A stretch of DNA of 64,000 nucleotides from Pontibacter aydingkolensis (GTDB lineage Bacteria; Bacteroidota; Bacteroidia; Cytophagales; Hymenobacteraceae): positions 124,001-188,000 of the forward strand of contig NZ_JAHYXK010000006.1 in NCBI RefSeq assembly GCF_019443125.1. Reading direction: 5' to 3'. A program made the position numbers and the translations under genes. Within the stretch, counting starts at the first letter, position 1. Each line of letters starts with the position of its first letter. Shown piece by piece: positions 1 through 64,000 of the stretch. Below the pieces are notes generated by a model. That model was not told the DNA's origin, made no database searches, and was given only the letters and a program-made list of their open reading frames with translations.

Positions 1-308
1 CTGATACCAGTTTTATACTTTGCCAGCTTCTGGATTTCTCCGGATACCTGGATAGCCAACTCACGCGTTGGGCAAAGTATAAGCGCTTGCACGCTTCTGT
101 TATTTGTATCGATGCTTTCAATGGTAGGAATACCAAAGGCAGCTGTTTTACCAGTACCTGTCTGGGCCTGGCCGATAATGTCTTTTCCTTCTAATACAAC
201 CGGGATTGCTGCTGTCTGGATGGGAGAGGCTTCTTCGAAACCCATGTCTGCGATTGCTCGCTGAACTTCCGGCGATAGCGGAAGCTCATCAAATCTGATT
301 TTGTTCAT
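1..308 (-). CDS. DEAD-box RNA helicase, N-terminal part (cut by window edge)
   Basis: The reverse strand reads about 102 residues from an ATG at 308 into the window edge. The Q motif region (FDELPLSPEVQRAI, then SPIQTAAIP), Walker A motif AQTGTGKT and motif Ia PTRELA are all present, as expected for the first third of a DEAD-box ATP-dependent RNA helicase such as the RhlE/CshA group, which remodels RNA duplexes in the cytoplasm. The DEAD box itself lies outside the window, so the subgroup cannot be set. A -7 promoter match at 468-475 would give a leader of about 150 nt, which is common for cold-induced helicases. The motif TATACTTTGCC appears inside the gene at 14 and 75. Confidence 0.9.
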   Translation of the reverse strand, partial: MNKIRFDELPLSPEVQRAIADMGFEEASPIQTAAIPVVLEGKDIIGQAQTGTGKTAAFGIPTIESIDTNNRSVQALILCPTRELAIQVSGEIQKLAKYKTGI

Positions 309-467
309 CTAATTACTACTAACTTTTTTGTTATGACACATCTGGAGGCAGTCTGCTTATCAACCTATCTCTACGTAGAGAGCGACACGAAAAACTAAAA
401 ACAACTAGGTTTTGCCAACAGATGGTGTTCCAGTTATACAGTAATCAGACCGTATCCAAATCGGGCG

Positions 468-475
468 CAAAGGTA
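468..475 (-). promoter_or_regulatory. Bacteroidota -7 element for the DEAD-box gene
   Basis: On the minus strand the sequence is TACCTTTG, an exact match to the Bacteroidota sigma-ABfr -7 consensus TAnnTTTG. It lies about 160 nt upstream of the helicase ATG at 308. No convincing -33 TTG is seen at the expected spacing. The long leader contains a small palindrome (CTCTACGTAGAG, 370-381). Confidence 0.5.
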
Positions 476-945
476 CGAATATTTATTATACTAAACTATT
501 TTATTTGAAAACAGTATATCGGCATAACATAATACTACCCTCACCTCAAGAATAGGTACGTTTACTTATAAATTAAGATATTTTGATTTAACTAATATTA
601 ATTTTTTATTTTTATGAAAATAATTAAATAAATTATTAGAATAGGTAACTTAAATATAGTTCACACGTTATATTCAACAATTCACCCTTAGAAACAGTGC
701 GTTTACCATATATAGTGTTTTCGGATGTATACTAATTTGAATTGCACCGTAGATACACAAAACAGAACCTGAACCCAACTAATGCTATACCCTTATGCCC
801 AAATAGTCTAACCACTACTCCCGCCACTACTACTAACCTTAAAATATCCGTGTGACAAGTCTTATTTACCTAAGCTAATGAGAAGCAGGCCCCAAGCCTG
901 AAAAGCTAGTTAAATAAACCTTAAACCCTTTAGTCTCATTTTTTT
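476..945. other. AT-rich intergenic region, no gene seen
   Basis: About 470 bp between the helicase promoter and the next gene. It is clearly more AT-rich than its neighbours and has stop codons in all frames. I see no RNA gene, hairpin terminator or repeat here, and no AAGTATA copy. Confidence 0.5.
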
Positions 946-1485
946 ATGTTACACTTTTCCAAAATTTCAACTCAAGGCAAAGATTTTAACCTAATAGCCT
1001 CCGGTGCATTAGCATTTAAAATTCACAACAAGATCCTCAAGGATGAGTGCTTTCAGCAAGGCACTAAAATAACCCGCAACATGCTGCTAGGCAGCATGCC
1101 TGCCCGCTCAGCAAATTCTCAGCAGAAGAAAGTGTTTTTTGTGATCATATCAGACCTCGACAAGATGAACATTGAGTCGTTGTGCCAGATGGTGAAAGAA
1201 GAGAGAGCGAAAGGCAGCTACGCCGTGTGCCAGGTAATACCAGTATACTATAACGAGCCTTCTTTTAAAGCTTTAAAAATGCTTCGCCAGAATTTTGACG
1301 AAGTAATGGAGCTAAGCAAATTTAATCTGGGCAGCAGCAAGGCGCTACTTAGCCCGGAGCAACAGCACTGTATTATCACAGACTACTCTGTATCAATGGC
1401 GCGTATCATGTACCATGTGTGCGTTAACGATTTTGCATCGCAGCAGAAGCAGGAAGTTAAAGTAGCTGAGCCTGCATTTGCATAG
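946..1485 (+). CDS. Hypothetical protein, 179 aa
   Basis: I do not recognise this family. The product is soluble, with no signal peptide or membrane segment, and looks alpha/beta. Visible stretches are KKVFFVIISDLDKMNIESL near residues 61-80 and a C-terminal tail rich in Glu, Val and Ala. Two cysteines (KDECF, VCQVI) are not in a metal-site arrangement. The gene stands alone between two long intergenic regions and ends in a strong terminator 20 bp after its stop, so it is probably monocistronic. Codon use looks typical of the window, which supports a real gene. The ATG follows a T-rich run and has no clear Shine-Dalgarno site. Confidence 0.65.
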   Translation: MLHFSKISTQGKDFNLIASGALAFKIHNKILKDECFQQGTKITRNMLLGSMPARSANSQQKKVFFVIISDLDKMNIESLCQMVKEERAKGSYAVCQVIPVYYNEPSFKALKMLRQNFDEVMELSKFNLGSSKALLSPEQQHCIITDYSVSMARIMYHVCVNDFASQQKQEVKVAEPAFA

Positions 1486-1505
1486 ATAGCTACTCATTAA
1501 CTATA

Positions 1506-1548
1506 AAACCAGCAAGCCCTTCCCTGCACAGGAAGGGCTTGCTGGTTT
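1506..1548 (+). terminator. Strong intrinsic terminator
   Basis: A perfect 18-bp stem (1506-1523 with 1531-1548) encloses a 7-nt loop. The left arm contains AGCAAGCCCTTCC. It lies 20 bp after the hypothetical gene. Confidence 0.85.
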
Positions 1549-1639
1549 ATTTCCCAGGCTTTTGAAGTGGTTTTACTTCCTGCTATTCTTTCTATTTAAC
1601 TTTATTCCTCAGTCTTACTTGTCTATTGTTTCACCTTTG

Positions 1640-1990
1640 GCTTTGGTGTGCTCAAGGCCGCAAGGCCTCGTCTTTTCGCATCGCGCTGTCTATCTTTCCT
1701 TTGCTCCTTCGTCGCAATGCCTCGCTCACGCTCATCACCGGAAACCTAGAAGGCGCTCAACGCAAAGACTGGGATGGACACTTCTTTGCTAGCGGTTTTT
1801 GCAAATGTGATATAGTATAAATATCTTTTAATGCTATAAAACGACGGCCTTTGCCAGGTGCATAAATGACGGTCCACTGTTCGAGCGTTCAGCGAGTTTG
1901 GAGCGTCTTGACTTTTTTGCCTACTTTTTGTGTCAAGACAAAAAGTAGGGCCCAGCCGGCGAGGCGAAAAACTGCTAAAAGCAACAGTCT
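1640..1990. repeat. Intergenic repeat-like region with a 12-bp inverted repeat
   Basis: This part of the 636-bp gap between 1486 and 2121 holds small overlapping ORFs on both strands with implausible compositions. It includes the inverted repeat CCTACTTTTTGT/ACAAAAAGTAGG (1919-1948, 6-nt loop) and GC-rich segments unlike the flanks. The translated phrase GPTFCLDTKS on the minus strand resembles spurious ORFs I have often seen predicted in Cytophagales intergenic repeats; that similarity is from memory. I treat it as a decayed repeat element, not a gene. Confidence 0.4.
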
Positions 1991-2121
1991 GATAATAATA
2001 AAAACACATCTATTTAAAAAGTCAATACGGACCAACATAATTATCTCTCACAAAATCTTTCAAAGTATAACTTGTGCAAAGCAGCTACTAAACTGTATCT
2101 TTAAGGTATAAACACCTGCAT

Positions 2122-5100
2122 ATGCCTTCTGTATTCAAGATATACTCCTCCTCTGCCGGCTCCGGTAAAACCTACCATCTTACCAAGGAATACCTGAAAC
2201 TGGCTCTCCATACTTCAGACCCGGACTATTACCGCTCTATACTTGCCATTACATTCACCAACGATGCCGCCGCTGAGATGAAGGAGCGTATACTTGGTGC
2301 CTTGCGCAATTTTAACGATAACAGCATATCAGAAAAGGAAAAAGCCAAGAGTGAGCACCTGCTGCAAAGTATAACAGCGGATTTACAGCAGGAATACCTT
2401 GAAGAAAACCTGGACGTAGAAGAGGTGCGCCGACGTGCAGCCAATCTGTTCCGCCAGATACTATATAACTACTCCGACTTCAGCGTCAGCACCATCGACA
2501 GCTTTGTGAACAAGATCGTGCAGGCCTTTACCCGAGAACTGAACATCCCGCATAATTTTGAAGTAGACCTGGACTCTAATTCTCTGCTGAGCACTGCTGT
2601 TTCGCTGCTGCTGGATAAGGTAAGTGATGCCAAGGACGATATGCTGTCGCAAACGCTGGAGCAGTATGTATTGGAGAAAGCCCGCGAAGGTAAAAGCTGG
2701 ACTTTACTGGCCGACGACCTGATGGACTTTGCCCGAAACCTGCTTAACGAGCAAGTGTACGAAGCCATTACCGACATTCAGCAACTGAGCCTGGAGGATT
2801 TTAAGCTGGTGCGTGAGCAGTTGTTTGAGGCAAAGCAAAAGATTGAAGATGTAGTGCAGGAAGCTGGCATGCAGGGACTAAAGCTAATCGAAAACGCCGA
2901 CCTCTCCCCTGCCGATTTCTACCAGGGCAACCGTGGAATATGGAGCTACTTTAACAAATTCTCACAGAAGGATATCGACCTGAACTACGGCAACAACTAC
3001 GCCCGCCAAAGCATAGAAGACGACAAATGGTACGCCGGCAAGGCAAGCGCTTATACCAAAAGCCAGATCGATAGTATAAAGCAGCCGCTCACCGACCTGT
3101 ACTACCATATCGAAAGTATAAAAGAGCATTATGCCGGCACTTATACGTTGATCCAACAGATCGTACCGCACCTGTACAAAGTATCGGTACTGAACGAGCT
3201 GGAGAAGTGCCTGCAGGAGATAAAGCTGGATCGCAACACTGTACATATTTCGGAGTTCAACAAGCGTATTATCGATATTGTACTGCAGGAGCCGGTGCCC
3301 TTTATCTATGAGCGACTCGGCGAAAAGTATAACCACATCCTGATCGATGAGTTTCAAGATACCTCGGTGCTGCAATGGAATAACTTGTTGCCGCTAGTAG
3401 ATAATGCCCTTGCCTCCGGACATTTCAGTATGGTGGTAGGCGATGCGAAACAGGCGATTTACCGATGGCGTGGCGGCGAAATGGAGCAGATTCTGCACCT
3501 GTACAAGCAAAGCACCAAGCAGCTGTATGAAAACCGCCGCCATGGTCCGTTAATTAAAGAACGTTACGAATCAGTAGACCAGGCACTTGAGCCGGCAAAC
3601 CTTAAAACCAACTACCGCAGCCGCTCCGAGATCATCGACTTTAACAATGAGTTGTTTTCATTCATCAGCGAAGGGCACAAGGATTTTGGCATGTTCACGT
3701 CTATCTACGACGAAGACTTTAAGCAACAGGTACCGGAAGGTAGCCAGAACAACGGCGGTCAGATACAGGTACTTTTTACCCACGACGACGACCTGAACTA
3801 CAAGTATGACCTGAACAACTGCCACCGCACCGACGAGCTGTATGAGGGCTATGCACACGAGAAAGCCCTTACCTACGACGAGAGCACACTGAATATGGTG
3901 CTGCAGTTGGTTACCGAAGCGATGGCAGAAGGCTATGAGCTAAAAGACATGGCCATACTTTGCCGCACCAACGTCAAGAGCAAGCTCATCGCTAATTTCC
4001 TTAAAGAGCGTAAGTATGACATCATCTCACAGGACTCGCTCTCGCTTCAGTTTGCCGAGGTAATTAACCTCATCGTGGCCATGTTCCGGGTGTTTAACCG
4101 GCCCAATGACTCGCTGGCAAAGTCTGAAGCTTTATACCTGGTTTGTAAAGTGGCGCTGGGTGTGATACCGGATGTGGAGATGACCAAAACCATTGCCGAC
4201 ATTGCCAACGAAAAAGAGAATCAGTCTTTCTTCGATCAGCTGCGCGTGTTTGGCTTTGATGTACAGGAACGTGAAACCGGAAACCTGTCTATCTACGAAT
4301 TAACCGAAAAGCTTATCCGCGTCTTTAATTTGTTGGGCAAGAACAATGAGAGTGAGTATCTTTTCCGATTCCTTGACCTGGTGCTGGAGTATAGCCTGAA
4401 GCATAGCAATAACCTGAACAACTTTTTGGCCTACTGGGATGTGCAAAAGGACAAGCTAAGTATAAACACACCCAAAGACCGCAACGCCATTACCATCACC
4501 AGCATTCACAAGTCCAAAGGGCTTGCCTACCCTATCGTGATCATACCTTTTGCCGACTGGAGCACAGAGCCAAAACGTGGTTCGCTGATGTGGAGCCATT
4601 TGCCGGAAGAAATAAGCGTAACAGGCAAGCTGCGCAGCGTGGCAGTAAACATAAGCTCTAAACTGGAGAACACCATACTTACAGATCAGTACTCCACCGA
4701 AATAGAGAAAACCTTTATCGAAAACCTGAACATGCTGTATGTTGCCCTTACCCGCCCCATTGACAGGTTATACTTAGTAGGCAACGCCAAAGACCTGCTG
4801 GAAGAACGCAAAGCACCGAAACTGGACGGGCAGGCAAAAAACGTGAGCCATTTGCTGTATCGTTATCTAGTGCACAAAAGTATGTGGGAGTTTGGCAGGC
4901 ATTGTTACCAGTTGGCAAAAGGCAACCCACAGGTGCGGCATAACAAATTGGATATCAGCCATACCTATACGTTGGAGCATTTGGTGGCAACAGACTGGGA
5001 GCAGCGCCTCAAAATTAAACAGCACGCCAACAACGTGTTCGACTTTGAAACGCAGACAAAACAACGGCAGCAAAACCGCAAGCTGCACTTTGCCCTTGCA

Positions 5101-5523
5101 CGTATTGCCTTTGCCTCTGAACTGGAAAAAGTACTTCGGCAAATGGTGTACGAAGGCATTATAAGCGAACGGGAAAAGCCTGAACTGCGTAATAAGCTGT
5201 CGGAAGTGCTTAACCATAAAGACTTAGCCAGGTACTTTACAAAGGATGTAGTGGTGGAGCATGAGAAGGAAGTGCTGGACGCCAGGGCTTACCTGTTTAA
5301 ACCAGACCGCATTGTATTTGAGGGAGATGCTGTGGTGCTGATAGAGTTTAAAACGCCTCCGCCAGAGCCGGAACACCGAAACAAGCTGGATCATTATGCT
5401 GTGCGGTTCAGGCAACTGGGCTATAAAAAAGTTAAATGCGTACTCTATTATTTTGATACACAGCAGGTACTAACATGGGCATATGGAGAAAAACCGGCTG
5501 CGCAACTTGGCCTCGCTTTGTAA
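2122..5523 (+). CDS. AddA/RecB-like UvrD-family helicase-nuclease
   Basis: A 1133-aa superfamily 1 helicase with a C-terminal nuclease, acting in double-strand break end processing. Walker A (SSAGSGKT) lies at residues 10-17, and ITFTNDAAAEMKERI is motif Ia. DEFQDT near residue 409 is motif II, GDAKQAIYRWRGG near 441 is motif III, SIHKSKGLAYPIV near 793 is motif V, and YVALTRP near 872 is motif VI. The end carries PDRI near 1059 and IEFKT near 1072, matching the D...ExK core of PD-(D/E)XK nucleases, so the nuclease looks intact. The AddB-like partner starts 3.8 kb downstream. Length and order fit AddA better than PcrA/UvrD. The ATG is preceded by an AT-rich leader. Confidence 0.88.
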   Translation: MPSVFKIYSSSAGSGKTYHLTKEYLKLALHTSDPDYYRSILAITFTNDAAAEMKERILGALRNFNDNSISEKEKAKSEHLLQSITADLQQEYLEENLDVEEVRRRAANLFRQILYNYSDFSVSTIDSFVNKIVQAFTRELNIPHNFEVDLDSNSLLSTAVSLLLDKVSDAKDDMLSQTLEQYVLEKAREGKSWTLLADDLMDFARNLLNEQVYEAITDIQQLSLEDFKLVREQLFEAKQKIEDVVQEAGMQGLKLIENADLSPADFYQGNRGIWSYFNKFSQKDIDLNYGNNYARQSIEDDKWYAGKASAYTKSQIDSIKQPLTDLYYHIESIKEHYAGTYTLIQQIVPHLYKVSVLNELEKCLQEIKLDRNTVHISEFNKRIIDIVLQEPVPFIYERLGEKYNHILIDEFQDTSVLQWNNLLPLVDNALASGHFSMVVGDAKQAIYRWRGGEMEQILHLYKQSTKQLYENRRHGPLIKERYESVDQALEPANLKTNYRSRSEIIDFNNELFSFISEGHKDFGMFTSIYDEDFKQQVPEGSQNNGGQIQVLFTHDDDLNYKYDLNNCHRTDELYEGYAHEKALTYDESTLNMVLQLVTEAMAEGYELKDMAILCRTNVKSKLIANFLKERKYDIISQDSLSLQFAEVINLIVAMFRVFNRPNDSLAKSEALYLVCKVALGVIPDVEMTKTIADIANEKENQSFFDQLRVFGFDVQERETGNLSIYELTEKLIRVFNLLGKNNESEYLFRFLDLVLEYSLKHSNNLNNFLAYWDVQKDKLSINTPKDRNAITITSIHKSKGLAYPIVIIPFADWSTEPKRGSLMWSHLPEEISVTGKLRSVAVNISSKLENTILTDQYSTEIEKTFIENLNMLYVALTRPIDRLYLVGNAKDLLEERKAPKLDGQAKNVSHLLYRYLVHKSMWEFGRHCYQLAKGNPQVRHNKLDISHTYTLEHLVATDWEQRLKIKQHANNVFDFETQTKQRQQNRKLHFALARIAFASELEKVLRQMVYEGIISEREKPELRNKLSEVLNHKDLARYFTKDVVVEHEKEVLDARAYLFKPDRIVFEGDAVVLIEFKTPPPEPEHRNKLDHYAVRFRQLGYKKVKCVLYYFDTQQVLTWAYGEKPAAQLGLAL

Positions 5524-5676
5524 ACGTTAAAGCAACGCAGATAAAAGTATAAGTCTTATTAGCTAATGATACTCAAAAGGCGTTCAAATTAAAACTTACC
5601 TGAACAGGCAGTTTAAATTGTCCTTCCCGGGTATTAAATACTTTAACAAATAAAGGTAACTGCTTAGCAAAGCATT

Positions 5677-7920
5677 ATGCAAAATTACAAAAACCTGAAG
5701 GTTGATCTTTCCAACTGCGATAAAGAACCCATACATATCATCGGAAGAATTCAGCCTCACGGGTTTATGCTGATTTTGGATAGAAGCACATTGGAGGTAG
5801 TGCAGGTAAGCGAAAATATTGGCGACTTTCTGGATACTACACCGGCTAACCTGTTAGGTAAAACACTTGCTCATATTATTTCTGATGCAGAATATGCTAC
5901 ACTTGTTAATCAGGTGTACATCGAAAACCCTTTGAACCCACAAGCAGTTACACTGCAGCAAAGAAGTTTTTTCGGGTTTATACATTTTAGCGAAAATAAA
6001 CTGGTGCTGGAGTGCGAACCCTTAGCGGTTTCTGCAACTGAAAACAGGCTCGAGAACGCCCTCAGTTTTTCGCAGTTCCAAACGGAGTTAAATGCATTAC
6101 CTTCTTTTATGGAACAGACCTTTGCCCTGGTTAATTACGTGCAGCGCCTGCTTGATTACGACCGGGTAATGCTTTACGTTTTTGACCAAGACTGGCATGG
6201 CGAAGTAATCGCTGAAAGGGTAAAACCTGGCGTACACTCTTATCTGCACCACCATTTTCCGGCCACCGATATACCGGCCCAGGCCCGGGAACTGCTCCTT
6301 AAGAAATGCGTTCGACAGATACCGGATGTGCATGCTACCGCCGTAGACATTGTTCCATACTTTGATCCTGCCACAAATGCACCTACCAACATCATTCAGT
6401 CAGAGTTAAGGAATCCATCCGAAATACACCTGGAGTACCTCAGGAACATGGATGTAGGTGCCACGCTCTCCGTTTCTGTTATTGTGCAAGGTAAACTCTG
6501 GGGCATTATTGCGTGCCAGCATCAAACAGCCAGGTTCATTAACTTCTGGAAGCGCCAGACTTGCCTGGTTACGGCCATTACATTTGCCAACACAGTACTT
6601 GCCAACCAGGAAAAAACAGACCAGCAGGTGATAGCAAAGTACAAGGCTGCAGAAGTAAGACTAATAGAACAGACAAAAGCTGCCGGCGATTTCAGGCAGG
6701 GGCTGTTTAACGAAACCATAAACCTGCTGCACCTTACCGAGGGGCACGGTGCTGCCATGTACCTAAACGGTAGCCTGACTACGATCGGCAAAACTCCTGA
6801 GCCAAGCGAGCTAATGGAAATACTGGAATGGCTGTCTGAAAGAGAAATAAACCAGGTTACATCTACCCGAGAGCTTTCCAGGTATTTGCCCGATGCCGTA
6901 AACTACCGCAGCGTTGCCAGTGGTGTTCTGGCCATCGAAATCTCAAAGTATAATAAGGAGTTTATACTTTTCTTTAAGCCAGAAATCTACGAAACCAGGA
7001 TCTGGGCCGGCAACCCCGAAAAACCTGTAATAGCTGGTAACACTTACATACATCCCCGCGAGTCGTTTAGTCACTGGGAAGATATAGTGCGCGGCAAATC
7101 ATTGCCCTGGTCTTTGAGCGATATAACTATTGCACAGATTTTACAAAAAGACATTATTGCCCTGCTGATGCAAAAACAGGCCATGCTATTGAAAGAGTTG
7201 AATGAAGAACTAAACGCATCGGCGGAGGAACTGCAACTCAAGAACAGAAAACTGGAAGACTTCGCTCAGATCATTGCACATAACCTGCGCTCTCCGATGA
7301 GCAACATCCGGGGTTTATACGACCTTTACAAAGCAGAGCCCAGTCCTGAAACAGGTGTAGAAGTTATGGACCGCATGAGCAAAATGATTGACAACATGTC
7401 TGCCACCATAGACGACCTCAATCTGGTGCTTCGCTCTGCTGTAAAGCAGGAGTTGGCAAAAGAGGCTGTACCTATTGCTGAACTGATACAGAAAGAAAAG
7501 CAGAACCTGCAGGCAACCATCCAGACAACAAACGCACAGATTCATACCGACCTGAAAGTTCCTGTACTTCATGTACCCAAAGTATACCTCCAAAGTATAC
7601 TGCACAACCTGCTGTCTAATGCCTTAAAGTATAGCGCTGAAAACAGGCAACCTGAAATTATGGTAAGATCCTGGGTCGCTGAAGATCAGGTCTATCTTAC
7701 AGTTTCCGACAATGGCTTAGGCATAGACCTGGACAAAGTGCAGTCTAAAATGTTTGGGCTGTACAATACCTTTCACCGCAACAAAGACTCTAAAGGCATT
7801 GGCTTATACTTAACCAAAACGCAGGCAGACCTGATAGGCGGTAAAATTGGGGTAGAGAGCACGGTAAATAAAGGCACTACTTTTACCATCAGCTTTCCGG
7901 CCAGCGTTGCCATCACATGA
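5677..7920 (+). CDS. bphP: Bacteriophytochrome sensor histidine kinase
   Basis: A 747-aa red/far-red photoreceptor kinase. The N-terminal PAS_2 domain begins with SNCDKEPIHIIGRIQPHG; Cys14 is at the position used by bacteriophytochromes to attach biliverdin. The GAF domain has FPATDIPAQAR near residue 195 (PASDIP motif) and the conserved IHLEYLRNM His. The PHY domain tongue carries WAG and PRESF near 460. A HisKA H-box (IIAHNLRSPMSNI, His near 534) and an HATPase (NLLSNALKYS, DNGLGI, GIGLYLTK) complete the kinase. The usual ACHH at the chromophore pocket reads ACQH here. No response regulator or heme oxygenase gene lies beside it, so its output partner and biliverdin source are elsewhere. The gene holds seven copies of the AAGTATA motif. 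Confidence 0.93.
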   Translation: MQNYKNLKVDLSNCDKEPIHIIGRIQPHGFMLILDRSTLEVVQVSENIGDFLDTTPANLLGKTLAHIISDAEYATLVNQVYIENPLNPQAVTLQQRSFFGFIHFSENKLVLECEPLAVSATENRLENALSFSQFQTELNALPSFMEQTFALVNYVQRLLDYDRVMLYVFDQDWHGEVIAERVKPGVHSYLHHHFPATDIPAQARELLLKKCVRQIPDVHATAVDIVPYFDPATNAPTNIIQSELRNPSEIHLEYLRNMDVGATLSVSVIVQGKLWGIIACQHQTARFINFWKRQTCLVTAITFANTVLANQEKTDQQVIAKYKAAEVRLIEQTKAAGDFRQGLFNETINLLHLTEGHGAAMYLNGSLTTIGKTPEPSELMEILEWLSEREINQVTSTRELSRYLPDAVNYRSVASGVLAIEISKYNKEFILFFKPEIYETRIWAGNPEKPVIAGNTYIHPRESFSHWEDIVRGKSLPWSLSDITIAQILQKDIIALLMQKQAMLLKELNEELNASAEELQLKNRKLEDFAQIIAHNLRSPMSNIRGLYDLYKAEPSPETGVEVMDRMSKMIDNMSATIDDLNLVLRSAVKQELAKEAVPIAELIQKEKQNLQATIQTTNAQIHTDLKVPVLHVPKVYLQSILHNLLSNALKYSAENRQPEIMVRSWVAEDQVYLTVSDNGLGIDLDKVQSKMFGLYNTFHRNKDSKGIGLYLTKTQADLIGGKIGVESTVNKGTTFTISFPASVAIT

Positions 7921-8121
7921 GCTTATACTTTGCGCTGAAGGCTGGTTTATTACAGGCTTTTTTTAAGCAAATAATTTTCCGTTTTAACATCTCTTTTATG
8001 CTTACCTTAGCCATAAAGTATACTATCCTATTCTGAGGTAGCAGCTCCTATCAAAGTATAAACTTTTATAATACATTAGTTTTCAAATCCTGTTTTTAGG
8101 AATTGATTAAAGGGAAGCCAC

Positions 8122-8556
8122 ATGGAACAACGTTTAACACTTATTACTGTCGGTGTAAAAAACCTGCAGCGCTCACGCGACTTTTACCTGAATGTGTTCG
8201 GTTGGACACCAACAGAAAGCAGCACAGAAGGAATAGTTTTCTTTCAACTGAACGGTATACAGCTGGCCCTTTTCCCGCAGGAGTCGCTGGCAGACGATGC
8301 AGGCGTTGATCCGGAAGGCAGCGGTTTTAGACGTTACTCGCTGGCACATAATGTGCGATCGGAGCAGGAAGTAAACGAATTAGTGGCGCAGCTGGAGGAA
8401 AAAGGCGCCCGAGTGGTTAAGCGTCCTGAGAAAGTATTCTGGGGCGGCTACAGCGGCTACATCTCCGATCCGGATGATAACCTGTGGGAAATCGCCTATA
8501 ACCCGTTCCTGCCAATGGATGATCATGGGAATACGAAGATGCCGTCGATACATTAA
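8122..8556 (+). CDS. VOC family (glyoxalase/bleomycin-resistance-like) protein
   Basis: A 144-aa protein with the two beta-alpha-beta-beta-beta repeats of the vicinal oxygen chelate fold. It opens with LTLITVGVKNLQRSRDFY and closes with SGYISDPDDNLWEIAYNP, the classic C-terminal VOC signature with a metal-binding Glu. The substrate cannot be told from the sequence; members include glyoxalases, dioxygenases and antibiotic-binding proteins. A purine-rich AGGGAAG 9 bp before the ATG is a plausible ribosome site. It follows the phytochrome gene by 200 bp and is probably transcribed separately. Confidence 0.85.
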   Translation: MEQRLTLITVGVKNLQRSRDFYLNVFGWTPTESSTEGIVFFQLNGIQLALFPQESLADDAGVDPEGSGFRRYSLAHNVRSEQEVNELVAQLEEKGARVVKRPEKVFWGGYSGYISDPDDNLWEIAYNPFLPMDDHGNTKMPSIH

Positions 8557-8600
8557 GGATCAGGATTTACAGGATTAAAGGATGGACAGGATGAACTACA
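8557..8600. repeat. ATCAGGATTTACAGGAT-type dispersed intergenic sequence
   Basis: Directly after the VOC stop the sequence GGATCAGGATTTACAGGATT appears. Near-identical wording recurs at 31676-31700 and, reversed, at 31790-31812. This phrase is familiar from Bacteroidota intergenic regions. The function is unknown. Confidence 0.4.
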
Positions 8601-8685
8601 CTTAAATTCTAAAATCATACAGTGAGAATTCTTTATTAAAGCATCTTTGTACCTGCGAGAAAGTTAAACCTACTTTTTCTTAACA

Positions 8686-9147
8686 ATGGATTTATATCTG
8701 GTTTTATTAAACGCCGGCTCTTCTATGATGATGTTGGGGTTTTATCACTTACTGTTCATGAATGCTGTTATAGGGCTTGTTGAAAGTGGACTTTTAATAA
8801 AGTTTGAAACTGCTAACAGAACTTGGCTTATAATTCTGGCTAATTATATCTCAATGGTTGCTGGACTCTTCTTTGTCGCCCCATTTACGGCAGATTGGGT
8901 TGGCAATTCTGACTTTTGGAGTAACAATACAAACTATGGAGAATATCAGATGCAAGGATTCTTCTTCGGCATGTTTATGGCTTTCCTCGCTACAATTTTA
9001 GTTGAGCTGCCTTTCTTTTTTGTTGCCATACGTGAGAAATATAGTTGGCCGAAAATCATTCGCTTAACAGTTAAAGTTAATGGAATTACTTATGTAATTA
9101 TGCTCTTAATTTACTTCCTTGTTAACTTGCAAGGAAGTAAGTGGTAG
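8686..9147 (+). CDS. Small integral membrane protein, 153 aa, function unknown
   Basis: Four hydrophobic helices are visible: residues about 5-35, 45-65, 92-115 and 130-147. I do not recognise the family and see no enzyme motif. Codon use is markedly AT-rich compared with the GC-richer genes on either side, and the gene has no AAGTATA copy, both consistent with recent acquisition. It sits alone between the VOC gene and the AddB-like gene. The ATG is preceded by an AT-rich leader without a clear Shine-Dalgarno site. Confidence 0.65.
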   Translation: MDLYLVLLNAGSSMMMLGFYHLLFMNAVIGLVESGLLIKFETANRTWLIILANYISMVAGLFFVAPFTADWVGNSDFWSNNTNYGEYQMQGFFFGMFMAFLATILVELPFFFVAIREKYSWPKIIRLTVKVNGITYVIMLLIYFLVNLQGSKW

Positions 9148-9292
9148 AATAAAATTTATAGATAAAAAGGTACATCAGTTGGCTTGTAAACACTCCTGTT
9201 TTAAGATATACCTACAAGAAATTATTAGACATTTATAGGTAATCCAGTCCATCCATTAATCCTGATCACTCACTCAAAACTAAATTACCCAA

Positions 9293-12190
9293 GTGCAAAC
9301 CTTCCTGGAGCTAACGGCCAAATACATTTACGAAAAGTACAAAGAGAACATCAGCGACCTGTGCATTGTGCTACCATCCAGGCGTGCGAGTTTTTTCTTT
9401 AAAACTGCTTTGGCACAGGCTGCACCGGAGCCTATCTGGTCGCCGGAAGTATACTCCATGGAGGACTTTATTCGGAAGCTGGCCAAAACGGATGTGGTGG
9501 AGCCGATCAACCTGCAGCTGGAGCTGTACGACCTGATGCGCGAGCAGGACCCGAACCTCGATTTTGATCAGTTTGTAACCTGGGCCGGTACTTTACTGGA
9601 CGACTTCAGCCGCATAGACCAGAATTTAGTTGACACCGGAAAACTGTTTGATTACCTGAGCGAAGCAAAGGCATTGGAGCGTTGGGACCCAAAGTTTCTG
9701 GGCAAAGATATCTCTCCTACTTTAAAGAAATACTTCAGCCTTTGGGACAACATCGAGAAAACATATCACAACCTGCAGCAGCGACTGTTCCAGAATAAGC
9801 AGGCTTACACAGGAATGGCTTTCCGCAAAGTAGCCCGCGACATAGAAAGTATAGCCAAATCAGGTGAGTGCCTGCAGTTTATTTTTATCGGCCTTAACAG
9901 CCTGACCGCATCCGAAGAAAAGATCATCAAAACACTACTGAAGCACGACAAGGCAGAGGTACTGTTCGACAGCGATGATTTTTACATGGACGAGAACACG
10001 CCAAACCGCGCCGGCAGCTTTTTGCGAAAGTATAAAAGCACCTGGAAACTACCGGAATGGCACTGGCAGCAAAACCTGTTGCTGACGGATGAAAAGGAGA
10101 TAAACGTAATTGGCGTAGCCAATGCCAGCATGCAAGGCAAACTGGCAGGCCAGCTGTTGCAGGAAATACGCGAAAAAGACAAGCACGCACAGGTAGCTAT
10201 TGTACTACCCGACGAAACCCTGCTTTTGCCGGTGCTGCACTCCATTCCCGACGAGATTCCAACTTATAACGTAACCATGGGTCTGAGCTTTAAGGGCACC
10301 CCTCTGTTTAACCTGGTAGACCTGCTCTTTGAGGTGCACTTGACCGGGGTAACGCAACTGCATGATTCCGGCTACAAAGTGCACCAGTACCACCATCTGT
10401 CGGTTACTAAACTGCTCACGCACCCATTTATCCGGAGGTATGAGTTATACTTGAATGATGATCCGGGGCAGGCAAAGTATCATGGCATGATACAGCAGGT
10501 GCTGGAGAAGATGGTACAGGAGAATAAAGTGCTGATACGGGCAGAGGAATTGCTTGAGCTAAGTAACCACCACCCGCTTTTCGAGATTTTGTTCAAGAGC
10601 TGGCGCGATTGCGATGACATCATCGAGTCGATGTACCTGCTTATTGAACTGCTGCGCGAAGTATACAGCCATGGCCGCAACACCATCGAAACAGAGTACC
10701 TGTACATATTTTATACTTTAGTAAAACGCCTCGACACCATTTTTGACTGCCGCGAGCAAAAAATATCGGTGCGCAGCTTCAAGAAGTTTTTATACGAACT
10801 GATCGGGCAAACCAGGCTGCCCTTTAGCGGCGAGCCTATATCCGAAGTGCAGATAATGGGTATGCTCGAAACCCGTGCACTGGACTTTGAGAACCTGATT
10901 ATACTTTCGGTAAACGAGAACGTATTGCCGGCACCAAAGCGCCACGAGTCGCTGATGCCTTATGATGTGCTGCGCCAGTTTGGTTTGCCAACTTACGCCG
11001 AGAACGAAGGCTCGATGGCGTATAACTTTTACCGCCTGCTGCAGCGTGCTAAGCGGGTAAACCTGCTGTATGTATTGCCATCTGATACGTATGGTTCTGG
11101 CGAGAAGAGCCGCTTTATACTTCAACTGCAAAACGACCTGGCGCTGCGCAACCCGCGCATCACCTTCCGCGACATGACAGCCGCAGTGGAGCAGGAACAG
11201 ACACGCAAGTATGAAGAGGATATCCTGATAGAGAAATCCCCGGAAACCATTGCCCAACTTAAGAAAGAGCTGGAGCGTGGCCTCTACCCTTCGCACATGA
11301 ACATGTACATAAACTGTTCGCTGCAATACTACTTTGCCCGAATCGCTAAAATGCAGGAGATAGACGAGGTAGAAGAGCAGTTAGGTGCTGATCAGTTTGG
11401 TACTATTGTGCACCAGGTGCTGGAAGATTTCTTTAAACCCCATGTGCAAAGCGGTGAGCCTATACAAGCTGAACATGTTGAACAGATGCTGCAGGCCTTA
11501 CCCGCCAAAACCAAAGCAGAGTTTAGTAAAGTAACCCAAGGTGCAAAGCCAGAGCGCGGCATGAACTACCTGCTCTACAAAGTAGCCATAGAGGTGCTGG
11601 AGAAATACCTGCAAAAGCTAAAAGCCTCAGATGAACTGCCGCTGTATGTATTGCGCCTCGAAGATACGTTAGATGCCATACTCCCAGTGCAGGTAAACGG
11701 CGAAACGCTGCAGGTACGCATAGCTGGCAAAGCCGACAGGATAGACCTAACCGGCCATGAGTTGCGCGTAATTGACTATAAAACAGGTAAGGTAGAGCAG
11801 AACCAGCTCCGCATTAAACCCGAAGATGTAGGACTGCACTTTTTAACAGATGCCAAGTATGGAAAAGCCCGCCAGTTGTGGTTGTACGAATACATTTTGC
11901 ACCGCACCCTGCAACGCGAACCAGAGAAAATTCTGCACAACGCACAGCATGTTTCTCCGCTAAATATAGATCCAAAATCAGGCATCATCTCGTTCCGTAA
12001 CCTGGACCCGGGAGTGCTGTCTTCGGAGTTTAATTTTATGGAGGCAACCGGAAAAGACTTTATTCCAGCCTCTGAGCAACTACTATCCGACTTCGTTAAC
12101 AGCATGCTTGACCCTGCAGAACCCATAAAAAAGACGCAGGATCTTGATGTGTGCCAGTGGTGCGCCTACCGGGGAATTTGTGCGCGCTAA
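9293..12190 (+). CDS. AddB-like PD-(D/E)XK nuclease with iron-sulfur cysteines
   Basis: A 965-aa protein matching the Bacteroidota AddB-type partner of AddA. The N-terminus (DLCIVLPSRRASFFFK) resembles the inactive helicase-like start of AddB. The nuclease core is AGKADRIDLTG near residue 812 followed by RVIDYKTGK near 828. A Cys near 673 (INCSLQYYF) and the terminal CQWCAYRGIC (spacing C-x2-C-x5-C) form the four-cysteine set that binds a 4Fe-4S cluster and holds the nuclease lasso in AddB. Translation starts at GTG; no in-frame ATG lies nearby upstream. With the AddA-like protein at 2122-5523 it should make a break-resection complex, though three unrelated genes separate the two. Confidence 0.86.
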   Translation: MQTFLELTAKYIYEKYKENISDLCIVLPSRRASFFFKTALAQAAPEPIWSPEVYSMEDFIRKLAKTDVVEPINLQLELYDLMREQDPNLDFDQFVTWAGTLLDDFSRIDQNLVDTGKLFDYLSEAKALERWDPKFLGKDISPTLKKYFSLWDNIEKTYHNLQQRLFQNKQAYTGMAFRKVARDIESIAKSGECLQFIFIGLNSLTASEEKIIKTLLKHDKAEVLFDSDDFYMDENTPNRAGSFLRKYKSTWKLPEWHWQQNLLLTDEKEINVIGVANASMQGKLAGQLLQEIREKDKHAQVAIVLPDETLLLPVLHSIPDEIPTYNVTMGLSFKGTPLFNLVDLLFEVHLTGVTQLHDSGYKVHQYHHLSVTKLLTHPFIRRYELYLNDDPGQAKYHGMIQQVLEKMVQENKVLIRAEELLELSNHHPLFEILFKSWRDCDDIIESMYLLIELLREVYSHGRNTIETEYLYIFYTLVKRLDTIFDCREQKISVRSFKKFLYELIGQTRLPFSGEPISEVQIMGMLETRALDFENLIILSVNENVLPAPKRHESLMPYDVLRQFGLPTYAENEGSMAYNFYRLLQRAKRVNLLYVLPSDTYGSGEKSRFILQLQNDLALRNPRITFRDMTAAVEQEQTRKYEEDILIEKSPETIAQLKKELERGLYPSHMNMYINCSLQYYFARIAKMQEIDEVEEQLGADQFGTIVHQVLEDFFKPHVQSGEPIQAEHVEQMLQALPAKTKAEFSKVTQGAKPERGMNYLLYKVAIEVLEKYLQKLKASDELPLYVLRLEDTLDAILPVQVNGETLQVRIAGKADRIDLTGHELRVIDYKTGKVEQNQLRIKPEDVGLHFLTDAKYGKARQLWLYEYILHRTLQREPEKILHNAQHVSPLNIDPKSGIISFRNLDPGVLSSEFNFMEATGKDFIPASEQLLSDFVNSMLDPAEPIKKTQDLDVCQWCAYRGICAR

Positions 12191-12280
12191 GACCAGTGAT
12201 TAGGGAGATTAGAATTGATTTCATAGACTTCTGTTATAGCGTGTAACAGAGCTACAGTACAAGATAAGGCTACACAAAAG

Positions 12281-12314
12281 AAGAAGCTTACCCAAAATAT
12301 ATTTGAAGCTTCTT
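12281..12314. terminator. Convergent-gene hairpin
   Basis: AAGAAGCTT (12281-12289) pairs with AAGCTTCTT (12306-12314) and is followed by a T-run on the plus strand. It lies between the AddB-like gene and the convergent gene at 12338-12730 and could serve both. Confidence 0.5.
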
Positions 12315-12337
12315 TTTGTTCTTGCCCTTATGTTGGA

Positions 12338-12730
12338 TTACCGCTTCACCTTTCTGAAATCGTAAGCCAATAGGTTTTGTATAGCATTGCGGTGCGCATC
12401 AGTTGCCATACTTTGTGCTCCTTTGTCTACCATGTCATCTGTGCCAATAAGCAACTGTCGCTTTATATTATCGGGGTCTTTTTCTCTTGAGAAGTAAAGC
12501 GCCACATAGTCTACCTTTCCGAAATACCCTTCCCTGCCCATTCCCATAGAGGTAAGAACGGTATTCAGTTTATCAACTGCACCAGGTTCTGATACATCAG
12601 CAAAAGCAAAGTATTTAAATGGGCCGTCCTGCTCCATTTTATGTTTGTCAAACTGCTTTTTTATTGCCTGCTCAAATTGCTGAACGTGTTGCTGATCTTC
12701 AAAATGATATAGTAAAACGAAATTGTTCAT
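12338..12730 (-). CDS. Hypothetical protein, 130 aa
   Basis: I do not recognise a named family. The alternating pattern (NNFVLLYHFEDQQHVQQFEQAI, then FKYFAFADVSEPGAVDKL, then DYVALYFSR) suggests a ferredoxin-like alpha-beta fold, and the protein appears cytoplasmic with no signal peptide. It is convergent with the AddB-like gene and shares a hairpin with it, so it is likely a single-gene unit. Start is the ATG at 12730. AT-rich sequence upstream shows no exact TAnnTTTG promoter. Confidence 0.6.
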   Translation of the reverse strand: MNNFVLLYHFEDQQHVQQFEQAIKKQFDKHKMEQDGPFKYFAFADVSEPGAVDKLNTVLTSMGMGREGYFGKVDYVALYFSREKDPDNIKRQLLIGTDDMVDKGAQSMATDAHRNAIQNLLAYDFRKVKR

Positions 12731-13017
12731 AAAGTTAAGTTGTTTGTTTTCATTGGCTTAGTATTAATTTAAAATACGTCTTCAAAACACATTTGTTAAA
12801 GCAACTGGTTTGATCAAAGTAACTCTTAAAAGCTGCCTCAGGATAAAATCAAACTACATACAATAAGGTTTGGTCTGCATGGTTCGAGTGCAGATGATTG
12901 TCCTTTTATAGTGAATAATGGTAATAAAGAAGTTAAGTCGCCGTTTTTACTTTCATCCGTCCTTCATTTTTAGTAATATCGCTTTACCCAAGTTCGTTAT
13001 CTCAAAAAAATATCGTT

Positions 13018-14043
13018 TTGCGCATACTTGTTTTACCCTTATTATGCATACTCTTTACGGTGCAGGCATTTGCCCAAACCACTATGCTGCGCGTGGTGGC
13101 CCAGCAAGGTGATGGCATTTATACATTGCTGAGGCGGCACGGCATTTCTTCATCAAAACTTTCAGACTTTATTGATTTAAACAAGGACAACTTAGGAGAA
13201 AACAACAGCCTGTACGCAGGCAGAACCTATATATTACCCGGTAAATCTGATATTGCTGCCTCTACTACTTCAGTTTCCTCTTCTAAACTGATAGAGGCAT
13301 CATCCAAAGTACGCCACGTGCCCCTATTTGGTGAAAAGTATGAACGCGTAGAGATACTGGACCAAAAACTAAAGGGTGCTGTGTATTATCTTGTTAGCGG
13401 ACATGGCGGCCCAGACCCCGGCGCTGTAGGCAAGTACGGCCCATACGACTTGGCAGAAGACGAATATGCCTATGATGTAACCATACGTTTGGCTCGCCGC
13501 CTGATGGAGCACGGAGCAGTTGTTTACATGATCATTCAGGATAAAAAAGACGGCATCCGGGATGATAATATCCTGAAGATGGACCGTGACGAAGTAAACT
13601 ATAACGGACAGCCTATTTCCAGAAGTCAGGTACAGCGCCTGCGGCAGCGTGTAAACTCCATCAATTCGCTTTACGCTAAACATAAAGGTGCTTACCAGCG
13701 CATGCTAACACTGCATATAGACAGCCGCAGCGAGCGCAAGAACATCGATGTGTTCTTTTACCATCACGAGAACAGCGCTGATGGCAAAAAACTGGCCGAA
13801 ACCATACACGAAACCTTTAATAACAAGTATAACCGCCATCAGCCAGAGCGCAGCTACTCAGGTACCGTGTCTCACCGCAGCAGCCTCTACGTGGTAAAAT
13901 ATAGCCACCCGCCTACTGTATTTATAGAACTGGGTAATATCCGCAATAACCTGGATCAGCGCCGTTTTGTTATACCCAACAACCGGCAGGCCTTAGCAAA
14001 CTGGATTACAGAAGGCATTATTGCTGATTATAAGACAAAATAG
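13018..14043 (+). CDS. N-acetylmuramoyl-L-alanine amidase (Amidase_3) with LysM-like domain
   Basis: A 341-aa exported peptidoglycan hydrolase that cleaves the MurNAc-L-Ala bond during cell separation. A signal peptide (MRILVLPLLCILFTVQAFAQ) is followed by a LysM-like domain at residues about 24-75 (GDGIYTLLRRHGIS, NSLYAGRTYILP). The catalytic domain has GHGGPDPGA near 128 (zinc His), EDEYAYDV (zinc Glu), LHIDSRS (zinc His) and VFIELGNIRN near 303 (catalytic Glu). The start is TTG at 13018; it gives the signal peptide exactly and no ATG fits. The gene is flanked by unrelated genes on both sides. Confidence 0.88.
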   Translation: MRILVLPLLCILFTVQAFAQTTMLRVVAQQGDGIYTLLRRHGISSSKLSDFIDLNKDNLGENNSLYAGRTYILPGKSDIAASTTSVSSSKLIEASSKVRHVPLFGEKYERVEILDQKLKGAVYYLVSGHGGPDPGAVGKYGPYDLAEDEYAYDVTIRLARRLMEHGAVVYMIIQDKKDGIRDDNILKMDRDEVNYNGQPISRSQVQRLRQRVNSINSLYAKHKGAYQRMLTLHIDSRSERKNIDVFFYHHENSADGKKLAETIHETFNNKYNRHQPERSYSGTVSHRSSLYVVKYSHPPTVFIELGNIRNNLDQRRFVIPNNRQALANWITEGIIADYKTK

Positions 14044-14363
14044 TAACTGAGCACTTTTGCGTTGCTCCTTTTCGGGCCAGATACTTGCCTTTTTCCAAAA
14101 TTGATATAACCAGTTTCTAACTGAGTTCCTCACGAAGGTAACCCACCACTTGTTGCAGGCCTCATGCCTGCTTAAGCACCTCTTATTATTTATAGCCAGT
14201 ACCACTGTTTAGTATTTTCTAATACTAGTTTATACTATTAAAAATTAATTAAAGCATGTTCATTTATTCATTTAAAGTAACTATGAAGGCTTTTAAACGT
14301 TAAATAATTAACAGATAATCAATGACATACAAAATATATCAACTAACCCTAAACCTACAGACA
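14044..14363. other. Intergenic region, no feature recognised
   Basis: This 320-bp gap becomes very AT-rich toward its right end. A minus-strand ORF of 70 codons overlaps the amidase end, but its composition is implausible. I see no hairpin terminator with a clear T-run and no exact -7 element. Confidence 0.5.
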
Positions 14364-14969
14364 ATGAAACGACTACTTATACTCTTGATTTTATTATCAA
14401 TTACAGGTTATACTGCCTTTGCCCAGATAACTGATGAAATAAGGGAACGAAGGCCACAGACTACAGCTCCGGTTTCTTCTGAAGCGGTACGGGAAGGCAA
14501 CTGGATTATTGGTGCCAATATTGCCAATATCGGTATGAACTTTAAGTCAGACTTCTTTACTTTAAACATAAATCCAAGAGCAGGTTATTTTATAAGCGAT
14601 AATGCAGCGATAGGTACAGAAGTACAGTTAGGTTTAGACGTGTACGATGGCGGTGAAACTTTCCGCTATGGTTTAACCCCGTTTGTTCGCTATTACTTTC
14701 CAGAGGGTGCTGCACCTACACACCGTTGGTTTGGCGAAGCAGTAGCTGGTATAGCTGGTAGCTCAGAAGAAGACAGCGAAGGTGATTCTGTATTTTCAAC
14801 TGTGTTGGGCCTGAGAGCAGGATATGCCCACTTTGTGGCACAAAATGTGGCTTTAGAAGGTATATTAGGATACACCCGAACCAGTGCCGACATTTCGGTA
14901 GGTAGCGGTTCTTCCGGCCTTAATCTTGCGCTTGGCTTACAGATATATCTCCCATCACGAGGTAGATAG
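14364..14969 (+). CDS. Outer-membrane beta-barrel protein
   Basis: A 201-aa protein of the small porin-like OMP_b-brl type. A clean signal peptide (MKRLLILLILLSITGYTAFAQ) starts at the ATG at 14364; an upstream in-frame ATG at 14322 would add 14 residues before it and is less likely. The mature part alternates glycine and aromatic residues (GANIANIGMNFKSDFFTLN, RYGLTPFVRYYFP, LNLALGLQIYLP), typical of eight-stranded barrels. The ligand or role is unknown. A weak hairpin follows the stop. Confidence 0.8.
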   Translation: MKRLLILLILLSITGYTAFAQITDEIRERRPQTTAPVSSEAVREGNWIIGANIANIGMNFKSDFFTLNINPRAGYFISDNAAIGTEVQLGLDVYDGGETFRYGLTPFVRYYFPEGAAPTHRWFGEAVAGIAGSSEEDSEGDSVFSTVLGLRAGYAHFVAQNVALEGILGYTRTSADISVGSGSSGLNLALGLQIYLPSRGR

Positions 14970-14988
14970 AATATATAAATGAGTATAA

Positions 14989-15022
14989 GAAAGGGCTGCT
15001 ATGCTGTATAGTAGCTTTTTTC
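14989..15022 (+). terminator. Probable intrinsic terminator
   Basis: GCTGCTAT (14995-15002) pairs with ATAGTAGC (15008-15015, one G-U pair), followed by a run of T. It lies 20 bp after the barrel gene. Confidence 0.6.
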
Positions 15023-15158
15023 TTATGTAATCGCTTCACTATCTTCTTTTACCAAGGCCCTGCATAATAACATTGAACTTAATCCTGGCTGTCGTTTACA
15101 TTTTTAGTATGCAATAGGTAACTTTAAACTATTGTTTCAGACCTCACCACATACTACT

Positions 15159-15689
15159 ATGGAAACCACTCAAACTACTTTTGAGACAGCTGAACTTATA
15201 CTTGTTCCGCTCACAAAAGAGCAAATAGAGAATTTCAACGAAAATCCTGAAAAGATCACCGCAGAACTGGGCGTACGGGATAGCATACTTTTTAACCCAA
15301 AACAGCTACAGGACCTGAACACCAACTACATTTTGCCGAGGCTGCAGGAATGCTCCCCCGAAAACGAAGTATACTGCACACGATGGCTGGCCATCTCTAA
15401 AACCAAGAACCGTGTAGTTGCCGATTTCCTGATCAAGAAAGGACCGGACGCTGAGGGTGAAGTAGAGATAGGCTATGGTGTTTATCCCAACCACGAAGGC
15501 AAAGGCTGGATGACAAAAGTAGTGGCTGGTTTTCTGCAGTGGGCACAGGAGCAACCTCGCATTAAAATAGTGTTGGCGGAAACTTCAAAAAAAAATGTGC
15601 CTTCTATCCGGGTGTTGCAGAAAAATGGGTTTATACTTAGCCGCGAAAATGCTAAATTCTATTATTGGCGCATAAAACTACCTAAATGA
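15159..15689 (+). CDS. GNAT family N-acetyltransferase (RimJ/RimL-like)
   Basis: A 176-aa acetyltransferase. The GNAT core is visible as EVEIGYGVYPNHEGKGWMTK near residues 104-123, containing the acetyl-CoA binding Q/GxGK-like turn (NHEGKGWM), then IKIVLAETSKKNVPSIRVL and KNGF near the end. The family acetylates ribosomal protein N-termini, amino acids or small amines; the substrate here is unknown. I choose the ATG at 15159; an in-frame TTG at 15132 would add nine residues. It stands 73 bp before the beta-CASP gene and could be cotranscribed with it. Confidence 0.82.
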   Translation: METTQTTFETAELILVPLTKEQIENFNENPEKITAELGVRDSILFNPKQLQDLNTNYILPRLQECSPENEVYCTRWLAISKTKNRVVADFLIKKGPDAEGEVEIGYGVYPNHEGKGWMTKVVAGFLQWAQEQPRIKIVLAETSKKNVPSIRVLQKNGFILSRENAKFYYWRIKLPK

Positions 15690-15762
15690 TCACTTTTGAG
15701 TTCACTAAAGGTTAACAAACATCATTTTTCCGGCAATAAACAAGTTATAGCTTTACTCCTGT

Positions 15763-17145
15763 ATGAAAAACGAACAGCAACCGCCACTGCAGCTAAAGTT
15801 TTTAGGGGGAGCAGGTACTGTAACAGGCTCTAAGATCCTGGTTAAAACAGATAACCACCAGGTACTGATAGACTGCGGCCTTTTCCAGGGCTTAAAAGAA
15901 CTGCGCCTGCTTAACTGGAGAAAACCACCGCTTGATGTTGCTAAACTGGATGCCGTTATACTTACCCATGGCCACCTGGACCATTGCGGCTACCTGCCAG
16001 TGCTGGTAAAATATGGCTTCAAAGGCCCCATATACGCTACAAAGCCAACCCGCGATGTAACCGGCATCATACTCCGCGACAGTGCCAAGATTCAGGAAGA
16101 GGATGCGCAGGAGGCTAACCGATACGGCTATAGCCGCCACCATCCGGCTAAACCATTATACAACGAGCGCGATGTAGAGCGCACTTTGCCCCTCTTTGAA
16201 ACACACCCACAGGATAAATGGATTGAACTGAACGAAGAGATGAAATTTTGTTTCCGGAACAGCGGCCATATACTTGGCTCATCAATTGTAGAGTTTGAAT
16301 GCCTGGGCCGGAAGTTTGTTTTTTCGGGAGACCTGGGTCGCAGGCACCCACTGCTGATGCATCCTCCTGCCCTGCTGCCAACTGCTGACTATATTATACT
16401 TGAATCTACGTATGGCGATAAACTGCACAGCGAAACCTCCCCTTACCAGGAAATTGCCGAAATAGTAAACCATACTTTCAGCAAAGGTGGCATACTGGTA
16501 ATACCGAGCTTTGCCGTGGAGCGGGCCCAGGAACTATTGCTTATACTTAACACGCTACGGCAGGAGAAAAGTATACCACCCATGCCTATTTACCTCGACT
16601 CACCGATGGGAATAAACGTGACGGAGCTATACCTTAACTACACCGACTGGCACAGTTTGAGCCCTGCCGAATGCCGCACCATGATGCACGACGTGCACAT
16701 TATCCGGGATTTCGAACTATCGTTGCATGTACTGGATAACATAAACCCTAAGATCATAATTGCAGGAAGTGGCATGGTTACGGGCGGGCGCGTGCTATAC
16801 TACCTCGAAAAACTCCTGGGCGATAAGAAAAATACCGTACTGCTGGCCGGTTTCCAGGCGCCGGGCACGCGTGGCAGCCTGCTTCGCAGCGGTGCCAACG
16901 ATATCAAGATACACGGCAGTTACTATACAGTACACGCAGAAGTAAAGCAGATAGGATCTCTCTCCGCCCATGCCGACCAGGCCGATCTGCTTTGGTGGCT
17001 GAGCCATTTTAAAGAAGCTCCTACACGCATTTTCCTGAACCACGGCGAAGCACAGGCAAGTGAAGAACTACGCTTAAAAATAAACGACACCTATGGCTGG
17101 AACGTGGCTATCGCGAAGATGGGTGCGACGTATAATTTGTGGTAA
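15763..17145 (+). CDS. Metallo-beta-lactamase/beta-CASP RNA exonuclease-like protein
   Basis: A 460-aa protein with the MBL fold. HGHLDHCG near residue 68 is motif 2, SGHILGSS near 168 is motif 3 and FSGDLGR near 187 is motif 4. A beta-CASP insertion follows, with SFAVERAQEL and IIAGSGMVTGGR, and a C-terminal SAHADQADL plus FLNHGE. This arrangement matches the bacterial relatives of CPSF-73 (YsiF/TTHA0252 type), zinc-dependent RNA-processing nucleases, rather than beta-lactamases. The ATG follows the GNAT gene by 73 bp. The stop is directly followed by a palindromic repeat element that may terminate transcription. Confidence 0.88.
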   Translation: MKNEQQPPLQLKFLGGAGTVTGSKILVKTDNHQVLIDCGLFQGLKELRLLNWRKPPLDVAKLDAVILTHGHLDHCGYLPVLVKYGFKGPIYATKPTRDVTGIILRDSAKIQEEDAQEANRYGYSRHHPAKPLYNERDVERTLPLFETHPQDKWIELNEEMKFCFRNSGHILGSSIVEFECLGRKFVFSGDLGRRHPLLMHPPALLPTADYIILESTYGDKLHSETSPYQEIAEIVNHTFSKGGILVIPSFAVERAQELLLILNTLRQEKSIPPMPIYLDSPMGINVTELYLNYTDWHSLSPAECRTMMHDVHIIRDFELSLHVLDNINPKIIIAGSGMVTGGRVLYYLEKLLGDKKNTVLLAGFQAPGTRGSLLRSGANDIKIHGSYYTVHAEVKQIGSLSAHADQADLLWWLSHFKEAPTRIFLNHGEAQASEELRLKINDTYGWNVAIAKMGATYNLW

Positions 17146-17148
17146 TCT

Positions 17149-17393
17149 TCCAACCACCCATAACCCCTCCTTGTCTAAGGCGGGGAATTTTACTTACTTC
17201 TTCTCCTGCCATCACAATAGTAAGTGTAATGCAACCTATTGTAGGGACAGGTCGCGACCTGTCCGAGTGATGGCCGCAGCAATGAAACATATATATAATT
17301 TAAATAAAGTAACAGCAGGCTCTCCGCCTTAGACTACCAAGAACGCGAGTTCGAAGGTAGCGAGCGTAGCTCTGAGGGTTATGGGTGGTTGGA
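17149..17393. repeat. Palindromic intergenic element, copy A of family 1
   Basis: The ends are perfect 18-bp inverted repeats (TCCAACCACCCATAACCC at 17149-17166, complement at 17376-17393). Just inside lies CTCCTTGTCTAAGGCGGGGA, whose partner near 17319-17335 is interrupted on the outer side by about 35 bp with GAACGCGAGTTCGAAGGTAG. A perfect 20-bp palindrome lies in the middle at 17245-17264. It begins 4 bp after the nuclease stop. Copy B is at 57181-57404. No transposase is present; it looks like a MITE or terminator-type repeat. Confidence 0.75.
17245..17264. repeat. Perfect 20-bp palindrome within copy A
   Basis: GGACAGGTCGCGACCTGTCC is its own complement. It is absent from copy B, so it was probably inserted into, or recombined within, the element. 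Similar GACAGGTCGCGACCTGTC strings are familiar from dispersed bacterial repeats. Confidence 0.6.
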
Positions 17394-17472
17394 TTACAGG
17401 TATTGCAGAAAATCCTAAAGATTCTTCTAAATCTGTATATCCTGATTCTGACAAATAAGTACTTCTTCCCTA

Positions 17473-17934
17473 CTACTTCACAAATAACCGCTTATCAAAC
17501 TCGAATGGCTCTGAACCTACAACTTTTATTTTGCTGAAATCAGGGTGGCGGGGGTTTATAAGATAATTATAGTTGTCCTGCACGGTGGCAGATGGCGCTT
17601 TAAGTACGAGGTGTTTTTCGGAAAGTATAAAGTTGTCGCCTAGTTCCTGGGTAACGTTGGCATGCGGAAAGGTCTTCCATACTTCGGGCAGGTCTTCCAG
17701 CTTTATCTCCGGCATATCCTCAAAGTCGGGCAGTTCGATGCGCACCAGGTAATAATCAAGCGGCACGATGCCCAGGGGCATGTGTACGGCAATTTCTACG
17801 GTGCAGAGCGCAATAGATTCACTGGTATAGAGCATTGGTATGCCTTTGCTGTTCCAGCGTCCGCCAGCTAACTCTGCCCCTTTACCTGATAAATCGTTTC
17901 TGAATTTACTTCTGCTAAGGCGGTAAACGATCAT
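17473..17934 (-). CDS. RES domain toxin
   Basis: A 153-aa RES family protein, the toxin half of a RES-Xre type II toxin-antitoxin module. Characterised RES toxins degrade NAD+ in the cytoplasm. The conserved R-E-S pattern can be followed: YRLSRSKFRNDLSGKGAELAGGRWNSKG at the N-terminus (Arg, and the GGRWN signature), LYTSESIALCTVE (Glu/Ser helix) and a late Ser-Asn segment. Its start overlaps the antitoxin gene by 4 bp (ATGA), so translation is coupled and the antitoxin is made first. Length is normal for the family and nothing suggests decay. Confidence 0.88.
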   Translation of the reverse strand: MIVYRLSRSKFRNDLSGKGAELAGGRWNSKGIPMLYTSESIALCTVEIAVHMPLGIVPLDYYLVRIELPDFEDMPEIKLEDLPEVWKTFPHANVTQELGDNFILSEKHLVLKAPSATVQDNYNYLINPRHPDFSKIKVVGSEPFEFDKRLFVK

Positions 17935-18359
17935 GCCAGGACGCCGTGCTCTATGCGGGTTAGTTCGTCTTTTAACAGGCCGATGCCAAAAGTATTATCG
18001 AGCAGCTCTTTGGGTTTGATGCCGCCGAGGGCCACATTCTTCGCTTCCAGCCACGCATCAAAGTTGGCCTGGTCGCCAAACACCTCCACGCCTTTGTTAT
18101 ACACCAGGGTTATTTCAAGTATCTTTTCAGAGTGCAGTGGATCAAACTTCCGCTTCTCTTTTTTATACCTCTGAAAGGTGCGTTCAGAAAGGTGCAGATA
18201 GCCAGACCACTCCGCTGTACTAAACGGACTTTTGTCAGCTATACTTTGGAACAGCGCATACTTTATGCCTTCGCGCACCGTGCTTATCAGCATAAACACG
18301 TCGCGGTCGTCAATCAGCTTATAACTAAGGTCGGCTCCAATTTTTAAGGCTTGTCCCAT
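17931..18359 (-). CDS. Antitoxin, Xre/MbcA/ParS toxin-binding (DUF2384) type
   Basis: A 142-aa antitoxin paired with the RES toxin. An N-terminal Xre-like helical region (STAEWSGYLHLSERTFQRYKK, residues about 46-66) should bind DNA. The C-terminal DUF2384 part has FGDQANFDAWLEAKNVALGG and KELLDNTFGI, the segment that plugs the toxin active site in known RES-Xre complexes. A -7 element lies 20 bp upstream, with an imperfect inverted repeat beyond it that could be the autoregulatory operator. Start is the ATG at 18359. Confidence 0.87.
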   Translation of the reverse strand: MGQALKIGADLSYKLIDDRDVFMLISTVREGIKYALFQSIADKSPFSTAEWSGYLHLSERTFQRYKKEKRKFDPLHSEKILEITLVYNKGVEVFGDQANFDAWLEAKNVALGGIKPKELLDNTFGIGLLKDELTRIEHGVLA

Positions 18360-18378
18360 GGTTTGTTTTGTTAATACT

Positions 18379-18386
18379 CAAATATA
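18379..18386 (-). promoter_or_regulatory. -7 element of the toxin-antitoxin operon
   Basis: The minus strand reads TATATTTG, an exact TAnnTTTG match, placing the transcript start close to the antitoxin ATG. Upstream, ACTTG (18391-18395) and CAAGT (18411-18415) form an inverted pair flanking an AT-rich core, a candidate operator. The operator is inference. Confidence 0.55.
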
Positions 18387-18503
18387 CGAAACTTGTCTTA
18401 ATTAAAACGTCAAGTGTCGCATAATTTTATAAATAAGTATAACACAACCCCGTCACCAGGCAAAAGCCTGTTTACACAAACTAATCCCTAACTTTAGCTA
18501 TAA

Positions 18504-19001
18504 TTATTTAGCCTGTCTTGGGTCGTCTTTTGGGTTCACATAAATAATATCCCAGGGGCCAATACCATGTAACTGAATAGTAGCTTCTTCTGTGGTAAAG
18601 GCGTAGTGAATAAACTTGATCGGCATTACAGCCAACCCACCCTCAGATATTTTGGTAGCCTTGCTCATATCCAGCTTCTCCCCGGCACCCATATAAATGC
18701 TGCCCTTTAAAACAGTAACATGCTCAACAGCAGGGTGCCAATGGGGCGGTATCTTATAATTTGCAGGCACCATCACACGCAGGGTAAAAGGCCCTTCCTT
18801 CGATGGGTCTCCTTCTAAAATAGCAAACCTTGCACCTTTAGGCAGCGACATAGGACCATCTTTCCATTCGAAACGATCTGGGTTCAGCATAATATGTTCC
18901 TGGCTGCCATGCTGCTTCATGGTGCTATGCTCCTGCGCTTTAAGGGGAACAGCAAAAAGACATAAAACCAAAAGGCCTATTGCGTTACGTAATGCTTTCA
19001 T
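18504..19001 (-). CDS. Secreted cupin-domain protein
   Basis: A 165-aa protein with a signal peptide (MKALRNAIGLLVLCLFAVPLKAQ) and one cupin barrel. PPHWHPAVEHVTVLKG near residues 85-100 is the first cupin motif (HxH...E), with GGLAVMPIKFIHYAF near 125 as the second. The likely metal ligands are two His, a Glu and a later His. The family (DUF4437/cupin_2-like) includes quercetinase-like dioxygenases and sensor proteins; no substrate can be assigned. It is divergent from the TPR gene at 19356 and transcribed alone. Confidence 0.8.
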   Translation of the reverse strand: MKALRNAIGLLVLCLFAVPLKAQEHSTMKQHGSQEHIMLNPDRFEWKDGPMSLPKGARFAILEGDPSKEGPFTLRVMVPANYKIPPHWHPAVEHVTVLKGSIYMGAGEKLDMSKATKISEGGLAVMPIKFIHYAFTTEEATIQLHGIGPWDIIYVNPKDDPRQAK

Positions 19002-19355
19002 AATGATGTAAATTTTAGATTGATGTGTTAAAGTGTACTTCAGCGTATATCAAAGCAAACCTGTAATAGTATTAAACAGGAATTAATGCTTGTAAGTGAT
19101 TTAGTTACTTTACCCGATACTGCCTCGCAAAGCGTACTTCTTACACATACGTAATTAACACTCTGTAAGACAAATAATTACAACCCATACCACATACATC
19201 AGCATCAGCTTACTTAGCAGTAAAACACAGCTGCTGCCAGCCATACGTCAGCCTATTTGCAACAGTTTAGGCTAGTCCTCTAATTCTGGCAAAGCGGCTA
19301 ACGGCACTAAACTGAGCAAAAGAACGTTATACGGCCTGGATAAACAAAAACTCAC
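19002..19355. other. Divergent intergenic region
   Basis: A 354-bp gap between the cupin gene (minus) and the TPR lipoprotein (plus). It should hold both promoters, but I see no exact TAnnTTTG placed for either, no hairpin and no RNA gene. Confidence 0.45.
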
Positions 19356-20084
19356 ATGCGAAATTGGATAGTGGCGATTGGATTAGTTACAGCAGGTATA
19401 AGTGGCTGCAACACCCAGAACGCCATCACAGAAAACAAGCAGGTAGCCCAGCAGCCTGTATTAAGTATGTCCGACGTAATTCCAGTTAAAAAACCTGTAA
19501 CAGCCAGGCAAAAAGCCAGCCAACAAAAGTTTTTAAAAGATAACACAAAGCGGTTTAAAAGCAGGAAGATGGCAGGTAAGTATTACGTGCTACAGGCACA
19601 GCGCAATTTTAACGAGCATAAGCTAGACTCTGCCACCCATCTTTTTGGTCGTGCCTGGCTCATGGATAGCACCAACAATGATATATTATGGGGTTATGGC
19701 AAAGTATACGGCGAACAAAAAGCGTACGATAAGGCACTGTTTATACTTTACCTCGCACTCGAAAAAGACAAAACCAATCCGCAGTTGCTAACCGATGTGG
19801 CCACCAGCCACCTGAACCGGTTCTATGCCACCAGCAGTCCCGACGATCTGCTACAAAGCAAAAAACTGTTGCAGGAAGCTGTAAAAATAAACCCGAAACA
19901 AACCGGCGCTTATTACAAGTTGGCTATAAACAGTTATTACCTGAAAGAGTACGAGCATGCCTGGGAGTACCTGCACCAAAGCATCAGCAGTAAAAAAGCA
20001 AAAGCCGACAAAACCTTTATAGCCGCGCTGCTGGATAAGCAAAAAGACCCAAAAGGAGTGTATACCCGGGCATCGGTTCAATAA
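19356..20084 (+). CDS. TPR-repeat lipoprotein, paralogue 1
   Basis: A 242-aa probable lipoprotein. The N-terminus RNWIVAIGLVTAGISGC has a lipobox-like end at Cys18. TPR-like helical pairs run from about residue 85 to 220: FNEHKLDSATHLFGRAWLMD, EQKAYDKALFILYLALEKDK and LKEYEHAWEYLHQSI. These repeats usually mediate protein-protein contacts at the envelope. The next gene is a diverged paralogue with the same order of repeats and the same ending (AW-x-YLH followed by DP-K/Q-G). The two are 73 bp apart and are probably one operon. Confidence 0.75.
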   Translation: MRNWIVAIGLVTAGISGCNTQNAITENKQVAQQPVLSMSDVIPVKKPVTARQKASQQKFLKDNTKRFKSRKMAGKYYVLQAQRNFNEHKLDSATHLFGRAWLMDSTNNDILWGYGKVYGEQKAYDKALFILYLALEKDKTNPQLLTDVATSHLNRFYATSSPDDLLQSKKLLQEAVKINPKQTGAYYKLAINSYYLKEYEHAWEYLHQSISSKKAKADKTFIAALLDKQKDPKGVYTRASVQ

Positions 20085-20157
20085 GTTTGCTATTAAAGTA
20101 CCATTGACTTAAATTTATAGCGTTGCAAGTTTAGTAACACTAACCTACCTTTTTAAG

Positions 20158-20877
20158 ATGAGACGATTATTATTTGCCCTTACCGTTATACTTTTTGCCA
20201 CAAGCGCAGGATTTGCACAGGAGCAGCAAACGGATCAAAGTCACCTGGTGTTGCCTATGTTCGGTAACAAGACTAAAACAGAGGCCCAGCAACAGAAAGA
20301 CGAGAAATTTCTGACCAGTTGCGACAAAAGCTTTACCAACCGTCAGGAGGCGAGCCAGTTTTTTATGGAGCGCGGATGGGAGTATTTCAACGAAGGGCAG
20401 GTAGATACAGCCATGTATCGCTTTAACCTGGCCTGGCTGTTAAACCCGAACAACATGGATACCTACTGGGCATTCGGACTAATCTCAGCATCAAAGGATA
20501 ACAACAAGGAAGCCCTTACCTATTACGAAAAAGCAAAAGCCATCGACCCTAAAAACTCTATGCTGCTTTCTGATATGGCTTCCGCACAGTTAGCTATTTA
20601 CAAAAATGGCAAAAAGAAGAAGAAAGAACTTAAAAAAGCAACTGCATTGCTTGATGAGTCGATAGCTGCAAACGCACAGAATGCCTATGCACTTTACAAC
20701 TACTCGCTGGTGCGGTTTTATGAGAAAAAATATCCAGAAGCCTGGGATTATCTGCATAAGAGCCGCATACTTAACATGAGCGTGATAGATTATACGTACA
20801 TCTCAGAGCTGGTAGAGATAATGCCAGACCCCCAGGGATTCTTCAGATCATCAGACGCAGTTGCAGAACAGGAATAA
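20158..20877 (+). CDS. TPR-repeat secreted protein, paralogue 2
   Basis: A 239-aa paralogue of the preceding gene product. It has a signal peptide (MRRLLFALTVILFATSAGFAQ) without a lipobox Cys, so it should be periplasmic rather than lipid-anchored. TPR units include YFNEGQVDTAMYRFNLAWLL (residues about 79-98), DNNKEALTYYEKAKAIDP and EKKYPEAWDYLHKSRIL. A lysine-rich stretch (KNGKKKKKELKKA) sits between repeats. The pair may act in the same complex from two compartments. A terminator follows. Confidence 0.75.
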   Translation: MRRLLFALTVILFATSAGFAQEQQTDQSHLVLPMFGNKTKTEAQQQKDEKFLTSCDKSFTNRQEASQFFMERGWEYFNEGQVDTAMYRFNLAWLLNPNNMDTYWAFGLISASKDNNKEALTYYEKAKAIDPKNSMLLSDMASAQLAIYKNGKKKKKELKKATALLDESIAANAQNAYALYNYSLVRFYEKKYPEAWDYLHKSRILNMSVIDYTYISELVEIMPDPQGFFRSSDAVAEQE

Positions 20878-20882
20878 ATCAG

Positions 20883-20906
20883 AAGCCCCGGCCAAAACCG
20901 GGGCTT
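20883..20906 (+). terminator. Intrinsic terminator
   Basis: AAGCCCCGG (20883-20891) pairs with CCGGGGCTT (20898-20906) around a 6-nt loop, followed by TTACTTTT. It lies just after the second TPR gene. Confidence 0.85.
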
Positions 20907-20971
20907 TACTTTTAGAATAAATCAGCAAGATTCGGGTTGGATGTTATGACTGGTTTTCTGTTTTTTGAAGT

Positions 20972-21832
20972 ATGAGCCATTACCAGACTGTAGCCAGCGC
21001 ATTAGCCTATATCAGGGCTAACACCTTAAATCAGCCAAGCCTCGAAGAACTGGCTGAGCAGGCATGCATGAGCCCTTACCATTTCCAGAGGGTTTTTACA
21101 GAATGGGCAGGTGTAAGTCCAAAGAAATTTCTGCAGTACCTAACGCTGCAACACGCTAAAGCAGTAATGGCGCAGACTTCAAGCCTGGCAGAGGCTGCAG
21201 ATCACTGTGGCCTGTCAGGCACAAGCCGCCTGCACGACCTGTTTGTAAGTATAGAGGGCATTACGCCTGGTACTTTTAAGCAGCAGGGCGCGCAACTGGA
21301 ACTAAAGTATAGTATAAACTCCTGCCAATTCGGTAACTACATAGTGGCCTCCACTGATAAAGGCATTAGTTATTTGCACTTCTTTCAGGATGAGGCAGCC
21401 GCTGTGGCAGAACTGCAGCAAACCTGGCCAAAGGCAAGTATGAAGTATACTTCAAATGTGCAGCATGCACAGGTTCAGACATTCCTGCAAAGTACAGAAG
21501 AGCGAAAAGCTAAGATAAAGCTGCACCTGCAAGGCACTCCATTTCAGCTGAAAGTATGGGAAGCGCTGCTGCGCATACCGGAAGGCTCCCTTACCTCCTA
21601 TGCCATTTTAGCGCAACACATCGGGCAGCCAACCGCCAGCAGAGCCGTGGGCACCGCCATAGGCAGCAACCCGATTGCCTTTCTTATTCCCTGCCACCGC
21701 GTAATTAAAAGCGTGGGCGGCATTGGCGAATATCGTTGGGGCAGTGAGCGTAAAATGGCTATGATCGGATGGGAAGCGGCTCGCAACCAGACACAAATTG
21801 AACTACAACCAGAGCAACTTTCAATGTTCTGA
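20972..21832 (+). CDS. AraC-type regulator fused to O6-alkylguanine-DNA alkyltransferase (Ada-like)
   Basis: A 286-aa bifunctional protein. Residues about 10-100 form an AraC HTH (LEELAEQACMSPYHFQRVF, SPKKFLQYLTLQHAK). Residues about 190-275 form the methyltransferase, with IPEGSLTSYAILAQ, the RAVGTAIGSNP segment and the active-site IPCHRVI, where Cys accepts the alkyl group from O6-alkylguanine. The N-terminal zinc-Cys domain of E. coli Ada, which senses phosphotriesters, is missing, so the protein starts straight at the HTH. It may repair and regulate in response to alkylation by another cue. One of four perfect AAGTATACTT palindromes lies in the gene at 21443-21452. Confidence 0.9.
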   Translation: MSHYQTVASALAYIRANTLNQPSLEELAEQACMSPYHFQRVFTEWAGVSPKKFLQYLTLQHAKAVMAQTSSLAEAADHCGLSGTSRLHDLFVSIEGITPGTFKQQGAQLELKYSINSCQFGNYIVASTDKGISYLHFFQDEAAAVAELQQTWPKASMKYTSNVQHAQVQTFLQSTEERKAKIKLHLQGTPFQLKVWEALLRIPEGSLTSYAILAQHIGQPTASRAVGTAIGSNPIAFLIPCHRVIKSVGGIGEYRWGSERKMAMIGWEAARNQTQIELQPEQLSMF

Positions 21833-21882
21833 GTAACAGTATAAATAATCTTACTTTTCAGGGGTCGGCAATCATATTTTGC

Positions 21883-21890
21883 TATATTTG
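21883..21890 (+). promoter_or_regulatory. -7 element of the OmpA-family gene
   Basis: TATATTTG matches TAnnTTTG exactly, about 44 bp before the ATG at 21934. Confidence 0.6.
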
Positions 21891-21933
21891 TTCATCAACC
21901 CTTTGCACACATTTAGCCAAAGTATAATACCGT

Positions 21934-22812
21934 ATGAAAAAGAATTTACTCAGAGCCTCTGTCTTCCTATTGGCAGGAAGTATGACCTTATCTTCTTGCG
22001 TGGTGTCTAAGAAAAAGTATGACGACCTGATGAGCCGCAAGAACACGCTTGAAGTGGAGAAAGCCGACCTGGAGAAGCAAAAGTTAACCCTGGAGCAACA
22101 GAAAGCTCTTCTGGAGGAGGAAAAAGAAAGCCTGGAACAAGCCAAAGCCGAACTGGAACAACAGAAACTGGAGTACCAGCAAAGCCTGCAGCAGGCACTG
22201 AAGGAAGGAAAAGCCCTTGGTGAAAACCTGAACATGAGCAAAACGCAGATCGAGCGCCTGAACGCTGATCTGAAAGCACGTGAGCAGCGCCTGGCCGAGT
22301 TACAGCGCATACTTGATGAGAAAGAAAGAGCTGTAGCCAACCTGCGTAACAAGGTAACCAACGCCCTGCTTGGCTTTAACGATAAAGACCTGACTATTAA
22401 CGTGCGCAACGGTAAAGTATACGTAAGCCTTGCCGAGCAGCTACTTTTTAACTCCGGCTCTACTAAAGTAGACCCTAAAGGTGAAGAAGCACTTCGCAAA
22501 CTGGCATCTGTACTGAAGGAGCAGAAAGATGTGAACGTACTGGTAGAAGGCCACACCGATGATGTACCGGTATCTAAAGGAACTGTAGGCATGTCGGACA
22601 ACTGGGACCTGAGCGTGTTGCGTGCCACCGAAATCACCCGTATCCTGACTAATGCCGGTGTTGACCCTACCCGCGTTACGCCATCTGGTCGTTCGAAGTA
22701 TGTGCCACTGGATGATGCCAAGACAAAAGAAGCACGACAGAAAAACCGCCGTACAGAAATCATCCTTACTCCTAAGCTGGATGAGCTGTTCCAGATACTG
22801 GAGACAACCTAA
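21934..22812 (+). CDS. OmpA-family lipoprotein with long coiled coil
   Basis: A 292-aa envelope protein. The signal peptide ends in a lipobox (SMTLSSC, Cys22), so it should be anchored in the outer membrane. Residues about 27-135 are a highly charged heptad coiled coil (LEKQKLTLEQQKALLEEEKE). The C-terminal OmpA domain (about 165-285) binds peptidoglycan: LLFNSGSTKVDPKGEEAL, VLVEGHTDDVPV and SDNWDLSVLRATEITRIL, with the NRRTEI end motif. It likely tethers the outer membrane to the wall. A -7 element upstream and a strong terminator downstream show a single-gene unit. Confidence 0.9.
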   Translation: MKKNLLRASVFLLAGSMTLSSCVVSKKKYDDLMSRKNTLEVEKADLEKQKLTLEQQKALLEEEKESLEQAKAELEQQKLEYQQSLQQALKEGKALGENLNMSKTQIERLNADLKAREQRLAELQRILDEKERAVANLRNKVTNALLGFNDKDLTINVRNGKVYVSLAEQLLFNSGSTKVDPKGEEALRKLASVLKEQKDVNVLVEGHTDDVPVSKGTVGMSDNWDLSVLRATEITRILTNAGVDPTRVTPSGRSKYVPLDDAKTKEARQKNRRTEIILTPKLDELFQILETT

Positions 22813-22833
22813 GGTATACTTTTATACTTATGC

Positions 22834-22867
22834 AAAAGGCCAGCCTCTTATCAGGGGCTGGCCTTTT
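22834..22867. terminator. Bidirectional intrinsic terminator
   Basis: AAAAGGCCAGCC (22834-22845) pairs with GGCTGGCCTTTT (22856-22867), followed by GTTTTTT. It lies between the OmpA gene and the convergent DUF2062 gene. Confidence 0.85.
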
Positions 22868-22887
22868 GTTTTTTAGACTTTAACTAC

Positions 22888-23376
22888 TTAAGCCTGCACC
22901 TTTTTAGGCATAAACCTGATCAGTATAGGCAGCACCAACAGGTAAAGCACAATTCCGATGGGTATGGCAAGCAAAGCCCAGGCCGAGACAGCTGCCAGAT
23001 TTGCTTGCCAGAGAAGGTTTAATGCTGCAAGCCAGTCAGATCTGAACATTTCGATCATCTCCTCCAGCGAAAAACGAAGCTCCTGTAAACCAAACATAAA
23101 AATTCCCATACGTGCAAATGGGATGATTAACAAGAGCTGAAGCGGATGTATAAGGTAACTTATAAGAATTGTAGCGGCAATATTTAACCGGAAACGCGCA
23201 GCCAGAGCAGTACAAATCATGGTTGAGACCCCCAAAGCAGGTACTACTCCTACTACTGTACCCAGTGCAATAGTTGCGGCAAGTTTAGGAGGCGTCATAC
23301 CCTGCTTAAGCAGGTTAGCCACAGGATTTAAGAGCCTGCGCCTGAAAAAACTAACCGTGATACCTGACAAAGACAT
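22888..23376 (-). CDS. DUF2062 family membrane protein
   Basis: A 162-aa integral membrane protein of the DUF2062 family. TPPKLAATIALGTVVGVVPALG forms the family signature (short amphipathic start, then helix), followed by TILISYLIHPLQLLLIIPFARMG and a C-terminal helix ending in VLPILIRFMPKK. The function is not established; related domains are found next to glycosyltransferases. I start at the ATG at 23376; an in-frame TTG at 23457 would add 27 basic residues. It is convergent with the OmpA gene. Confidence 0.78.
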   Translation of the reverse strand: MSLSGITVSFFRRRLLNPVANLLKQGMTPPKLAATIALGTVVGVVPALGVSTMICTALAARFRLNIAATILISYLIHPLQLLLIIPFARMGIFMFGLQELRFSLEEMIEMFRSDWLAALNLLWQANLAAVSAWALLAIPIGIVLYLLVLPILIRFMPKKVQA

Positions 23377-23744
23377 AATGATGTTAATAATGGGAAAGCC
23401 TGAAAGTAGAAGCTTACGAAAATAAGACCTCTTTCTGACGAAATTAGTTGCAGGCAACTATTGTAATCTGAAAATAAATCCGGAACCACGGCCAATTGCA
23501 TGTTAATACATATAAAGGTAAAAAGTAACCCCACAATTTTATTAGAACCAGGTAACCTTATTCTTTAGCAACGGCTTTTGCATATTTTAACTCAACCAGC
23601 CTTAACACACTAATTTAAAGCCCATTACCATTAGTATTTATAACTTATGCCAGCTATTTAAAATCTTTTCAACTATAGATTAAACTATTGCCATTGCTTT
23701 AAGTCAAATCGAGCATAACAAGATCCTATCATCTTAAAATCTAA
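23377..23744. other. Divergent intergenic region
   Basis: About 370 bp between the DUF2062 gene and the large receptor gene, less if the upstream TTG start of the former is used. A near match to the -7 element on the minus strand (TACCTTTA, 23513-23520) could serve DUF2062. Nothing else was recognised. Confidence 0.4.
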
Positions 23745-26555
23745 ATGAAGAGAATACTACTTATTCTGCTATTAATTGTAAGTACGATTAATGCCTATGC
23801 ACAGAGCGTGGCTGTTTATGGCACCGTACAAAGCGGAACCGACAAAACTGCTTTACCGGGTGCCAACGTAGTGCTTAAGAAAACAACTGATGCCTCTGTT
23901 ACGGCTACAGTAACCGATGCCGAAGGCCGTTTCCGTTTTGAGCGTATTGCCAGCGGAGAATATACTGTAGAAATTAACTACATCGGCTTTGATAAATTTT
24001 CCAGAGCAATTCAGGTACAAAGCACACCGCTTAACCTGGGCCAACTGCTGCTAAAGGATGGCTCTACCGCCTTGAAAGAAGTACAGGTAGTAGGCCGAGC
24101 GCCGCTTGGCGAGCAGAAAGGTGACACCACCCAGTTTAACGCCAAAGCCTTTAAAACTGCCCCCGACGCCAGCGCTGAAGACCTGGTAACTAAAATGCCG
24201 GGTGTAACGATACAGGAAGGTCGAATTCAGGCCCAGGGCGAAGATGTTAGACAGGTGATGATTGACGGTAAGCGTGTGACTGGCGACGACGTCAGTTCTG
24301 CTATCAGAAACATTTCGGCGGACATGATCGAAAGCGTGGAGGTTTTTGACGCGCAAAGCGACAGAGCAGCCTTCAGCGGTTTTGAGGATGGCAACAGACT
24401 AAAAACACTGAACTTCAGAACGAAAAAAGAGGCCCGTATCGGCTATACAGGAAAGGCATCTGCCGGCTACGGCACCGATGACCGTTTTATGGTGGGCGCA
24501 ATTGTAAATTACTTTAACAACAACCGAAGAATTACAGTTAGCGGTCTTACTAATAACATCAACATGTCTGATTTCTCGATTGGCGAAACCCCGGGAGGTG
24601 GCATGAGAGGCCGCAGAATGTGGGGCGGCGGTTCTCCGAATGGTATCATCAACACAAACAACTTCAGCCTCAGCTACAACGATATGTGGGGCAAGAAAAT
24701 GGAAGTAAGCGGTAACTACAACTACTCTAACCGCGAAACGGTAAACAACCAATACCGCTTCCAGGACTATTTTGCAACAGATCTTAACCGTGAGTATACT
24801 GAGCGAAGTACGAATAACAACGCAGACGAAAGTCACCGCTTTAACTTCCGTTTACAGTACAACATGAACCAGAACAACAGGTTCCTGATTACACCTAGCT
24901 TAACTATACAGAACAATAATACGCTGCGCAACAGTACCGCATTTTTAACAAGCAATCAGGGCACCGAGTCTGAGTCTGTAGAAAGAAATAACAATGAGAT
25001 CGGTAGCTTAAACTTCAGAAACAATATTCTGTACTCGCACCGTTTCGGAGATTCGGGTCGTATTTTAACTGCAACGGTTAACACCAATTACAGCAGCTCA
25101 AACGGCGACCTTTATGAACTTGCTGACATTACTGATTACATAGCCCCAAGCCGAAGCAGCTACCGTAACCAGTTCATTACGTCAGATAAAGCTAACATGT
25201 CGTGGTCAGGTGAGCTGAACTACTCTCAGAGGCTGGCTGAAAACTCCCGCCTGCAGTTGGAGTATGGCATAAATAACCAGATAAACGATTCAGACAGAAG
25301 AGCCTTTGATTTTGTAGAGACAGACAACGCTTATTCTGATTTTAATGCGCAACTGAGTAACACCTTTAAAAGCGACTACATTTCTCAAAGCTTTGGCCCA
25401 AGTTATCAGTACAGACTGGACAAAGTAAGATTTCAGGCTGATGTGAAATACCAGTATGCTACTTTAGAGAGCGAAAATGAGTTTCCGAATGTGTTTAACC
25501 TGAAGCGTAACTTCACAAACATACTTCCTTCAGCTGAGTACGAGTATAAGTTTACAAACTCTCGTAATTTAAATATCAGCCTGCGCACAAATACCAATAT
25601 GCCATCTGTTGAGCAGCTACAGGGCGTGCTGGATATTTCTAACACGTTACAGCCACGCATTGGCAACCCAGAGCTAGACCAGGATTACCAGGGTCGCTTT
25701 AATATGCGTTACCGTAATTTTAACCCTGAGACTAATAAGGTATTCTTTGTAGGTATGTTTAGTAGCTTTACCCAAAACTACATTGCCAATAGCGTGTACA
25801 ACATCCGTAACGAGAACTATAGAGAAACACTGCCATTTAAGACATCAGATGCTTACACAATACCGGTTGGTGCACGTTTGAGTCGCCCTGTTAACCTGGA
25901 TGGCTTTGTTAATGTGCGTTCGTTCTTTAACTATGGTCAGCCAATCAACTTCATCAGCTCTAACTTTAACCTGAATGGCTCTGTTGGTTATTCCAAAATA
26001 CCGGGCATGATTGACGGTGAAGTGAATTATGCTAACACGAAGACGGCTGGACTGGGCGTAAACATCAGTAGTAACATCAGCGAGAAAATTGACTTTAACG
26101 TATCTACGTTTGGTAACTACAACATTGTAGACAATACGCTACAGACAGCCCGCAACAATAACTATTACACTCAGAACACCAACCTGCGCTACAACTGGAT
26201 ACTTTGGGATGGCCTGGTGTACCGTACCGAGCTGAACCACCAGTATAACTCAGGTTTATCGGCAGGCGTGGATAACAGCTACCTGCTTTGGAACATGAGC
26301 CTTGGCAAGAAAATTTTCAAGAACAAGCAAGGGGAGATCAGCTTAAGCGTAAACGACCTGTTAAAGCAGAACGTGAGTATACAGCGTAACATCGCAGCTG
26401 ATTACATTGAGGACGTACAATCTACAGTGTTGCAGCGTTACTTCATGTTTACCTTTAGCTACAACCTGCGCAAATTCAAGAGCGGCGGCAATCAGCCAGA
26501 CCCAACGGAAAACCGCCGTGGCAACTGGGGTGGCGGTATGCCGCACAGAAATTAA
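23745..26555 (+). CDS. Outer-membrane beta-barrel receptor, TonB-dependent-like (OMP_b-brl_3)
   Basis: A 936-aa outer-membrane protein. After the signal peptide (MKRILLILLLIVSTINAYAQ) comes a carboxypeptidase-regulatory-like domain at about 25-110 (GTVQSGTDKTALPGANVVLKK, DAEGRFRFERIASGEYTVE). A plug follows at about 115-220 (LVTKMPGVTIQEGRIQAQGE, IDGKRVTGDDVSSAIRNI), then a long barrel ending in MFTFSYNLRKF. The tail is Gly/Asn/Arg-rich (NRRGNWGGGMPHRN). It fits the family that imports peptides or other large substrates; no substrate can be read off and no SusD partner is adjacent. The gene has no AAGTATA copy in 2.8 kb, unusual here. A terminator follows. Confidence 0.85.
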   Translation: MKRILLILLLIVSTINAYAQSVAVYGTVQSGTDKTALPGANVVLKKTTDASVTATVTDAEGRFRFERIASGEYTVEINYIGFDKFSRAIQVQSTPLNLGQLLLKDGSTALKEVQVVGRAPLGEQKGDTTQFNAKAFKTAPDASAEDLVTKMPGVTIQEGRIQAQGEDVRQVMIDGKRVTGDDVSSAIRNISADMIESVEVFDAQSDRAAFSGFEDGNRLKTLNFRTKKEARIGYTGKASAGYGTDDRFMVGAIVNYFNNNRRITVSGLTNNINMSDFSIGETPGGGMRGRRMWGGGSPNGIINTNNFSLSYNDMWGKKMEVSGNYNYSNRETVNNQYRFQDYFATDLNREYTERSTNNNADESHRFNFRLQYNMNQNNRFLITPSLTIQNNNTLRNSTAFLTSNQGTESESVERNNNEIGSLNFRNNILYSHRFGDSGRILTATVNTNYSSSNGDLYELADITDYIAPSRSSYRNQFITSDKANMSWSGELNYSQRLAENSRLQLEYGINNQINDSDRRAFDFVETDNAYSDFNAQLSNTFKSDYISQSFGPSYQYRLDKVRFQADVKYQYATLESENEFPNVFNLKRNFTNILPSAEYEYKFTNSRNLNISLRTNTNMPSVEQLQGVLDISNTLQPRIGNPELDQDYQGRFNMRYRNFNPETNKVFFVGMFSSFTQNYIANSVYNIRNENYRETLPFKTSDAYTIPVGARLSRPVNLDGFVNVRSFFNYGQPINFISSNFNLNGSVGYSKIPGMIDGEVNYANTKTAGLGVNISSNISEKIDFNVSTFGNYNIVDNTLQTARNNNYYTQNTNLRYNWILWDGLVYRTELNHQYNSGLSAGVDNSYLLWNMSLGKKIFKNKQGEISLSVNDLLKQNVSIQRNIAADYIEDVQSTVLQRYFMFTFSYNLRKFKSGGNQPDPTENRRGNWGGGMPHRN

Positions 26556-26577
26556 TATTACATTTAGGTTAGACAAC

Positions 26578-26605
26578 AAAGGGCCTGCAGCAATGCGGGC
26601 CTTTT
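26578..26605 (+). terminator. Intrinsic terminator
   Basis: AAAGGGCCTGCA pairs, imperfectly, with TGCGGGCCTTT around a short loop, followed by TTTTTG. It lies 22 bp after the receptor gene. Confidence 0.7.
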
Positions 26606-26672
26606 TGTTTGTATTGCTGCAAAGTATAGGCAGTTATAAAAAAATAGTAACTTGCTTTATACTTTGTGCACA

Positions 26673-27809
26673 ATGGTAACAGACTTTTTCCGGTTCGATT
26701 GGTATACGGCTGTGCTACTGGCAGGTGTGGTGCAGGGTTTCTTTCTGGCATTGCTGTTTCTGGCTAAGCGGCCGCACCGTCAGCCTTACCACTTCCTGCT
26801 ACTGGCTGCGCTTGTCTTCTGCTTCGCCTGCCTGTTGCTGGAGATATTTCTGTGCTATTCCGGGCTAATGTTCCGGGTTCTGCAACTGGTCGATTTCTCA
26901 GAACCTATCAACTTTGCCATTGGCCCCTTAACTTACCTACTCTTCAGGAGCCTGAGCGGGAAAGACTGGACCCGGAAACAATGGCTGCACCTGCTGCCGT
27001 TTGGCTTATACTTTTTGTATCACCTGCTTTTTACCCTGCAGCCGGAGGCAGTAAAGTATAACGGTTATATCAGTGCGTACTTTCCTAAGCTGGAACACCT
27101 GCCTGTCTCCTACCCGGTTCATCCTGATCCGTTACGATTGTCTGAATCTGTAAATGAGCTAACCATACTACACATCACACTGTACCTGGTGTTAGGCTAT
27201 ATACTTTTGCGTAGCTACCGCACAGCAAACAACCCAAACTTATACTTTTATTCCTGGGCAAAATTGCTGCTTTTCTTCTATGCTGCTACGCTGGTGTTGC
27301 TTATCACTATAAAACTTACCTATGAGCGCGACCTGGGTGATCATCTGCTTGCCATGTTCCTGGTTGTACAGCTATTTTACATAAGTTTTAAAATACTGAC
27401 AGATTCCTCCTTTTTCCAACCGGTGGTGCAGGCAAAGTATGAAAAGTCGGCGCTAAGCCAGGAAGCAAAGCAGGACCTGCTGCAAAAACTGAAAAGTGCT
27501 GAAGCCGAAAAATTCTATACCCAGCCTTCTGCGTCGTTACCTAACCTGGCTAAACAGTTGCATACTTCACCGCATTATCTATCGCAGGTGCTAAACGAGT
27601 GTTTGGGCAAAAGCTTTTTTGAGTACCTGGCAGAGCTACGTATACAGGAAGCAAAGATGATCTTAGCAGATCCGGCCTTGTATCACCTCAAGATTGAGGA
27701 AGTAGCGGAGGAAACAGGCTATTTATCAAAGTCAGCATTTAGTGCAGCCTTTAAAAAACAAACCGGGCAGACACCCGGCGAATACCGTAAAACCGCCATT
27801 ATAAGCTAG
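26673..27809 (+). CDS. AraC-family regulator with membrane-embedded N-terminus
   Basis: A 378-aa regulator with six or seven hydrophobic helices in residues 1-235 (such as AVLLAGVVQGFFLALLFL and LLLAALVFCFACLLLEIFL). A linker (AKYEKSALSQEAKQDLLQKL) leads to a C-terminal AraC HTH: LAKQLHTSPHYLSQVLNECL and EEVAEETGYLSKSAFSAAFK, followed by QTGQTPGEYRK. It probably senses a membrane or extracellular cue and binds DNA from the membrane. The ATG at 26673 is used; a TTG at 26652 is in frame. The acyltransferase gene follows by 97 bp and may be its target. Confidence 0.85.
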   Translation: MVTDFFRFDWYTAVLLAGVVQGFFLALLFLAKRPHRQPYHFLLLAALVFCFACLLLEIFLCYSGLMFRVLQLVDFSEPINFAIGPLTYLLFRSLSGKDWTRKQWLHLLPFGLYFLYHLLFTLQPEAVKYNGYISAYFPKLEHLPVSYPVHPDPLRLSESVNELTILHITLYLVLGYILLRSYRTANNPNLYFYSWAKLLLFFYAATLVLLITIKLTYERDLGDHLLAMFLVVQLFYISFKILTDSSFFQPVVQAKYEKSALSQEAKQDLLQKLKSAEAEKFYTQPSASLPNLAKQLHTSPHYLSQVLNECLGKSFFEYLAELRIQEAKMILADPALYHLKIEEVAEETGYLSKSAFSAAFKKQTGQTPGEYRKTAIIS

Positions 27810-27880
27810 AAATAAGTACTTCCCTATAAACTAGCACCTCGCACTTACCGGCAGATTCCTCATTTTTATAACTCCATGCT

Positions 27881-27888
27881 TAGGTTTG
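27881..27888 (+). promoter_or_regulatory. -7 element of the acyltransferase gene
   Basis: TAGGTTTG matches TAnnTTTG exactly, 19 bp before the ATG at 27907. Confidence 0.55.
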
Positions 27889-27906
27889 TATCAAAACCAA
27901 AACGCT

Positions 27907-29067
27907 ATGGAAAATCAAGGAAAGATAAGACGTTACGAGTTCGACTGGCTACGGGTGCTGGCCTTTTCATTGCTCATCTTTTACCATACCGGCATGTTCT
28001 TCGTGAGTTGGGAATGGCATGTTAAAAACAATCAGCTAAGTGAGATGATGGAGGTCCCGATGGCTTTTATGAGCCAGTGGCGCATGTCGCTTATTTTCCT
28101 GGTGTCTGGGGTGGGCGTATACTTTGCTCTGGGCTACCGTAGTGCAGGCAGCTTTGCCAAAGACAGGCTGAAGCGCATTTTTATACCGCTGCTCATGGGC
28201 ATGCTGTTGGTTGTACCGCCACAAGTATACTTTGAGCGCGTGGCACAAGGCTCAGCTAGTGATTACGTCAGCTTCTATCCTTCAATTTTTAACTTCGAAC
28301 CCTACCCGCAAGGTAATTTTAGCTGGCACCACCTCTGGTACCTGGCTTACATTTTTACTTACAGCCTCATACTCCTGCCCCTGCTACTTTACCTGCGCCA
28401 AAGCACTTTAGAACTGCGCTGGCTAAATGGTTGGCTGCTGCTTATACTTCCGGCTGCCTGGCTAAGTATGGGAGGCGTACTGGTTAACCCGCACTTTCCG
28501 GGTACTAATGCCTTGATAGACGATTGGGCTAATCACTACCTGTACGTCACAATATTTCTGATTGGCTTTATGCTAATGAAGGCACCTGCTTTGCAGGATC
28601 GTGTTAGAAGTATAAGATGGTTCAGTCTTGCAGTTGCCACAACGTTTTATTTTATACTTTATACTTTTTACTGGAACAATTGGGTAGATATCGAAGGAGC
28701 TGATCTAGCATTATACTTTGCAATCAAACAAAGTAACCGCTGGTTCTGGCTAATGACTATACTTGGCTTTGCGTTGCAGCATCTCAACATTAAGAGCAAC
28801 TACCTGGCAAAGGCAAACGAAATGGTATATCCGTTTTACATCCTCCACCAGACTATTATCGTAGCCATTGGTTTTTATTTAAAAAACCTGTCTCTAAGTA
28901 TAGGACTAAAGTTTGGCATCATCAGCTTAGGTACGTTTATACTTTGCTTTATACTTGTGCGCTATGTTATTATGCCTGTAAACTGGCTGCGCGTTCCGTT
29001 TGGGTTAAAGTCCGTGAAGCAAAAGGAATTTGCAGTTGAGGTGGCAAAGCCTGTTACTACAGCTTGA
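27907..29067 (+). CDS. Acyltransferase 3 family integral membrane protein
   Basis: A 386-aa protein with about ten hydrophobic helices. The N-terminus has the family signature: RRYEFDWLRVLAFSLLIFYH (with the conserved R/D and a His at the end of helix 1) and RLKRIFIPLLMG. Members O-acetylate or otherwise acylate sugars, polysaccharides and lipids at the membrane; the acceptor is unknown here. The ATG at 27907 is used; a TTG at 27886 lies inside the promoter. The gene is the densest in AAGTATA/TATACTT sites, with eleven in 1.16 kb, including an overlapping pair at 28653-28666. Confidence 0.87.
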   Translation: MENQGKIRRYEFDWLRVLAFSLLIFYHTGMFFVSWEWHVKNNQLSEMMEVPMAFMSQWRMSLIFLVSGVGVYFALGYRSAGSFAKDRLKRIFIPLLMGMLLVVPPQVYFERVAQGSASDYVSFYPSIFNFEPYPQGNFSWHHLWYLAYIFTYSLILLPLLLYLRQSTLELRWLNGWLLLILPAAWLSMGGVLVNPHFPGTNALIDDWANHYLYVTIFLIGFMLMKAPALQDRVRSIRWFSLAVATTFYFILYTFYWNNWVDIEGADLALYFAIKQSNRWFWLMTILGFALQHLNIKSNYLAKANEMVYPFYILHQTIIVAIGFYLKNLSLSIGLKFGIISLGTFILCFILVRYVIMPVNWLRVPFGLKSVKQKEFAVEVAKPVTTA

Positions 29068-29075
29068 ACCTGATC

Positions 29076-29157
29076 TATCATATTGAACAGCTTGAGAAAT
29101 CTGGAGTATTTCATAGGTTAGAAAAATTGCAGATTTCTCAAGCTGTTCAATATGATA
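29076..29157. repeat. Palindromic element of family 2, perfect 28-bp arms
   Basis: The left arm (29076-29103, containing GAACAGCTTGAGAAATCT) and the right arm (29130-29157) are exact complements over 28 bp with a 26-bp centre. It starts 9 bp after the acyltransferase stop and ends 15 bp before the convergent DUF5694 gene, so it can act as a terminator for both. The 37165-37251 element has the same architecture, with the same arm length and a shared GAGAxATCT word. Confidence 0.8.
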
Positions 29158-29171
29158 ATATTTGTTAGCAG

Positions 29172-30272
29172 TTAGGGCAGATCGTTATAGTTTACTACTT
29201 TCACATTCGGCATTTTAGCGAAAATATCTTCCATGCCTTTGCGGTGCGCTGCTCCTACAGCCATTACAACTTTTGCGGCACCTTTGTCCTGAGCCTGGCG
29301 AATAATGTTCTCGCATATGCCTTCGTTACGCTTTTGCCACCAGTAAAGCATTTCCTGCACCGCTTCTTTTGGATAGCCCGGCAAATCATAGAACTTAGTG
29401 CCTCCGTAAAAGTTTACTACATCGCTATACTCTGCATATAAATCTGTGCTCATAAAGCCATAGGTTTCAGTATCAATTTCTTTTGACTTCTGCTCTGCCC
29501 ATTTATAGTAGTTCTGGATAGCTTTTACAGCCTGGGCAGCAGCTGACGATGTATCTGACTTAGCCTCTGCATACATCACCTTAATCAGAGAATCCGATTT
29601 AGCCCAGGCTTTGTTCCAGTTGCCGTCATATTTCTGGCAGTCAGCAGCATAAATCTTAGCATGCCCCAATTCGTTTATCAACGGAAAGTATATCTTCTGG
29701 TATTCACTGTTTTTACGGATCAGGCCAACCTTACGCAACGAGTCTGCTCCTCCAAACATTTTATTGAACAAAGCCTGCTCACTTTTCCCAAACTTCTGCT
29801 GCATGTGTTGCTCCAATACATAAAACTGGTATTCTGCATTTGCTTTGTCGTAGTTCAGAAATAAGTTTCTGGCAAGCTCCATTCTGGTTTTGTGGTAGTA
29901 GGCGAACTTATTCAGCGATGCATAAGCCTTAGCTATTTCCTTTGACAAGTTAGCCGGAGTTTTAGTGTTTTTACTCAGAAGGAAATTCCGCTTTTTTACA
30001 TCTGCCTTTGCTCCATAATAGTTTTGGGATATCGCTTGTTTCAACTCTTCAGGAGATAGAAACTCGCTAAAAACCATATCCGGGTTATAGCTTTTGAGCT
30101 TGTCTACGATATACCTGTAGTTTTCTGCTGGCCCCGGGTTCTGGTGCGACGAAGCCACAATAACGATCTCTATCTGGTTCTGTGCGCTTAGGTTGCCACC
30201 CATGCAAAGTATAAATGCTACAAGTATAAAAAGCTTTGCTGCGATGGCCTGAAGGGTAGTTGTAGTTTTCAT
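29172..30272 (-). CDS. DUF5694 family secreted protein (TraB/ChaN-like fold)
   Basis: A 366-aa exported protein; the signal peptide ends near GGNLSAQ (residue 31). The start of the mature part (EIVIVASSHQNPGP) and the end (KVVMAVGAAHRKGMEDIFAK) each hold a His in a beta-strand turn, the paired GxxH arrangement of the TraB/TIKI/ChaN group, some of which are metal-dependent peptidases or heme binders. The middle is helical with aromatic residues. Activity here is unproven. It is transcribed alone, convergent with the acyltransferase and divergent from the LytS-type kinase. Confidence 0.72.
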   Translation of the reverse strand: MKTTTTLQAIAAKLFILVAFILCMGGNLSAQNQIEIVIVASSHQNPGPAENYRYIVDKLKSYNPDMVFSEFLSPEELKQAISQNYYGAKADVKKRNFLLSKNTKTPANLSKEIAKAYASLNKFAYYHKTRMELARNLFLNYDKANAEYQFYVLEQHMQQKFGKSEQALFNKMFGGADSLRKVGLIRKNSEYQKIYFPLINELGHAKIYAADCQKYDGNWNKAWAKSDSLIKVMYAEAKSDTSSAAAQAVKAIQNYYKWAEQKSKEIDTETYGFMSTDLYAEYSDVVNFYGGTKFYDLPGYPKEAVQEMLYWWQKRNEGICENIIRQAQDKGAAKVVMAVGAAHRKGMEDIFAKMPNVKVVNYNDLP

Positions 30273-30461
30273 AAATATAAGTTGTTTCGTTGATGATGAT
30301 CCAAAGGTGAAGCCTTTATACTGCCACTAAAATAAAATGATCCCAACCCCTCTTAAAATTATCCGAAGCCGGTTTTTTGCTAAAACAGAGGTTAGTATAA
30401 GCAGCTGAAGGGTTGGTATTATAAACCGGGAGCTTGGAATAAAATTTTATAGGATTAAAGC

Positions 30462-30469
30462 TATGTTTG
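30462..30469 (+). promoter_or_regulatory. -7 element of the LytS-type kinase gene
   Basis: TATGTTTG matches TAnnTTTG exactly, 13 bp before the ATG at 30483, implying a very short leader. Confidence 0.5.
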
Positions 30470-30482
30470 TTACTTTTAACAC

Positions 30483-31520
30483 ATGAAAAGAAGTAAACTT
30501 ATATTGTATCATGCTATCGCCTGGCTCCTGTTCTATGCCTATAACATTATTGGTATTTACCTGGAGGAGATTCCGAATAAAGGTGTTATGATGCTGATAC
30601 AGGTAGCCTTTGTAACAAGTATGATGGTTACTTTTTACTACTGTTTCATACTGGCTTATACTCCTTTCTTTAAAGAGACCAGGTGGCCACAGTTGTCACG
30701 AATCATCCAGATTGTAATAGTGTTGGCTATTGCCCCGTTTGTGTTTACTACATCTCGATACATGATTGAAGAAGTGCTGTACCCGCTGCTTTTCGGTTTT
30801 CGTAATTATACCGAAGGCACCACTTTTTTCTACTACATCGGCGATAACTGGTTCAGAGCTACCCCCATGATGGTGTTCAGTGCCGCAGTTTGGGGTATTC
30901 AGGAGTCGTTTGAGAAGGAGAAGGAAAACAAGATGCTGCGCGAAGAAAAGATACAGGCAGAACTGGCTTTCCTTAAGACCCAGATAAACCCACACTTTCT
31001 ATATAACACGCTAAACTATATCTACTCGCTGGCTTATCCGGTTTCAGATAAACTTGGCAATGCTGTCATTAAATTATCCGAACTGATGCGCTACATGCTG
31101 TACGAGAGTAAAGACGGCAAAGTAGAGTTGCAAAAGGAAGTAGATTACCTGCACAATTACCTCGACATTTACCGCCTGCGCTTCGAAGATAAGTTCTTTG
31201 TTAATTTCGATATTCATGGCCACCTAAATGGGCAACGCGTAGCAACTCTGGTCCTGATACCCTTTGTAGAAAATGCGTTGAAACACGGCGTGGCAGATGA
31301 TCCGGAGGCACCAATCCAGATAAACCTGCAGCTGCAGAACCAGGATCTACACTTTGAGGTAAGCAACCTCATCAACCAGCATCAGAAAGACCAGACCACC
31401 GGTATCGGACTTGCTAACATCCGCCGCCGCCTAGAGCTGATCTATCCCGGAAAGTATAACCTGGATATACAAGACAATGGCCAGCAATTTAAAACTGTGC
31501 TAAAACTGAAGGGAATATAA
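30483..31520 (+). CDS. LytS-type sensor histidine kinase
   Basis: A 345-aa membrane kinase. Four hydrophobic helices occupy residues 1-150 (LILYHAIAWLLFYAYNIIGI, MLIQVAFVTSMMVTFYYCF and two more). A short coiled coil leads to the His_kinase domain with QINPHFLYNTLNYIYSL near residue 170, whose His is the phosphate acceptor. The ATPase part shows LVLIPFVENALKHGV and GIGLANIRRRLELIYP. It should phosphorylate the LytTR regulator encoded 336 bp downstream. There is no extracellular sensor domain, so the signal is probably sensed within the membrane. Confidence 0.9.
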   Translation: MKRSKLILYHAIAWLLFYAYNIIGIYLEEIPNKGVMMLIQVAFVTSMMVTFYYCFILAYTPFFKETRWPQLSRIIQIVIVLAIAPFVFTTSRYMIEEVLYPLLFGFRNYTEGTTFFYYIGDNWFRATPMMVFSAAVWGIQESFEKEKENKMLREEKIQAELAFLKTQINPHFLYNTLNYIYSLAYPVSDKLGNAVIKLSELMRYMLYESKDGKVELQKEVDYLHNYLDIYRLRFEDKFFVNFDIHGHLNGQRVATLVLIPFVENALKHGVADDPEAPIQINLQLQNQDLHFEVSNLINQHQKDQTTGIGLANIRRRLELIYPGKYNLDIQDNGQQFKTVLKLKGI

Positions 31521-31524
31521 ACCC

Positions 31525-31657
31525 AAAGACCTCGCGGCGTCTTTATGACACGCGAGCGTATGTAAGAGCTAGAAAGTATAAATATGCGCTCATATCAAAT
31601 TTGGACTGTTCCTCCAATCAGACGCTCGCAGGACCTCCGGACACTGCGAGGACTTTA
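31525..31657. repeat. Family 3 intergenic element, copy 1
   Basis: It opens with AAAGACCTCGCGGCGT and closes with ACTGCGAGGACTTT, imperfect inverted ends. A related element at 50271-50443 begins AAAGACCTCGCAGCGTGCGC and ends with the complement. Both start within 10 bp of a stop codon. Both are followed by CTAACTCCCAAAC-type sequence (31829-31845 here). Confidence 0.6.
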
Positions 31658-31675
31658 GCAAGCTGCAAGTTATCT

Positions 31676-31812
31676 GAATCAGGATTTACAGAATTTTAGG
31701 ATGAACATGATTTACGCACTTCATAAATTACATTGATCATGATAGATGTTAAGTATAATCAAAGTATATTAATCCTAAAAATGATTTAATCCTACAAATC
31801 CTGATTCAGACT
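31676..31812. repeat. Inverted pair of AATCAGGATTTACAG-type sequences
   Basis: GAATCAGGATTTACAGAATT near 31676 and its near complement (AATCCTACAAATCCTGATTC) near 31791 face each other. Two AAGTATA copies lie between them. The same phrase occurs once after the VOC gene at 8557. Confidence 0.45.
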
Positions 31813-31856
31813 AACCTTTTAAACTCTATTATACTCTAACTCCCAAACTCAAACTT

Positions 31857-32603
31857 ATGATCCGTTGTATTGCTGTTGACGACGAAGCTTACGCTGCCAA
31901 TATAATTGCCGACTACATTAGCAAAATACCTTTCCTGGAGATGGTTGGCATCACCACCAGCCCCATAGAGGCTATTAACATGGTGCAGGATGGCAAAGTA
32001 GATCTGGCTTTTCTGGATATTCAGATGCCGGAGCTCACAGGTATTCAGTTTCTGAAGATCTGCGGCAACAAGTGCAAAGTTATACTTACCACAGCTTACC
32101 CGGATTATGCCTTAGAGGGATACGAACATGATGTGATCGATTACCTGCTCAAGCCCATCCCCTTCGATCGCTTTTTTAAAGCTGCACACAAAGCCCAAAG
32201 TATAATGCAGCTTCAGGAACCTACTGCTCTCGCAGCAACGCAACCATCCGTTCATATGCCTGCAGCAAGTGCTGTTCCTGATTATATGTTTGTGAAGGGC
32301 GAAAGCAAAAACAAATTCCTGAAGGTTGCCTACAGCGATATACTTTATGTGGAAGGTCTGAAAAACTATGTGTCTATTTACCTGCCGGGGCAGCGACTAA
32401 TCACATATCAATCACTTACTGAACTGGCGGAAGAACTGCCACAACCCCCTTTTTATCGTGTGCATCGCTCTTACATCATCTCTATTGACAAAGTAAACAT
32501 GGTAGACGGCAATACAGTTTATATAGGCGAAAAAGAGATTCCGGTTGGAGAAACCTACCGTGACGGTTTCCTGAGTATGGTTCGGGAGAAGCACAAAGTA
32601 TAA
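31857..32603 (+). CDS. LytTR-family response regulator
   Basis: A 248-aa regulator. The receiver domain (1-120) has VDDEAYA with the acidic pair, the phospho-acceptor region DLAFLDIQMPELTGI near residue 58, ILTTAYPDYALEGYE and DYLLKPI with the conserved Lys. The C-terminal LytTR domain (about 145-245) carries KNKFLKVAYSDILYVEGLKNYVS and HRSYIISIDKVNMV, a beta-type DNA-binding fold. It pairs with the upstream LytS-type kinase. The separation of 336 bp is filled with repeats, so the two may have separate promoters. Confidence 0.92.
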   Translation: MIRCIAVDDEAYAANIIADYISKIPFLEMVGITTSPIEAINMVQDGKVDLAFLDIQMPELTGIQFLKICGNKCKVILTTAYPDYALEGYEHDVIDYLLKPIPFDRFFKAAHKAQSIMQLQEPTALAATQPSVHMPAASAVPDYMFVKGESKNKFLKVAYSDILYVEGLKNYVSIYLPGQRLITYQSLTELAEELPQPPFYRVHRSYIISIDKVNMVDGNTVYIGEKEIPVGETYRDGFLSMVREKHKV

Positions 32604-32664
32604 GTTTAGGCAGCACTCAATGCCTTCTTTTTGACAGGAAGGCTGTAAAGTATAAGATAAACCT

Positions 32665-33426
32665 ATGGAAACTACCTATTTACCTTTTGTTCAAGCCGGC
32701 TACATAGCCCTTACTTTTATCTGCCTTGCCTTTGTGCTTACTGGTGTCCGCAAAACATTTTCGCGCATGAGCATGCCCGTGGCTGTGGCAAACAAACGCA
32801 TGCTGACCATTACACTCGTAATTACTGGGTGGCTGGTGCTGGTAAGTATACTTTCGCTTACAGGTTTTCTGTCTGACTTCTCTTCGATGCCGCCAAAGCT
32901 GATGCTACTGTTGCCTGTGCCACTTATTGCTATACTTTGGCTTACGTTTAGTGCACGAACACGAACTTTCCTGAGAGCTATCCCAGCCTCCTGGCTGATG
33001 TACCTGCAGGTGTTCCGGGTGCCTGTAGAGATATTCTTGTGGCTGCAGTTCCTGGATGGCCTCACCCCTGTACAAATGACTTTTGAAGGGCTGAACTGGG
33101 ATGTGCTGACTGGCATTACTGCCCCGGTCTTTGCTTACATCTGCTTTGGGCAGGGACGTAACCTGCGTGGGCTGGCCATCGCCTGGAACTTGTTTGGGCT
33201 GGCGCTGCTGATTAACATTGTAACTATTGCCTTACTATCAGCACCAGTACCGTTCCGCACATTTTTTAACGAGCCAGCTAATACGCTTGTAACCATGTTT
33301 CCGGTTTCGTTCCTGCCGTTAGTGCTGGTACCGCTGGCCTATGCCCTGCATTTCTTCTCGCTGCGTAAATTATTGATGGGAAGTACTGCGCCTGAATCGC
33401 CTAAACAGACATCGCTGGCAGTATAA
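32665..33426 (+). CDS. Seven-helix membrane protein, function unknown
   Basis: A 253-aa protein with about seven hydrophobic segments. Visible stretches are YIALTFICLAFVLTGVRKTF, ITLVITGWLVLVSILSLTGF and VRVPVEIFLWLQF. I do not recognise a named family; it has no enzyme motif that I can see. It follows the LytTR regulator by 61 bp in the same direction and may be part of that operon, which would make it a candidate accessory or target of the two-component system. One of the AAGTATACTT palindromes lies at 32844-32853. Confidence 0.7.
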   Translation: METTYLPFVQAGYIALTFICLAFVLTGVRKTFSRMSMPVAVANKRMLTITLVITGWLVLVSILSLTGFLSDFSSMPPKLMLLLPVPLIAILWLTFSARTRTFLRAIPASWLMYLQVFRVPVEIFLWLQFLDGLTPVQMTFEGLNWDVLTGITAPVFAYICFGQGRNLRGLAIAWNLFGLALLINIVTIALLSAPVPFRTFFNEPANTLVTMFPVSFLPLVLVPLAYALHFFSLRKLLMGSTAPESPKQTSLAV

Positions 33427-33438
33427 AAATAACACATT

Positions 33439-34551
33439 TTACTCCTTCTTATCATTTAACCCGATAAATCGCTTTAGTTTATCCAATGTTAATGCGTGCT
33501 TTTCTGTGCCTTCGGTGCCCAGTAAAAACGACCAGGCACTAAGTCCGGGATTATGGTCGCAGTAGATCTTGAACATACCAACATACGGCACCGCTACAAA
33601 CATACCGGGCAGTCCCCAGATCATGCCACCCACAATAATACTCAGAATAGTTACAAGGGGGTTAATGTTTACTTTGCTGCCGGTAATGTTTGGGGTAAGA
33701 ATGTTGTTTTCCAGGAACTGTACTGCCAGAAAAAAGCCAAGTACAGCCAGGCCTTTATTAGGGTCGCCCTGCACAATAAATGTGTATAAAAGGGGAATAG
33801 CTCCGCCGATCAATGTACCGAAATAAGGTATAAAATTCATGAAGGCGGATAGTATACCGAGCAGAATGGCATACTCTACCCCTATCAGTAGCAAACCGGT
33901 TGAGTTAATAAAACAAAGTATAAGAATAACAATCACCACCCCAGCCATGTAGCGCTTTGTAACCTGAGATACCTCTTCAATGATATTATGGGTTTCCTTG
34001 TGCGATTGAACTGGAGTTAAACGATAGATAAAACTTGCGAATTTGTTGCGGTAGTATAATGCCAGAAAAATATAAACAGGCATCAATCCAAACTTTACCA
34101 GGGTATTGGTAGTTGCAAGTAGCAGGTTTTTCAGGAAATTCCCGCTAAATTCCAGTCCATCCATTACCTGCTTTCTAAGCCAACGTTCATTCTCCGGGCT
34201 TTGGCCATTAAACTTTCTGTCTATGGTATGTTGCAGGCGGTCCAGGTTCTTTAGGGCGTTTTCCTGTAGCACTGGAAAATCGCTGAGGAAAACTGATAAC
34301 TGATTATACAACAGGATAATAACGCACACAAAAGCAGCCATTGCTGAAATAACTGTTATAAAATTAGCCAGTAGCCTGGGCAGCCCCCACTTTTCAAGTC
34401 TTTTTTCTAAAGGATACAACAGATAGGCAAAAAGCACTGCCATAAAAATAGGGTACAAAAGTTCCCGGGTTGTAACCAGCACATACACCAGCAGAATGCC
34501 GAACAAGAGTCCGATTGTCATTTGCTTAATCGTGTTATACTTCTCTCCCAT
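33439..34551 (-). CDS. AI-2E family transporter
   Basis: A 370-aa membrane protein of the AI-2E/PerM family, small-molecule or ion exporters named for an early link to autoinducer-2. Helices are visible from LLFGILLVYVLVTTRELLY onward. The family segments LILCFINSTGLLLIGVEYAILLG, LSAFMNFIPYFGTLIGG and VGGMIWGLPGMFVAVP are all present. The substrate cannot be told from the sequence. It is convergent with the preceding gene by 12 bp and divergent from dbpA. Confidence 0.88.
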   Translation of the reverse strand: MGEKYNTIKQMTIGLLFGILLVYVLVTTRELLYPIFMAVLFAYLLYPLEKRLEKWGLPRLLANFITVISAMAAFVCVIILLYNQLSVFLSDFPVLQENALKNLDRLQHTIDRKFNGQSPENERWLRKQVMDGLEFSGNFLKNLLLATTNTLVKFGLMPVYIFLALYYRNKFASFIYRLTPVQSHKETHNIIEEVSQVTKRYMAGVVIVILILCFINSTGLLLIGVEYAILLGILSAFMNFIPYFGTLIGGAIPLLYTFIVQGDPNKGLAVLGFFLAVQFLENNILTPNITGSKVNINPLVTILSIIVGGMIWGLPGMFVAVPYVGMFKIYCDHNPGLSAWSFLLGTEGTEKHALTLDKLKRFIGLNDKKE

Positions 34552-34654
34552 AGCTATGCATACTGCAATTCAGGTATTTATAGTTTTACGGATAGCACAA
34601 ATTGCCTATAAGCTTAGTTTTAAGATCCATAGTATACCATTGCCCCTTAAACCG

Positions 34655-34662
34655 TACCTTTG
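34655..34662 (+). promoter_or_regulatory. -7 element of dbpA
   Basis: TACCTTTG matches TAnnTTTG exactly, 19 bp before the ATG at 34682. This supports the downstream start over the ATG at 34496. Confidence 0.6.
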
Positions 34663-34681
34663 CTTAAATTATACTTACAAC

Positions 34682-36064
34682 ATGGCCACTTTTAACGACC
34701 TGAACCTGCACCCTGCACTGCTGCAAAGCCTGCAGGACTTAAACTATACTATTCCAACCCCTATTCAGGAAAGTGCTATTCCATTGCTGCTTCATGGGCA
34801 GGACGTAGCCGGACAGGCAGAAACCGGAAGCGGGAAAACAGGTGCTTTTGGATTGCCATTGCTGCAAAGTATAAATCCAGACCTGCAACAGGTGCAGGCC
34901 ATTGTGGTAGTGCCAACCCGCGAACTGGCCGTGCAGGTAAGGCAGGAGCTGAAGCAGTTTGGCAAAATGATAAAAAACCTGAAAGTGAGTGCTTTTTACG
35001 GCGGCCATTCTTTTTCGCAGGAGCGTGCTTCTCTGTCACATCCGCCGCAGTTGCTCGTTGGTACTCCCGGCCGCCTTACCGACCACCTTAACCGCAGAAC
35101 CCTAGATCTAAGCCATGTAACGCAGGTTGTACTTGATGAGGCGGATAAACTGCTTGAAATGGGCTTTGAGGAAGAACTTGACCAGATACTGTCAAACCTG
35201 CCACATAAACGCCAGACCATACTTTTCTCGGCCACTATGCCCGATGATGTAAAAGAGCTGATCGCCAACTCGCTTAAGAACCCGCAGTTTGTAAAAGCCT
35301 CTGCCAACGCCATTCCAGACCAGGTAAAGCTTGTCGGCATTAAAGTAGATCATGAAAAGCGAAAGGAAACCGTGGGCCAGCTACTGCAAAGTATAAACCC
35401 GGTAGGTACGGTAGTTTTTACAAACACCCGCATTGCTGCCGACGAACTTGCGGCACAGTTACAGGAGCAGGGGTTTGCAGCCAGAGCACTACACGGCGGC
35501 ATGGAGCAGAAAGACCGCGACAAAGCCATGACCCTTTTCCGCAACGGCACCACGCAGGTGTTAGTAGCCACAGACATAGCAGCCCGCGGACTTGACATTG
35601 ATAAGCTGCAGAACATTATACATTACGAATTGCCCATTGATGCCGCAGCTTACCTGCACCGCAGCGGACGCACCGGCCGGGCCGGCAAAAGCGGAACGGT
35701 TTATACTTTAGCCACGCCCCGCGACGAGAAACAGCTACGCGACTGGGAACAGGTTCGAATGGATGAATGGTTATCAGCAGATAAATTAACAGCGAAAGCA
35801 GCCGAAAACAAGACTCCTGCTGTTGCCGCATTTGCTACATTGTACATTAGTGGTGGCCGCAAAGACAAAATCAGCCCGCGCGATATTGTTGGCGCTCTTA
35901 TTGCAGAGGCAGGACTAAAAGCTGAACAGATCGGCAAAATTGAGGTACAGGACCGCATGAGTTTTGTAGCCGTGCCGGAAGCCCAAAGTAAAAGTATAGC
36001 AGCGAAGTTAAGCGAGGGCAGAATCAAAGGCCGAAAGTATAAAATACAGCTAGTAAAAGACTAA
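34682..36064 (+). CDS. dbpA: DbpA-type DEAD-box RNA helicase
   Basis: A 460-aa helicase. The core shows the Q motif (PTPIQESAIP), Walker A (AETGSGKT) near residue 47, PTRELAVQV, GTPGRL, the DEAD box (LDEADKLLEMGF) near 152, SAT and HRSGRTGRAG near 320. A C-terminal domain (GRKDKISPRDIVGALIAEAG, then QDRMSFVAVP) matches the DbpA RRM that binds hairpin 92 of 23S rRNA, so it likely acts in large-subunit assembly. I chose the ATG at 34682 because the promoter lies just upstream; a longer ORF from 34496 overlaps the divergent transporter. Confidence 0.92.
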   Translation: MATFNDLNLHPALLQSLQDLNYTIPTPIQESAIPLLLHGQDVAGQAETGSGKTGAFGLPLLQSINPDLQQVQAIVVVPTRELAVQVRQELKQFGKMIKNLKVSAFYGGHSFSQERASLSHPPQLLVGTPGRLTDHLNRRTLDLSHVTQVVLDEADKLLEMGFEEELDQILSNLPHKRQTILFSATMPDDVKELIANSLKNPQFVKASANAIPDQVKLVGIKVDHEKRKETVGQLLQSINPVGTVVFTNTRIAADELAAQLQEQGFAARALHGGMEQKDRDKAMTLFRNGTTQVLVATDIAARGLDIDKLQNIIHYELPIDAAAYLHRSGRTGRAGKSGTVYTLATPRDEKQLRDWEQVRMDEWLSADKLTAKAAENKTPAVAAFATLYISGGRKDKISPRDIVGALIAEAGLKAEQIGKIEVQDRMSFVAVPEAQSKSIAAKLSEGRIKGRKYKIQLVKD

Positions 36065-36076
36065 GCGGTTATACCT

Positions 36077-36084
36077 TATCTTTG
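36077..36084 (+). promoter_or_regulatory. -7 element of the zinc hydrolase gene
   Basis: TATCTTTG matches TAnnTTTG exactly, 24 bp before the ATG at 36108. Confidence 0.6.
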
Positions 36085-36107
36085 CACCCGATTAAACTAA
36101 AGTATTC

Positions 36108-37103
36108 ATGAAGAAAAGAATAGCGTTGCTGGCAGTGGCCTTTATGGCTTGCAGCATTATTTCCTACGGATGGGGCTTTTTTGGCCACAAAGTTGTGCAC
36201 CAGTTGGCAATTTATGGTCTGCCAAAGCAAATACAGGGCTTTTTCTACCAAAACCAGGATTACCTGGTGCAGCATTCTGTTCGCCCTGACGAGCGCCGTA
36301 GCAACGACCCTGCTGAAGCGCCGCGCCACTTTATTGATGTAGATGTTTACGGCGAAGACGCTGTTTATACTATGCCGCAATCCTGGGAGGCAGCTGCACA
36401 GAAGTACCCGATAGATACGCTTAAAAAGTATGGCATAGTGCCCTGGCATGTAATGGTGATGAAAGAACGCCTGACCAACGCCTTCAGACAGCAGAACGCC
36501 GATAGTATACTTTTTTATGCAGCTGACCTGGGCCATTACATTGCTGATGCTCACGTACCACTTCACACTACCCTGAACTACGACGGCCAGCTGACAAACC
36601 AGCACGGCCTGCACAGCCTTTGGGAGTCTAAAGTTCCGGAAATGCACGCACAAACTTACAGGCTGCAAAATAAGAAAGCAGAATACTTACCAGATACCGA
36701 AACTGCCATTTGGGAAGTAGTACGTGCCTCGCATAAGCTTTTCCCGGATGTACTGGCACTAGAACTGGAAGCAACAAAATCATTCACGCCAGAAACAAAG
36801 TATGTAACCGTAGAGCGCAATGGCAGAACAAGAAAATACTACTCCGACGACTTTGCTAAAAAGTATGCAGAGCTGCTTGGCCCAACCGTAGCACTGCGCA
36901 TGCAAAACTCTGCCGAAGTGGTATCTAACTTTTGGTACACTTGCTGGGTAGATGGCGGCAAACCGGATATGGACAAACTGATGGGCGGAAAGATCTCTAA
37001 AGACAAGAAGAAAGCCCTGAAAGAAGAGAAAAAATCATGGCAGAAAAACACGCTTTTCCAGGAGAACAGAGTGCTGGCATTAAAGAAGAAAGCGAACAGT
37101 TAA
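36108..37103 (+). CDS. Zinc-dependent S1/P1 nuclease / phospholipase C-like protein
   Basis: A 331-aa exported protein. The signal peptide is followed by YGWGFFGHKVVHQLA; in this superfamily the mature N-terminal Trp and the next His bind zinc. Further ligands appear in PRHFIDVD, DLGHYIADAHVPLHTT near residue 143 and HGLHSLWES near 168. The pattern fits trinuclear zinc enzymes, which cleave nucleic acids (S1/P1) or phospholipids; the sequence does not decide which. The C-terminus is unusually Lys-rich (DKKKALKEEKKSWQKN). It has its own promoter and terminator. Confidence 0.8.
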   Translation: MKKRIALLAVAFMACSIISYGWGFFGHKVVHQLAIYGLPKQIQGFFYQNQDYLVQHSVRPDERRSNDPAEAPRHFIDVDVYGEDAVYTMPQSWEAAAQKYPIDTLKKYGIVPWHVMVMKERLTNAFRQQNADSILFYAADLGHYIADAHVPLHTTLNYDGQLTNQHGLHSLWESKVPEMHAQTYRLQNKKAEYLPDTETAIWEVVRASHKLFPDVLALELEATKSFTPETKYVTVERNGRTRKYYSDDFAKKYAELLGPTVALRMQNSAEVVSNFWYTCWVDGGKPDMDKLMGGKISKDKKKALKEEKKSWQKNTLFQENRVLALKKKANS

Positions 37104-37122
37104 GTATAAATCCAATTAAATG

Positions 37123-37159
37123 AAAGCGGCTATCCCATTTGAACTGGGATAGCCGCTTT
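37123..37159 (+). terminator. Strong intrinsic terminator
   Basis: AAAGCGGCTATCCCA (37123-37137) pairs perfectly with TGGGATAGCCGCTTT (37145-37159), loop of 7 nt, followed by a T. Confidence 0.9.
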
Positions 37160-37164
37160 TATTT

Positions 37165-37251
37165 CTGTCATCTCGAACAACGTGAGAGATCTATCTAAAA
37201 TTATTGAAGAGAGTATTCTATAAAGATCTCTCACGTTGTTCGAGATGACAG
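37165..37251. repeat. Palindromic element of family 2, perfect 28-bp arms
   Basis: The left arm (37165-37192, starting CTGTCATCTCGAACAACG) and the right arm (37224-37251) are exact 28-bp complements with a 31-bp centre. Arm length and the GAGAGATCTATCTAAAA junction match other members (29076-29157; degenerate 47651-47765). It lies between two terminators of convergent genes, so termination alone would make it redundant. Confidence 0.8.
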
Positions 37252-37284
37252 ACTACGCAGCCTCTTCATCTTAAAGTTAAATGC

Positions 37285-37321
37285 AAAAAAGGCTATACCA
37301 ACTTCAGATATAGCCTTTTTT
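37285..37321 (-). terminator. Terminator of the sigma-factor operon
   Basis: AAAAAAGGCTATA (37285-37297) pairs with TATAGCCTTTTTT (37309-37321). The flanking A- and T-runs allow use from either strand; it closes the minus-strand operon ending at 37339. Confidence 0.85.
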
Positions 37322-37338
37322 GTTATTGTAAATACACT

Positions 37339-37803
37339 TTACTGCCCTGCCCTATTACGGAGGCGCCGGCGTAACTCCTGCATTACTTTTTTGTTGAGCT
37401 GTGCCTCTGATTTATATAGTTTCATGACCTGCTGCGGCGTTAAGATAGTCTTAAACTCGTTGTAATATTTGCGGCGGATGGTGCTGATCTTTATCGCATT
37501 ATCCAAATGAGATGTTATCAGTTTGTCAGCGTCATCAGCACTAAGACTGTCTGGATTGGTACCCATTAGCCTGCCTTGCCTGGCAAAATTTATTTCATTT
37601 ATCTCTGCCTCATACCGTTTGTAGACAGGCGCAAGCTCACTCATTTTAGCATCACTCAAGTCCAGCGCATTTTTAATCTCGACCAGTTTTGCCTGCGTTA
37701 CACGTGCCTGAAGGTTAGGGTTATTTCTTAGGTTCTGCGCCTGAGCTGCAAAAGGGAGCAACCCGATAAAGCAAAGTATAAAAAATCTAAAAAGTTTGTT
37801 CAT
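37339..37803 (-). CDS. Small periplasmic CpxP/Spy-like helical protein
   Basis: A 154-aa exported protein; signal peptide MNKLFRFFILCFIGLLPFAAQAQ. The mature part is helical and charged: LVEIKNALDLSDAKMSELAPVYKRYEAEI, then NEFKTILTPQQVMKLYKSEA. The LTPQQ near the end resembles the LTxxQ motif of the CpxP/Spy/CnrX group, periplasmic stress chaperones or metal sensors. It is the last gene of an ECF sigma/anti-sigma operon and overlaps the anti-sigma gene by 17 bp when started at 37803; an ATG at 37821 would add six residues. A sensing role by analogy with CnrYXH or RseA systems is inference. Confidence 0.72.
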   Translation of the reverse strand: MNKLFRFFILCFIGLLPFAAQAQNLRNNPNLQARVTQAKLVEIKNALDLSDAKMSELAPVYKRYEAEINEINFARQGRLMGTNPDSLSADDADKLITSHLDNAIKISTIRRKYYNEFKTILTPQQVMKLYKSEAQLNKKVMQELRRRLRNRAGQ

Positions 37804-38344
37804 CTGTGATTGTCTGCTCATATGTTACAAGGCCTGTTTCCGCTTTGGCGGCCAACAGGAATAATTCTTCATCTGTTATACTTGCCAGCACATCGTCAAG
37901 CGTTTCCGGCCTATCTGTTTTAGCTAGTTGTATTGGCTGCTGACTTTCTGCAGGGGCAGGCGTTTTTGGTGCAGTTGCTATGGTCGGCTTTTCAGGTCTT
38001 GCTTTGGCAGTTGTTGTCTCTTGGTTGGGCAGCTCTCTTGTTTCCGGAAGATCTCCGTTTACTACAGGAGTATTTTGCAATGTATCCTGCTGTGCTGCGG
38101 CTATGATATTTTCTTTAGGGGCAGTGCGGTTGGTATACATAAAATAGCCTACAGTGAATAGTATAACCAGACTGGCCGCCACAGAAAGTGCCCGCCACAA
38201 GAGTAGTTTAGGTTGTTTTGTGACATTGTTTCTGCGTTCAGCCTCGGCTAGAGTGCTTTCAGTTATCTTATCAAAAAAGTCCTGCGGCACCTTGTAAGGC
38301 ATTCGCTTTCCAACTTTATCAAAATCAAATTTATCTTCCATCAT
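37787..38344 (-). CDS. Putative membrane-anchored anti-sigma factor
   Basis: A 185-aa protein with one membrane helix at residues about 48-68 (ALSVAASLVILFTVGYFMY). The N-terminus (FDFDKVGKRMPYKVPQDFFD) is cytoplasmic and would bind the sigma factor. The periplasmic part is low-complexity, rich in Pro, Thr and Lys (EKPTIATAPKTPAPAE). No zinc anti-sigma (ZAS) Cys motif is seen. Its start overlaps the sigma gene stop (ATGA, 38341-38344), the usual coupling for sigma/anti-sigma pairs. The assignment rests on context and topology, not on a recognised domain. Confidence 0.75.
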   Translation of the reverse strand: MMEDKFDFDKVGKRMPYKVPQDFFDKITESTLAEAERRNNVTKQPKLLLWRALSVAASLVILFTVGYFMYTNRTAPKENIIAAAQQDTLQNTPVVNGDLPETRELPNQETTTAKARPEKPTIATAPKTPAPAESQQPIQLAKTDRPETLDDVLASITDEELFLLAAKAETGLVTYEQTITDEQTF

Positions 38345-38886
38345 TCGTTAATCATAAACTCTTTAACCTTCGTGCTGGCATAATGGTAGTTAGTTTTTAA
38401 GGTAGAAACCGAACTATCCAGTATCTGGCTTATCTCTTCGTAACTTAACTCGTCGTAGTAGCGCATATTAAACACCAGCTGCTGCTTTTCAGGTAATCTC
38501 AGGATAGCCTCCTGAAACTTAATTAGTATTTTGTCTCCATCCACAGTGCTGTTATCATGTAGTGTATTTATCAGTTTTTCGCTCAGTTCATCGTAGGAGG
38601 TTAAAAACTGCTTTTTAGTCCTGAACAGCCGGATGCATTCGTTGGTGGCAATGCGATAGAGCCAGGTGTATAGTTTGCTGTCGCCGGCAAAAGTATGCAG
38701 CTTGTTGTATACATTTATAAAGGTTTCCTGCAGTATGTCCTGCGCATCTTCGTGAGATACCACCAAGCGCCGTATATGCCAGTAAATCCTTTCATTGTAT
38801 TTGTTCATCAACAAGGTAAAGCCTTTGCTCTTTGTACTTTGCTCACGAAACATCGACAAAATCTCTTCGTCTGTCGTCTCTGCCAT
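38341..38886 (-). CDS. ECF RNA polymerase sigma factor
   Basis: A 181-aa sigma-70 family factor. Region 2 is visible as RIYWHIRRLVVSHEDAQDIL with QETFINVYNKLHTF and YTWLYRIATNECI (residues about 28-95). Region 4 is LRLPEKQQLVFNMRYYDELSY then ISQILDSSVSTLKTNYHYA (about 130-170). It directs RNA polymerase to a stress regulon. It is first in a three-gene operon with an anti-sigma candidate and a CpxP-like protein, and divergent from a lipoprotein with a similar helical build. No recognised promoter was found for it. Confidence 0.92.
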   Translation of the reverse strand: MAETTDEEILSMFREQSTKSKGFTLLMNKYNERIYWHIRRLVVSHEDAQDILQETFINVYNKLHTFAGDSKLYTWLYRIATNECIRLFRTKKQFLTSYDELSEKLINTLHDNSTVDGDKILIKFQEAILRLPEKQQLVFNMRYYDELSYEEISQILDSSVSTLKTNYHYASTKVKEFMINE

Positions 38887-39237
38887 TAAATCCTGTTGCT
38901 ATAAAAAACCATCCATACACCTTAGAAGACAAAAAAGCCCAAAGGTTAAATATGTAGCTGATAATCTTGTATTGCAACTCCCAAGAGGGAAATTACACCC
39001 TGAAAATCAAGCAATTAATTACAATATTAAAATATTTTATATTGTGTAATTTAACTTTTATACTTTTTCATCTTCATAATAACAAATGCTGTAAAGCCAG
39101 TGGTTTAATCAAGCTATAAAACCAGAGGTTTAACTGCTAATTTCAGGCTGTGCAGGTACCTGGATTTGTGTACTGATGTATACCAAAATCATAAAATTAA
39201 AATATACTTTGTTAATCTACCTCTAACCTAAAACACC
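38887..39237. promoter_or_regulatory. Divergent control region with direct repeats
   Basis: A 351-bp gap between the sigma operon and a divergent lipoprotein. It contains two near-identical dodecamers, CCAGTGGTTTAA (39097-39108) and CCAGAGGTTTAA (39122-39133), spaced 25 bp start to start. These are candidates for ECF promoter elements or a repressor site. AAGTATA/TATACTT copies sit at 39059 and 39203. The region is otherwise AT-rich. The regulatory role is inference. Confidence 0.4.
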
Positions 39238-39858
39238 ATGAGAAACCAGAAACTTACCTTCGGAGTACTGGCTATGTCAGTATTGCTTACCTTCTCAGCC
39301 TGCCAGAAAGACAATGCCATAAAGCCTGTTGTAGAAGAGGCAGCTTTGGAGTTTGAATCAGAAGTTTATCAGCTGCCAGACATTGATGACCTTGAAAACC
39401 CTGTTGTGACAGGAGATACTGAAACAACGCTTTTTAGCACGCAGACATCCAACAACACTGTATCGCCGGAACGTAGGCTTTCCTATATTCTTAAACAACT
39501 AAGACTTGACGAAAACCAGCGTAGGGCGGTTAGAGCTTATGTAGAGCAACATGCTGTTTGCATTGAAGAACACCGCAGCAAAGTACAGGAAATGCACCAG
39601 CAACTGCTCAGAAAAGCAAATGCCGCACGTGAAGATTATATAATGGCGTACAAAGCCGGAAGAATTACAAAGCCTGAACTGGATGAAAAGCTAAAAGCGT
39701 TACAAGGCAAATTGCGTGAGGAAATACAGAAACTAGAGCAAAAGCAGTTTCATATCCGCATCATGCGCAAATGCAGAGCCGAACTCTTTACAAATATCGC
39801 TTCTGTGTTAAACCCTGAGCAGAAACACAAGTTTCGCCGCTGGGTACAGAGCCTGTAA
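39238..39858 (+). CDS. Lipoprotein with CpxP-like helical domain
   Basis: A 206-aa lipoprotein; the lipobox is LLTFSAC (Cys21). After an acidic linker (EEAALEFESEVYQLPDIDDLE) comes a charged helical region with LRLDENQRRAVRAYVEQHAV, a His/Cys pair CIEEHRSK near residues 122-130 and LNPEQKHKFRRWVQ at the end. LxxxQ-type motifs of this kind occur in CpxP/Spy/ZraP proteins that bind metals or misfolded proteins. It is divergent from the ECF sigma operon and is a plausible regulon member. A terminator follows. Confidence 0.72.
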   Translation: MRNQKLTFGVLAMSVLLTFSACQKDNAIKPVVEEAALEFESEVYQLPDIDDLENPVVTGDTETTLFSTQTSNNTVSPERRLSYILKQLRLDENQRRAVRAYVEQHAVCIEEHRSKVQEMHQQLLRKANAAREDYIMAYKAGRITKPELDEKLKALQGKLREEIQKLEQKQFHIRIMRKCRAELFTNIASVLNPEQKHKFRRWVQSL

Positions 39859-39887
39859 GAATACCACATACTTTAAAGTATAAAAGC

Positions 39888-39920
39888 ACACGCCCATGGT
39901 TCAGGTAACTATGGGCGTGT
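39888..39920 (+). terminator. Intrinsic terminator
   Basis: ACACGCCCAT (39888-39897) pairs with ATGGGCGTGT (39911-39920), followed by TTCTTTT. An inner GTT/AAC pair extends the stem. Confidence 0.85.
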
Positions 39921-40058
39921 TTCTTTTGATTGCAAATACTCCGTTCCGCTAAACTTTCATAACTCTGCTACCTTCTCTCAGAAGTCAGACAATAGCCTTT
40001 AACTAATTTTATTAGCAAAACCATTGCTGCAATTGCTAAATTCCTTTACTTTTACCTT

Positions 40059-41405
40059 ATGGAGATGATCGTAGGAATAGCTGCATTTTTAGGAGGATTG
40101 GTAATTGCTTTCCTGGCACTGAAGGGAAAGCTAAATGCTTTGCAACAAACTGCTAACCAGGCTGCTGTTACGCAAGGCGTGCTGGAGGCGCAGGCAAAGC
40201 AAAAAGCCGATGAAGCTGAACAGCTAAAAGCACAACTACGCGAAGCCCAGACCGAAACACTGGAACTGACCAATGCCCTCACCAAAACCGAGACAGACTA
40301 CGAACACCTGAACAAACGGCTGCAGGAACAGAATAAAGAACTCGAACAACTCCGCGAAAAATTCCTGCAGCAGTTCCAGAGCATTTCCAACCAGGTACTC
40401 ATGACCAATGCCGAGCACTTTAACAAAGCATCTTCTGAAAACCTGGAGCGTATACTTTCGCCGCTGAAAGAACGCATAAAAGAGTTTGAAGCAAAGGTGG
40501 ATCAGACTTACGAAAAAAGCCTGAAAGACAGCGTTTCACTGAAAGAACAGATTACGCAACTCGCCTCCCTTAACCAGCAAATGAGCCAGGATGCCCTTAA
40601 CCTGACACGCGCCCTGAAAGGAGAAAGCAAGACCCAGGGCAACTGGGGAGAGTACTTACTTGAAAGCCTGCTGGAGAAGTCCGGCTTACGAAAAGGGCTG
40701 CACTACGAACGCGAAGAAGTACGCCAGAACGACGACAAAAAAGTATACCGCCCCGATGTGATCATACGCCTTCCGGAGGGCAAGCACCTGGTAATCGACT
40801 CTAAACTCTCTCTGGTAGCCTATGAGGCCTATTGCAGTTGCGAAGACGAAAACCAGCAGGAAGTATACTTACGCAGTCACATCACTTCTATCCGCACGCA
40901 CTTCACCGACCTGGGCCGCAAAGACTACCACCGCCTTAACGGTATAAATTCACCGGATTTTGTGATGATGTACATACCGTTGGAGCCTGCCTTTAGCCTT
41001 GCCCTACAAAACGACCACGACCTGTTTACCGATGCCTTTGACCGCAATATTGTACTGGTGAGCACCTCTACTCTATTGGCCACGCTGCGCACCGTAGCCG
41101 GCGTTTGGCGCCAGGAAGACCAGAAGCGCAACGTGATCCGGATTGCCGAAGAAAGCGGAAAGCTATACGATAAGTTTGTAGGCTTTGTAGAAGATCTTAA
41201 AACGGTTGGCAAGCATATCGAGCAAAGCCAGTCATCTTATTCCTTGGCTATGAATAAACTGACCGATGGCCGTGGCAATCTTATACGCCGTGTAGAGATA
41301 CTGCGTGAACTAGGTGCCAAAACTAGTAAAACCATTGATGATAACCTGCTGCAGGAAGCACAGTTGCCGGAAAGTATAGAAGAAGCGAAAGAAGAAGAAG
41401 TATAA
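40059..41405 (+). CDS. rmuC: RmuC family DNA recombination protein
   Basis: A 448-aa protein. A membrane segment at residues 1-22 (MIVGIAAFLGGLVIAFLAL) is followed by a long coiled coil to about residue 190. The RmuC nuclease-like domain follows with GNWGEYLLESLLEKSGL near 193, YRPDVIIRLPEGKHLVIDSKLSL near 230 (PD-(D/E)XK-type D...DSK) and MYIPLEPAF. RmuC limits inversions and rearrangements at small inverted repeats, which is notable in a genome rich in palindromes. One perfect AAGTATACTT lies at 40861-40870. The start has a free upstream region without an exact -7 element. Confidence 0.92.
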   Translation: MEMIVGIAAFLGGLVIAFLALKGKLNALQQTANQAAVTQGVLEAQAKQKADEAEQLKAQLREAQTETLELTNALTKTETDYEHLNKRLQEQNKELEQLREKFLQQFQSISNQVLMTNAEHFNKASSENLERILSPLKERIKEFEAKVDQTYEKSLKDSVSLKEQITQLASLNQQMSQDALNLTRALKGESKTQGNWGEYLLESLLEKSGLRKGLHYEREEVRQNDDKKVYRPDVIIRLPEGKHLVIDSKLSLVAYEAYCSCEDENQQEVYLRSHITSIRTHFTDLGRKDYHRLNGINSPDFVMMYIPLEPAFSLALQNDHDLFTDAFDRNIVLVSTSTLLATLRTVAGVWRQEDQKRNVIRIAEESGKLYDKFVGFVEDLKTVGKHIEQSQSSYSLAMNKLTDGRGNLIRRVEILRELGAKTSKTIDDNLLQEAQLPESIEEAKEEEV

Positions 41406-41501
41406 AGTAGGGTTACTGTATATCAGGTTCAGCAAATTTATAGGCAGTTTCACATTGTATATTACTAAAATTCTATACATTAGCTTAATCAATCCTAACC
41501 C

Positions 41502-42029
41502 ATGAAGAAAAAACTGATCATTATGGCTATCCTTTCCAGTACAACCTTCGGCTGCCAACCTGAAACAGAAACAGCTAACACAGAACCTGTTACAGCGGCT
41601 ACAGCATCAAAAGAACAGCAAACTGTTCAGGTAATGCAGCAAATGTTCCAGGCTTTTAACAGGCACGATCTCGAGGCCATGGCATCCCTCTATGCAGATG
41701 ATGCTGTATTTATATCTCCGGAGATGACAGAGCCGAAGCGTGGCAAAGCTGCTGTAGCCGAAATTTATGGTCCGCTGTTCGAAATGGCTCCTGGCGTACA
41801 GGACGAAGTGAAGCACTATATCTACAATGGCAAAGATGAAGTTGCAGTAGAATTTGTGTCAAAAGGCACGGTAGAGAACATTGGCCCCAATGATCCTCCG
41901 CAAATGAAAGGAAAAACTTTTGAGTTAAAGATCTTCTGCCGCCTGAAAGTAAAGGATGGCAAGATAGTGGAAGATGTAACGTATTTCGACCAGCTGGCTT
42001 TCTTACAGCAGCTAGGCCTGTCAGAGTAA
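41502..42029 (+). CDS. NTF2/SnoaL-like lipoprotein
   Basis: A 175-aa lipoprotein (lipobox STTFGC, Cys18). A Thr/Ala-rich linker leads to an NTF2-like domain with QQMFQAFNRHDLEAMASLYADDAVFI near residues 47-72 and a C-terminal DGKIVEDVTYFDQLAF, the typical cone fold of SnoaL/ketosteroid isomerase relatives. No catalytic role can be assigned. The gene stands alone and its stop overlaps the start of a terminator whose stem is built from two opposed AAAGTATA copies. Confidence 0.8.
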   Translation: MKKKLIIMAILSSTTFGCQPETETANTEPVTAATASKEQQTVQVMQQMFQAFNRHDLEAMASLYADDAVFISPEMTEPKRGKAAVAEIYGPLFEMAPGVQDEVKHYIYNGKDEVAVEFVSKGTVENIGPNDPPQMKGKTFELKIFCRLKVKDGKIVEDVTYFDQLAFLQQLGLSE

Positions 42030-42069
42030 AAGTATAAACGCAACCACTTACCGGTTGCGTTTATACTTT
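42029..42069. terminator. Terminator whose stem contains inverted AAAGTATA copies
   Basis: AAAGTATAAACGCAACC (42029-42045) pairs perfectly with its complement at 42053-42069 around a 7-nt loop. The outer half of the stem is the window-wide motif in both orientations. No long T-run follows, but TTTATACTTTATAAC is T-rich. Confidence 0.75.
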
Positions 42070-42169
42070 ATAACACTTGCTGCACCTCCACCACGTTACA
42101 CACGTAAACACTTTATTGCTTCTCCCCCTCAAACCTTGTATATTAGAAAGATAACCACGATCTAACCTT

Positions 42170-43999
42170 ATGAAAAAACTGATTTTTACCGGCTTAACTG
42201 CCGCTATACTTTTAAGTGGCTGCTCCAGCCAGAAAACCGAAACGGCTGAAACAGCAGTAACCGCAGAAATAACAGAAGTACAAAAGGAGGCACAGGCATT
42301 CCTGGACCAGTATTCCAAAACATACCAGGACTTGTACACGCAGTCTGCGGAGGCTGAGTGGGCATCCAACACAAAAATTGTAGAAGGCGATACGACCAAT
42401 GCTGCTGCTACACGCCGTGCAAACGAGGCATTTGCAGCCTTTACGGGCAGCGTAGAAAATATCAATACTGCCAAGGCCATGCTGGAAAAGAAGGATCAGT
42501 TGACTCCTCTTCAAGTAAAGCAATTTGAGGCCATACTTTACACCGGCGCCAACAATCCGCAGATAATTCCGGACGTGGTGAAGGCACGCATCAAGGCAGA
42601 AACAGAGCAAACCGAAAAGCTGTACGGCTTCGATTACCGCATCTTTGAGAAATCTGTTACCACCAACCAGATAGACGAGATACTGAAGAACGAAACCGAC
42701 CTGAAAAAGCGCCTGGCCGCATGGAACGCCAGCAAAGAGGTTGGACCGGGGCTGAAAAAAGGCCTTTTGAACCTGCGTGATTTGCGCAATAAAACAGTAC
42801 AAAGTCTCGGCTACGACGACTACTTCACCTACCAGGCTTCAGACTATGGCATGACGCGCGAAGAGATGATGGACCTGATGAAGCAGATCAACGACGAACT
42901 GCGTCCGCTTTACCGTGAGCTGCACACCTATGCCCGTTACGAGCTGGCTAAGAAGTATGGCGTGAAAGAGGTACCGGATTATTTGCCGGCGCACTGGCTG
43001 CCAAACCGCTGGGGCCAGGACTGGAGTGCCATGGTTAATGTAGAAGGCATAGACCTGGACGGTGCCCTGAAACAAAAAGGTGCCGAATGGCAGGTAAAGC
43101 AGGCAGAGCGTTTCTACACCAGCCTTGGATTTGATCCGATGCCAGAATCCTTTTACACCAAATCGAGCCTGTACCCGCTTCCGGCAAACGCCAACTATAA
43201 AAAGAACAACCACGCCTCGGCCTGGCACATGGACCTGGACAAGGACGTGCGCAGCCTCATGAGCGTAGAGCCGAACTCGGAATGGTATGAAACTACCCAC
43301 CACGAACTGGGCCACATTTACTATTACATGACCTACACCAACCCCGACGTGCCGGTATTGCTGCGTGGCGGTGCTAATCGTGCCTACCACGAGGCTATTG
43401 GTAGTTTAATGGGCCTGGCAGCTATGCAGAAACCTTTCCTGGCTGAGCTTAACCTGATCGATAAAAATGCTAAGACAGACGAAATACAAACACTGTTGAA
43501 AGAGGCGCTTAGTTACGTAACGTTTATACCTTTTGCCTCGGGTGTGATGAGTGAGTGGGAGCATGATTTCTACGCCAAGAATTTACCGGCTGATCAGCTG
43601 AACAAGCGCTGGTGGGAACTGGCCAAAAAGTACCAGGGCATGGTACCACCTGCAAACCGAGGCGAAAACTACCTGGACCCTGCCACTAAAACGCACATTA
43701 ACGACGATGCGGCACAGTACTACGATTATGCCATGAGCTACGTAATATTGTTTCAGTTGCACGACCACATTGCTAAAAACATCCTGAAGCAGGACCCGCA
43801 CGCTACGAACTACTATGGCAGCAAAGAGGTAGGCAGTTTCCTCAGCGACATTATGTACCCGGGTGCCTCTGCCGACTGGCGCCAGATGCTGAAAGAAAAG
43901 ACCGGCGAAGAGCTAAGTGCCCGCGCCATGATCGCCTACTTCCAACCGCTGATGGACTATTTGAAGGAGCAGAATAAGGGAAGGAAGTATACACTTTGA
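42170..43999 (+). CDS. Peptidase M2 family (ACE-like) zinc dipeptidyl carboxypeptidase lipoprotein
   Basis: A 609-aa zinc metallopeptidase. The lipobox is AAILLSGC (Cys18). The catalytic HHELGH near residue 377 gives the HExxH zinc site and AYHEAIGSL near 405 gives the third ligand Glu, as in angiotensin-converting enzyme relatives. The fold is helical throughout; the substrate-groove segment WYETTHHELGHIYYYMTY is well conserved. It likely removes dipeptides from peptide C-termini outside the cytoplasmic membrane. It follows the NTF2 gene but behind a terminator, so it is a separate unit. Confidence 0.9.
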   Translation: MKKLIFTGLTAAILLSGCSSQKTETAETAVTAEITEVQKEAQAFLDQYSKTYQDLYTQSAEAEWASNTKIVEGDTTNAAATRRANEAFAAFTGSVENINTAKAMLEKKDQLTPLQVKQFEAILYTGANNPQIIPDVVKARIKAETEQTEKLYGFDYRIFEKSVTTNQIDEILKNETDLKKRLAAWNASKEVGPGLKKGLLNLRDLRNKTVQSLGYDDYFTYQASDYGMTREEMMDLMKQINDELRPLYRELHTYARYELAKKYGVKEVPDYLPAHWLPNRWGQDWSAMVNVEGIDLDGALKQKGAEWQVKQAERFYTSLGFDPMPESFYTKSSLYPLPANANYKKNNHASAWHMDLDKDVRSLMSVEPNSEWYETTHHELGHIYYYMTYTNPDVPVLLRGGANRAYHEAIGSLMGLAAMQKPFLAELNLIDKNAKTDEIQTLLKEALSYVTFIPFASGVMSEWEHDFYAKNLPADQLNKRWWELAKKYQGMVPPANRGENYLDPATKTHINDDAAQYYDYAMSYVILFQLHDHIAKNILKQDPHATNYYGSKEVGSFLSDIMYPGASADWRQMLKEKTGEELSARAMIAYFQPLMDYLKEQNKGRKYTL

Positions 44000-44039
44000 T
44001 AATTACGAATTACGAGTTAGCAATTCCGAATTAATATTT

Positions 44040-44083
44040 AACACAAAAGCCGCAGCAGGTACTCCTGTTGCGGCTTTTGTGTT
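44040..44083. terminator. Strong convergent terminator
   Basis: A 20-bp stem with one mismatch (44040-44059 with 44064-44083) and a 4-nt loop; the left arm contains ACACAAAAGCCGCA. It lies between the M2 peptidase gene and the convergent gene ending at 44157. Confidence 0.85.
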
Positions 44084-44156
44084 ATGGTTTAACGGTGCTA
44101 GTGCAGCCGAAGCCTGTAGCGGAGCAAGGGTTAAGGCTGCACTGGGTTGGGTGATA

Positions 44157-45119
44157 TTATTCTTTCAATATACCGAATTTACCGTTTTTGAAATCAACTG
44201 CTATCACACTCTCAAGAAAAAGCGCATTACCTGTAAGCCCTATAATCCTTTCTTCTTTAAAGAACCTGTTAAAATTAGGCATCAGATAAACTTTTGATTG
44301 TGTGAGCACGGTTGAACCTAATCTTATCGGCTCCTTTGGTTTTCTCCCCAATGCAGGAAAGCTTTTACCCCAAGATGACACAGTCAGGGTGTCTGTAACA
44401 CTGCCATCAGCTAGCTTTTTGAAATATTTCTTATTCGTAACTAGAGGAAAAATGCTAGAGCCTGTATCGAACATAACCCAATAGGTCTTGGCGCCAATCG
44501 TGAAGGGAAGCTTTACTCTTCCTTTGTCAATCCTGCATTCTGAAAAATCAAAGCGCTTCTCAGTTTCTGAATCAAGCGAGTCAAGCACCAAAAGCCGATG
44601 GTTGGGGTAATCTATAACTAGCACTTTATTCTTGAAGAAAGAAGCGCCTAACGTGCCGACATGTTTTATAGTGGGCGAACTGACAGAATCCGACGTGAGT
44701 TTCACTCCGAAACCTTCAAAATACATTAGGTGCTTTAATCTGAAAGTTGTTTTCTCCAGATGAACTTCCACGTCTTTAAAGCTACCGTTCTGTCTACTCT
44801 GAATCCTGAAGGGCTTGTTGACTGTATCTAACTTTGTCGCAAGCTCTGGATAAGCATGTAAGTAGGGAGCAATGGCGTTGCCATAAAGCATGGAGTTGGT
44901 TGCGCCCAGGTCAAACTGTACCTTGAAACGATGAGGTATAGAGTCAATTTGAAAGGGCACGTTCATAAAAGCTTTATCAAAATACCGATTACCTAGAGTT
45001 GAGCCTTCCCACTGAAACGCTATCCATTCTTTTGCAGGTAATAACTTTGATTCCCTTGGCACCTGTCCTAAGACCGAAAGTGGTATAAGAACTAACAATG
45101 CCCAAAGAGTGCTTTTCAT
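44157..45119 (-). CDS. Secreted pepsin/retropepsin-like aspartic protease homologue
   Basis: A 320-aa exported protein; signal peptide MKSTLWALLVLIPLSVLGQ. Two lobes are visible: QFDLGATNSMLYG near residue 68 and VMFDTGSSIFPLV near 217, each resembling a catalytic D-T/S-G loop, with GTLGASFF near 156 and IGLTGNALF near 298 as the following hydrophobic-hydrophobic-Gly motifs. The first site is DLG instead of DTG, which may weaken or alter activity. The gene is more AT-rich than its neighbours and lacks any AAGTATA copy, consistent with later acquisition. It is convergent with the M2 gene. Confidence 0.7.
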   Translation of the reverse strand: MKSTLWALLVLIPLSVLGQVPRESKLLPAKEWIAFQWEGSTLGNRYFDKAFMNVPFQIDSIPHRFKVQFDLGATNSMLYGNAIAPYLHAYPELATKLDTVNKPFRIQSRQNGSFKDVEVHLEKTTFRLKHLMYFEGFGVKLTSDSVSSPTIKHVGTLGASFFKNKVLVIDYPNHRLLVLDSLDSETEKRFDFSECRIDKGRVKLPFTIGAKTYWVMFDTGSSIFPLVTNKKYFKKLADGSVTDTLTVSSWGKSFPALGRKPKEPIRLGSTVLTQSKVYLMPNFNRFFKEERIIGLTGNALFLESVIAVDFKNGKFGILKE

Positions 45120-45341
45120 TTTTTAATTTAAAGTTTATACCACCTAACTACTGTATAAACGTCACCGTGACGTTTATCTGCCATATATGCGTAGGTGGTT
45201 TTGTCTGGATTAACTCATTTTTTTTCGCTGTGCAGCGTTGTACGCATCTCCCTATGCATATAATTAAGCTAATATAAGTGATTATTATAGATTATCTAAC
45301 AGTATAAATAGCCAAACCTGCAAACTCCAACTCCAGAATTT

Positions 45342-46565
45342 CTAACGCTTAAACTCCACTTGCTGATAAGATCCCAGAAAAGACGCCAGCTTATCCAAAG
45401 TATAACTAAGCTCTGTCGGCTCTGGCAGATAAACTACTCTAAAATGATCGTGCTGCTGGTAGTTAAAGCCTGTGCCCGGCACTAACAGCACGTGCTGCTC
45501 TGTAAGTAAATCTAAGGCAAACTGCTGATCGCTTTCGATGTTGAACTTCTTCAGGTCCAGTCTCGGAAACATATAAAACGCCCCCATCGGCTTTACGCAG
45601 GTGATGCCCGGTATGGCGGTTAACTTTTCGTAAGTAATAGCGCGCTGCTGGCCTAAGCGTCCGGTTGGCAAGGTCAGGTCAAGTATGGTTTGCTCGCCTT
45701 CCAAAGCCGTTTCTATGGCAAACTGGGCGGGCACATTGCTGCACACACGCAGGCTGGCCATGGTATTTAGTCCGTCGAGGTAAGACTTGGCTTTATACTT
45801 TGCCCCGCTTACCAACATCCACCCAGCCCTGAAACCGGCTGCCAGGTAGTTTTTAGACAAGCCTCCGAAAGTAACACAAAGCACCTCCTCCGAAATAGTA
45901 GCCGTGGAAGTATAAACCGTGCCGTCGTACAGTATCTTATCGTAGATCTCATCTGAAAAAACCACCAGGTTATGCTCCTCTGCCAGCTGCACCAGTTGCT
46001 GCAAAAGCTCTTTGGAGTAAACTGCGCCGGTTGGGTTGTTTGGGTTGATGATAACGATAGCGCGCGTACGGCTATTAATTTTGCTCTTAATATCAGCCAG
46101 GTCAGGGTACCAGTCTGCTTCTTCGTCGCAACGGTAATGCATGGCCTTGCCGCCTGCAAAACGCACCGCGGCTGTCCAGAGCGGGTAATCCGGCGAGGGC
46201 ACCAGCACTTCGTTCCCGTTGTTCAGCAGGGCCTGTACCGCCTGCATAATAAGCTCGCTCACGCCATTGCCCAGGCAAATATCATCGGTATGAATGCCAG
46301 CTATCCCCTTAAATGTATAATAGCGTTTAATGGCCTTGCGTGCACTAAGTATTCCTTTGTGGTCGGAATAGCCCTGAGCCTGGTGCAGACTTTCTATTAT
46401 CTTATCTGTAACCGCAGCTGGCGCATCAAAGCCAAAAGGCGCAGGGTTGCCAATGTTTAGTTTAGTGATGTTGTGCCCGAGCAGTTCCAGTTCTTTCGCT
46501 CTCTCATATAAAGGCCCGCACAGGTCATACGATACATTGTTCAGGCGTTCGCTTCTGTTGATCAT
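45342..46565 (-). CDS. Pyridoxal-phosphate aminotransferase, class I/II (AlaA/AspC-like)
   Basis: A 407-aa fold-type I aminotransferase. The N-terminal arm MINRSERLNNVSYDLCGPLY and KLNIGNPAPFGFD resemble the alanine transaminase AlaA. INPNNPTGAVYS near residue 175, VFSDEIYDKILYDG near 203 and TFGGLSKNYLAAGFRAGW near 235 (PLP Lys in GGLSK) and a late FRVVYLPE (substrate-carboxylate Arg) are all there. It probably interconverts alanine or a related amino acid with its 2-oxo acid. Start is the ATG at 46565; the codon at 46571 is TTG. A near -7 match (TATCTTCG) lies just upstream. Confidence 0.85.
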   Translation of the reverse strand: MINRSERLNNVSYDLCGPLYERAKELELLGHNITKLNIGNPAPFGFDAPAAVTDKIIESLHQAQGYSDHKGILSARKAIKRYYTFKGIAGIHTDDICLGNGVSELIMQAVQALLNNGNEVLVPSPDYPLWTAAVRFAGGKAMHYRCDEEADWYPDLADIKSKINSRTRAIVIINPNNPTGAVYSKELLQQLVQLAEEHNLVVFSDEIYDKILYDGTVYTSTATISEEVLCVTFGGLSKNYLAAGFRAGWMLVSGAKYKAKSYLDGLNTMASLRVCSNVPAQFAIETALEGEQTILDLTLPTGRLGQQRAITYEKLTAIPGITCVKPMGAFYMFPRLDLKKFNIESDQQFALDLLTEQHVLLVPGTGFNYQQHDHFRVVYLPEPTELSYTLDKLASFLGSYQQVEFKR

Positions 46566-46832
46566 ATTCAAAAAAATTTAGCGAAGATACTACAACAGAA
46601 AGTATGATGTGTTAAGGACAGGATGATTTAATTGCGCTTATATTTTTGGCTTTTTAGAACGCTAATGGCACAATGGTATCTAAACTACTTACCTGTTTGA
46701 CAACAAGTATACGCATTAGTATAAAGTATAAACTGGATCAAAAAGTATAAATCAAACAGATGTAAAAACCTGAATTTGCGTTTATACTTTAACAGCCTTT
46801 TTGTATGTTAGTGAAAACAACACTTATAAAGT

Positions 46833-47528
46833 ATGAAAAAGAAACTAGTTGTTTTAACCGGTGCCGGCATCAGTGCAGAAAGCGGTATAGCCACCTTTAG
46901 AGATGCCAATGGCCTGTGGGAAGGCCACGATGTAATGGAAGTTGCCTCGCCGCAGGGATGGCAGAAAAACAAAGAACTGGTACTTGATTTCTACAACCAA
47001 CGGCGCAAAAACGCCCACACAGTAATACCCAACGCCGGACACCTGGCCCTTGCCGACCTTGAAAAGGACTTTGACATGTGCATTATCACTCAGAACGTAG
47101 ACGATTTGCACGAAAGAGCCGGCTCTACCAACGTAATTCACCTGCACGGCAAACTGTTTGAAAGCCGCAGTACCCTCGACCCTACCCTGGTATACCCGAT
47201 TGAAGGCTGGGAACTGAACCTGGGAGATAAGTGCGAACGCGGATCACAGTTGAGGCCCAATATTGTATGGTTCGGTGAAGCCGTGCCCATGATGGAGAAA
47301 GCGATGGAAGAAACTGTGCAGGCCGACATTTTCCTGGTGGTTGGTACTTCGCTGTTAGTTTACCCCGCTGCCAGCCTCGTAGATTTTGTGGACGATGATT
47401 CGCCTATTTTCGTGATAGACCCTAAGTTGCCCGACATGAGAAAACGATACAACATGTTTCTTTATGAAGAAAAAGCGACTACAGGCATGGTAAAAGTAGC
47501 AGAACTTCTACGGCAGGAATATTTGTAG
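46833..47528 (+). CDS. cobB: Sir2-family NAD-dependent protein deacylase, class III
   Basis: A 231-aa sirtuin. GAGISAESGIATFRDANGLW near residues 10-29 binds NAD+, TQNVDDLHERAG near 87 and IHLHGKL near 103 (catalytic His) form the active site, and RPNIVWFGE near 142 follows. LDFYNQRRKNAH has the Tyr-x-x-Arg pair that lets class III enzymes remove succinyl or malonyl groups. The zinc ribbon is degraded: only one Cys (GDKCERGSQ) remains of the usual four. It appears to be a single-gene unit with a terminator. Confidence 0.9.
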   Translation: MKKKLVVLTGAGISAESGIATFRDANGLWEGHDVMEVASPQGWQKNKELVLDFYNQRRKNAHTVIPNAGHLALADLEKDFDMCIITQNVDDLHERAGSTNVIHLHGKLFESRSTLDPTLVYPIEGWELNLGDKCERGSQLRPNIVWFGEAVPMMEKAMEETVQADIFLVVGTSLLVYPAASLVDFVDDDSPIFVIDPKLPDMRKRYNMFLYEEKATTGMVKVAELLRQEYL

Positions 47529-47533
47529 CAACA

Positions 47534-47567
47534 CAAAGGTGCTTTTCTAAACAGATCAGCACCTTTG
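47534..47567 (+). terminator. Intrinsic terminator
   Basis: CAAAGGTGCT (47534-47543) pairs with AGCACCTTTG (47558-47567), followed by TTATTTT, just after the sirtuin stop. Confidence 0.8.
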
Positions 47568-47650
47568 TTATTTTACACAAGGCGAGATATTTGTTTCTGG
47601 TGTTTGATTACCCTCCTATACCCCCTAATGCCGTCAACCTAAGCAAAAAC

Positions 47651-47765
47651 TGTCATCTCAAACATGGCTGAGACGCGAGTCGAAAGGGACCAGCGTAGTT
47701 GTGAGAGATCTATCTAAAACTAGTTCAAGAGAACTCTATAGAGATTTCTCCCGAATGTCGAAATG
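47651..47765. repeat. Degenerate member of palindromic family 2
   Basis: It begins TGTCATCTCAAACA, contains GAGAGATCTATCTAAAAC in the middle and ends with GTCGAAATGA, the same words as the 37165-37251 element but with imperfect arms. An extra GACGCGAGTCGAAAGGGACC segment resembles the insertion inside copy A of family 1 (near 17340-17370). A further imperfect inverted pair lies outside it (about 47628-47645 and 47784-47803). Confidence 0.55.
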
Positions 47766-47920
47766 AAAATATAATTGGCATTCTGCTTAAATAGACGGCA
47801 ATGCCTCTAACCCCTTCTAGGGTGGGTTAATGCCAGCAGATGTAAACTCAATTATTCAGCATATGGCAACTTGAATTATTTAGCATTCCAAAATTTAACA
47901 ATTATATTCTTAATTATTAT

Positions 47921-47936
47921 TTTAGACAAACCTAAA
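47921..47936. promoter_or_regulatory. Possible iron-repressor (DtxR/IdeR-type) site
   Basis: TTTAGACAAACCTAAA has TTTAG/CTAAA half-sites spaced 6 bp, the form of DtxR/IdeR-family operators. It ends 4 bp before the -7 element of the TonB receptor gene, so a bound repressor would block transcription. No repressor gene is in the window. This is inference. Confidence 0.4.
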
Positions 47937-47940
47937 TTTA

Positions 47941-47948
47941 TACTTTTG
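47941..47948 (+). promoter_or_regulatory. -7 element of the TonB receptor gene
   Basis: TACTTTTG matches TAnnTTTG exactly. It overlaps a TATACTT motif copy (TTATACTTTTG). The ATG is 40 bp downstream. Confidence 0.55.
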
Positions 47949-47988
47949 CGTTTCTAACTACAGAATTACTTAAGTATAAATTTAGCAT

Positions 47989-50262
47989 ATGGTCTACCTA
48001 AAAATTCTACTCTTCACATTTATTCCTTTTTTGGCTTCTGCACAGCAGGCTTCTGTTGAGGGAACCATCACTTCTCAAAAAGGCGAAATAACCTATGCCT
48101 CAGTTATGCTTAAAGGAACAAAATGGGGCGCAGCTGCAGACGAGAAAGGAAACTTTATACTGAAAGGTGTTGACCCTGGCAGTTACCTGTTAGTGATCTC
48201 GGCAATTGGTTACAAGCCACAGGAACAAAGTATAAACCTGGAACCGGGTGCAACACAAAAACTAAGTATAAAATTAACCGAAGCCAGCGCCACATTAAAT
48301 GAGGTAGTTGTAACCGGCACACGCACCACGCGCCGTCGCCTGGAAAGTCCGGTGGCAGTAAACGTGCTTGATAGCAAAACCTTCAGCCTCACGCAGTCCA
48401 ATACATTATCCGAAGGGCTCTGTTTTCAGCCTGGTTTGCGCATGGAAACCGATTGCCAGACATGCAACTATACCCAGCTCCGGATGAATGGATTGGGTGG
48501 ATCATATTCTCAACTGCTAGTCAACAGCCGGCCAATTTTTACGTCTCTGATGAGTTTGTATGGCCTAGAGCAGATTCCGGCTAACATGATAGAACGTGTG
48601 GAAGTGGTTCGGGGCGGAGGTTCTGTGCTTTATGGCTCCAGCGCCATTGCCGGTACAGTAAACATTATCACCAAAGAACCGCAGGAAAGTTCCTATACTT
48701 TGTCCACCAACTCAGCTATTATAGACGGACAGGCCTGGGACCATTTTTTTAATGCCAATGTAAATGTGGTAAATGAGGAGCAAAATACCGGCATCTCTTT
48801 CTTCGGATCGCACCGCGATAAGGAAGCCTACGATGCCAACGGCGACGGTTATTCGGAATTATCTAAACTCAAAAATAACTCCTTTGGCTTTAACGCATAT
48901 TTTAAACCTACCTCACAGGACCGGCTGGAAGTTAACGGCTGGAGCATACACGAATTACGCCACGGCGGTAACAAGCTAGATAAACCAGCAGATCAGGCAG
49001 ATCAGTCGGAATACCGCATACACGATATTTTAGTTGGAGGCGTAAACTACGAACATAGATCCAAGGATGGTAAAACATCTTACAGCATTTACACTGCAGC
49101 GCAAAACACCAAGCGCGTGCATTACACCGGCATAGACCAAGCCGACGGCTGGGGTAATACTAAAAACCATACGTTGCAGGGGGGCTTGCAGTTAAACTAT
49201 ACTTCGCACAACTTTTTAGGCGGCACAAATACCTTTACCACTGGCGCAGAGCATTTGTACGATTATACTTTCGACGAGATAGAGGCCTATAACTTTCTGG
49301 TAGACCAAAAAACAAATCTTACCGGCCTGTTCCTGCAAAGCGATTGGGATGTATCGCCAGCAATTACTATACTTTCGGGCATCAGGGCAAACAAACACAC
49401 CAACGTAAACAGGCTGGTATACACGCCGCGCCTCAGTGCGGTTTATAAGTTAGGCAGCACCACGCAGTTCAGGGCATCGTATGCTGAGGGCTTTAAAGCA
49501 CCGCAGGCTTTTGAAACAGACCTGCACATTGCCTTTGCCGGTGGCGGAATTTCCCTGATACAGGTAGACCCCAACCTGAAAGAGGAAACATCCCGCAGCA
49601 TGAACGCCTCTGTAGATTTTAACAAACCAAGTGAGCACATGATCTTTGGGTTTACACTAGATGCCTTTTATACATGGCTTTATGATGCTTTTGTACTGGA
49701 AGAGATTGGTACAGACGAAAACGGCAACCAGCAACTGCTGCGCAAAAACGGAGGCAACTCAACCGTACATGGTATTACAATGGAAGGCCGCCTTAACTAC
49801 GACCAGGTTTTCCAGTTAGAGTCCGGTCTTACCATGCAACGCTCCCGCTACGACAGCCCAATAGCCTGGTCGTCTGAAATTGCCGGAACCCGAACCTACC
49901 TGCGCACTCCCGATACCTATGGCTATTATGTGTTTACCCTGATGCCGCAAAGCCGCTTTACAACAGCCCTGTCCGGGGTAATTACCGGGCCTATGCTGGT
50001 GCCGCATTTTGGAGGCGCCCCTAGCGTGGTAGAGGATGTACTTTATACTTCGCCAACTTTTGTAGAGAACAACCTGAAACTGGCTTACCGCTTTACGCTT
50101 AAAAGTATAAAGCAGGACCTGCAACTCAGCGCCGGAGTACAGAACATGTTTAACCAGTACCAAAAGGATTTCGATATTGGCAAAAACCGCGACAGCAACT
50201 ATTTATATGGCCCGGCAAGGCCCCGTACTTTTTATGTCGGCTTAAAGTTTGGATTGATGTAA
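47989..50262 (+). CDS. TonB-dependent outer-membrane receptor
   Basis: A 757-aa receptor. The signal peptide ends near ASAQ (residue 19), then a carboxypeptidase-regulatory-like domain (about 22-100, with GTITSQKGEITYASVMLKGT). The plug (about 105-225) has EVVVTGTRTTRRRLESPVAV and VVRGGGSVLYGSSAIAGTVN. CQTCNYTQLRMNGLGG near 155 adds a Cys-x2-Cys pair inside the plug. The barrel ends in FYVGLKFGLM with the terminal aromatic pattern. A possible iron-repressor site upstream suggests a metal or siderophore substrate, but this is inference. The next gene is behind a repeat element. Confidence 0.9.
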   Translation: MVYLKILLFTFIPFLASAQQASVEGTITSQKGEITYASVMLKGTKWGAAADEKGNFILKGVDPGSYLLVISAIGYKPQEQSINLEPGATQKLSIKLTEASATLNEVVVTGTRTTRRRLESPVAVNVLDSKTFSLTQSNTLSEGLCFQPGLRMETDCQTCNYTQLRMNGLGGSYSQLLVNSRPIFTSLMSLYGLEQIPANMIERVEVVRGGGSVLYGSSAIAGTVNIITKEPQESSYTLSTNSAIIDGQAWDHFFNANVNVVNEEQNTGISFFGSHRDKEAYDANGDGYSELSKLKNNSFGFNAYFKPTSQDRLEVNGWSIHELRHGGNKLDKPADQADQSEYRIHDILVGGVNYEHRSKDGKTSYSIYTAAQNTKRVHYTGIDQADGWGNTKNHTLQGGLQLNYTSHNFLGGTNTFTTGAEHLYDYTFDEIEAYNFLVDQKTNLTGLFLQSDWDVSPAITILSGIRANKHTNVNRLVYTPRLSAVYKLGSTTQFRASYAEGFKAPQAFETDLHIAFAGGGISLIQVDPNLKEETSRSMNASVDFNKPSEHMIFGFTLDAFYTWLYDAFVLEEIGTDENGNQQLLRKNGGNSTVHGITMEGRLNYDQVFQLESGLTMQRSRYDSPIAWSSEIAGTRTYLRTPDTYGYYVFTLMPQSRFTTALSGVITGPMLVPHFGGAPSVVEDVLYTSPTFVENNLKLAYRFTLKSIKQDLQLSAGVQNMFNQYQKDFDIGKNRDSNYLYGPARPRTFYVGLKFGLM

Positions 50263-50270
50263 AGCAGTCA

Positions 50271-50443
50271 AAAGACCTCGCAGCGTGCGCAGCTCCTGCG
50301 AGTGTCTGGGAAAGTTAGAGAGTTGAAGAGTTAGAGAGTTAAAAAAGTTATAAATATTCGCTCATTCACACATGCACTTATTCAAAATCTGATTGTTTCA
50401 AAAGCCAGATATTCGCAGGAAATGCGCACGCTACGAGGTCTTT
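50271..50443. repeat. Family 3 intergenic element, copy 2
   Basis: AAAGACCTCGCAGCGTGCGC at the left end and its near complement (GCGCACGCTACGAGGTCTTT) at the right can form a long hairpin. Inside, AGAGAGTTGAAGAGTTAGAG repeats the word GAGTTAG; complementary CTAACTC words lie just beyond the right end. It starts 9 bp after the receptor stop. Copy 1 is at 31525-31657. Confidence 0.65.
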
Positions 50444-50537
50444 GCATATTCTAACTCCCAAACCCTCTAACTCGATAACTCTATTAACTTTTATTTAACC
50501 GTCCTGTACCCTATCTTGCTTTGCAAAAAGTTATACT

Positions 50538-51149
50538 TTGGGGATACAATACATTTTAGAGCTGCTGGGTACTTTCTTTTTTGCCATGTCGGGGGCCTTG
50601 GCTATGAGCGAGCGCGACGAGGAGCAGGATTGGTTTGGGGCGACTTTTACAGGTTTCGTAACGGCCATTGGTGGCGGTAGCCTCCGCGATATGCTGCTGG
50701 GCAGTTATCCGTTGGTATGGATCGGCAATATACTTTTTCTGTATACCATATTGATTGGCATTGTCTGCTCTGGTCTGTTTTACAACTGGCTGGCAAAATT
50801 GCGCCGTACTTTTTTGCTCTTTGATACCCTGGGTATAGCCCTGTTCACGATAGTTGGCACCGAAAAAGCACTTAGTATGGGCGTTAGGCCGGAGATCGCT
50901 GCTATTATGGGCATGTTTACCGCTGTTATGGGCGGGGTGCTGCGCGATATCCTTACCAACGAAATGCCCGTGCTGTTCAAAAAAGAAATCTACTCAAGTG
51001 CCTGCCTTTTTGGTGCAGCTCTATATTTGGTTATGTATAGGCTTGATGTAGAACGCAATACGAGCTTCCTTGTGGCTGTAGTGTTTATCATTATTATCCG
51101 GTTGCTGGCTGTAAAGTATAAACTAACGCTTCCGAAGTTCCGGAAATAA
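50538..51149 (+). CDS. TRIC-type trimeric intracellular cation channel family (UPF0126) membrane protein
   Basis: A 203-aa membrane protein with two tandem three-helix UPF0126 repeats. The first has FFAMSGALAMSERDEEQDWFG and AIGGGSLRDMLLG; the second has LFTIVGTEKALSMG and MGGVLRDILTNEMPVLF. The paired G-G-x-x-R-D motifs are the family signature. Crystal structures of bacterial relatives show potassium-permeable trimeric channels. Translation starts at a TTG at 50538 within the motif TATACTTTG; no ATG fits the conserved N-terminus. Confidence 0.85.
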   Translation: MGIQYILELLGTFFFAMSGALAMSERDEEQDWFGATFTGFVTAIGGGSLRDMLLGSYPLVWIGNILFLYTILIGIVCSGLFYNWLAKLRRTFLLFDTLGIALFTIVGTEKALSMGVRPEIAAIMGMFTAVMGGVLRDILTNEMPVLFKKEIYSSACLFGAALYLVMYRLDVERNTSFLVAVVFIIIIRLLAVKYKLTLPKFRK

Positions 51150-51255
51150 TATTTGGTAAGAGTATAGAATCTTGTTTATCCCTTGTTATATTTACTTTAG
51201 GATTGTATTCTATATCCTAAATACATAAACATCTTTACACAACATTTTTAGCCGA

Positions 51256-51702
51256 ATGGAACACCTCGACACCAAACAGTTTGAAACAAACGACCCCTTT
51301 CTTTTTGACGATGAAGCAGTGCCTCTTTACGATGTAAGCAAAAACAAGCGCTTTCTGCACCACATCATCGATACCATTGCTTTTTATGCCTTTGCCATTG
51401 TAATAGGAATTGCCCTTGGGCTCGCAGGTATGGAATCTATATTAGCAGGAATTAACGATATGGTTTTAGGCCTCTTGATCATGTTTACCTATTACTGGGG
51501 TTTCGAAAGCATTTTCGGGCAAACAGTTGGCAAAATGATCACGGGTTCTATAGTAGTTACAGAAGATGGGGAAAAGATAACGCCATTAGACGCCTTAAAA
51601 AGAACACTTTGCCGCTTTATACCTTTCGAAGTTTTTTCGTTTCTGGGTTCAGGCCCGGGCTGGCACGATACTATTTCCAGAACAAGAGTGGTAAAAAAGT
51701 AA
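51256..51702 (+). CDS. RDD family membrane protein
   Basis: A 148-aa protein with two or three hydrophobic helices (IIDTIAFYAFAIVIGIALGLAG, MVLGLLIMFTYYWGFESIFG). The RDD signature is reduced: the first Arg-Asp is represented by FLHHIIDTIAF, and the conserved GQTVGKMITGSIVV loop and ALKRTLCRFIPFEVFS follow. Its function is unknown. It lies 106 bp after the channel gene and ends at a terminator. Confidence 0.8.
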   Translation: MEHLDTKQFETNDPFLFDDEAVPLYDVSKNKRFLHHIIDTIAFYAFAIVIGIALGLAGMESILAGINDMVLGLLIMFTYYWGFESIFGQTVGKMITGSIVVTEDGEKITPLDALKRTLCRFIPFEVFSFLGSGPGWHDTISRTRVVKK

Positions 51703-51724
51703 CTTTCAACTTTTAGCCGAGTTG

Positions 51725-51762
51725 AAAACAGGGAGTCTGGATGTTATCCGGCTCCCTGTTTT
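51725..51762 (+). terminator. Intrinsic terminator
   Basis: AAAACAGGGAG (51725-51735) pairs with CTCCCTGTTTT (51752-51762), followed by GTTTT. Confidence 0.85.
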
Positions 51763-51851
51763 GTTTTAGCGGCCATATCATTTATACTTCACATAATCAA
51801 CCACATACAAATTGCGTAATAGCTTATGTGCACTAACCATGTAGATAAGCT

Positions 51852-52313
51852 ATGAAATTCAAGCACAAACTACTTACCACCCCCGATACCTGGAGCCTCA
51901 CAATTATCCGGGTAATGTTGGGGCTGGTTATCTGGCCCCACGGAGCTCAGAAACTGCTGGGTTGGTTTGGCGGCCATGGTCCGGCCGGATTTATGGGCGC
52001 CTTCGAACAGGTGTCTGGACTTCCAGGTTTTCTGGCCTGGCTGGTTATCATTATCGAGTTTGTAGGTGGTATCTGCCTTATTGTCGGTCTCTGGACACGC
52101 ATCTGGGCTTTTTGTATACTTTGCCTGTTTATCGGTATTATACTTTTTGTGCACCTGCCTTATGGTTTCTTTATGAACTGGTCTGGCAACCAGGCCGGTG
52201 AAGGCTTCGAATTTCATCTGCTGGTAATCGGCATGGCATGGGCATTGGTAGTAGGCGGCGCAGGTTCACTCAGCGTAGACAAAGCCATGCACGCAAACCT
52301 GAGAGCTTTCTAA
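51852..52313 (+). CDS. DoxX family membrane protein
   Basis: A 153-aa four-helix membrane protein. The family pattern starts with LTIIRVMLGLVIWPHGAQKLLG and includes SGLPGFLAWLVIIIEFVGGICL and GLWTRIWAFCIL. Gram-negative DoxX proteins are linked to redox or sulfur chemistry, but the role here is unknown. The stop is separated from the convergent menC gene by 19 bp, including an AAAGTATAA copy. Confidence 0.85.
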   Translation: MKFKHKLLTTPDTWSLTIIRVMLGLVIWPHGAQKLLGWFGGHGPAGFMGAFEQVSGLPGFLAWLVIIIEFVGGICLIVGLWTRIWAFCILCLFIGIILFVHLPYGFFMNWSGNQAGEGFEFHLLVIGMAWALVVGGAGSLSVDKAMHANLRAF

Positions 52314-52332
52314 AGTATAAAAACGGCTTCTG

Positions 52333-53418
52333 CTAAGCCTTTAGGCCGGACATTTCTCCCCAAACTGCATCTGACGCATACCAAAGTTCTCCATTTTTTA
52401 TGTGCAACGGCGATGCTATGTTGTTGTGGTATAGCTGCCCTGTACCCAAACCCTGAGGCAAGGTAATGTCGTGCTGTGCTGTAAACTGGCTGATGGCATT
52501 TAATCCGATATTCGACTCCAGAGCCGAGGTCATCCACCAGTCTATACTTCGAGCCTCTGCCAGTTTTATCCACCCGGCACTTGCAGCTAAACCGCCAACC
52601 AGGGTAGGTTTAAGAATGATGTACTGGGGTTTTATCTGGTCCAGAAGCTCTTCCTTTTCACTCATTTCCTGCACCCCGATCAGTTCTTCGTCTAAAGCAA
52701 TTGGAACAGGCGTGTAAGCGCACAGTTGAGCCATCTCTTCGGGTTGCCCCTGCTTTATGGGCTGTTCAATAGAGTGGATGTCATATTTTGCCAGGCGTTC
52801 CAGCTTTTTAAAAGCATCCTCAGCCGTAAAAGCACCGTTGGCGTCAACACGAATGGTCAGGCAATCGGCTGGGGTGCGTTCCCGTATACTTTGCAGAATC
52901 TCCAGTTCCTGTCCAAAGTCCAGTCCGCCAATTTTAAGCTTTAGGCAAGTGTATCCTTCTTTCAGTTTGTTAGCGATCTGGTCCCGCATAAAATCACCAT
53001 CTCCCATCCAGATAAGCCCATTGATCGGAATACCTGCCTCGCCCCTGCTAAAACCATTGTTGTAGATAAGGCGCTTGCCTCCGTTTTTAAGATCAAGCAT
53101 CGCAGTTTCCAAGGCAAAGTATAAAGCAGGCCAAACAGATAAATCAAGTTCATCCGGTAAGGGTTTGCCGGCCTCTAAACTTACTTTCTGTGCATTCACA
53201 AGGGCTGCTACCTTCTTTATTTTCTCTTCCAGGTCTGGCCTGTGGTCTATACTTAAACCTGCCAGTGGTGCGCACTCTCCTATGCCAACCACCTCTGGCT
53301 GCGAAGTATCAAAGATGCTGATATAGTTTACTTTATGCTCTCTGATAGCACCACGAGAGGTTCGTGCATCAAACTTAAACTGCAAGGTGTGGGAAGTATA
53401 GGCAAGTTTCAGGCTCAT
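52333..53418 (-). CDS. menC: o-Succinylbenzoate synthase-like enolase superfamily enzyme (MenC)
   Basis: A 361-aa enolase-superfamily enzyme. The catalytic Lys pair is in CLKLKIGG near residue 162; metal ligands are RVDANGAF (Asp), SIEQP (Glu) and IALDEEL (Asp); and a Lys sits in ILKPTLVGG near 268. The end GLGTGQLYHNN is typical of MenC, which makes o-succinylbenzoate for menaquinone. An Ala-Glu epimerase activity cannot be excluded from sequence. No other men gene is beside it. Start is the ATG at 53418. Confidence 0.87.
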   Translation of the reverse strand: MSLKLAYTSHTLQFKFDARTSRGAIREHKVNYISIFDTSQPEVVGIGECAPLAGLSIDHRPDLEEKIKKVAALVNAQKVSLEAGKPLPDELDLSVWPALYFALETAMLDLKNGGKRLIYNNGFSRGEAGIPINGLIWMGDGDFMRDQIANKLKEGYTCLKLKIGGLDFGQELEILQSIRERTPADCLTIRVDANGAFTAEDAFKKLERLAKYDIHSIEQPIKQGQPEEMAQLCAYTPVPIALDEELIGVQEMSEKEELLDQIKPQYIILKPTLVGGLAASAGWIKLAEARSIDWWMTSALESNIGLNAISQFTAQHDITLPQGLGTGQLYHNNIASPLHIKNGELWYASDAVWGEMSGLKA

Positions 53419-53656
53419 AGTTTACGGGAACTCAATTGTATGGCAAGATAAACCAATAACACTAATTATGACGTAGATGGAGTACAAAGTATAAGCATAC
53501 GTGCATCAGGCAGGCATAAGTTTGAGAAGTATAAAACACAGTTGTACCGTTTACATGCGATGTATGATTTGCCGCCAGATTTAAATTTAAATAACCCTCT
53601 GCCAAACAATTTGTTATACTTCATACACAATATTGGCAACCGAAAACAGAGTATCC

Positions 53657-54925
53657 ATGAGTATAGCCATAGCCGCCGCCCCGCAACAGGTACTGCAGCA
53701 ATATAAGCAGATACGAACCCAAACCGAGCACATTTGCCAGCCTCTGGAACCGGAAGACACTGTTGTGCAGCCCATTGTAGATGTGAGTCCGCCTAAGTGG
53801 CACATGGCCCATACCAGCTGGTTTTTCGAGACTTTTCTGCTGAAGCCGCACCTGCCTGGCTACAAAGAGTTTCATCCACAGTATGGCTACTTATTTAACT
53901 CCTACTATAACAGCGTGGGTAGCAGAGTGCAACGCGACCAGCGGGGCACGCTTACCCGTCCGCCGCTACGCGATATTTATACTTTCCGGCAGCACATAGA
54001 CGAGCACATGCAAAAGTTGCTGCAAAGTATAAGCGATGATAAATTGGCAGCGTTGATGCCGGTACTGCAACTTGGTTTGCAACACGAGCAACAGCACCAG
54101 GAACTGCTCATAACCGACATCAAGTATATTCTGAGCACCAACCCGATGCTGCCAACCTATTCTTCACAATCATCTAAACAACCGGTTAAAGCTGCTAAGG
54201 CTAATTACCTGGAAGTGCCCGACGGTGTTTATACCATTGGTTACCAGGGCAACGACTTTTGCTTCGACAATGAATTGGGCGTGCACGAGGTACTGCTGGA
54301 GGACTTTGCCGTAATGAACCGACTGGTGACCAACGGGGAGTACCTGGAATTTATCCAGGATGGCGGTTACCAGGATTTCAGGCACTGGCTCGACGAAGGT
54401 TTGGCCATGGTAAGAAAAGACAACCTGCAGGCACCGCTTTACTGGCTGGAGCAGGAAGGTGAATGGCATCGTTTTACCATGCACGGCCTGCAGAAAGTAG
54501 ATATGAATGAGCCTGTTACGCACATCAGTTTTTACGAAGCCTATGCCTATGCCAACTGGGCCGGAAAACGCTTGCTTACCGAGTTTGAGTGGGAAGCAGC
54601 CTCACAAGTATACCCGCCTGCTACCGGTAACTTTGTAGAGAACAACATTTTAGAGCCTACTGCAGCTGATGCTACCAAAGAAGGCATGCAGCAACTGTAC
54701 GGCGATGCCTGGGAGTGGACCTACAGCGCCTACCATCCTTACCCTGGCTTTACCAAAGCCCCTGGGGCCATTGGCGAGTATAACGGCAAGTTTATGCTTA
54801 ACCAGATGGTGTTGCGCGGTGGCTCCTGTGCTACCCCTGAAAGCCACATCCGTACTACATATCGTAACTTTTTTCACCCTGACAAGCGCTGGCAATACAA
54901 CGGTATCCGGCTTGCATCAAAATAA
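53657..54925 (+). CDS. egtB: Ergothioneine sulfoxide synthase EgtB
   Basis: A 422-aa non-heme iron enzyme that joins trimethylhistidine (hercynine) to a cysteine-type thiol using oxygen. The DinB-like N-terminus contains the iron-binding LQHEQQHQELL near residue 142 (HxxxHxE). The C-terminal formylglycine-generating-enzyme-like domain includes ISFYEAYAYANWAGKRL near 290 and the closing WQYNGIRLA. I choose the ATG at 53657; an in-frame TTG at 53633 would add eight residues. egtD follows after 4 bp, so the two are one operon. Confidence 0.9.
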   Translation: MSIAIAAAPQQVLQQYKQIRTQTEHICQPLEPEDTVVQPIVDVSPPKWHMAHTSWFFETFLLKPHLPGYKEFHPQYGYLFNSYYNSVGSRVQRDQRGTLTRPPLRDIYTFRQHIDEHMQKLLQSISDDKLAALMPVLQLGLQHEQQHQELLITDIKYILSTNPMLPTYSSQSSKQPVKAAKANYLEVPDGVYTIGYQGNDFCFDNELGVHEVLLEDFAVMNRLVTNGEYLEFIQDGGYQDFRHWLDEGLAMVRKDNLQAPLYWLEQEGEWHRFTMHGLQKVDMNEPVTHISFYEAYAYANWAGKRLLTEFEWEAASQVYPPATGNFVENNILEPTAADATKEGMQQLYGDAWEWTYSAYHPYPGFTKAPGAIGEYNGKFMLNQMVLRGGSCATPESHIRTTYRNFFHPDKRWQYNGIRLASK

Positions 54926-54929
54926 AATA

Positions 54930-55937
54930 ATGGAACAAGACGCTACCCTGGCACACATGATAGACCTGAGCCGCAAAAAAGACGGCACAAACGATACCGC
55001 CGCATTTGCCAAAGATGTGGATAAAGGCCTTAGCCTTAAACAGAAAGACCTGCCCTCCCGCTACTTTTACGATGGCAAAGGCAGCCAGCTCTTTCAGCAG
55101 ATAATGAGTTTGCCCGAATACTACCTGACAAGAGCAGAGCACGAAGTTTTTACCTCCAACAAAGAAGCTATCAGCACACGGTTTGCCGGTGAGGGTTTTT
55201 TTCACTTGATAGATCTGGGTGCCGGAGATGCATTAAAAACAAAGATCCTGTTAGGCGAACTGGCACAGCAGCAGGCAGACTTCGATTATGTGCCGGTAGA
55301 TATCTCCGGAGACGCCATGCAGCAACTGACGCAAAGCCTTCGCAGCGAATTGCCTGATGTAGATGTGCAGGCCGTTGTGGGTGAGTATTTTAAAGCCCTG
55401 GAATGGCTGCAGCAAAATAAATCGGAGCGTAAGGTAGTGCTTTTCCTTGGTTCTAACATCGGCAACTTCGAGAAAAAGGATAGTATAGAATTTCTGAGAA
55501 GCATACGCAGTTACCTCAGCCCCGGCGACAGGTTGTTGATGGGTATTGATCTACGCAAAAATCCGGATGTTATACTGCAAGCATACGACGATACTGCAGG
55601 GGTCACAGCTGCGTTTAACCTGAACCTGCTGCACCGCATAAACCGGGAACTGGGAGGTGAGTTCAAGGTGGAGCAATTCCGCCACTACGCCATGTATAAC
55701 CCACTGGAGGGCGTCATGCGCAGCTTCCTTATCAGCTTACAAGAGCAGGATGTATATATCCGGGCATTGGACAAGACCTATCATTTTGAAGCCTGGGAAG
55801 CACTCCATACCGAAAACTCACACAAGTACTCTTTAGAACAGATAGAAGAACTGGGCAAACTCTGCGGCTTTGCTGTAGAAACTGTATACTACGACAGTGA
55901 AAAAAGATTTGCCGATGTGCTGTTCACAGTTTCATAG
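54930..55937 (+). CDS. egtD: Histidine N-alpha-methyltransferase EgtD
   Basis: A 335-aa SAM-dependent enzyme that trimethylates histidine to hercynine, the first step of ergothioneine synthesis. SRYFYDGKGSQLFQQIMSLP near residues 41-60 is the family start, LIDLGAGDALKTKILL near 92 is the SAM-binding loop, and FLGSNIGNF near 170 and RLLMGIDLRKNP near 200 follow. The ATG at 54930 is 4 bp after egtB; a longer ORF in the same frame from 54669 reads through egtB in another frame and is not the real start. EgtA, EgtC and a dedicated EgtE are not found here. Confidence 0.92.
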   Translation: MEQDATLAHMIDLSRKKDGTNDTAAFAKDVDKGLSLKQKDLPSRYFYDGKGSQLFQQIMSLPEYYLTRAEHEVFTSNKEAISTRFAGEGFFHLIDLGAGDALKTKILLGELAQQQADFDYVPVDISGDAMQQLTQSLRSELPDVDVQAVVGEYFKALEWLQQNKSERKVVLFLGSNIGNFEKKDSIEFLRSIRSYLSPGDRLLMGIDLRKNPDVILQAYDDTAGVTAAFNLNLLHRINRELGGEFKVEQFRHYAMYNPLEGVMRSFLISLQEQDVYIRALDKTYHFEAWEALHTENSHKYSLEQIEELGKLCGFAVETVYYDSEKRFADVLFTVS

Positions 55938-55973
55938 ATTGCCGGATACACTTTAAAGTTTATACTTGTATAC

Positions 55974-57131
55974 TTGCAGGTAGAAGATCAAACCTGTTTA
56001 TACTTACCGATGCCCTACATGGAGCCAATTACGCTTGCCTCTGGTGCCAGTTATTTTGCCAGCCCTATTATGGCTACCGAAGCCGCCGTTAATGCCCTGC
56101 GAGCCGGAGAAACGTTTTACGGCCCAACAGAAGGCACGCCAGCCTTACGGCAAGCTATATGCGACAAGTATAAACAGCAGGGACAGGATGTACAGCCGGA
56201 ACAGGTTTTGATTACACCAGGTAGTAAGCAGGCGCTGTTTAACTTGTTCTCGGTGCTGCTGCGCCAGGGCGATGAGGTTGTCATCCCCATGCCTTCTTGG
56301 TTCGGGTTTCATGAACTGATGAAGTATAGCTGCGGCACGCTGGTACCCCTGCAAACAAAACCGGAGAACGCCTACCAGCTAACGCCGGAAATGCTGCGCC
56401 AGTCGCTTAACGAAAACAGCCGTATACTTTTACTGACAAACCCTGGCAACCCTACTGGTAAGATCTACACAAAAGAGGAACTGGAGGCGCTGCTACAGGT
56501 TACAAACCAGTATCCGAACCTATACATTATTTCTGATGAGATTTACGACCATATTACTTACGGCCAGCCTTTTACTTCTCTCCTTTCCTGCGTGGGGGCA
56601 GAAAAAGAAAACATCATCTTAGTAAATGGTTTCTCCAAGTCGTTTGCCATGTCCGGTTGGCGCATCGGGTATATACTTGGCCCGGAAGAACTTATCAAAA
56701 AATGCATAAATTTCCAGGGCAGCACCATGTCGGGTATAAGTGTATTTGTACAAGAGGCAGCAGAGGCTACCATGCAACAGCGTGACGAAGCACTGGAACT
56801 TATGCAAACTATACTTGCCCAAAACCGACAGCTAATGGCCGATACCCTCGATGCCATACCTGGGGTAAACTATTACCTACCAGACGGCGCCTATTACTTT
56901 TTCCCTGATCTCAGCGCCTACCTGAACAGGAAAACACTACAGGGTAACACATTGGCAACCAGCACCGATCTCGCAAACCACTTGCAGCAAAACTATAACC
57001 TGGCCATTGCCCCCGGCGAAAATTTCGGAGCCCCCGGCTATGCACGACTTTCATTTGCTGTAGAACCAGAAAAGCTACAGGAGGCCCTCAAGAGGTTGCA
57101 AAAGGCACTGGCAGAGTTTAAGAAAGCATAA
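55974..57131 (+). CDS. PLP-dependent aminotransferase linked to egtBD
   Basis: A fold-type I enzyme of up to 385 aa. GETFYGPTEGTPALRQA near residue 45, TNPGNPTGKIY near 154, YIISDEIYDHITYG near 186 and VNGFSKSFAMSGWRIGYI near 217 (PLP Lys in SK) are standard. The N-terminus is short and has no good ATG: TTG at 55974 or ATG at 56010 are candidates. The frame is the same as egtD, separated only by its TAG and about 12 codons. As the third gene of the egt operon it could supply the PLP C-S lyase step, EgtE, or simply recycle an amino acid. This role is inference. Confidence 0.8.
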   Translation: MQVEDQTCLYLPMPYMEPITLASGASYFASPIMATEAAVNALRAGETFYGPTEGTPALRQAICDKYKQQGQDVQPEQVLITPGSKQALFNLFSVLLRQGDEVVIPMPSWFGFHELMKYSCGTLVPLQTKPENAYQLTPEMLRQSLNENSRILLLTNPGNPTGKIYTKEELEALLQVTNQYPNLYIISDEIYDHITYGQPFTSLLSCVGAEKENIILVNGFSKSFAMSGWRIGYILGPEELIKKCINFQGSTMSGISVFVQEAAEATMQQRDEALELMQTILAQNRQLMADTLDAIPGVNYYLPDGAYYFFPDLSAYLNRKTLQGNTLATSTDLANHLQQNYNLAIAPGENFGAPGYARLSFAVEPEKLQEALKRLQKALAEFKKA

Positions 57132-57180
57132 CCTAAGAGTATATTATACTTTACTAACTGTCATTTTATTGATATCCGCA

Positions 57181-57404
57181 GCGCTATATCCAACCACCCC
57201 TGGCCCCTCCTTGTCTAAGGCGAGGAATCTGATATTACTTTAGCAAAAGTATAAACTCTGTTGCTAAAGCCTAACCTCCCTTCTACCAAGATCCTCAACA
57301 GGATGACAAAATAGAGAAAACTGCTACTACTGTGATGGCAGATGAAACAGTAAGTAAAACTCCCCGCCTTAGACAAGGAGGGGCCAGGGGTGGTTGGATA
57401 GCGC
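57181..57404. repeat. Palindromic intergenic element, copy B of family 1
   Basis: The left arm 57181-57224 (with CAACCACCCCTGGCCCCTCC and TTGTCTAAGGCGAGGA) pairs with the right arm 57361-57404, which is its complement apart from a 2-bp AT insertion and one mismatch. The centre contains one AAAGTATAA copy. Both copies share the CTCCTTGTCTAAGGCG core and begin after a stop codon (50 bp here). Intact arms suggest a more recent or better conserved copy than 17149-17393. Confidence 0.8.
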
Positions 57405-57504
57405 TTCGGAGAAAACAGACGAATATAACGTACAAGTACAGTTTTGCGCCCTCCACACATCCCCTAGTCCTAAAAATCCTGGTCCGTATCCGGAATAAAA
57501 GCGC

Positions 57505-57512
57505 TAATTTTG
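57505..57512 (+). promoter_or_regulatory. -7 element of the MATE gene
   Basis: TAATTTTG matches TAnnTTTG exactly, 21 bp before the ATG at 57533. Confidence 0.6.
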
Positions 57513-57532
57513 CAGCTTCTTAAGCTATTGCC

Positions 57533-58882
57533 ATGAATACCGCAGAATACAAAGAGCACTTCTCCAAAAACTTCACCCTGGCTTTCCCGGTGGTGCTTAG
57601 CCAGTTAGGGCATATCATGGTGAGCGTATTCGACAGCTTAATGGTTGGCCAGATCGGTACTTTGCCACTTGCAGCTGCATCGCTGGGCAACAGTATCTTT
57701 ATGATCACACTGGTGTTTGGGCTTGGAGTTTCCTATAGTATAACGCCGCTGATAGCCGCTGCCGATGGCCGGAAAAACTATACCCGTATTTCGCTTTTGC
57801 TGCTAAACGGACTGGTGTCCAATGTTTTGCTAGGCATACTCTTATTTATCGCCGGCTACTTTTTATCGCCTTACATTACCTATTTAGATCAACCGGAAGA
57901 AGTAGTAAGGCTTGCCATTCCATACATCAATATCCTCTTCCTGTCTATGGTGCCGCTTATGATTTTCCAGGCGTTTAGGCAGTTTGCAGAAGGACTTTCG
58001 CTCACGAAGCAGGCTATGTACATTACGTTAGTGGCTAACACGCTAAACATCGTACTTAACTATATCCTGATCTACGGTAAGCTGGGTATTGAACCAATGG
58101 GGCTGGTAGGTGCCGGCTGGGCTACGCTTATATCGAGGGTAGTAATGGCGCTGATGATGGCAGGTTACATACTTTTTGCGAAGCGTTTTGAGATATTCCG
58201 TCACTTTTTACGCCTGCGGCATTTCTCGTTTTTGCATGTATACCGCATTTTTAAGCTGGGCTTGCCAATTTCGGGCCAGATGATCTTTGAAATGGGTGCC
58301 TTCAGCTTCTCTGCCATCATGATCGGCTGGCTGGGGGCCAAGCAGCTGGCAGCACACCAGATAGCCATAAACGTGGCCTCTGTAACCTACATGATGGCAA
58401 GCGGCATTGCCGCAGCGGCTACCATTCGCGTGGGTAACCAGAAAGGACTTGGCAACTTCAGAGGGATGCGCGTAGCCGGTCTCAGCAGCTTTGCCATGGG
58501 TGCGCTCTTTATGCTGGCAAGCGGACTGCTCATGATAGCCGGTAACCAACTGATTCCGATGCTGTACATCGACGATGTGGAAGTAATCGAGTTAGCCTCT
58601 ACCCTACTTATTATTGCGGCGCTGTTCCAGATATCGGATGGCGTGCAGGTTGTGGGTTTAGGTGCCTTGCGCGGCTTGGAGGATGTACGCATTCCCAGCC
58701 TAATCTCGCTGCTGGCTTATTGGGTTATTGGTTTGCCTGTGGGTTACCTGCTTTGCTTTAAATTAGGCTTCGGGGTTAACGGCGTCTGGATGGGCTTACT
58801 TGTCGGTTTATCGGTGGCTGCCATACTCTTATTCGTTCGTTTTAAGGCACTTAGCAATCAGTATCGAAAAATTGCATTATAA
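57533..58882 (+). CDS. MATE family efflux transporter
   Basis: A 449-aa protein with about twelve membrane helices. The MATE pattern is seen at FPVVLSQLGHIMVSVFDSLM near residue 15, QFAEGLSLTKQAMYITLVAN near 148 and PISGQMIFEMGAFSFSAIM near 240. Such proteins export cationic drugs or other small molecules in exchange for Na+ or H+. It has its own -7 element and follows copy B of the repeat family. The gene has no AAGTATA copy in 1.35 kb. Confidence 0.92.
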   Translation: MNTAEYKEHFSKNFTLAFPVVLSQLGHIMVSVFDSLMVGQIGTLPLAAASLGNSIFMITLVFGLGVSYSITPLIAAADGRKNYTRISLLLLNGLVSNVLLGILLFIAGYFLSPYITYLDQPEEVVRLAIPYINILFLSMVPLMIFQAFRQFAEGLSLTKQAMYITLVANTLNIVLNYILIYGKLGIEPMGLVGAGWATLISRVVMALMMAGYILFAKRFEIFRHFLRLRHFSFLHVYRIFKLGLPISGQMIFEMGAFSFSAIMIGWLGAKQLAAHQIAINVASVTYMMASGIAAAATIRVGNQKGLGNFRGMRVAGLSSFAMGALFMLASGLLMIAGNQLIPMLYIDDVEVIELASTLLIIAALFQISDGVQVVGLGALRGLEDVRIPSLISLLAYWVIGLPVGYLLCFKLGFGVNGVWMGLLVGLSVAAILLFVRFKALSNQYRKIAL

Positions 58883-58951
58883 CATGGCACTAAAAGTTTA
58901 AAGGCTGCGTTGCGCTTTTATAACTGATTAAACTTTTTAGCCGAAGTTAAC

Positions 58952-59539
58952 ATGCTTATTGCCTCCTTACTCTTGTCGCTATGGGCGGGCATTATTTCGC
59001 CTGCCCTGGCCACAGCCCGTGCAACTGCGCCACTTGCAAATAATTCGCCTGCTAAAACAGCAGAAGCAAAAACTGTAGAAAAATTAACCTGGTCAGACTC
59101 GCGCAGGCTTACCTGGGATGATTTTAAAGGCGCTCCTGAAACCGGGAACCCGCACCATGCATTAACTGCCGCCAACCTAGCCGTTGATGCTAAATGCACC
59201 AGCAATGCGTTTTCTTATGATGTAAAATGCGTTTTCCTGCCAGAGGAGTCATGGTCTAAGAACAAAAAATCTGCCTCGCTTTTAAAGCATGAGCAATTGC
59301 ATTTTGACCTGACAGAAGTGCACGCACGGCAGCTACGCAAAAAGCTAAAAGAGCTGGGCAGTAGCTGCAGCAACTTAAAAGGAAACCTGAGCACAACCGT
59401 TAGCACTGCTTTTAAAGATTGGAAAGCCGAGCAGGACCTTTTCGATAAATCGTGCAGCCACGGATTAAATAAGCAGGAAGAAGCTGCCTGGGCAGAGAAT
59501 ATCAATCAACGCCTGAACGAACTGCAGGCTTACAGATAA
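58952..59539 (+). CDS. DUF922 family secreted putative Zn-protease
   Basis: A 195-aa exported protein; the signal peptide spans about residues 1-21. The DUF922 domain has LTWDDFKGAPETGNPHHALT near residue 53 and LLKHEQLHFDLTEVHARQL near 110, where HEQLH gives an HExxH zinc site, with Glu and His following. Two Cys pairs may form disulfides. A secreted protease role is predicted for the family but not shown. It lies 69 bp after the MATE gene and ends at a strong terminator. Confidence 0.82.
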   Translation: MLIASLLLSLWAGIISPALATARATAPLANNSPAKTAEAKTVEKLTWSDSRRLTWDDFKGAPETGNPHHALTAANLAVDAKCTSNAFSYDVKCVFLPEESWSKNKKSASLLKHEQLHFDLTEVHARQLRKKLKELGSSCSNLKGNLSTTVSTAFKDWKAEQDLFDKSCSHGLNKQEEAAWAENINQRLNELQAYR

Positions 59540-59548
59540 GGTGTAAGA

Positions 59549-59590
59549 ACAAGAGAGCCGGCTATTGTAAAGTATAGCCGGCTCTCTTGT
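59549..59590. terminator. Strong bidirectional terminator
   Basis: A 17-bp perfect stem: 59549-59565 (with GAGAGCCGGCTAT) pairs with 59574-59590. The loop is TGTAAAGT, so the motif AAAGTATA spans the loop and right arm. It lies between convergent genes. Confidence 0.9.
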
Positions 59591-59621
59591 TTACTGTATC
59601 TTATACTTGTTGATAGCTAGT

Positions 59622-61151
59622 CTATGCCTTGTCCAGATTTTTAGATGCAGGCCCGGTAATAACTCTCCCGTATGGGTCGAAGCGTGAGCCGTGACATGGG
59701 CAATCCCATGACTTCTCTACATTATTCCAGTTCACGATGCAGCCCAGATGTGTACAAACGGCCGAGCATTCGTGTCTAACGCCATCGGCATCGCAATAAA
59801 CTGCCACCTTGGTAGTGCCTTTGCGCATCAGCCTTCCGGTGCCTGGCATCACCTGAGACGGATCGTCTACCTCGCCTGGGGTAACATAGTCTTTCATCTG
59901 GGCCGCCACATTCAGGTTCTCCTTTAAGAACTCGCCTGCAGATTTTAGGCTTATCCTGGCAGGGTCGTATATCTTTTCCCACTCATTTTTGCGTCCCATG
60001 ATCAGGTCTGTGAGCAGCATACCGGCAATGGTGCCATGGGTCATGCCGTGGCCTGAGTCGCCGGTGGCAATGTAAACGTTATTGGCATCTCCCGGATTGC
60101 GGCCGATAAATGCTAGTCTGTCTACAGGTTCGTACACCTGCCCTGACCATCTATACTCTACTTCCTGCGCCATCGGGAATTTAAGCCTTGCCCAACGCTC
60201 CAGGGCATAAAATCGTTTGTCCGGGTGTGCATCCTGACCAGTTTTATGGTCTTCGCCACCTATAATCAGCAAATCTGTGGATGCGCCTCTGTCTTCTGCC
60301 GGCTGTAGCCTGATGTAATGGTAAGGATCATCCATGTCCCAGAACAGGGCATCCGGAACCTCCCCCTTCGGCACAGCCAGACCAATGGCGTACGTACGAT
60401 ACGGCGCCTGCTTGGTGTGCATGGTAACCCAGTCGTTTACCGGCGTATTGGTAGCTACAACCAGGTGGTTTGATGCTACAGTGTGTCCACTTTCCGCTGT
60501 TACAACTGCTACAGTTCCCGATTTAAAATCAACGGCTTTTGTATCGGTATAAACCTGTCCGCCTTTGTCGATAAACGCTTTCAGCAAACCAGCAATGTAC
60601 TTCATCACATGAAAGCGCCCTTGATTTGGAAACTGAAGGCACGGCAAAGCAGTAAGCGATGCAACAGGGCACTCCTTGCGCATCACCACATCGCGCCAGC
60701 CAATCTGCTGCACGGCCTCCAGTTCCTTCATTAATTCTTCTTCCTGATCCCGGTTATTGGCAAACAGGTAACCATTTATCTTTTTAAAATCACAGTCTAT
60801 ACTTTCTTCCTTAGCAATCTCCTCTATCTTATCAATCGCGCGGCCATGGCTTACACAGGCCAGGCGGGCCCCATCTTTTCCAAAAAGATTTATAAGATTA
60901 GGAAAACCGTCGTCCAGGGCGTTGGAAAGATGTGCAGTGGTACGGCCTGTTTCGCCGCCGCCAATGGTTTTGGCTTCGAGCAGCACAACGCGCTTGCCCT
61001 CTTTAGCCAAAAGGTAAGCAGTAGTGAGACCTGCTATTCCGCCTCCAACTACACACACATCACAAGTTACATTATCCTTTAATTTTTGGGTGTCTGTATA
61101 CGACACACCCTTTACCCAGAAAGGTACGCTAGCTCCAGATTGGTTTTCCAT
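59622..61151 (-). CDS. FAD-dependent oxidoreductase fused to a Rieske 2Fe-2S domain
   Basis: A 509-aa fusion. The N-terminal DAO-type FAD domain shows [19 protein letters not shown] near residue 31 (GxGxxG dinucleotide fold), [20 protein letters not shown] and the late [16 protein letters not shown]. The C-terminal Rieske domain (about 420-509) has [10 protein letters not shown] and CPCHGSRFD, giving the two Cys and two His cluster ligands. Homologues are often annotated as Gly/D-amino-acid oxidase-like; the substrate is unknown. I start at the ATG at 61151; upstream in-frame codons to 61247 lack support. It is convergent with the DUF922 gene. Confidence 0.88.
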
Positions 61152-61457
61152 AGTATAAAGTTTAGAACAAGACAGGCCTCTGTAAGTAAGTAGTTGCCTG
61201 TTGCATTGCATTACGGCGTGCTTTCCCTTAAGTTTCTGAACATGCATTATCCGGTCATTCGGGATACTTATTGCAGCAGAGCAGCATGACTGAAAGTGTT
61301 ATACCTTCCGGCAGCCCATTTTGTCAAGCTTTTATTTTGATCTTAGTGGTTGTAGTTTTATACTTGGTTACCGGTAGGCTGCAATTATCAAATAATTTAG
61401 CTGCAGTTGCCAAGCATACCTAAACTAAACTATAATATGCATGCACCATCTGAGGCC
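61152..61457. other. Divergent intergenic region
   Basis: A 306-bp gap between the Rieske-FAD gene and csaA. It contains a TTATACTT motif copy at 61356. I see no exact -7 element, RNA gene or hairpin. Confidence 0.45.
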
Positions 61458-61793
61458 ATGGAAACCATAACATGGCAACACTTTGAGCAAACCGATATAA
61501 GAGTAGGGACTATATTAGCAGCCGAGGATTTTCCGGAGGCAAGAAAGCCTGCATTCAAACTTACTGTAGACTTGGGGCCGTTAGGTATAAAGAAGTCCAG
61601 TGCGCAGATTACCAGGCATTATACCAAAGAGGAACTGCCAGGCATGCAGGTGCTCTGCGTCACAAATCTTGGCAAAAAGCAGATAGGCAGGTATATGTCG
61701 GAAGTACTGGTAACCGGCTTTGCCGATGAGAACGGGGATATTATACTTGCCCAGCCAGCTGGCAGGGTTCCGAACGGAAGTAAACTGATGTAG
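61458..61793 (+). CDS. csaA: CsaA-like tRNA-binding domain protein
   Basis: A 111-aa OB-fold protein. TWQHFEQTDIRVGTILAAED at the start and PGMQVLCVTNLGKKQIGRY near residue 74 match the CsaA/YgjH tRNA-binding domain. The ending PAGRVPNGSKLM is also standard. CsaA is linked to protein export chaperone activity in Bacillus, and the fold binds tRNA. The ATG at 61458 gives the family's usual length; ATG at 61437 and TTG at 61407 are alternatives. Confidence 0.87.
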   Translation: METITWQHFEQTDIRVGTILAAEDFPEARKPAFKLTVDLGPLGIKKSSAQITRHYTKEELPGMQVLCVTNLGKKQIGRYMSEVLVTGFADENGDIILAQPAGRVPNGSKLM

Positions 61794-61804
61794 TGGAATA
61801 AAAC

Positions 61805-62185
61805 TTACTCTACAAAATCATCAAGCTTTTTCAACTCGTTGCCGGATGCTCTCATTTTGGTTTCGCGGAGACTTAGGGTATCTACAATAATCTCGTAGAG
61901 TTCGTCCATCTGCTTCAGGTTATCCAGGTAGTACTGGTAAGTACTACGGAACTCCTGCTCTGTTACGCCGTGCTCTTCAAAGATCTCTTTCTCCCTGAAG
62001 TTAAAAGACATCAGGGCCGTATCCGGGTAAATTACCTTGGATTCTACCTGTGACTCAGCAATATGAATATCTGCCAGCACTTGAACCATTTTATCGCGGG
62101 ATAGCAGGTTATCCGGTACTTTTGTTTGTTTTTGGCCACAAGCAAACAGGCTGAAGCAAAAAAGTATGTAGAAAAGTGTTTTCAC
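61805..62185 (-). CDS. DUF4296 family lipoprotein
   Basis: A 126-aa lipoprotein (lipobox SLFAC, Cys16). The DUF4296 signature runs through LLSRDKMVQVLADIHIAESQ and GVTEQEFRSTYQYYLDNLKQ. The family is nearly confined to Bacteroidota and has no known function. The start is GTG at 62185. It is convergent with csaA (11 bp between stops) and divergent from the DUF58 gene by 59 bp. Confidence 0.85.
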   Translation of the reverse strand: MKTLFYILFCFSLFACGQKQTKVPDNLLSRDKMVQVLADIHIAESQVESKVIYPDTALMSFNFREKEIFEEHGVTEQEFRSTYQYYLDNLKQMDELYEIIVDTLSLRETKMRASGNELKKLDDFVE

Positions 62186-62244
62186 AGCTTAAATTTACGA
62201 GAATATATCATAATTTTAAAATCTAAGGCCAGGGTAATCGTTAG

Positions 62245-63126
62245 ATGAAAGAGCTTGTTCAAAAGCTACGCAAGTATGAGATACGCATTCGCAAGGCCAT
62301 TACCACGCAAATGCAGGGCGACTTCCATTCTGTTTTCAAAGGATCAGGGCTGGAGTTCGACGATGTACGCTCTTACCAGTACGGCGATGATGTGCGCTCT
62401 ATCGACTGGAACGTATCGGCCAAAGGGCACGGCATATTTGTAAAAACCTACCGTGAAGAGAAAGAGCAATCTGTTTTCCTGATGCTGGATGTAAGCGCCT
62501 CGCAAAGTATAGGCACCGGAAAGCAGCAGAAAATTGACGTGGGCAAAGAGATATGTGGCGTATTAGCTCTATCGGCGGCACAGCAGCAGAGCCAGATCGG
62601 CATTATCTGCATCTCAGACCAGAAAGAGAAATACATTAAACCCGCTAAAGGCATACAGCAGGCTTACAGTATTATTAAAGCACTTAGTGAGCTAAAACCC
62701 CGGTCATCTAAAACAAACCTGGCTGCCGGAATAAGGCTTACCCTCGATATTATAAAGCGCCGCAGTATTATACTGCTTATCTCCGACTTTATTGATGTAA
62801 ACTACGAAAAGGAACTGGCCATGCTGGCAAGGCGTCACGACCTGATCGTGATACAGTTGCAGGATATAAGGGAGCAAAAAGTACCACCCATGGGTATTGT
62901 ACCGGTACTGAACAAGGAAACCGGAAAGACCATCTGGCTGAACACATCCGGCGACGAATTCCGCAAGCGTTACATGAACCAGTATCTGGAAAACCAGGAC
63001 AAAGTGGTGCGTATTTGCCAGAAATACCAGGCCAATTACCTGGCCATCCAAACAAACGAAGATTATGTGCCGCAACTGGTTAACCTGTTCAGGCTACGAA
63101 ACAAAACAACAAAGCGAAGTGCGTAA
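62245..63126 (+). CDS. DUF58 domain protein, Bat/MoxR-type operon
   Basis: A 293-aa cytoplasmic protein. GLEFDDVRSYQYGDDVRSID near residues 36-55 is the DUF58 core, and SVFLMLDVSASQSIGTG near 79 is a MIDAS-like DxSxS of a von Willebrand A fold. In Bacteroidota this gene follows a MoxR ATPase and precedes batA/batB, in a cluster linked to aerotolerance or envelope stress. The MoxR gene is not just upstream here. The next gene overlaps it by 8 bp, so translation is coupled. Confidence 0.9.
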   Translation: MKELVQKLRKYEIRIRKAITTQMQGDFHSVFKGSGLEFDDVRSYQYGDDVRSIDWNVSAKGHGIFVKTYREEKEQSVFLMLDVSASQSIGTGKQQKIDVGKEICGVLALSAAQQQSQIGIICISDQKEKYIKPAKGIQQAYSIIKALSELKPRSSKTNLAAGIRLTLDIIKRRSIILLISDFIDVNYEKELAMLARRHDLIVIQLQDIREQKVPPMGIVPVLNKETGKTIWLNTSGDEFRKRYMNQYLENQDKVVRICQKYQANYLAIQTNEDYVPQLVNLFRLRNKTTKRSA

Positions 63127-64000
63127 CCTTACCTTTATAATACTTTTCTTCTTACTGCAAATTCCGGTTTTGGGGCAGCAAATAAAAAAACCGGTAGGTA
63201 GTTTTGCCCAGGACACGGCAAAGCTGGGACAATTACTGCAATACACCTTAGTGCATCAACACGCGGCCACACAAGAAGTTATACTACCCGACTCAAACTT
63301 TAACTTTACCCCTTTTGAGTTTGTTGCCAAAACATACTTCCCAACATCTACCACAGCCGGCATCAGCACCGATAGCGCTGTTTATACCTTGCGTACCTTC
63401 GAGACCTTACCTATACAGCAGCTCTCGATGCCCGTTTACATTTTGCACGAGTCAGACACCATGCGCGTATTCGCAGACGCCGATGCCGTAATTGTACAGC
63501 AATTGGTTACTGAGTTACAGGAACCTTTACTTATAAAAGACAATACAAAGCTGGCTGCCGTGGAGCAACGGTTTAACTGGCCTTTGCTGCTGGTCTATAT
63601 TGTGGCGGGCCTGGTATTTGTCAGTCTTGTATGGTTTATCTTCGGGCAGGCCATTATCCGGAAGTATAAGCTTTACCGCCTCCGGAAAGATCATTTATAT
63701 TTTGCTTCGCGCTACAACTCACACCTCGACAGGTTTGTTAAGTCGGGCTCCTCGCAAAGTATGGAAAAAGCTGTGTCGCTCTGGAAAAACTACCTTACCA
63801 AGCTGGAACGCAGCGCCATCAACTCATTTACTACTAAAGAGATTGTGGAATATTACCACGACGACGAGGATGTAAATACAGCCCTGCGGACCTGCGACAA
63901 GGCTATTTATGGCAACGCCGCCGCCGAAGCAGATACCGAAACGAAACAAGCACTGAGCATGCTGCGCCGCTTTGCCAAGAGCCGGTACAAAACACAACGA
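63119..64000 (+). CDS. Bat-operon membrane protein (cut by window edge)
   Basis: An ORF of 294 codons open at the window end, starting at GTG 63119 inside the DUF58 gene. The N-terminus RNLTFIILFFLLQIPVLGQQ is a signal peptide. A periplasmic beta-rich part follows to about residue 155, then a membrane helix (LLLVYIVAGLVFVSLVWFIF, near 162-181) and a charged cytoplasmic helical region. It matches the unnamed protein commonly found between DUF58 and BatA in Bacteroidota; the comparison is from memory. The C-terminus lies beyond the window. Confidence 0.75.
   Translation, partial: MRNLTFIILFFLLQIPVLGQQIKKPVGSFAQDTAKLGQLLQYTLVHQHAATQEVILPDSNFNFTPFEFVAKTYFPTSTTAGISTDSAVYTLRTFETLPIQQLSMPVYILHESDTMRVFADADAVIVQQLVTELQEPLLIKDNTKLAAVEQRFNWPLLLVYIVAGLVFVSLVWFIFGQAIIRKYKLYRLRKDHLYFASRYNSHLDRFVKSGSSQSMEKAVSLWKNYLTKLERSAINSFTTKEIVEYYHDDEDVNTALRTCDKAIYGNAAAEADTETKQALSMLRRFAKSRYKTQR

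Follow-up and report, generated by a model that had tools for sequence, protein, structure and literature searches.

The control of envelope stress in Bacteroidota is poorly charted compared with that of E. coli. The closest described counterpart of the locus analyzed here is the cirY-cirZ-spy operon of Phocaeicola vulgatus, which encodes an ECF sigma factor, an anti-sigma factor and a Spy-like protein, and in which the expression of cirY, of spy and of two genes further downstream rises when cirZ is deleted (PMC13114119). The available part of this account presents a sigma factor that raises the expression of its own operon, relates the signal to colitis, has the two downstream genes complete the regulon and mentions no divergent lipoprotein gene.

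A second system of similar composition is CnrY-CnrX-CnrH of Cupriavidus metallidurans, described as comprising a sigma factor, an anti-sigma factor with a short domain and a periplasmic partner of the Spy fold. According to the sections available, the sigma factor transcribes its own operon and the output of the system is an RND efflux pump; CnrX is membrane-anchored and metal-binding, and requires a Met ligand (PMC7689651). Dma anti-sigma factors, also of Bacteroidota, are described as consisting of an anti-sigma domain, one transmembrane helix, a disordered periplasmic tether and a C-terminal outer-membrane beta-barrel.

Organization of the locus

The window, i.e. the whole analyzed stretch of 64,000 nucleotides from Pontibacter aydingkolensis, contains a three-gene operon and a divergently oriented lipoprotein gene:

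38341..38886, (-) strand: ECF sigma factor gene, 181 aa
37787..38344, (-) strand: anti-sigma factor gene, 185 aa
37339..37821, likely start at 37803, (-) strand: third gene, encoding a secreted helical protein without a lipobox
39238..39858, (+) strand: divergent lipoprotein gene, lipobox FSAC followed by QKDN

An earlier note on this DNA had described four genes at these positions, with the lipoprotein gene divergent from the operon. This layout was confirmed, together with the ATGA overlap of the sigma and anti-sigma genes (4 bp) and the control region of exactly 351 bp between the sigma factor and lipoprotein genes. The third protein also contains the sequence LTPQQ and the lipoprotein LNPEQ, each near the C-terminus and not at the very end, where the note had placed them. 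For the third gene, the start at 37803, where its orthologues also begin, is the more likely one. The sigma factor matches the Pfam families Sigma70_r2 (1.5e-15) and Sigma70_r4_2 (5.1e-14), and its score of 84.9 bits against NCBIfam NF058625 (the GFO_1088/PG0214 sigma factor family) lies below the curated cut-off of 130.

Compared by description, the locus shares with cirY-cirZ-spy its occurrence in Bacteroidota and a three-gene operon with the order sigma factor, anti-sigma factor and secreted protein, although the Spy-like nature of the latter, as judged here from sequence and structure model, appears weak. The proposal that the circuit belongs to no known group is not supported, since the three-gene operon is widespread in the phylum and has been published as cirY-cirZ-spy (PMC13114119). 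The three-gene unit is thus known, while the divergent Spy-like lipoprotein with a matching promoter and a sigma clade of its own is new; a literature search conducted mostly outside subscription papers found no paper on the four-gene variant. The likeness to CnrYXH lies in the kinds of component and in autoregulation, which is likewise predicted for the cassette, and the two systems differ in gene order, in the anchoring and metal binding of CnrX and probably in the efflux pump output.

Distribution of the cassette and the wider operon family

A search of 204 genomes of the family with a profile of the third gene (E<=1e-20) revealed the cassette in nine, each time with all four genes and in the same order: lipoprotein gene (divergent), gap, sigma factor, anti-sigma factor and third gene. 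This joint conservation, 9/9, supports the earlier view of the sigma/anti-sigma operon and the divergent lipoprotein gene as one control unit. Five carriers come from the genus group of the window and four from another; Pontibacter cellulosilyticus and Botryobacter ruber are among them. The flanking genes of G207 include several in common with the window and those of G212 two, and those of the other carriers differ. An MFS transporter gene adjoins the G194 cassette, and genes with a like N-terminus lie near the cassettes of G197 and G201. The first search, of 59 relatives, had found a relative of the lipoprotein in 10 (one weak partial match) and a strong anti-sigma match (E<1e-40) in three, the window genome itself counted.

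The third-gene family extends well beyond these carriers, to 150 of 395 genomes of the phylum (an even draw) and 91 of 171 genera. At its best 30 phylum loci a sigma factor gene lies within 1.5 kb in every case and the anti-sigma motif pattern was found at 18, so that the operon of sigma factor, anti-sigma factor and Spy/CpxP-like protein is widespread in the phylum. No relative of the lipoprotein was found at any of these 30 loci.

Matched promoters flanking the control region

The motif TTTAACYTTT-N12-YYTC flanks the 351-bp gap on both sides, at 38925-38950 (-) and 39050-39075 (+), within two predicted promoters:

38921..38950, (-) strand: predicted ECF promoter of the sigma operon, TTTAACCTTT-N12-CTTC-TAAG
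39050..39079, (+) strand: predicted ECF promoter of the lipoprotein gene, TTTAACTTTT-N12-CTTC-ATAA

ECF promoters have the general form AAC-N16-CGTC, which the geometry of the motif, AAC-N16-YYTC, resembles. A CGT -10 box has been reported for the flavobacterial ECF motif of F. psychrophilum, in the part of the source available (PMC9723704).

The pattern was read by eye from three cassettes (the window, G031 and G027), and the six cassettes found afterwards, with 12 flanks, served as the test set. All 12 held-out flanks carry it (nine exactly, three with one mismatch), compared with a mean of 0.001 exact flanks and 0.05 at <=1 mismatch, and a maximum of 2, among 2000 dinucleotide-shuffle sets. 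Over the 18 flanks of all nine cassettes, 15 match the 26-base pattern exactly and three with one mismatch: eight exact and one with a mismatch on the sigma side, seven and two, respectively, on the lipoprotein side. Beyond the shared part, the motif continues in each cassette as TCTAAR on the sigma side and as TCNTAR on the lipoprotein side.

It is very unlikely that the lipoprotein gene is a mere neighbor of the operon, driven by a housekeeping sigma factor and preceded by the motif through coincidence. In six genomes (G010, G014, G005, G028, G016 and G008) a relative of the lipoprotein has no operon of this kind in the 12 kb of sequence that were examined, and the gene is hence able to live alone. 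However, the motif stands at the lipoprotein flank of all nine cassettes with its side-specific continuation, and the lone gene of G010, the nearest of the six, is itself preceded by an AAC-N16-CGTC box (by eye). We infer from these sequence patterns that both transcription units are read by the cassette sigma factor from matched promoters.

Exact sites number 37 in the nine carrier genomes, 15 of them in the cassette gaps, compared with 11 for the reversed-pattern control. The other 22 lie outside the cassettes, and the four of these in the window genome are located inside coding regions or overlap their starts. A looser pattern gave 48 sites in the window genome versus 26 for reversed controls, and 17 versus 35 in G201; being only about twice the control in the former and below it in the latter, this search was uninformative as to a wider regulon.

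The control region further contains two copies of a dodecamer, CCAGnGGTTTAA, for which the earlier note had suggested a regulatory role:

39097-39108 and 39122-39133, (+) strand: two exact dodecamers, 3' of the promoter predicted for the lipoprotein gene and so in its predicted leader

Both copies are present and exact. The 4.72-Mb genome contains five exact copies of the dodecamer CCAGNGGTTTAA, two of them at this locus, and none of the reversed control; the gaps of the other eight cassettes contain no copy (0/8). The window contains 28 near 12-mer pairs (<=1 mismatch, offset 13-40), versus 6, 5 and 5 in three shuffles, so a single such pair is not exceptional here. With few genomic copies, no conservation and near pairs common in the window, the dodecamer was rejected as a regulon site, and the pair is probably devoid of regulatory meaning.

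The anti-sigma factor

An alignment of the nine cassette anti-sigma factors (174-185 aa) revealed a common build: a conserved N-terminus (KxMPYxVPxxFF) is followed by a single hydrophobic helix and then by a stretch that is rich in Pro, Thr and Ala but variable in sequence, and the C-terminal peptide, of the type E[TS]LxxLLAxxxDEE, is again conserved. In the window protein the hydrophobic stretch spans residues 47-65 and is preceded by a short N-terminus, predicted to be cytoplasmic. Its tail is rich in Pro and Thr (9% and 16%), as the earlier note had remarked, and not in Lys (5%), which had been included in that description.

The protein matched no Pfam family above its cut-off. HxxxCxxC, the defining motif of the zinc-binding class I anti-sigma domain, occurs in none of the nine proteins (0/9), all of which are free of cysteine, in agreement with the reported lack of a zinc motif; class I anti-sigma domains without zinc do exist, according to the part of the source available (PMC7406223). 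An anti-sigma domain, a single transmembrane helix and a disordered periplasmic tether are features that the cassette proteins may share with Dma anti-sigma factors. Unlike the latter, they have just 104-120 residues beyond the transmembrane helix, which leaves no room for an outer-membrane beta-barrel, and the assignment to the Dma type was dropped for all nine on grounds of length.

The third protein

The third proteins of the eight other cassettes share 52-71% identity with that of the window, which itself has no match to Metal_resist (PF13801) or LTXXQ (PF07813). Among 40 relatives scanned against Pfam at the lax limit of E<=1, Metal_resist matches 28 (best 4.9e-5), LTXXQ 25 (best 1.2e-5) and DUF3826 four.

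The structure model of the window protein has a mean pLDDT of 72.7. Foldseek matched it to STV at E 0.01-0.03, with no match below 0.001. The best VIA-align match was 3g6i, presumably a DUF3826 family member (Z 9.3, rmsd 8.2, 127 aligned), and those to CnrX (Z 6.8, rmsd 3.7, 72 aligned) and CpxP (Z 6.7, rmsd 2.8, 71 aligned) also stayed below the Z of about 13 under which helical bundles can match by chance. Spy was not among the best 50 matches listed. A sequence-profile search of solved structures gave no convincing relative of either the third protein or the lipoprotein. Sequence and model comparisons suggest a distant and weak relation of the third protein to the Spy/CpxP/CnrX group.

The note had considered metal sensing, and a circuit like CnrYXH, with the third protein as a CnrX-like sensor, would be consistent with the frequent Metal_resist matches among the relatives, with CnrX appearing among the fold matches of both the third protein and the lipoprotein, and with component kinds identical to the three of CnrYXH. 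The Met ligand required by CnrX (PMC7689651, as far as available) has no fully conserved counterpart here, since the nine cassette third proteins share no His, Cys or Met column at 9/9 apart from the start Met; the best-kept candidate ligand columns are one His (7/9) and two Met (8/9), and a CnrX-type metal site was dropped as a candidate, though a variable site is possible. Moreover, none of 10 cassette neighbors scanned with Pfam belongs to a metal-efflux family. Given the lack of a conserved ligand set in the third protein, metal sensing is unsupported and we regard it as highly improbable.

The divergent lipoprotein

The lipoprotein matches LTXXQ (PF07813) with E 3.6e-4 and 21.6 bits, short of the curated cut-off of 24.3, and we therefore call it and the third protein Spy-like, not members of PF07813. 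The same family matches five of 15 lipoproteins.

The lipoprotein model is confident from residue 74 onward only, and a C-terminal four-helix domain resembling Spy and CnrX is predicted at residues ~79-206. The first 14 rows of its structural list are all STV, Spy (including entry 6bie) or CnrX, with Z from 10.6 to 7.3. STV aligned with an rmsd of 5.3 over 95 (Z 10.6), Spy with 6.1 over 95 (Z 8.2) and CnrX with 4.3 over 103 (Z 7.9). Because these values lie in the range that helical bundles can reach by chance, a Spy/CnrX-like fold is likely rather than proven.

Profile-profile comparison found no similarity between the third protein and the lipoprotein and thus gave no sign of direct homology of the two. 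The suggestion that both are akin to CpxP thus survives as a distant Spy/CpxP/CnrX relation, drawn from Pfam matches in relatives and from fold comparison. This kinship is weak: the window third protein matches neither of the two Pfam families, the lipoprotein scores below the cut-off and their profiles do not align with each other.

For surface lipoproteins of Capnocytophaga, the part of the source available describes the export signal C-X-K-(D/E)2-X (PMC5080379). Of the 10 cassette-type lipoproteins (those of the nine cassettes and the lone G010 gene), seven carry QK(D/E)(D/E) after the lipid-bearing Cys. The deviating sequences are QKDN in the window, with a single acidic residue where the signal has two, QKND in G194 and QQEE in G189. 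The lipoprotein sequence is compatible with export at best, since only three of 10 SusD-type proteins of the window genome have K at +3, the patterns being mostly C-x-acidic. Surface display is possible, and would be an unusual site for a Spy-like protein.

The cassette-type lipoproteins also share two cysteines, C108 and C179 (10/10), which occur in none of the five lone-type relatives (G014, G005, G028, G016 and G008); these have a cysteine at 61 instead. The lipoprotein might be a surface Spy-like holdase whose role at the outer membrane, as a shield or as a sensor, is redox-tuned through the two cysteines, although we consider this rather unlikely. If it were so, the sigma factor would run a private surface-to-cytoplasm loop without other targets, and either face of the outer membrane would be served by a dedicated chaperone.

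Proposed circuit

We consider it fairly probable that the cassette is a self-contained, autoregulated envelope-stress circuit whose evident targets are only itself and the lipoprotein gene. At rest, the membrane-bound anti-sigma factor would hold the ECF sigma factor by its short cytoplasmic N-terminus, while its Pro/Thr-rich tail would span part of the periplasm and end in the conserved peptide. The secreted third protein, putatively of the Spy/CpxP type, would act in the periplasm and probably feed back on the anti-sigma factor, possibly by binding its C-terminal peptide until misfolded protein draws the third protein off. Upon disturbance of the envelope the anti-sigma factor would be lost, putatively by proteolysis, and the freed sigma factor would act on the two matched divergent promoters. 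One would drive its own operon, providing amplification and new inhibitor, and the other the lipoprotein, which may be an outer-membrane-anchored Spy-like protector and might be displayed on the surface.

The main rival is a purely effector role of the third protein: it could be a chaperone like Spy, the stimulus striking the anti-sigma tail directly. The Spy linked to CirYZ is presented, in the part of the account available, as a protective regulon product and not as a sensor (PMC13114119), and the input could be received by the anti-sigma factor itself, through its conserved C-terminal peptide. On the other hand, the constant proximity of a sigma factor gene to the third gene at the best 30 phylum loci suits a regulatory partner, without proving one, and we judge the effector role possible but somewhat doubtful.

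The self-contained circuit that we favor would offer a small, testable form of the sigma/anti-sigma/Spy-like operon of the phylum, with a pair of predicted promoters and one evident target, and it could reveal the effect of a Spy-like partner on an anti-sigma factor.

Paralogous sigma factors

The window genome has a paralogous operon of its own on another contig (C42), beside what we take, from sequence, to be transketolase-type genes; it is similarly placed in other members of the genus. This type of operon has the same gene order and the same anti-sigma N-terminal motif as the cassette, and third genes 19-26% identical. It differs in sigma clade and recognition helix, and in the lack of a lipoprotein relative (0/30 best loci). 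The C42 sigma factor is of the same kind as that of the window, with 46% identity.

In an unrooted tree of the nine cassette sigma factors, 18 paralogues and six other sigma factors of the window genome, the cassette proteins group together in a single clade (support 0.994). All nine have LKTNYH as their recognition helix, versus SVGALKASYH in 17 and SVGALKTSYH in one of the 18 paralogues.

Upstream regions of 19 paralogue loci were viewed by eye. Two have seemingly partial boxes and none was seen in 13, while four (L139, L144, L145 and L146), all from outside the genus, carry TTAAAC[CT]TTT and TCTAA in the geometry of the cassette motif. Their box starts with TTAAAC, as compared with TTTAAC in the cassettes. 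This single-base -35 difference, together with the altered recognition helix of two paralogous sigma factors, would represent a natural case of change in promoter specificity.

Lipoprotein residues and third-gene family

The divergent lipoprotein of the cassette carries two cysteines and a histidine that can be placed as follows:

39238-39858 (+), lipoprotein gene of the window; residues C108, H112 and C179

The C108/C179 pair is present in all ten cassette-type lipoproteins and in none of the five lone relatives, which have C61 instead. One cassette-type gene, that of genome G010, stands alone, with the sigma operon absent within the 12 kb viewed (locus L048), and may be under the control of another ECF sigma factor. 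An AAC-N16-CGTC box lies upstream of this gene (L048, 5930-5985).

DUF3826 was matched by 4/40 members of the third-gene family (A7; best value 2.9e-4), and the top structural row for the third protein was 3g6i of Bacteroides, which we take to be a DUF3826 protein. On these grounds the family may link DUF3826 to the Spy/CpxP group.

Decayed copies and repeats

Two genomes each carry a second copy, now decayed, of the third gene with the anti-sigma tail:

G031:C1:2621335-2621971 (L054), another cassette carrier
G000:C34:281756-282046 (L138), own genome

Stops interrupt the G031 copy, and tblastn found no sigma gene adjoining either locus; apparently a duplication of the cassette was followed by loss of the second copy. 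Close to the L138 third-gene copy, a one-mismatch match to the promoter pattern (G000:C34:282831-282856) differs by one base from another such match (G000:C31:3599-3624); perhaps both belong to a repeated gene. The exact pattern, identical in sequence, occurs at G000:C44:118214-118239 and G207:C1:1125540-1125565, the former ending 6 bases upstream of an electron-transfer-flavoprotein-like gene.

An inverted pair of GTCATCTCGAACNNNGTGAGAGATCT lies in the interval that separates the third gene from the S1/P1-type nuclease gene:

37167-37192 (+), first copy
37224-37249 (-), second copy

With 11 exact copies across the own genome (reversed control, 0) and a second inverted pair on contig C24, GTCATCTCGAACNNNGTGAGAGATCT is a small repeat family.
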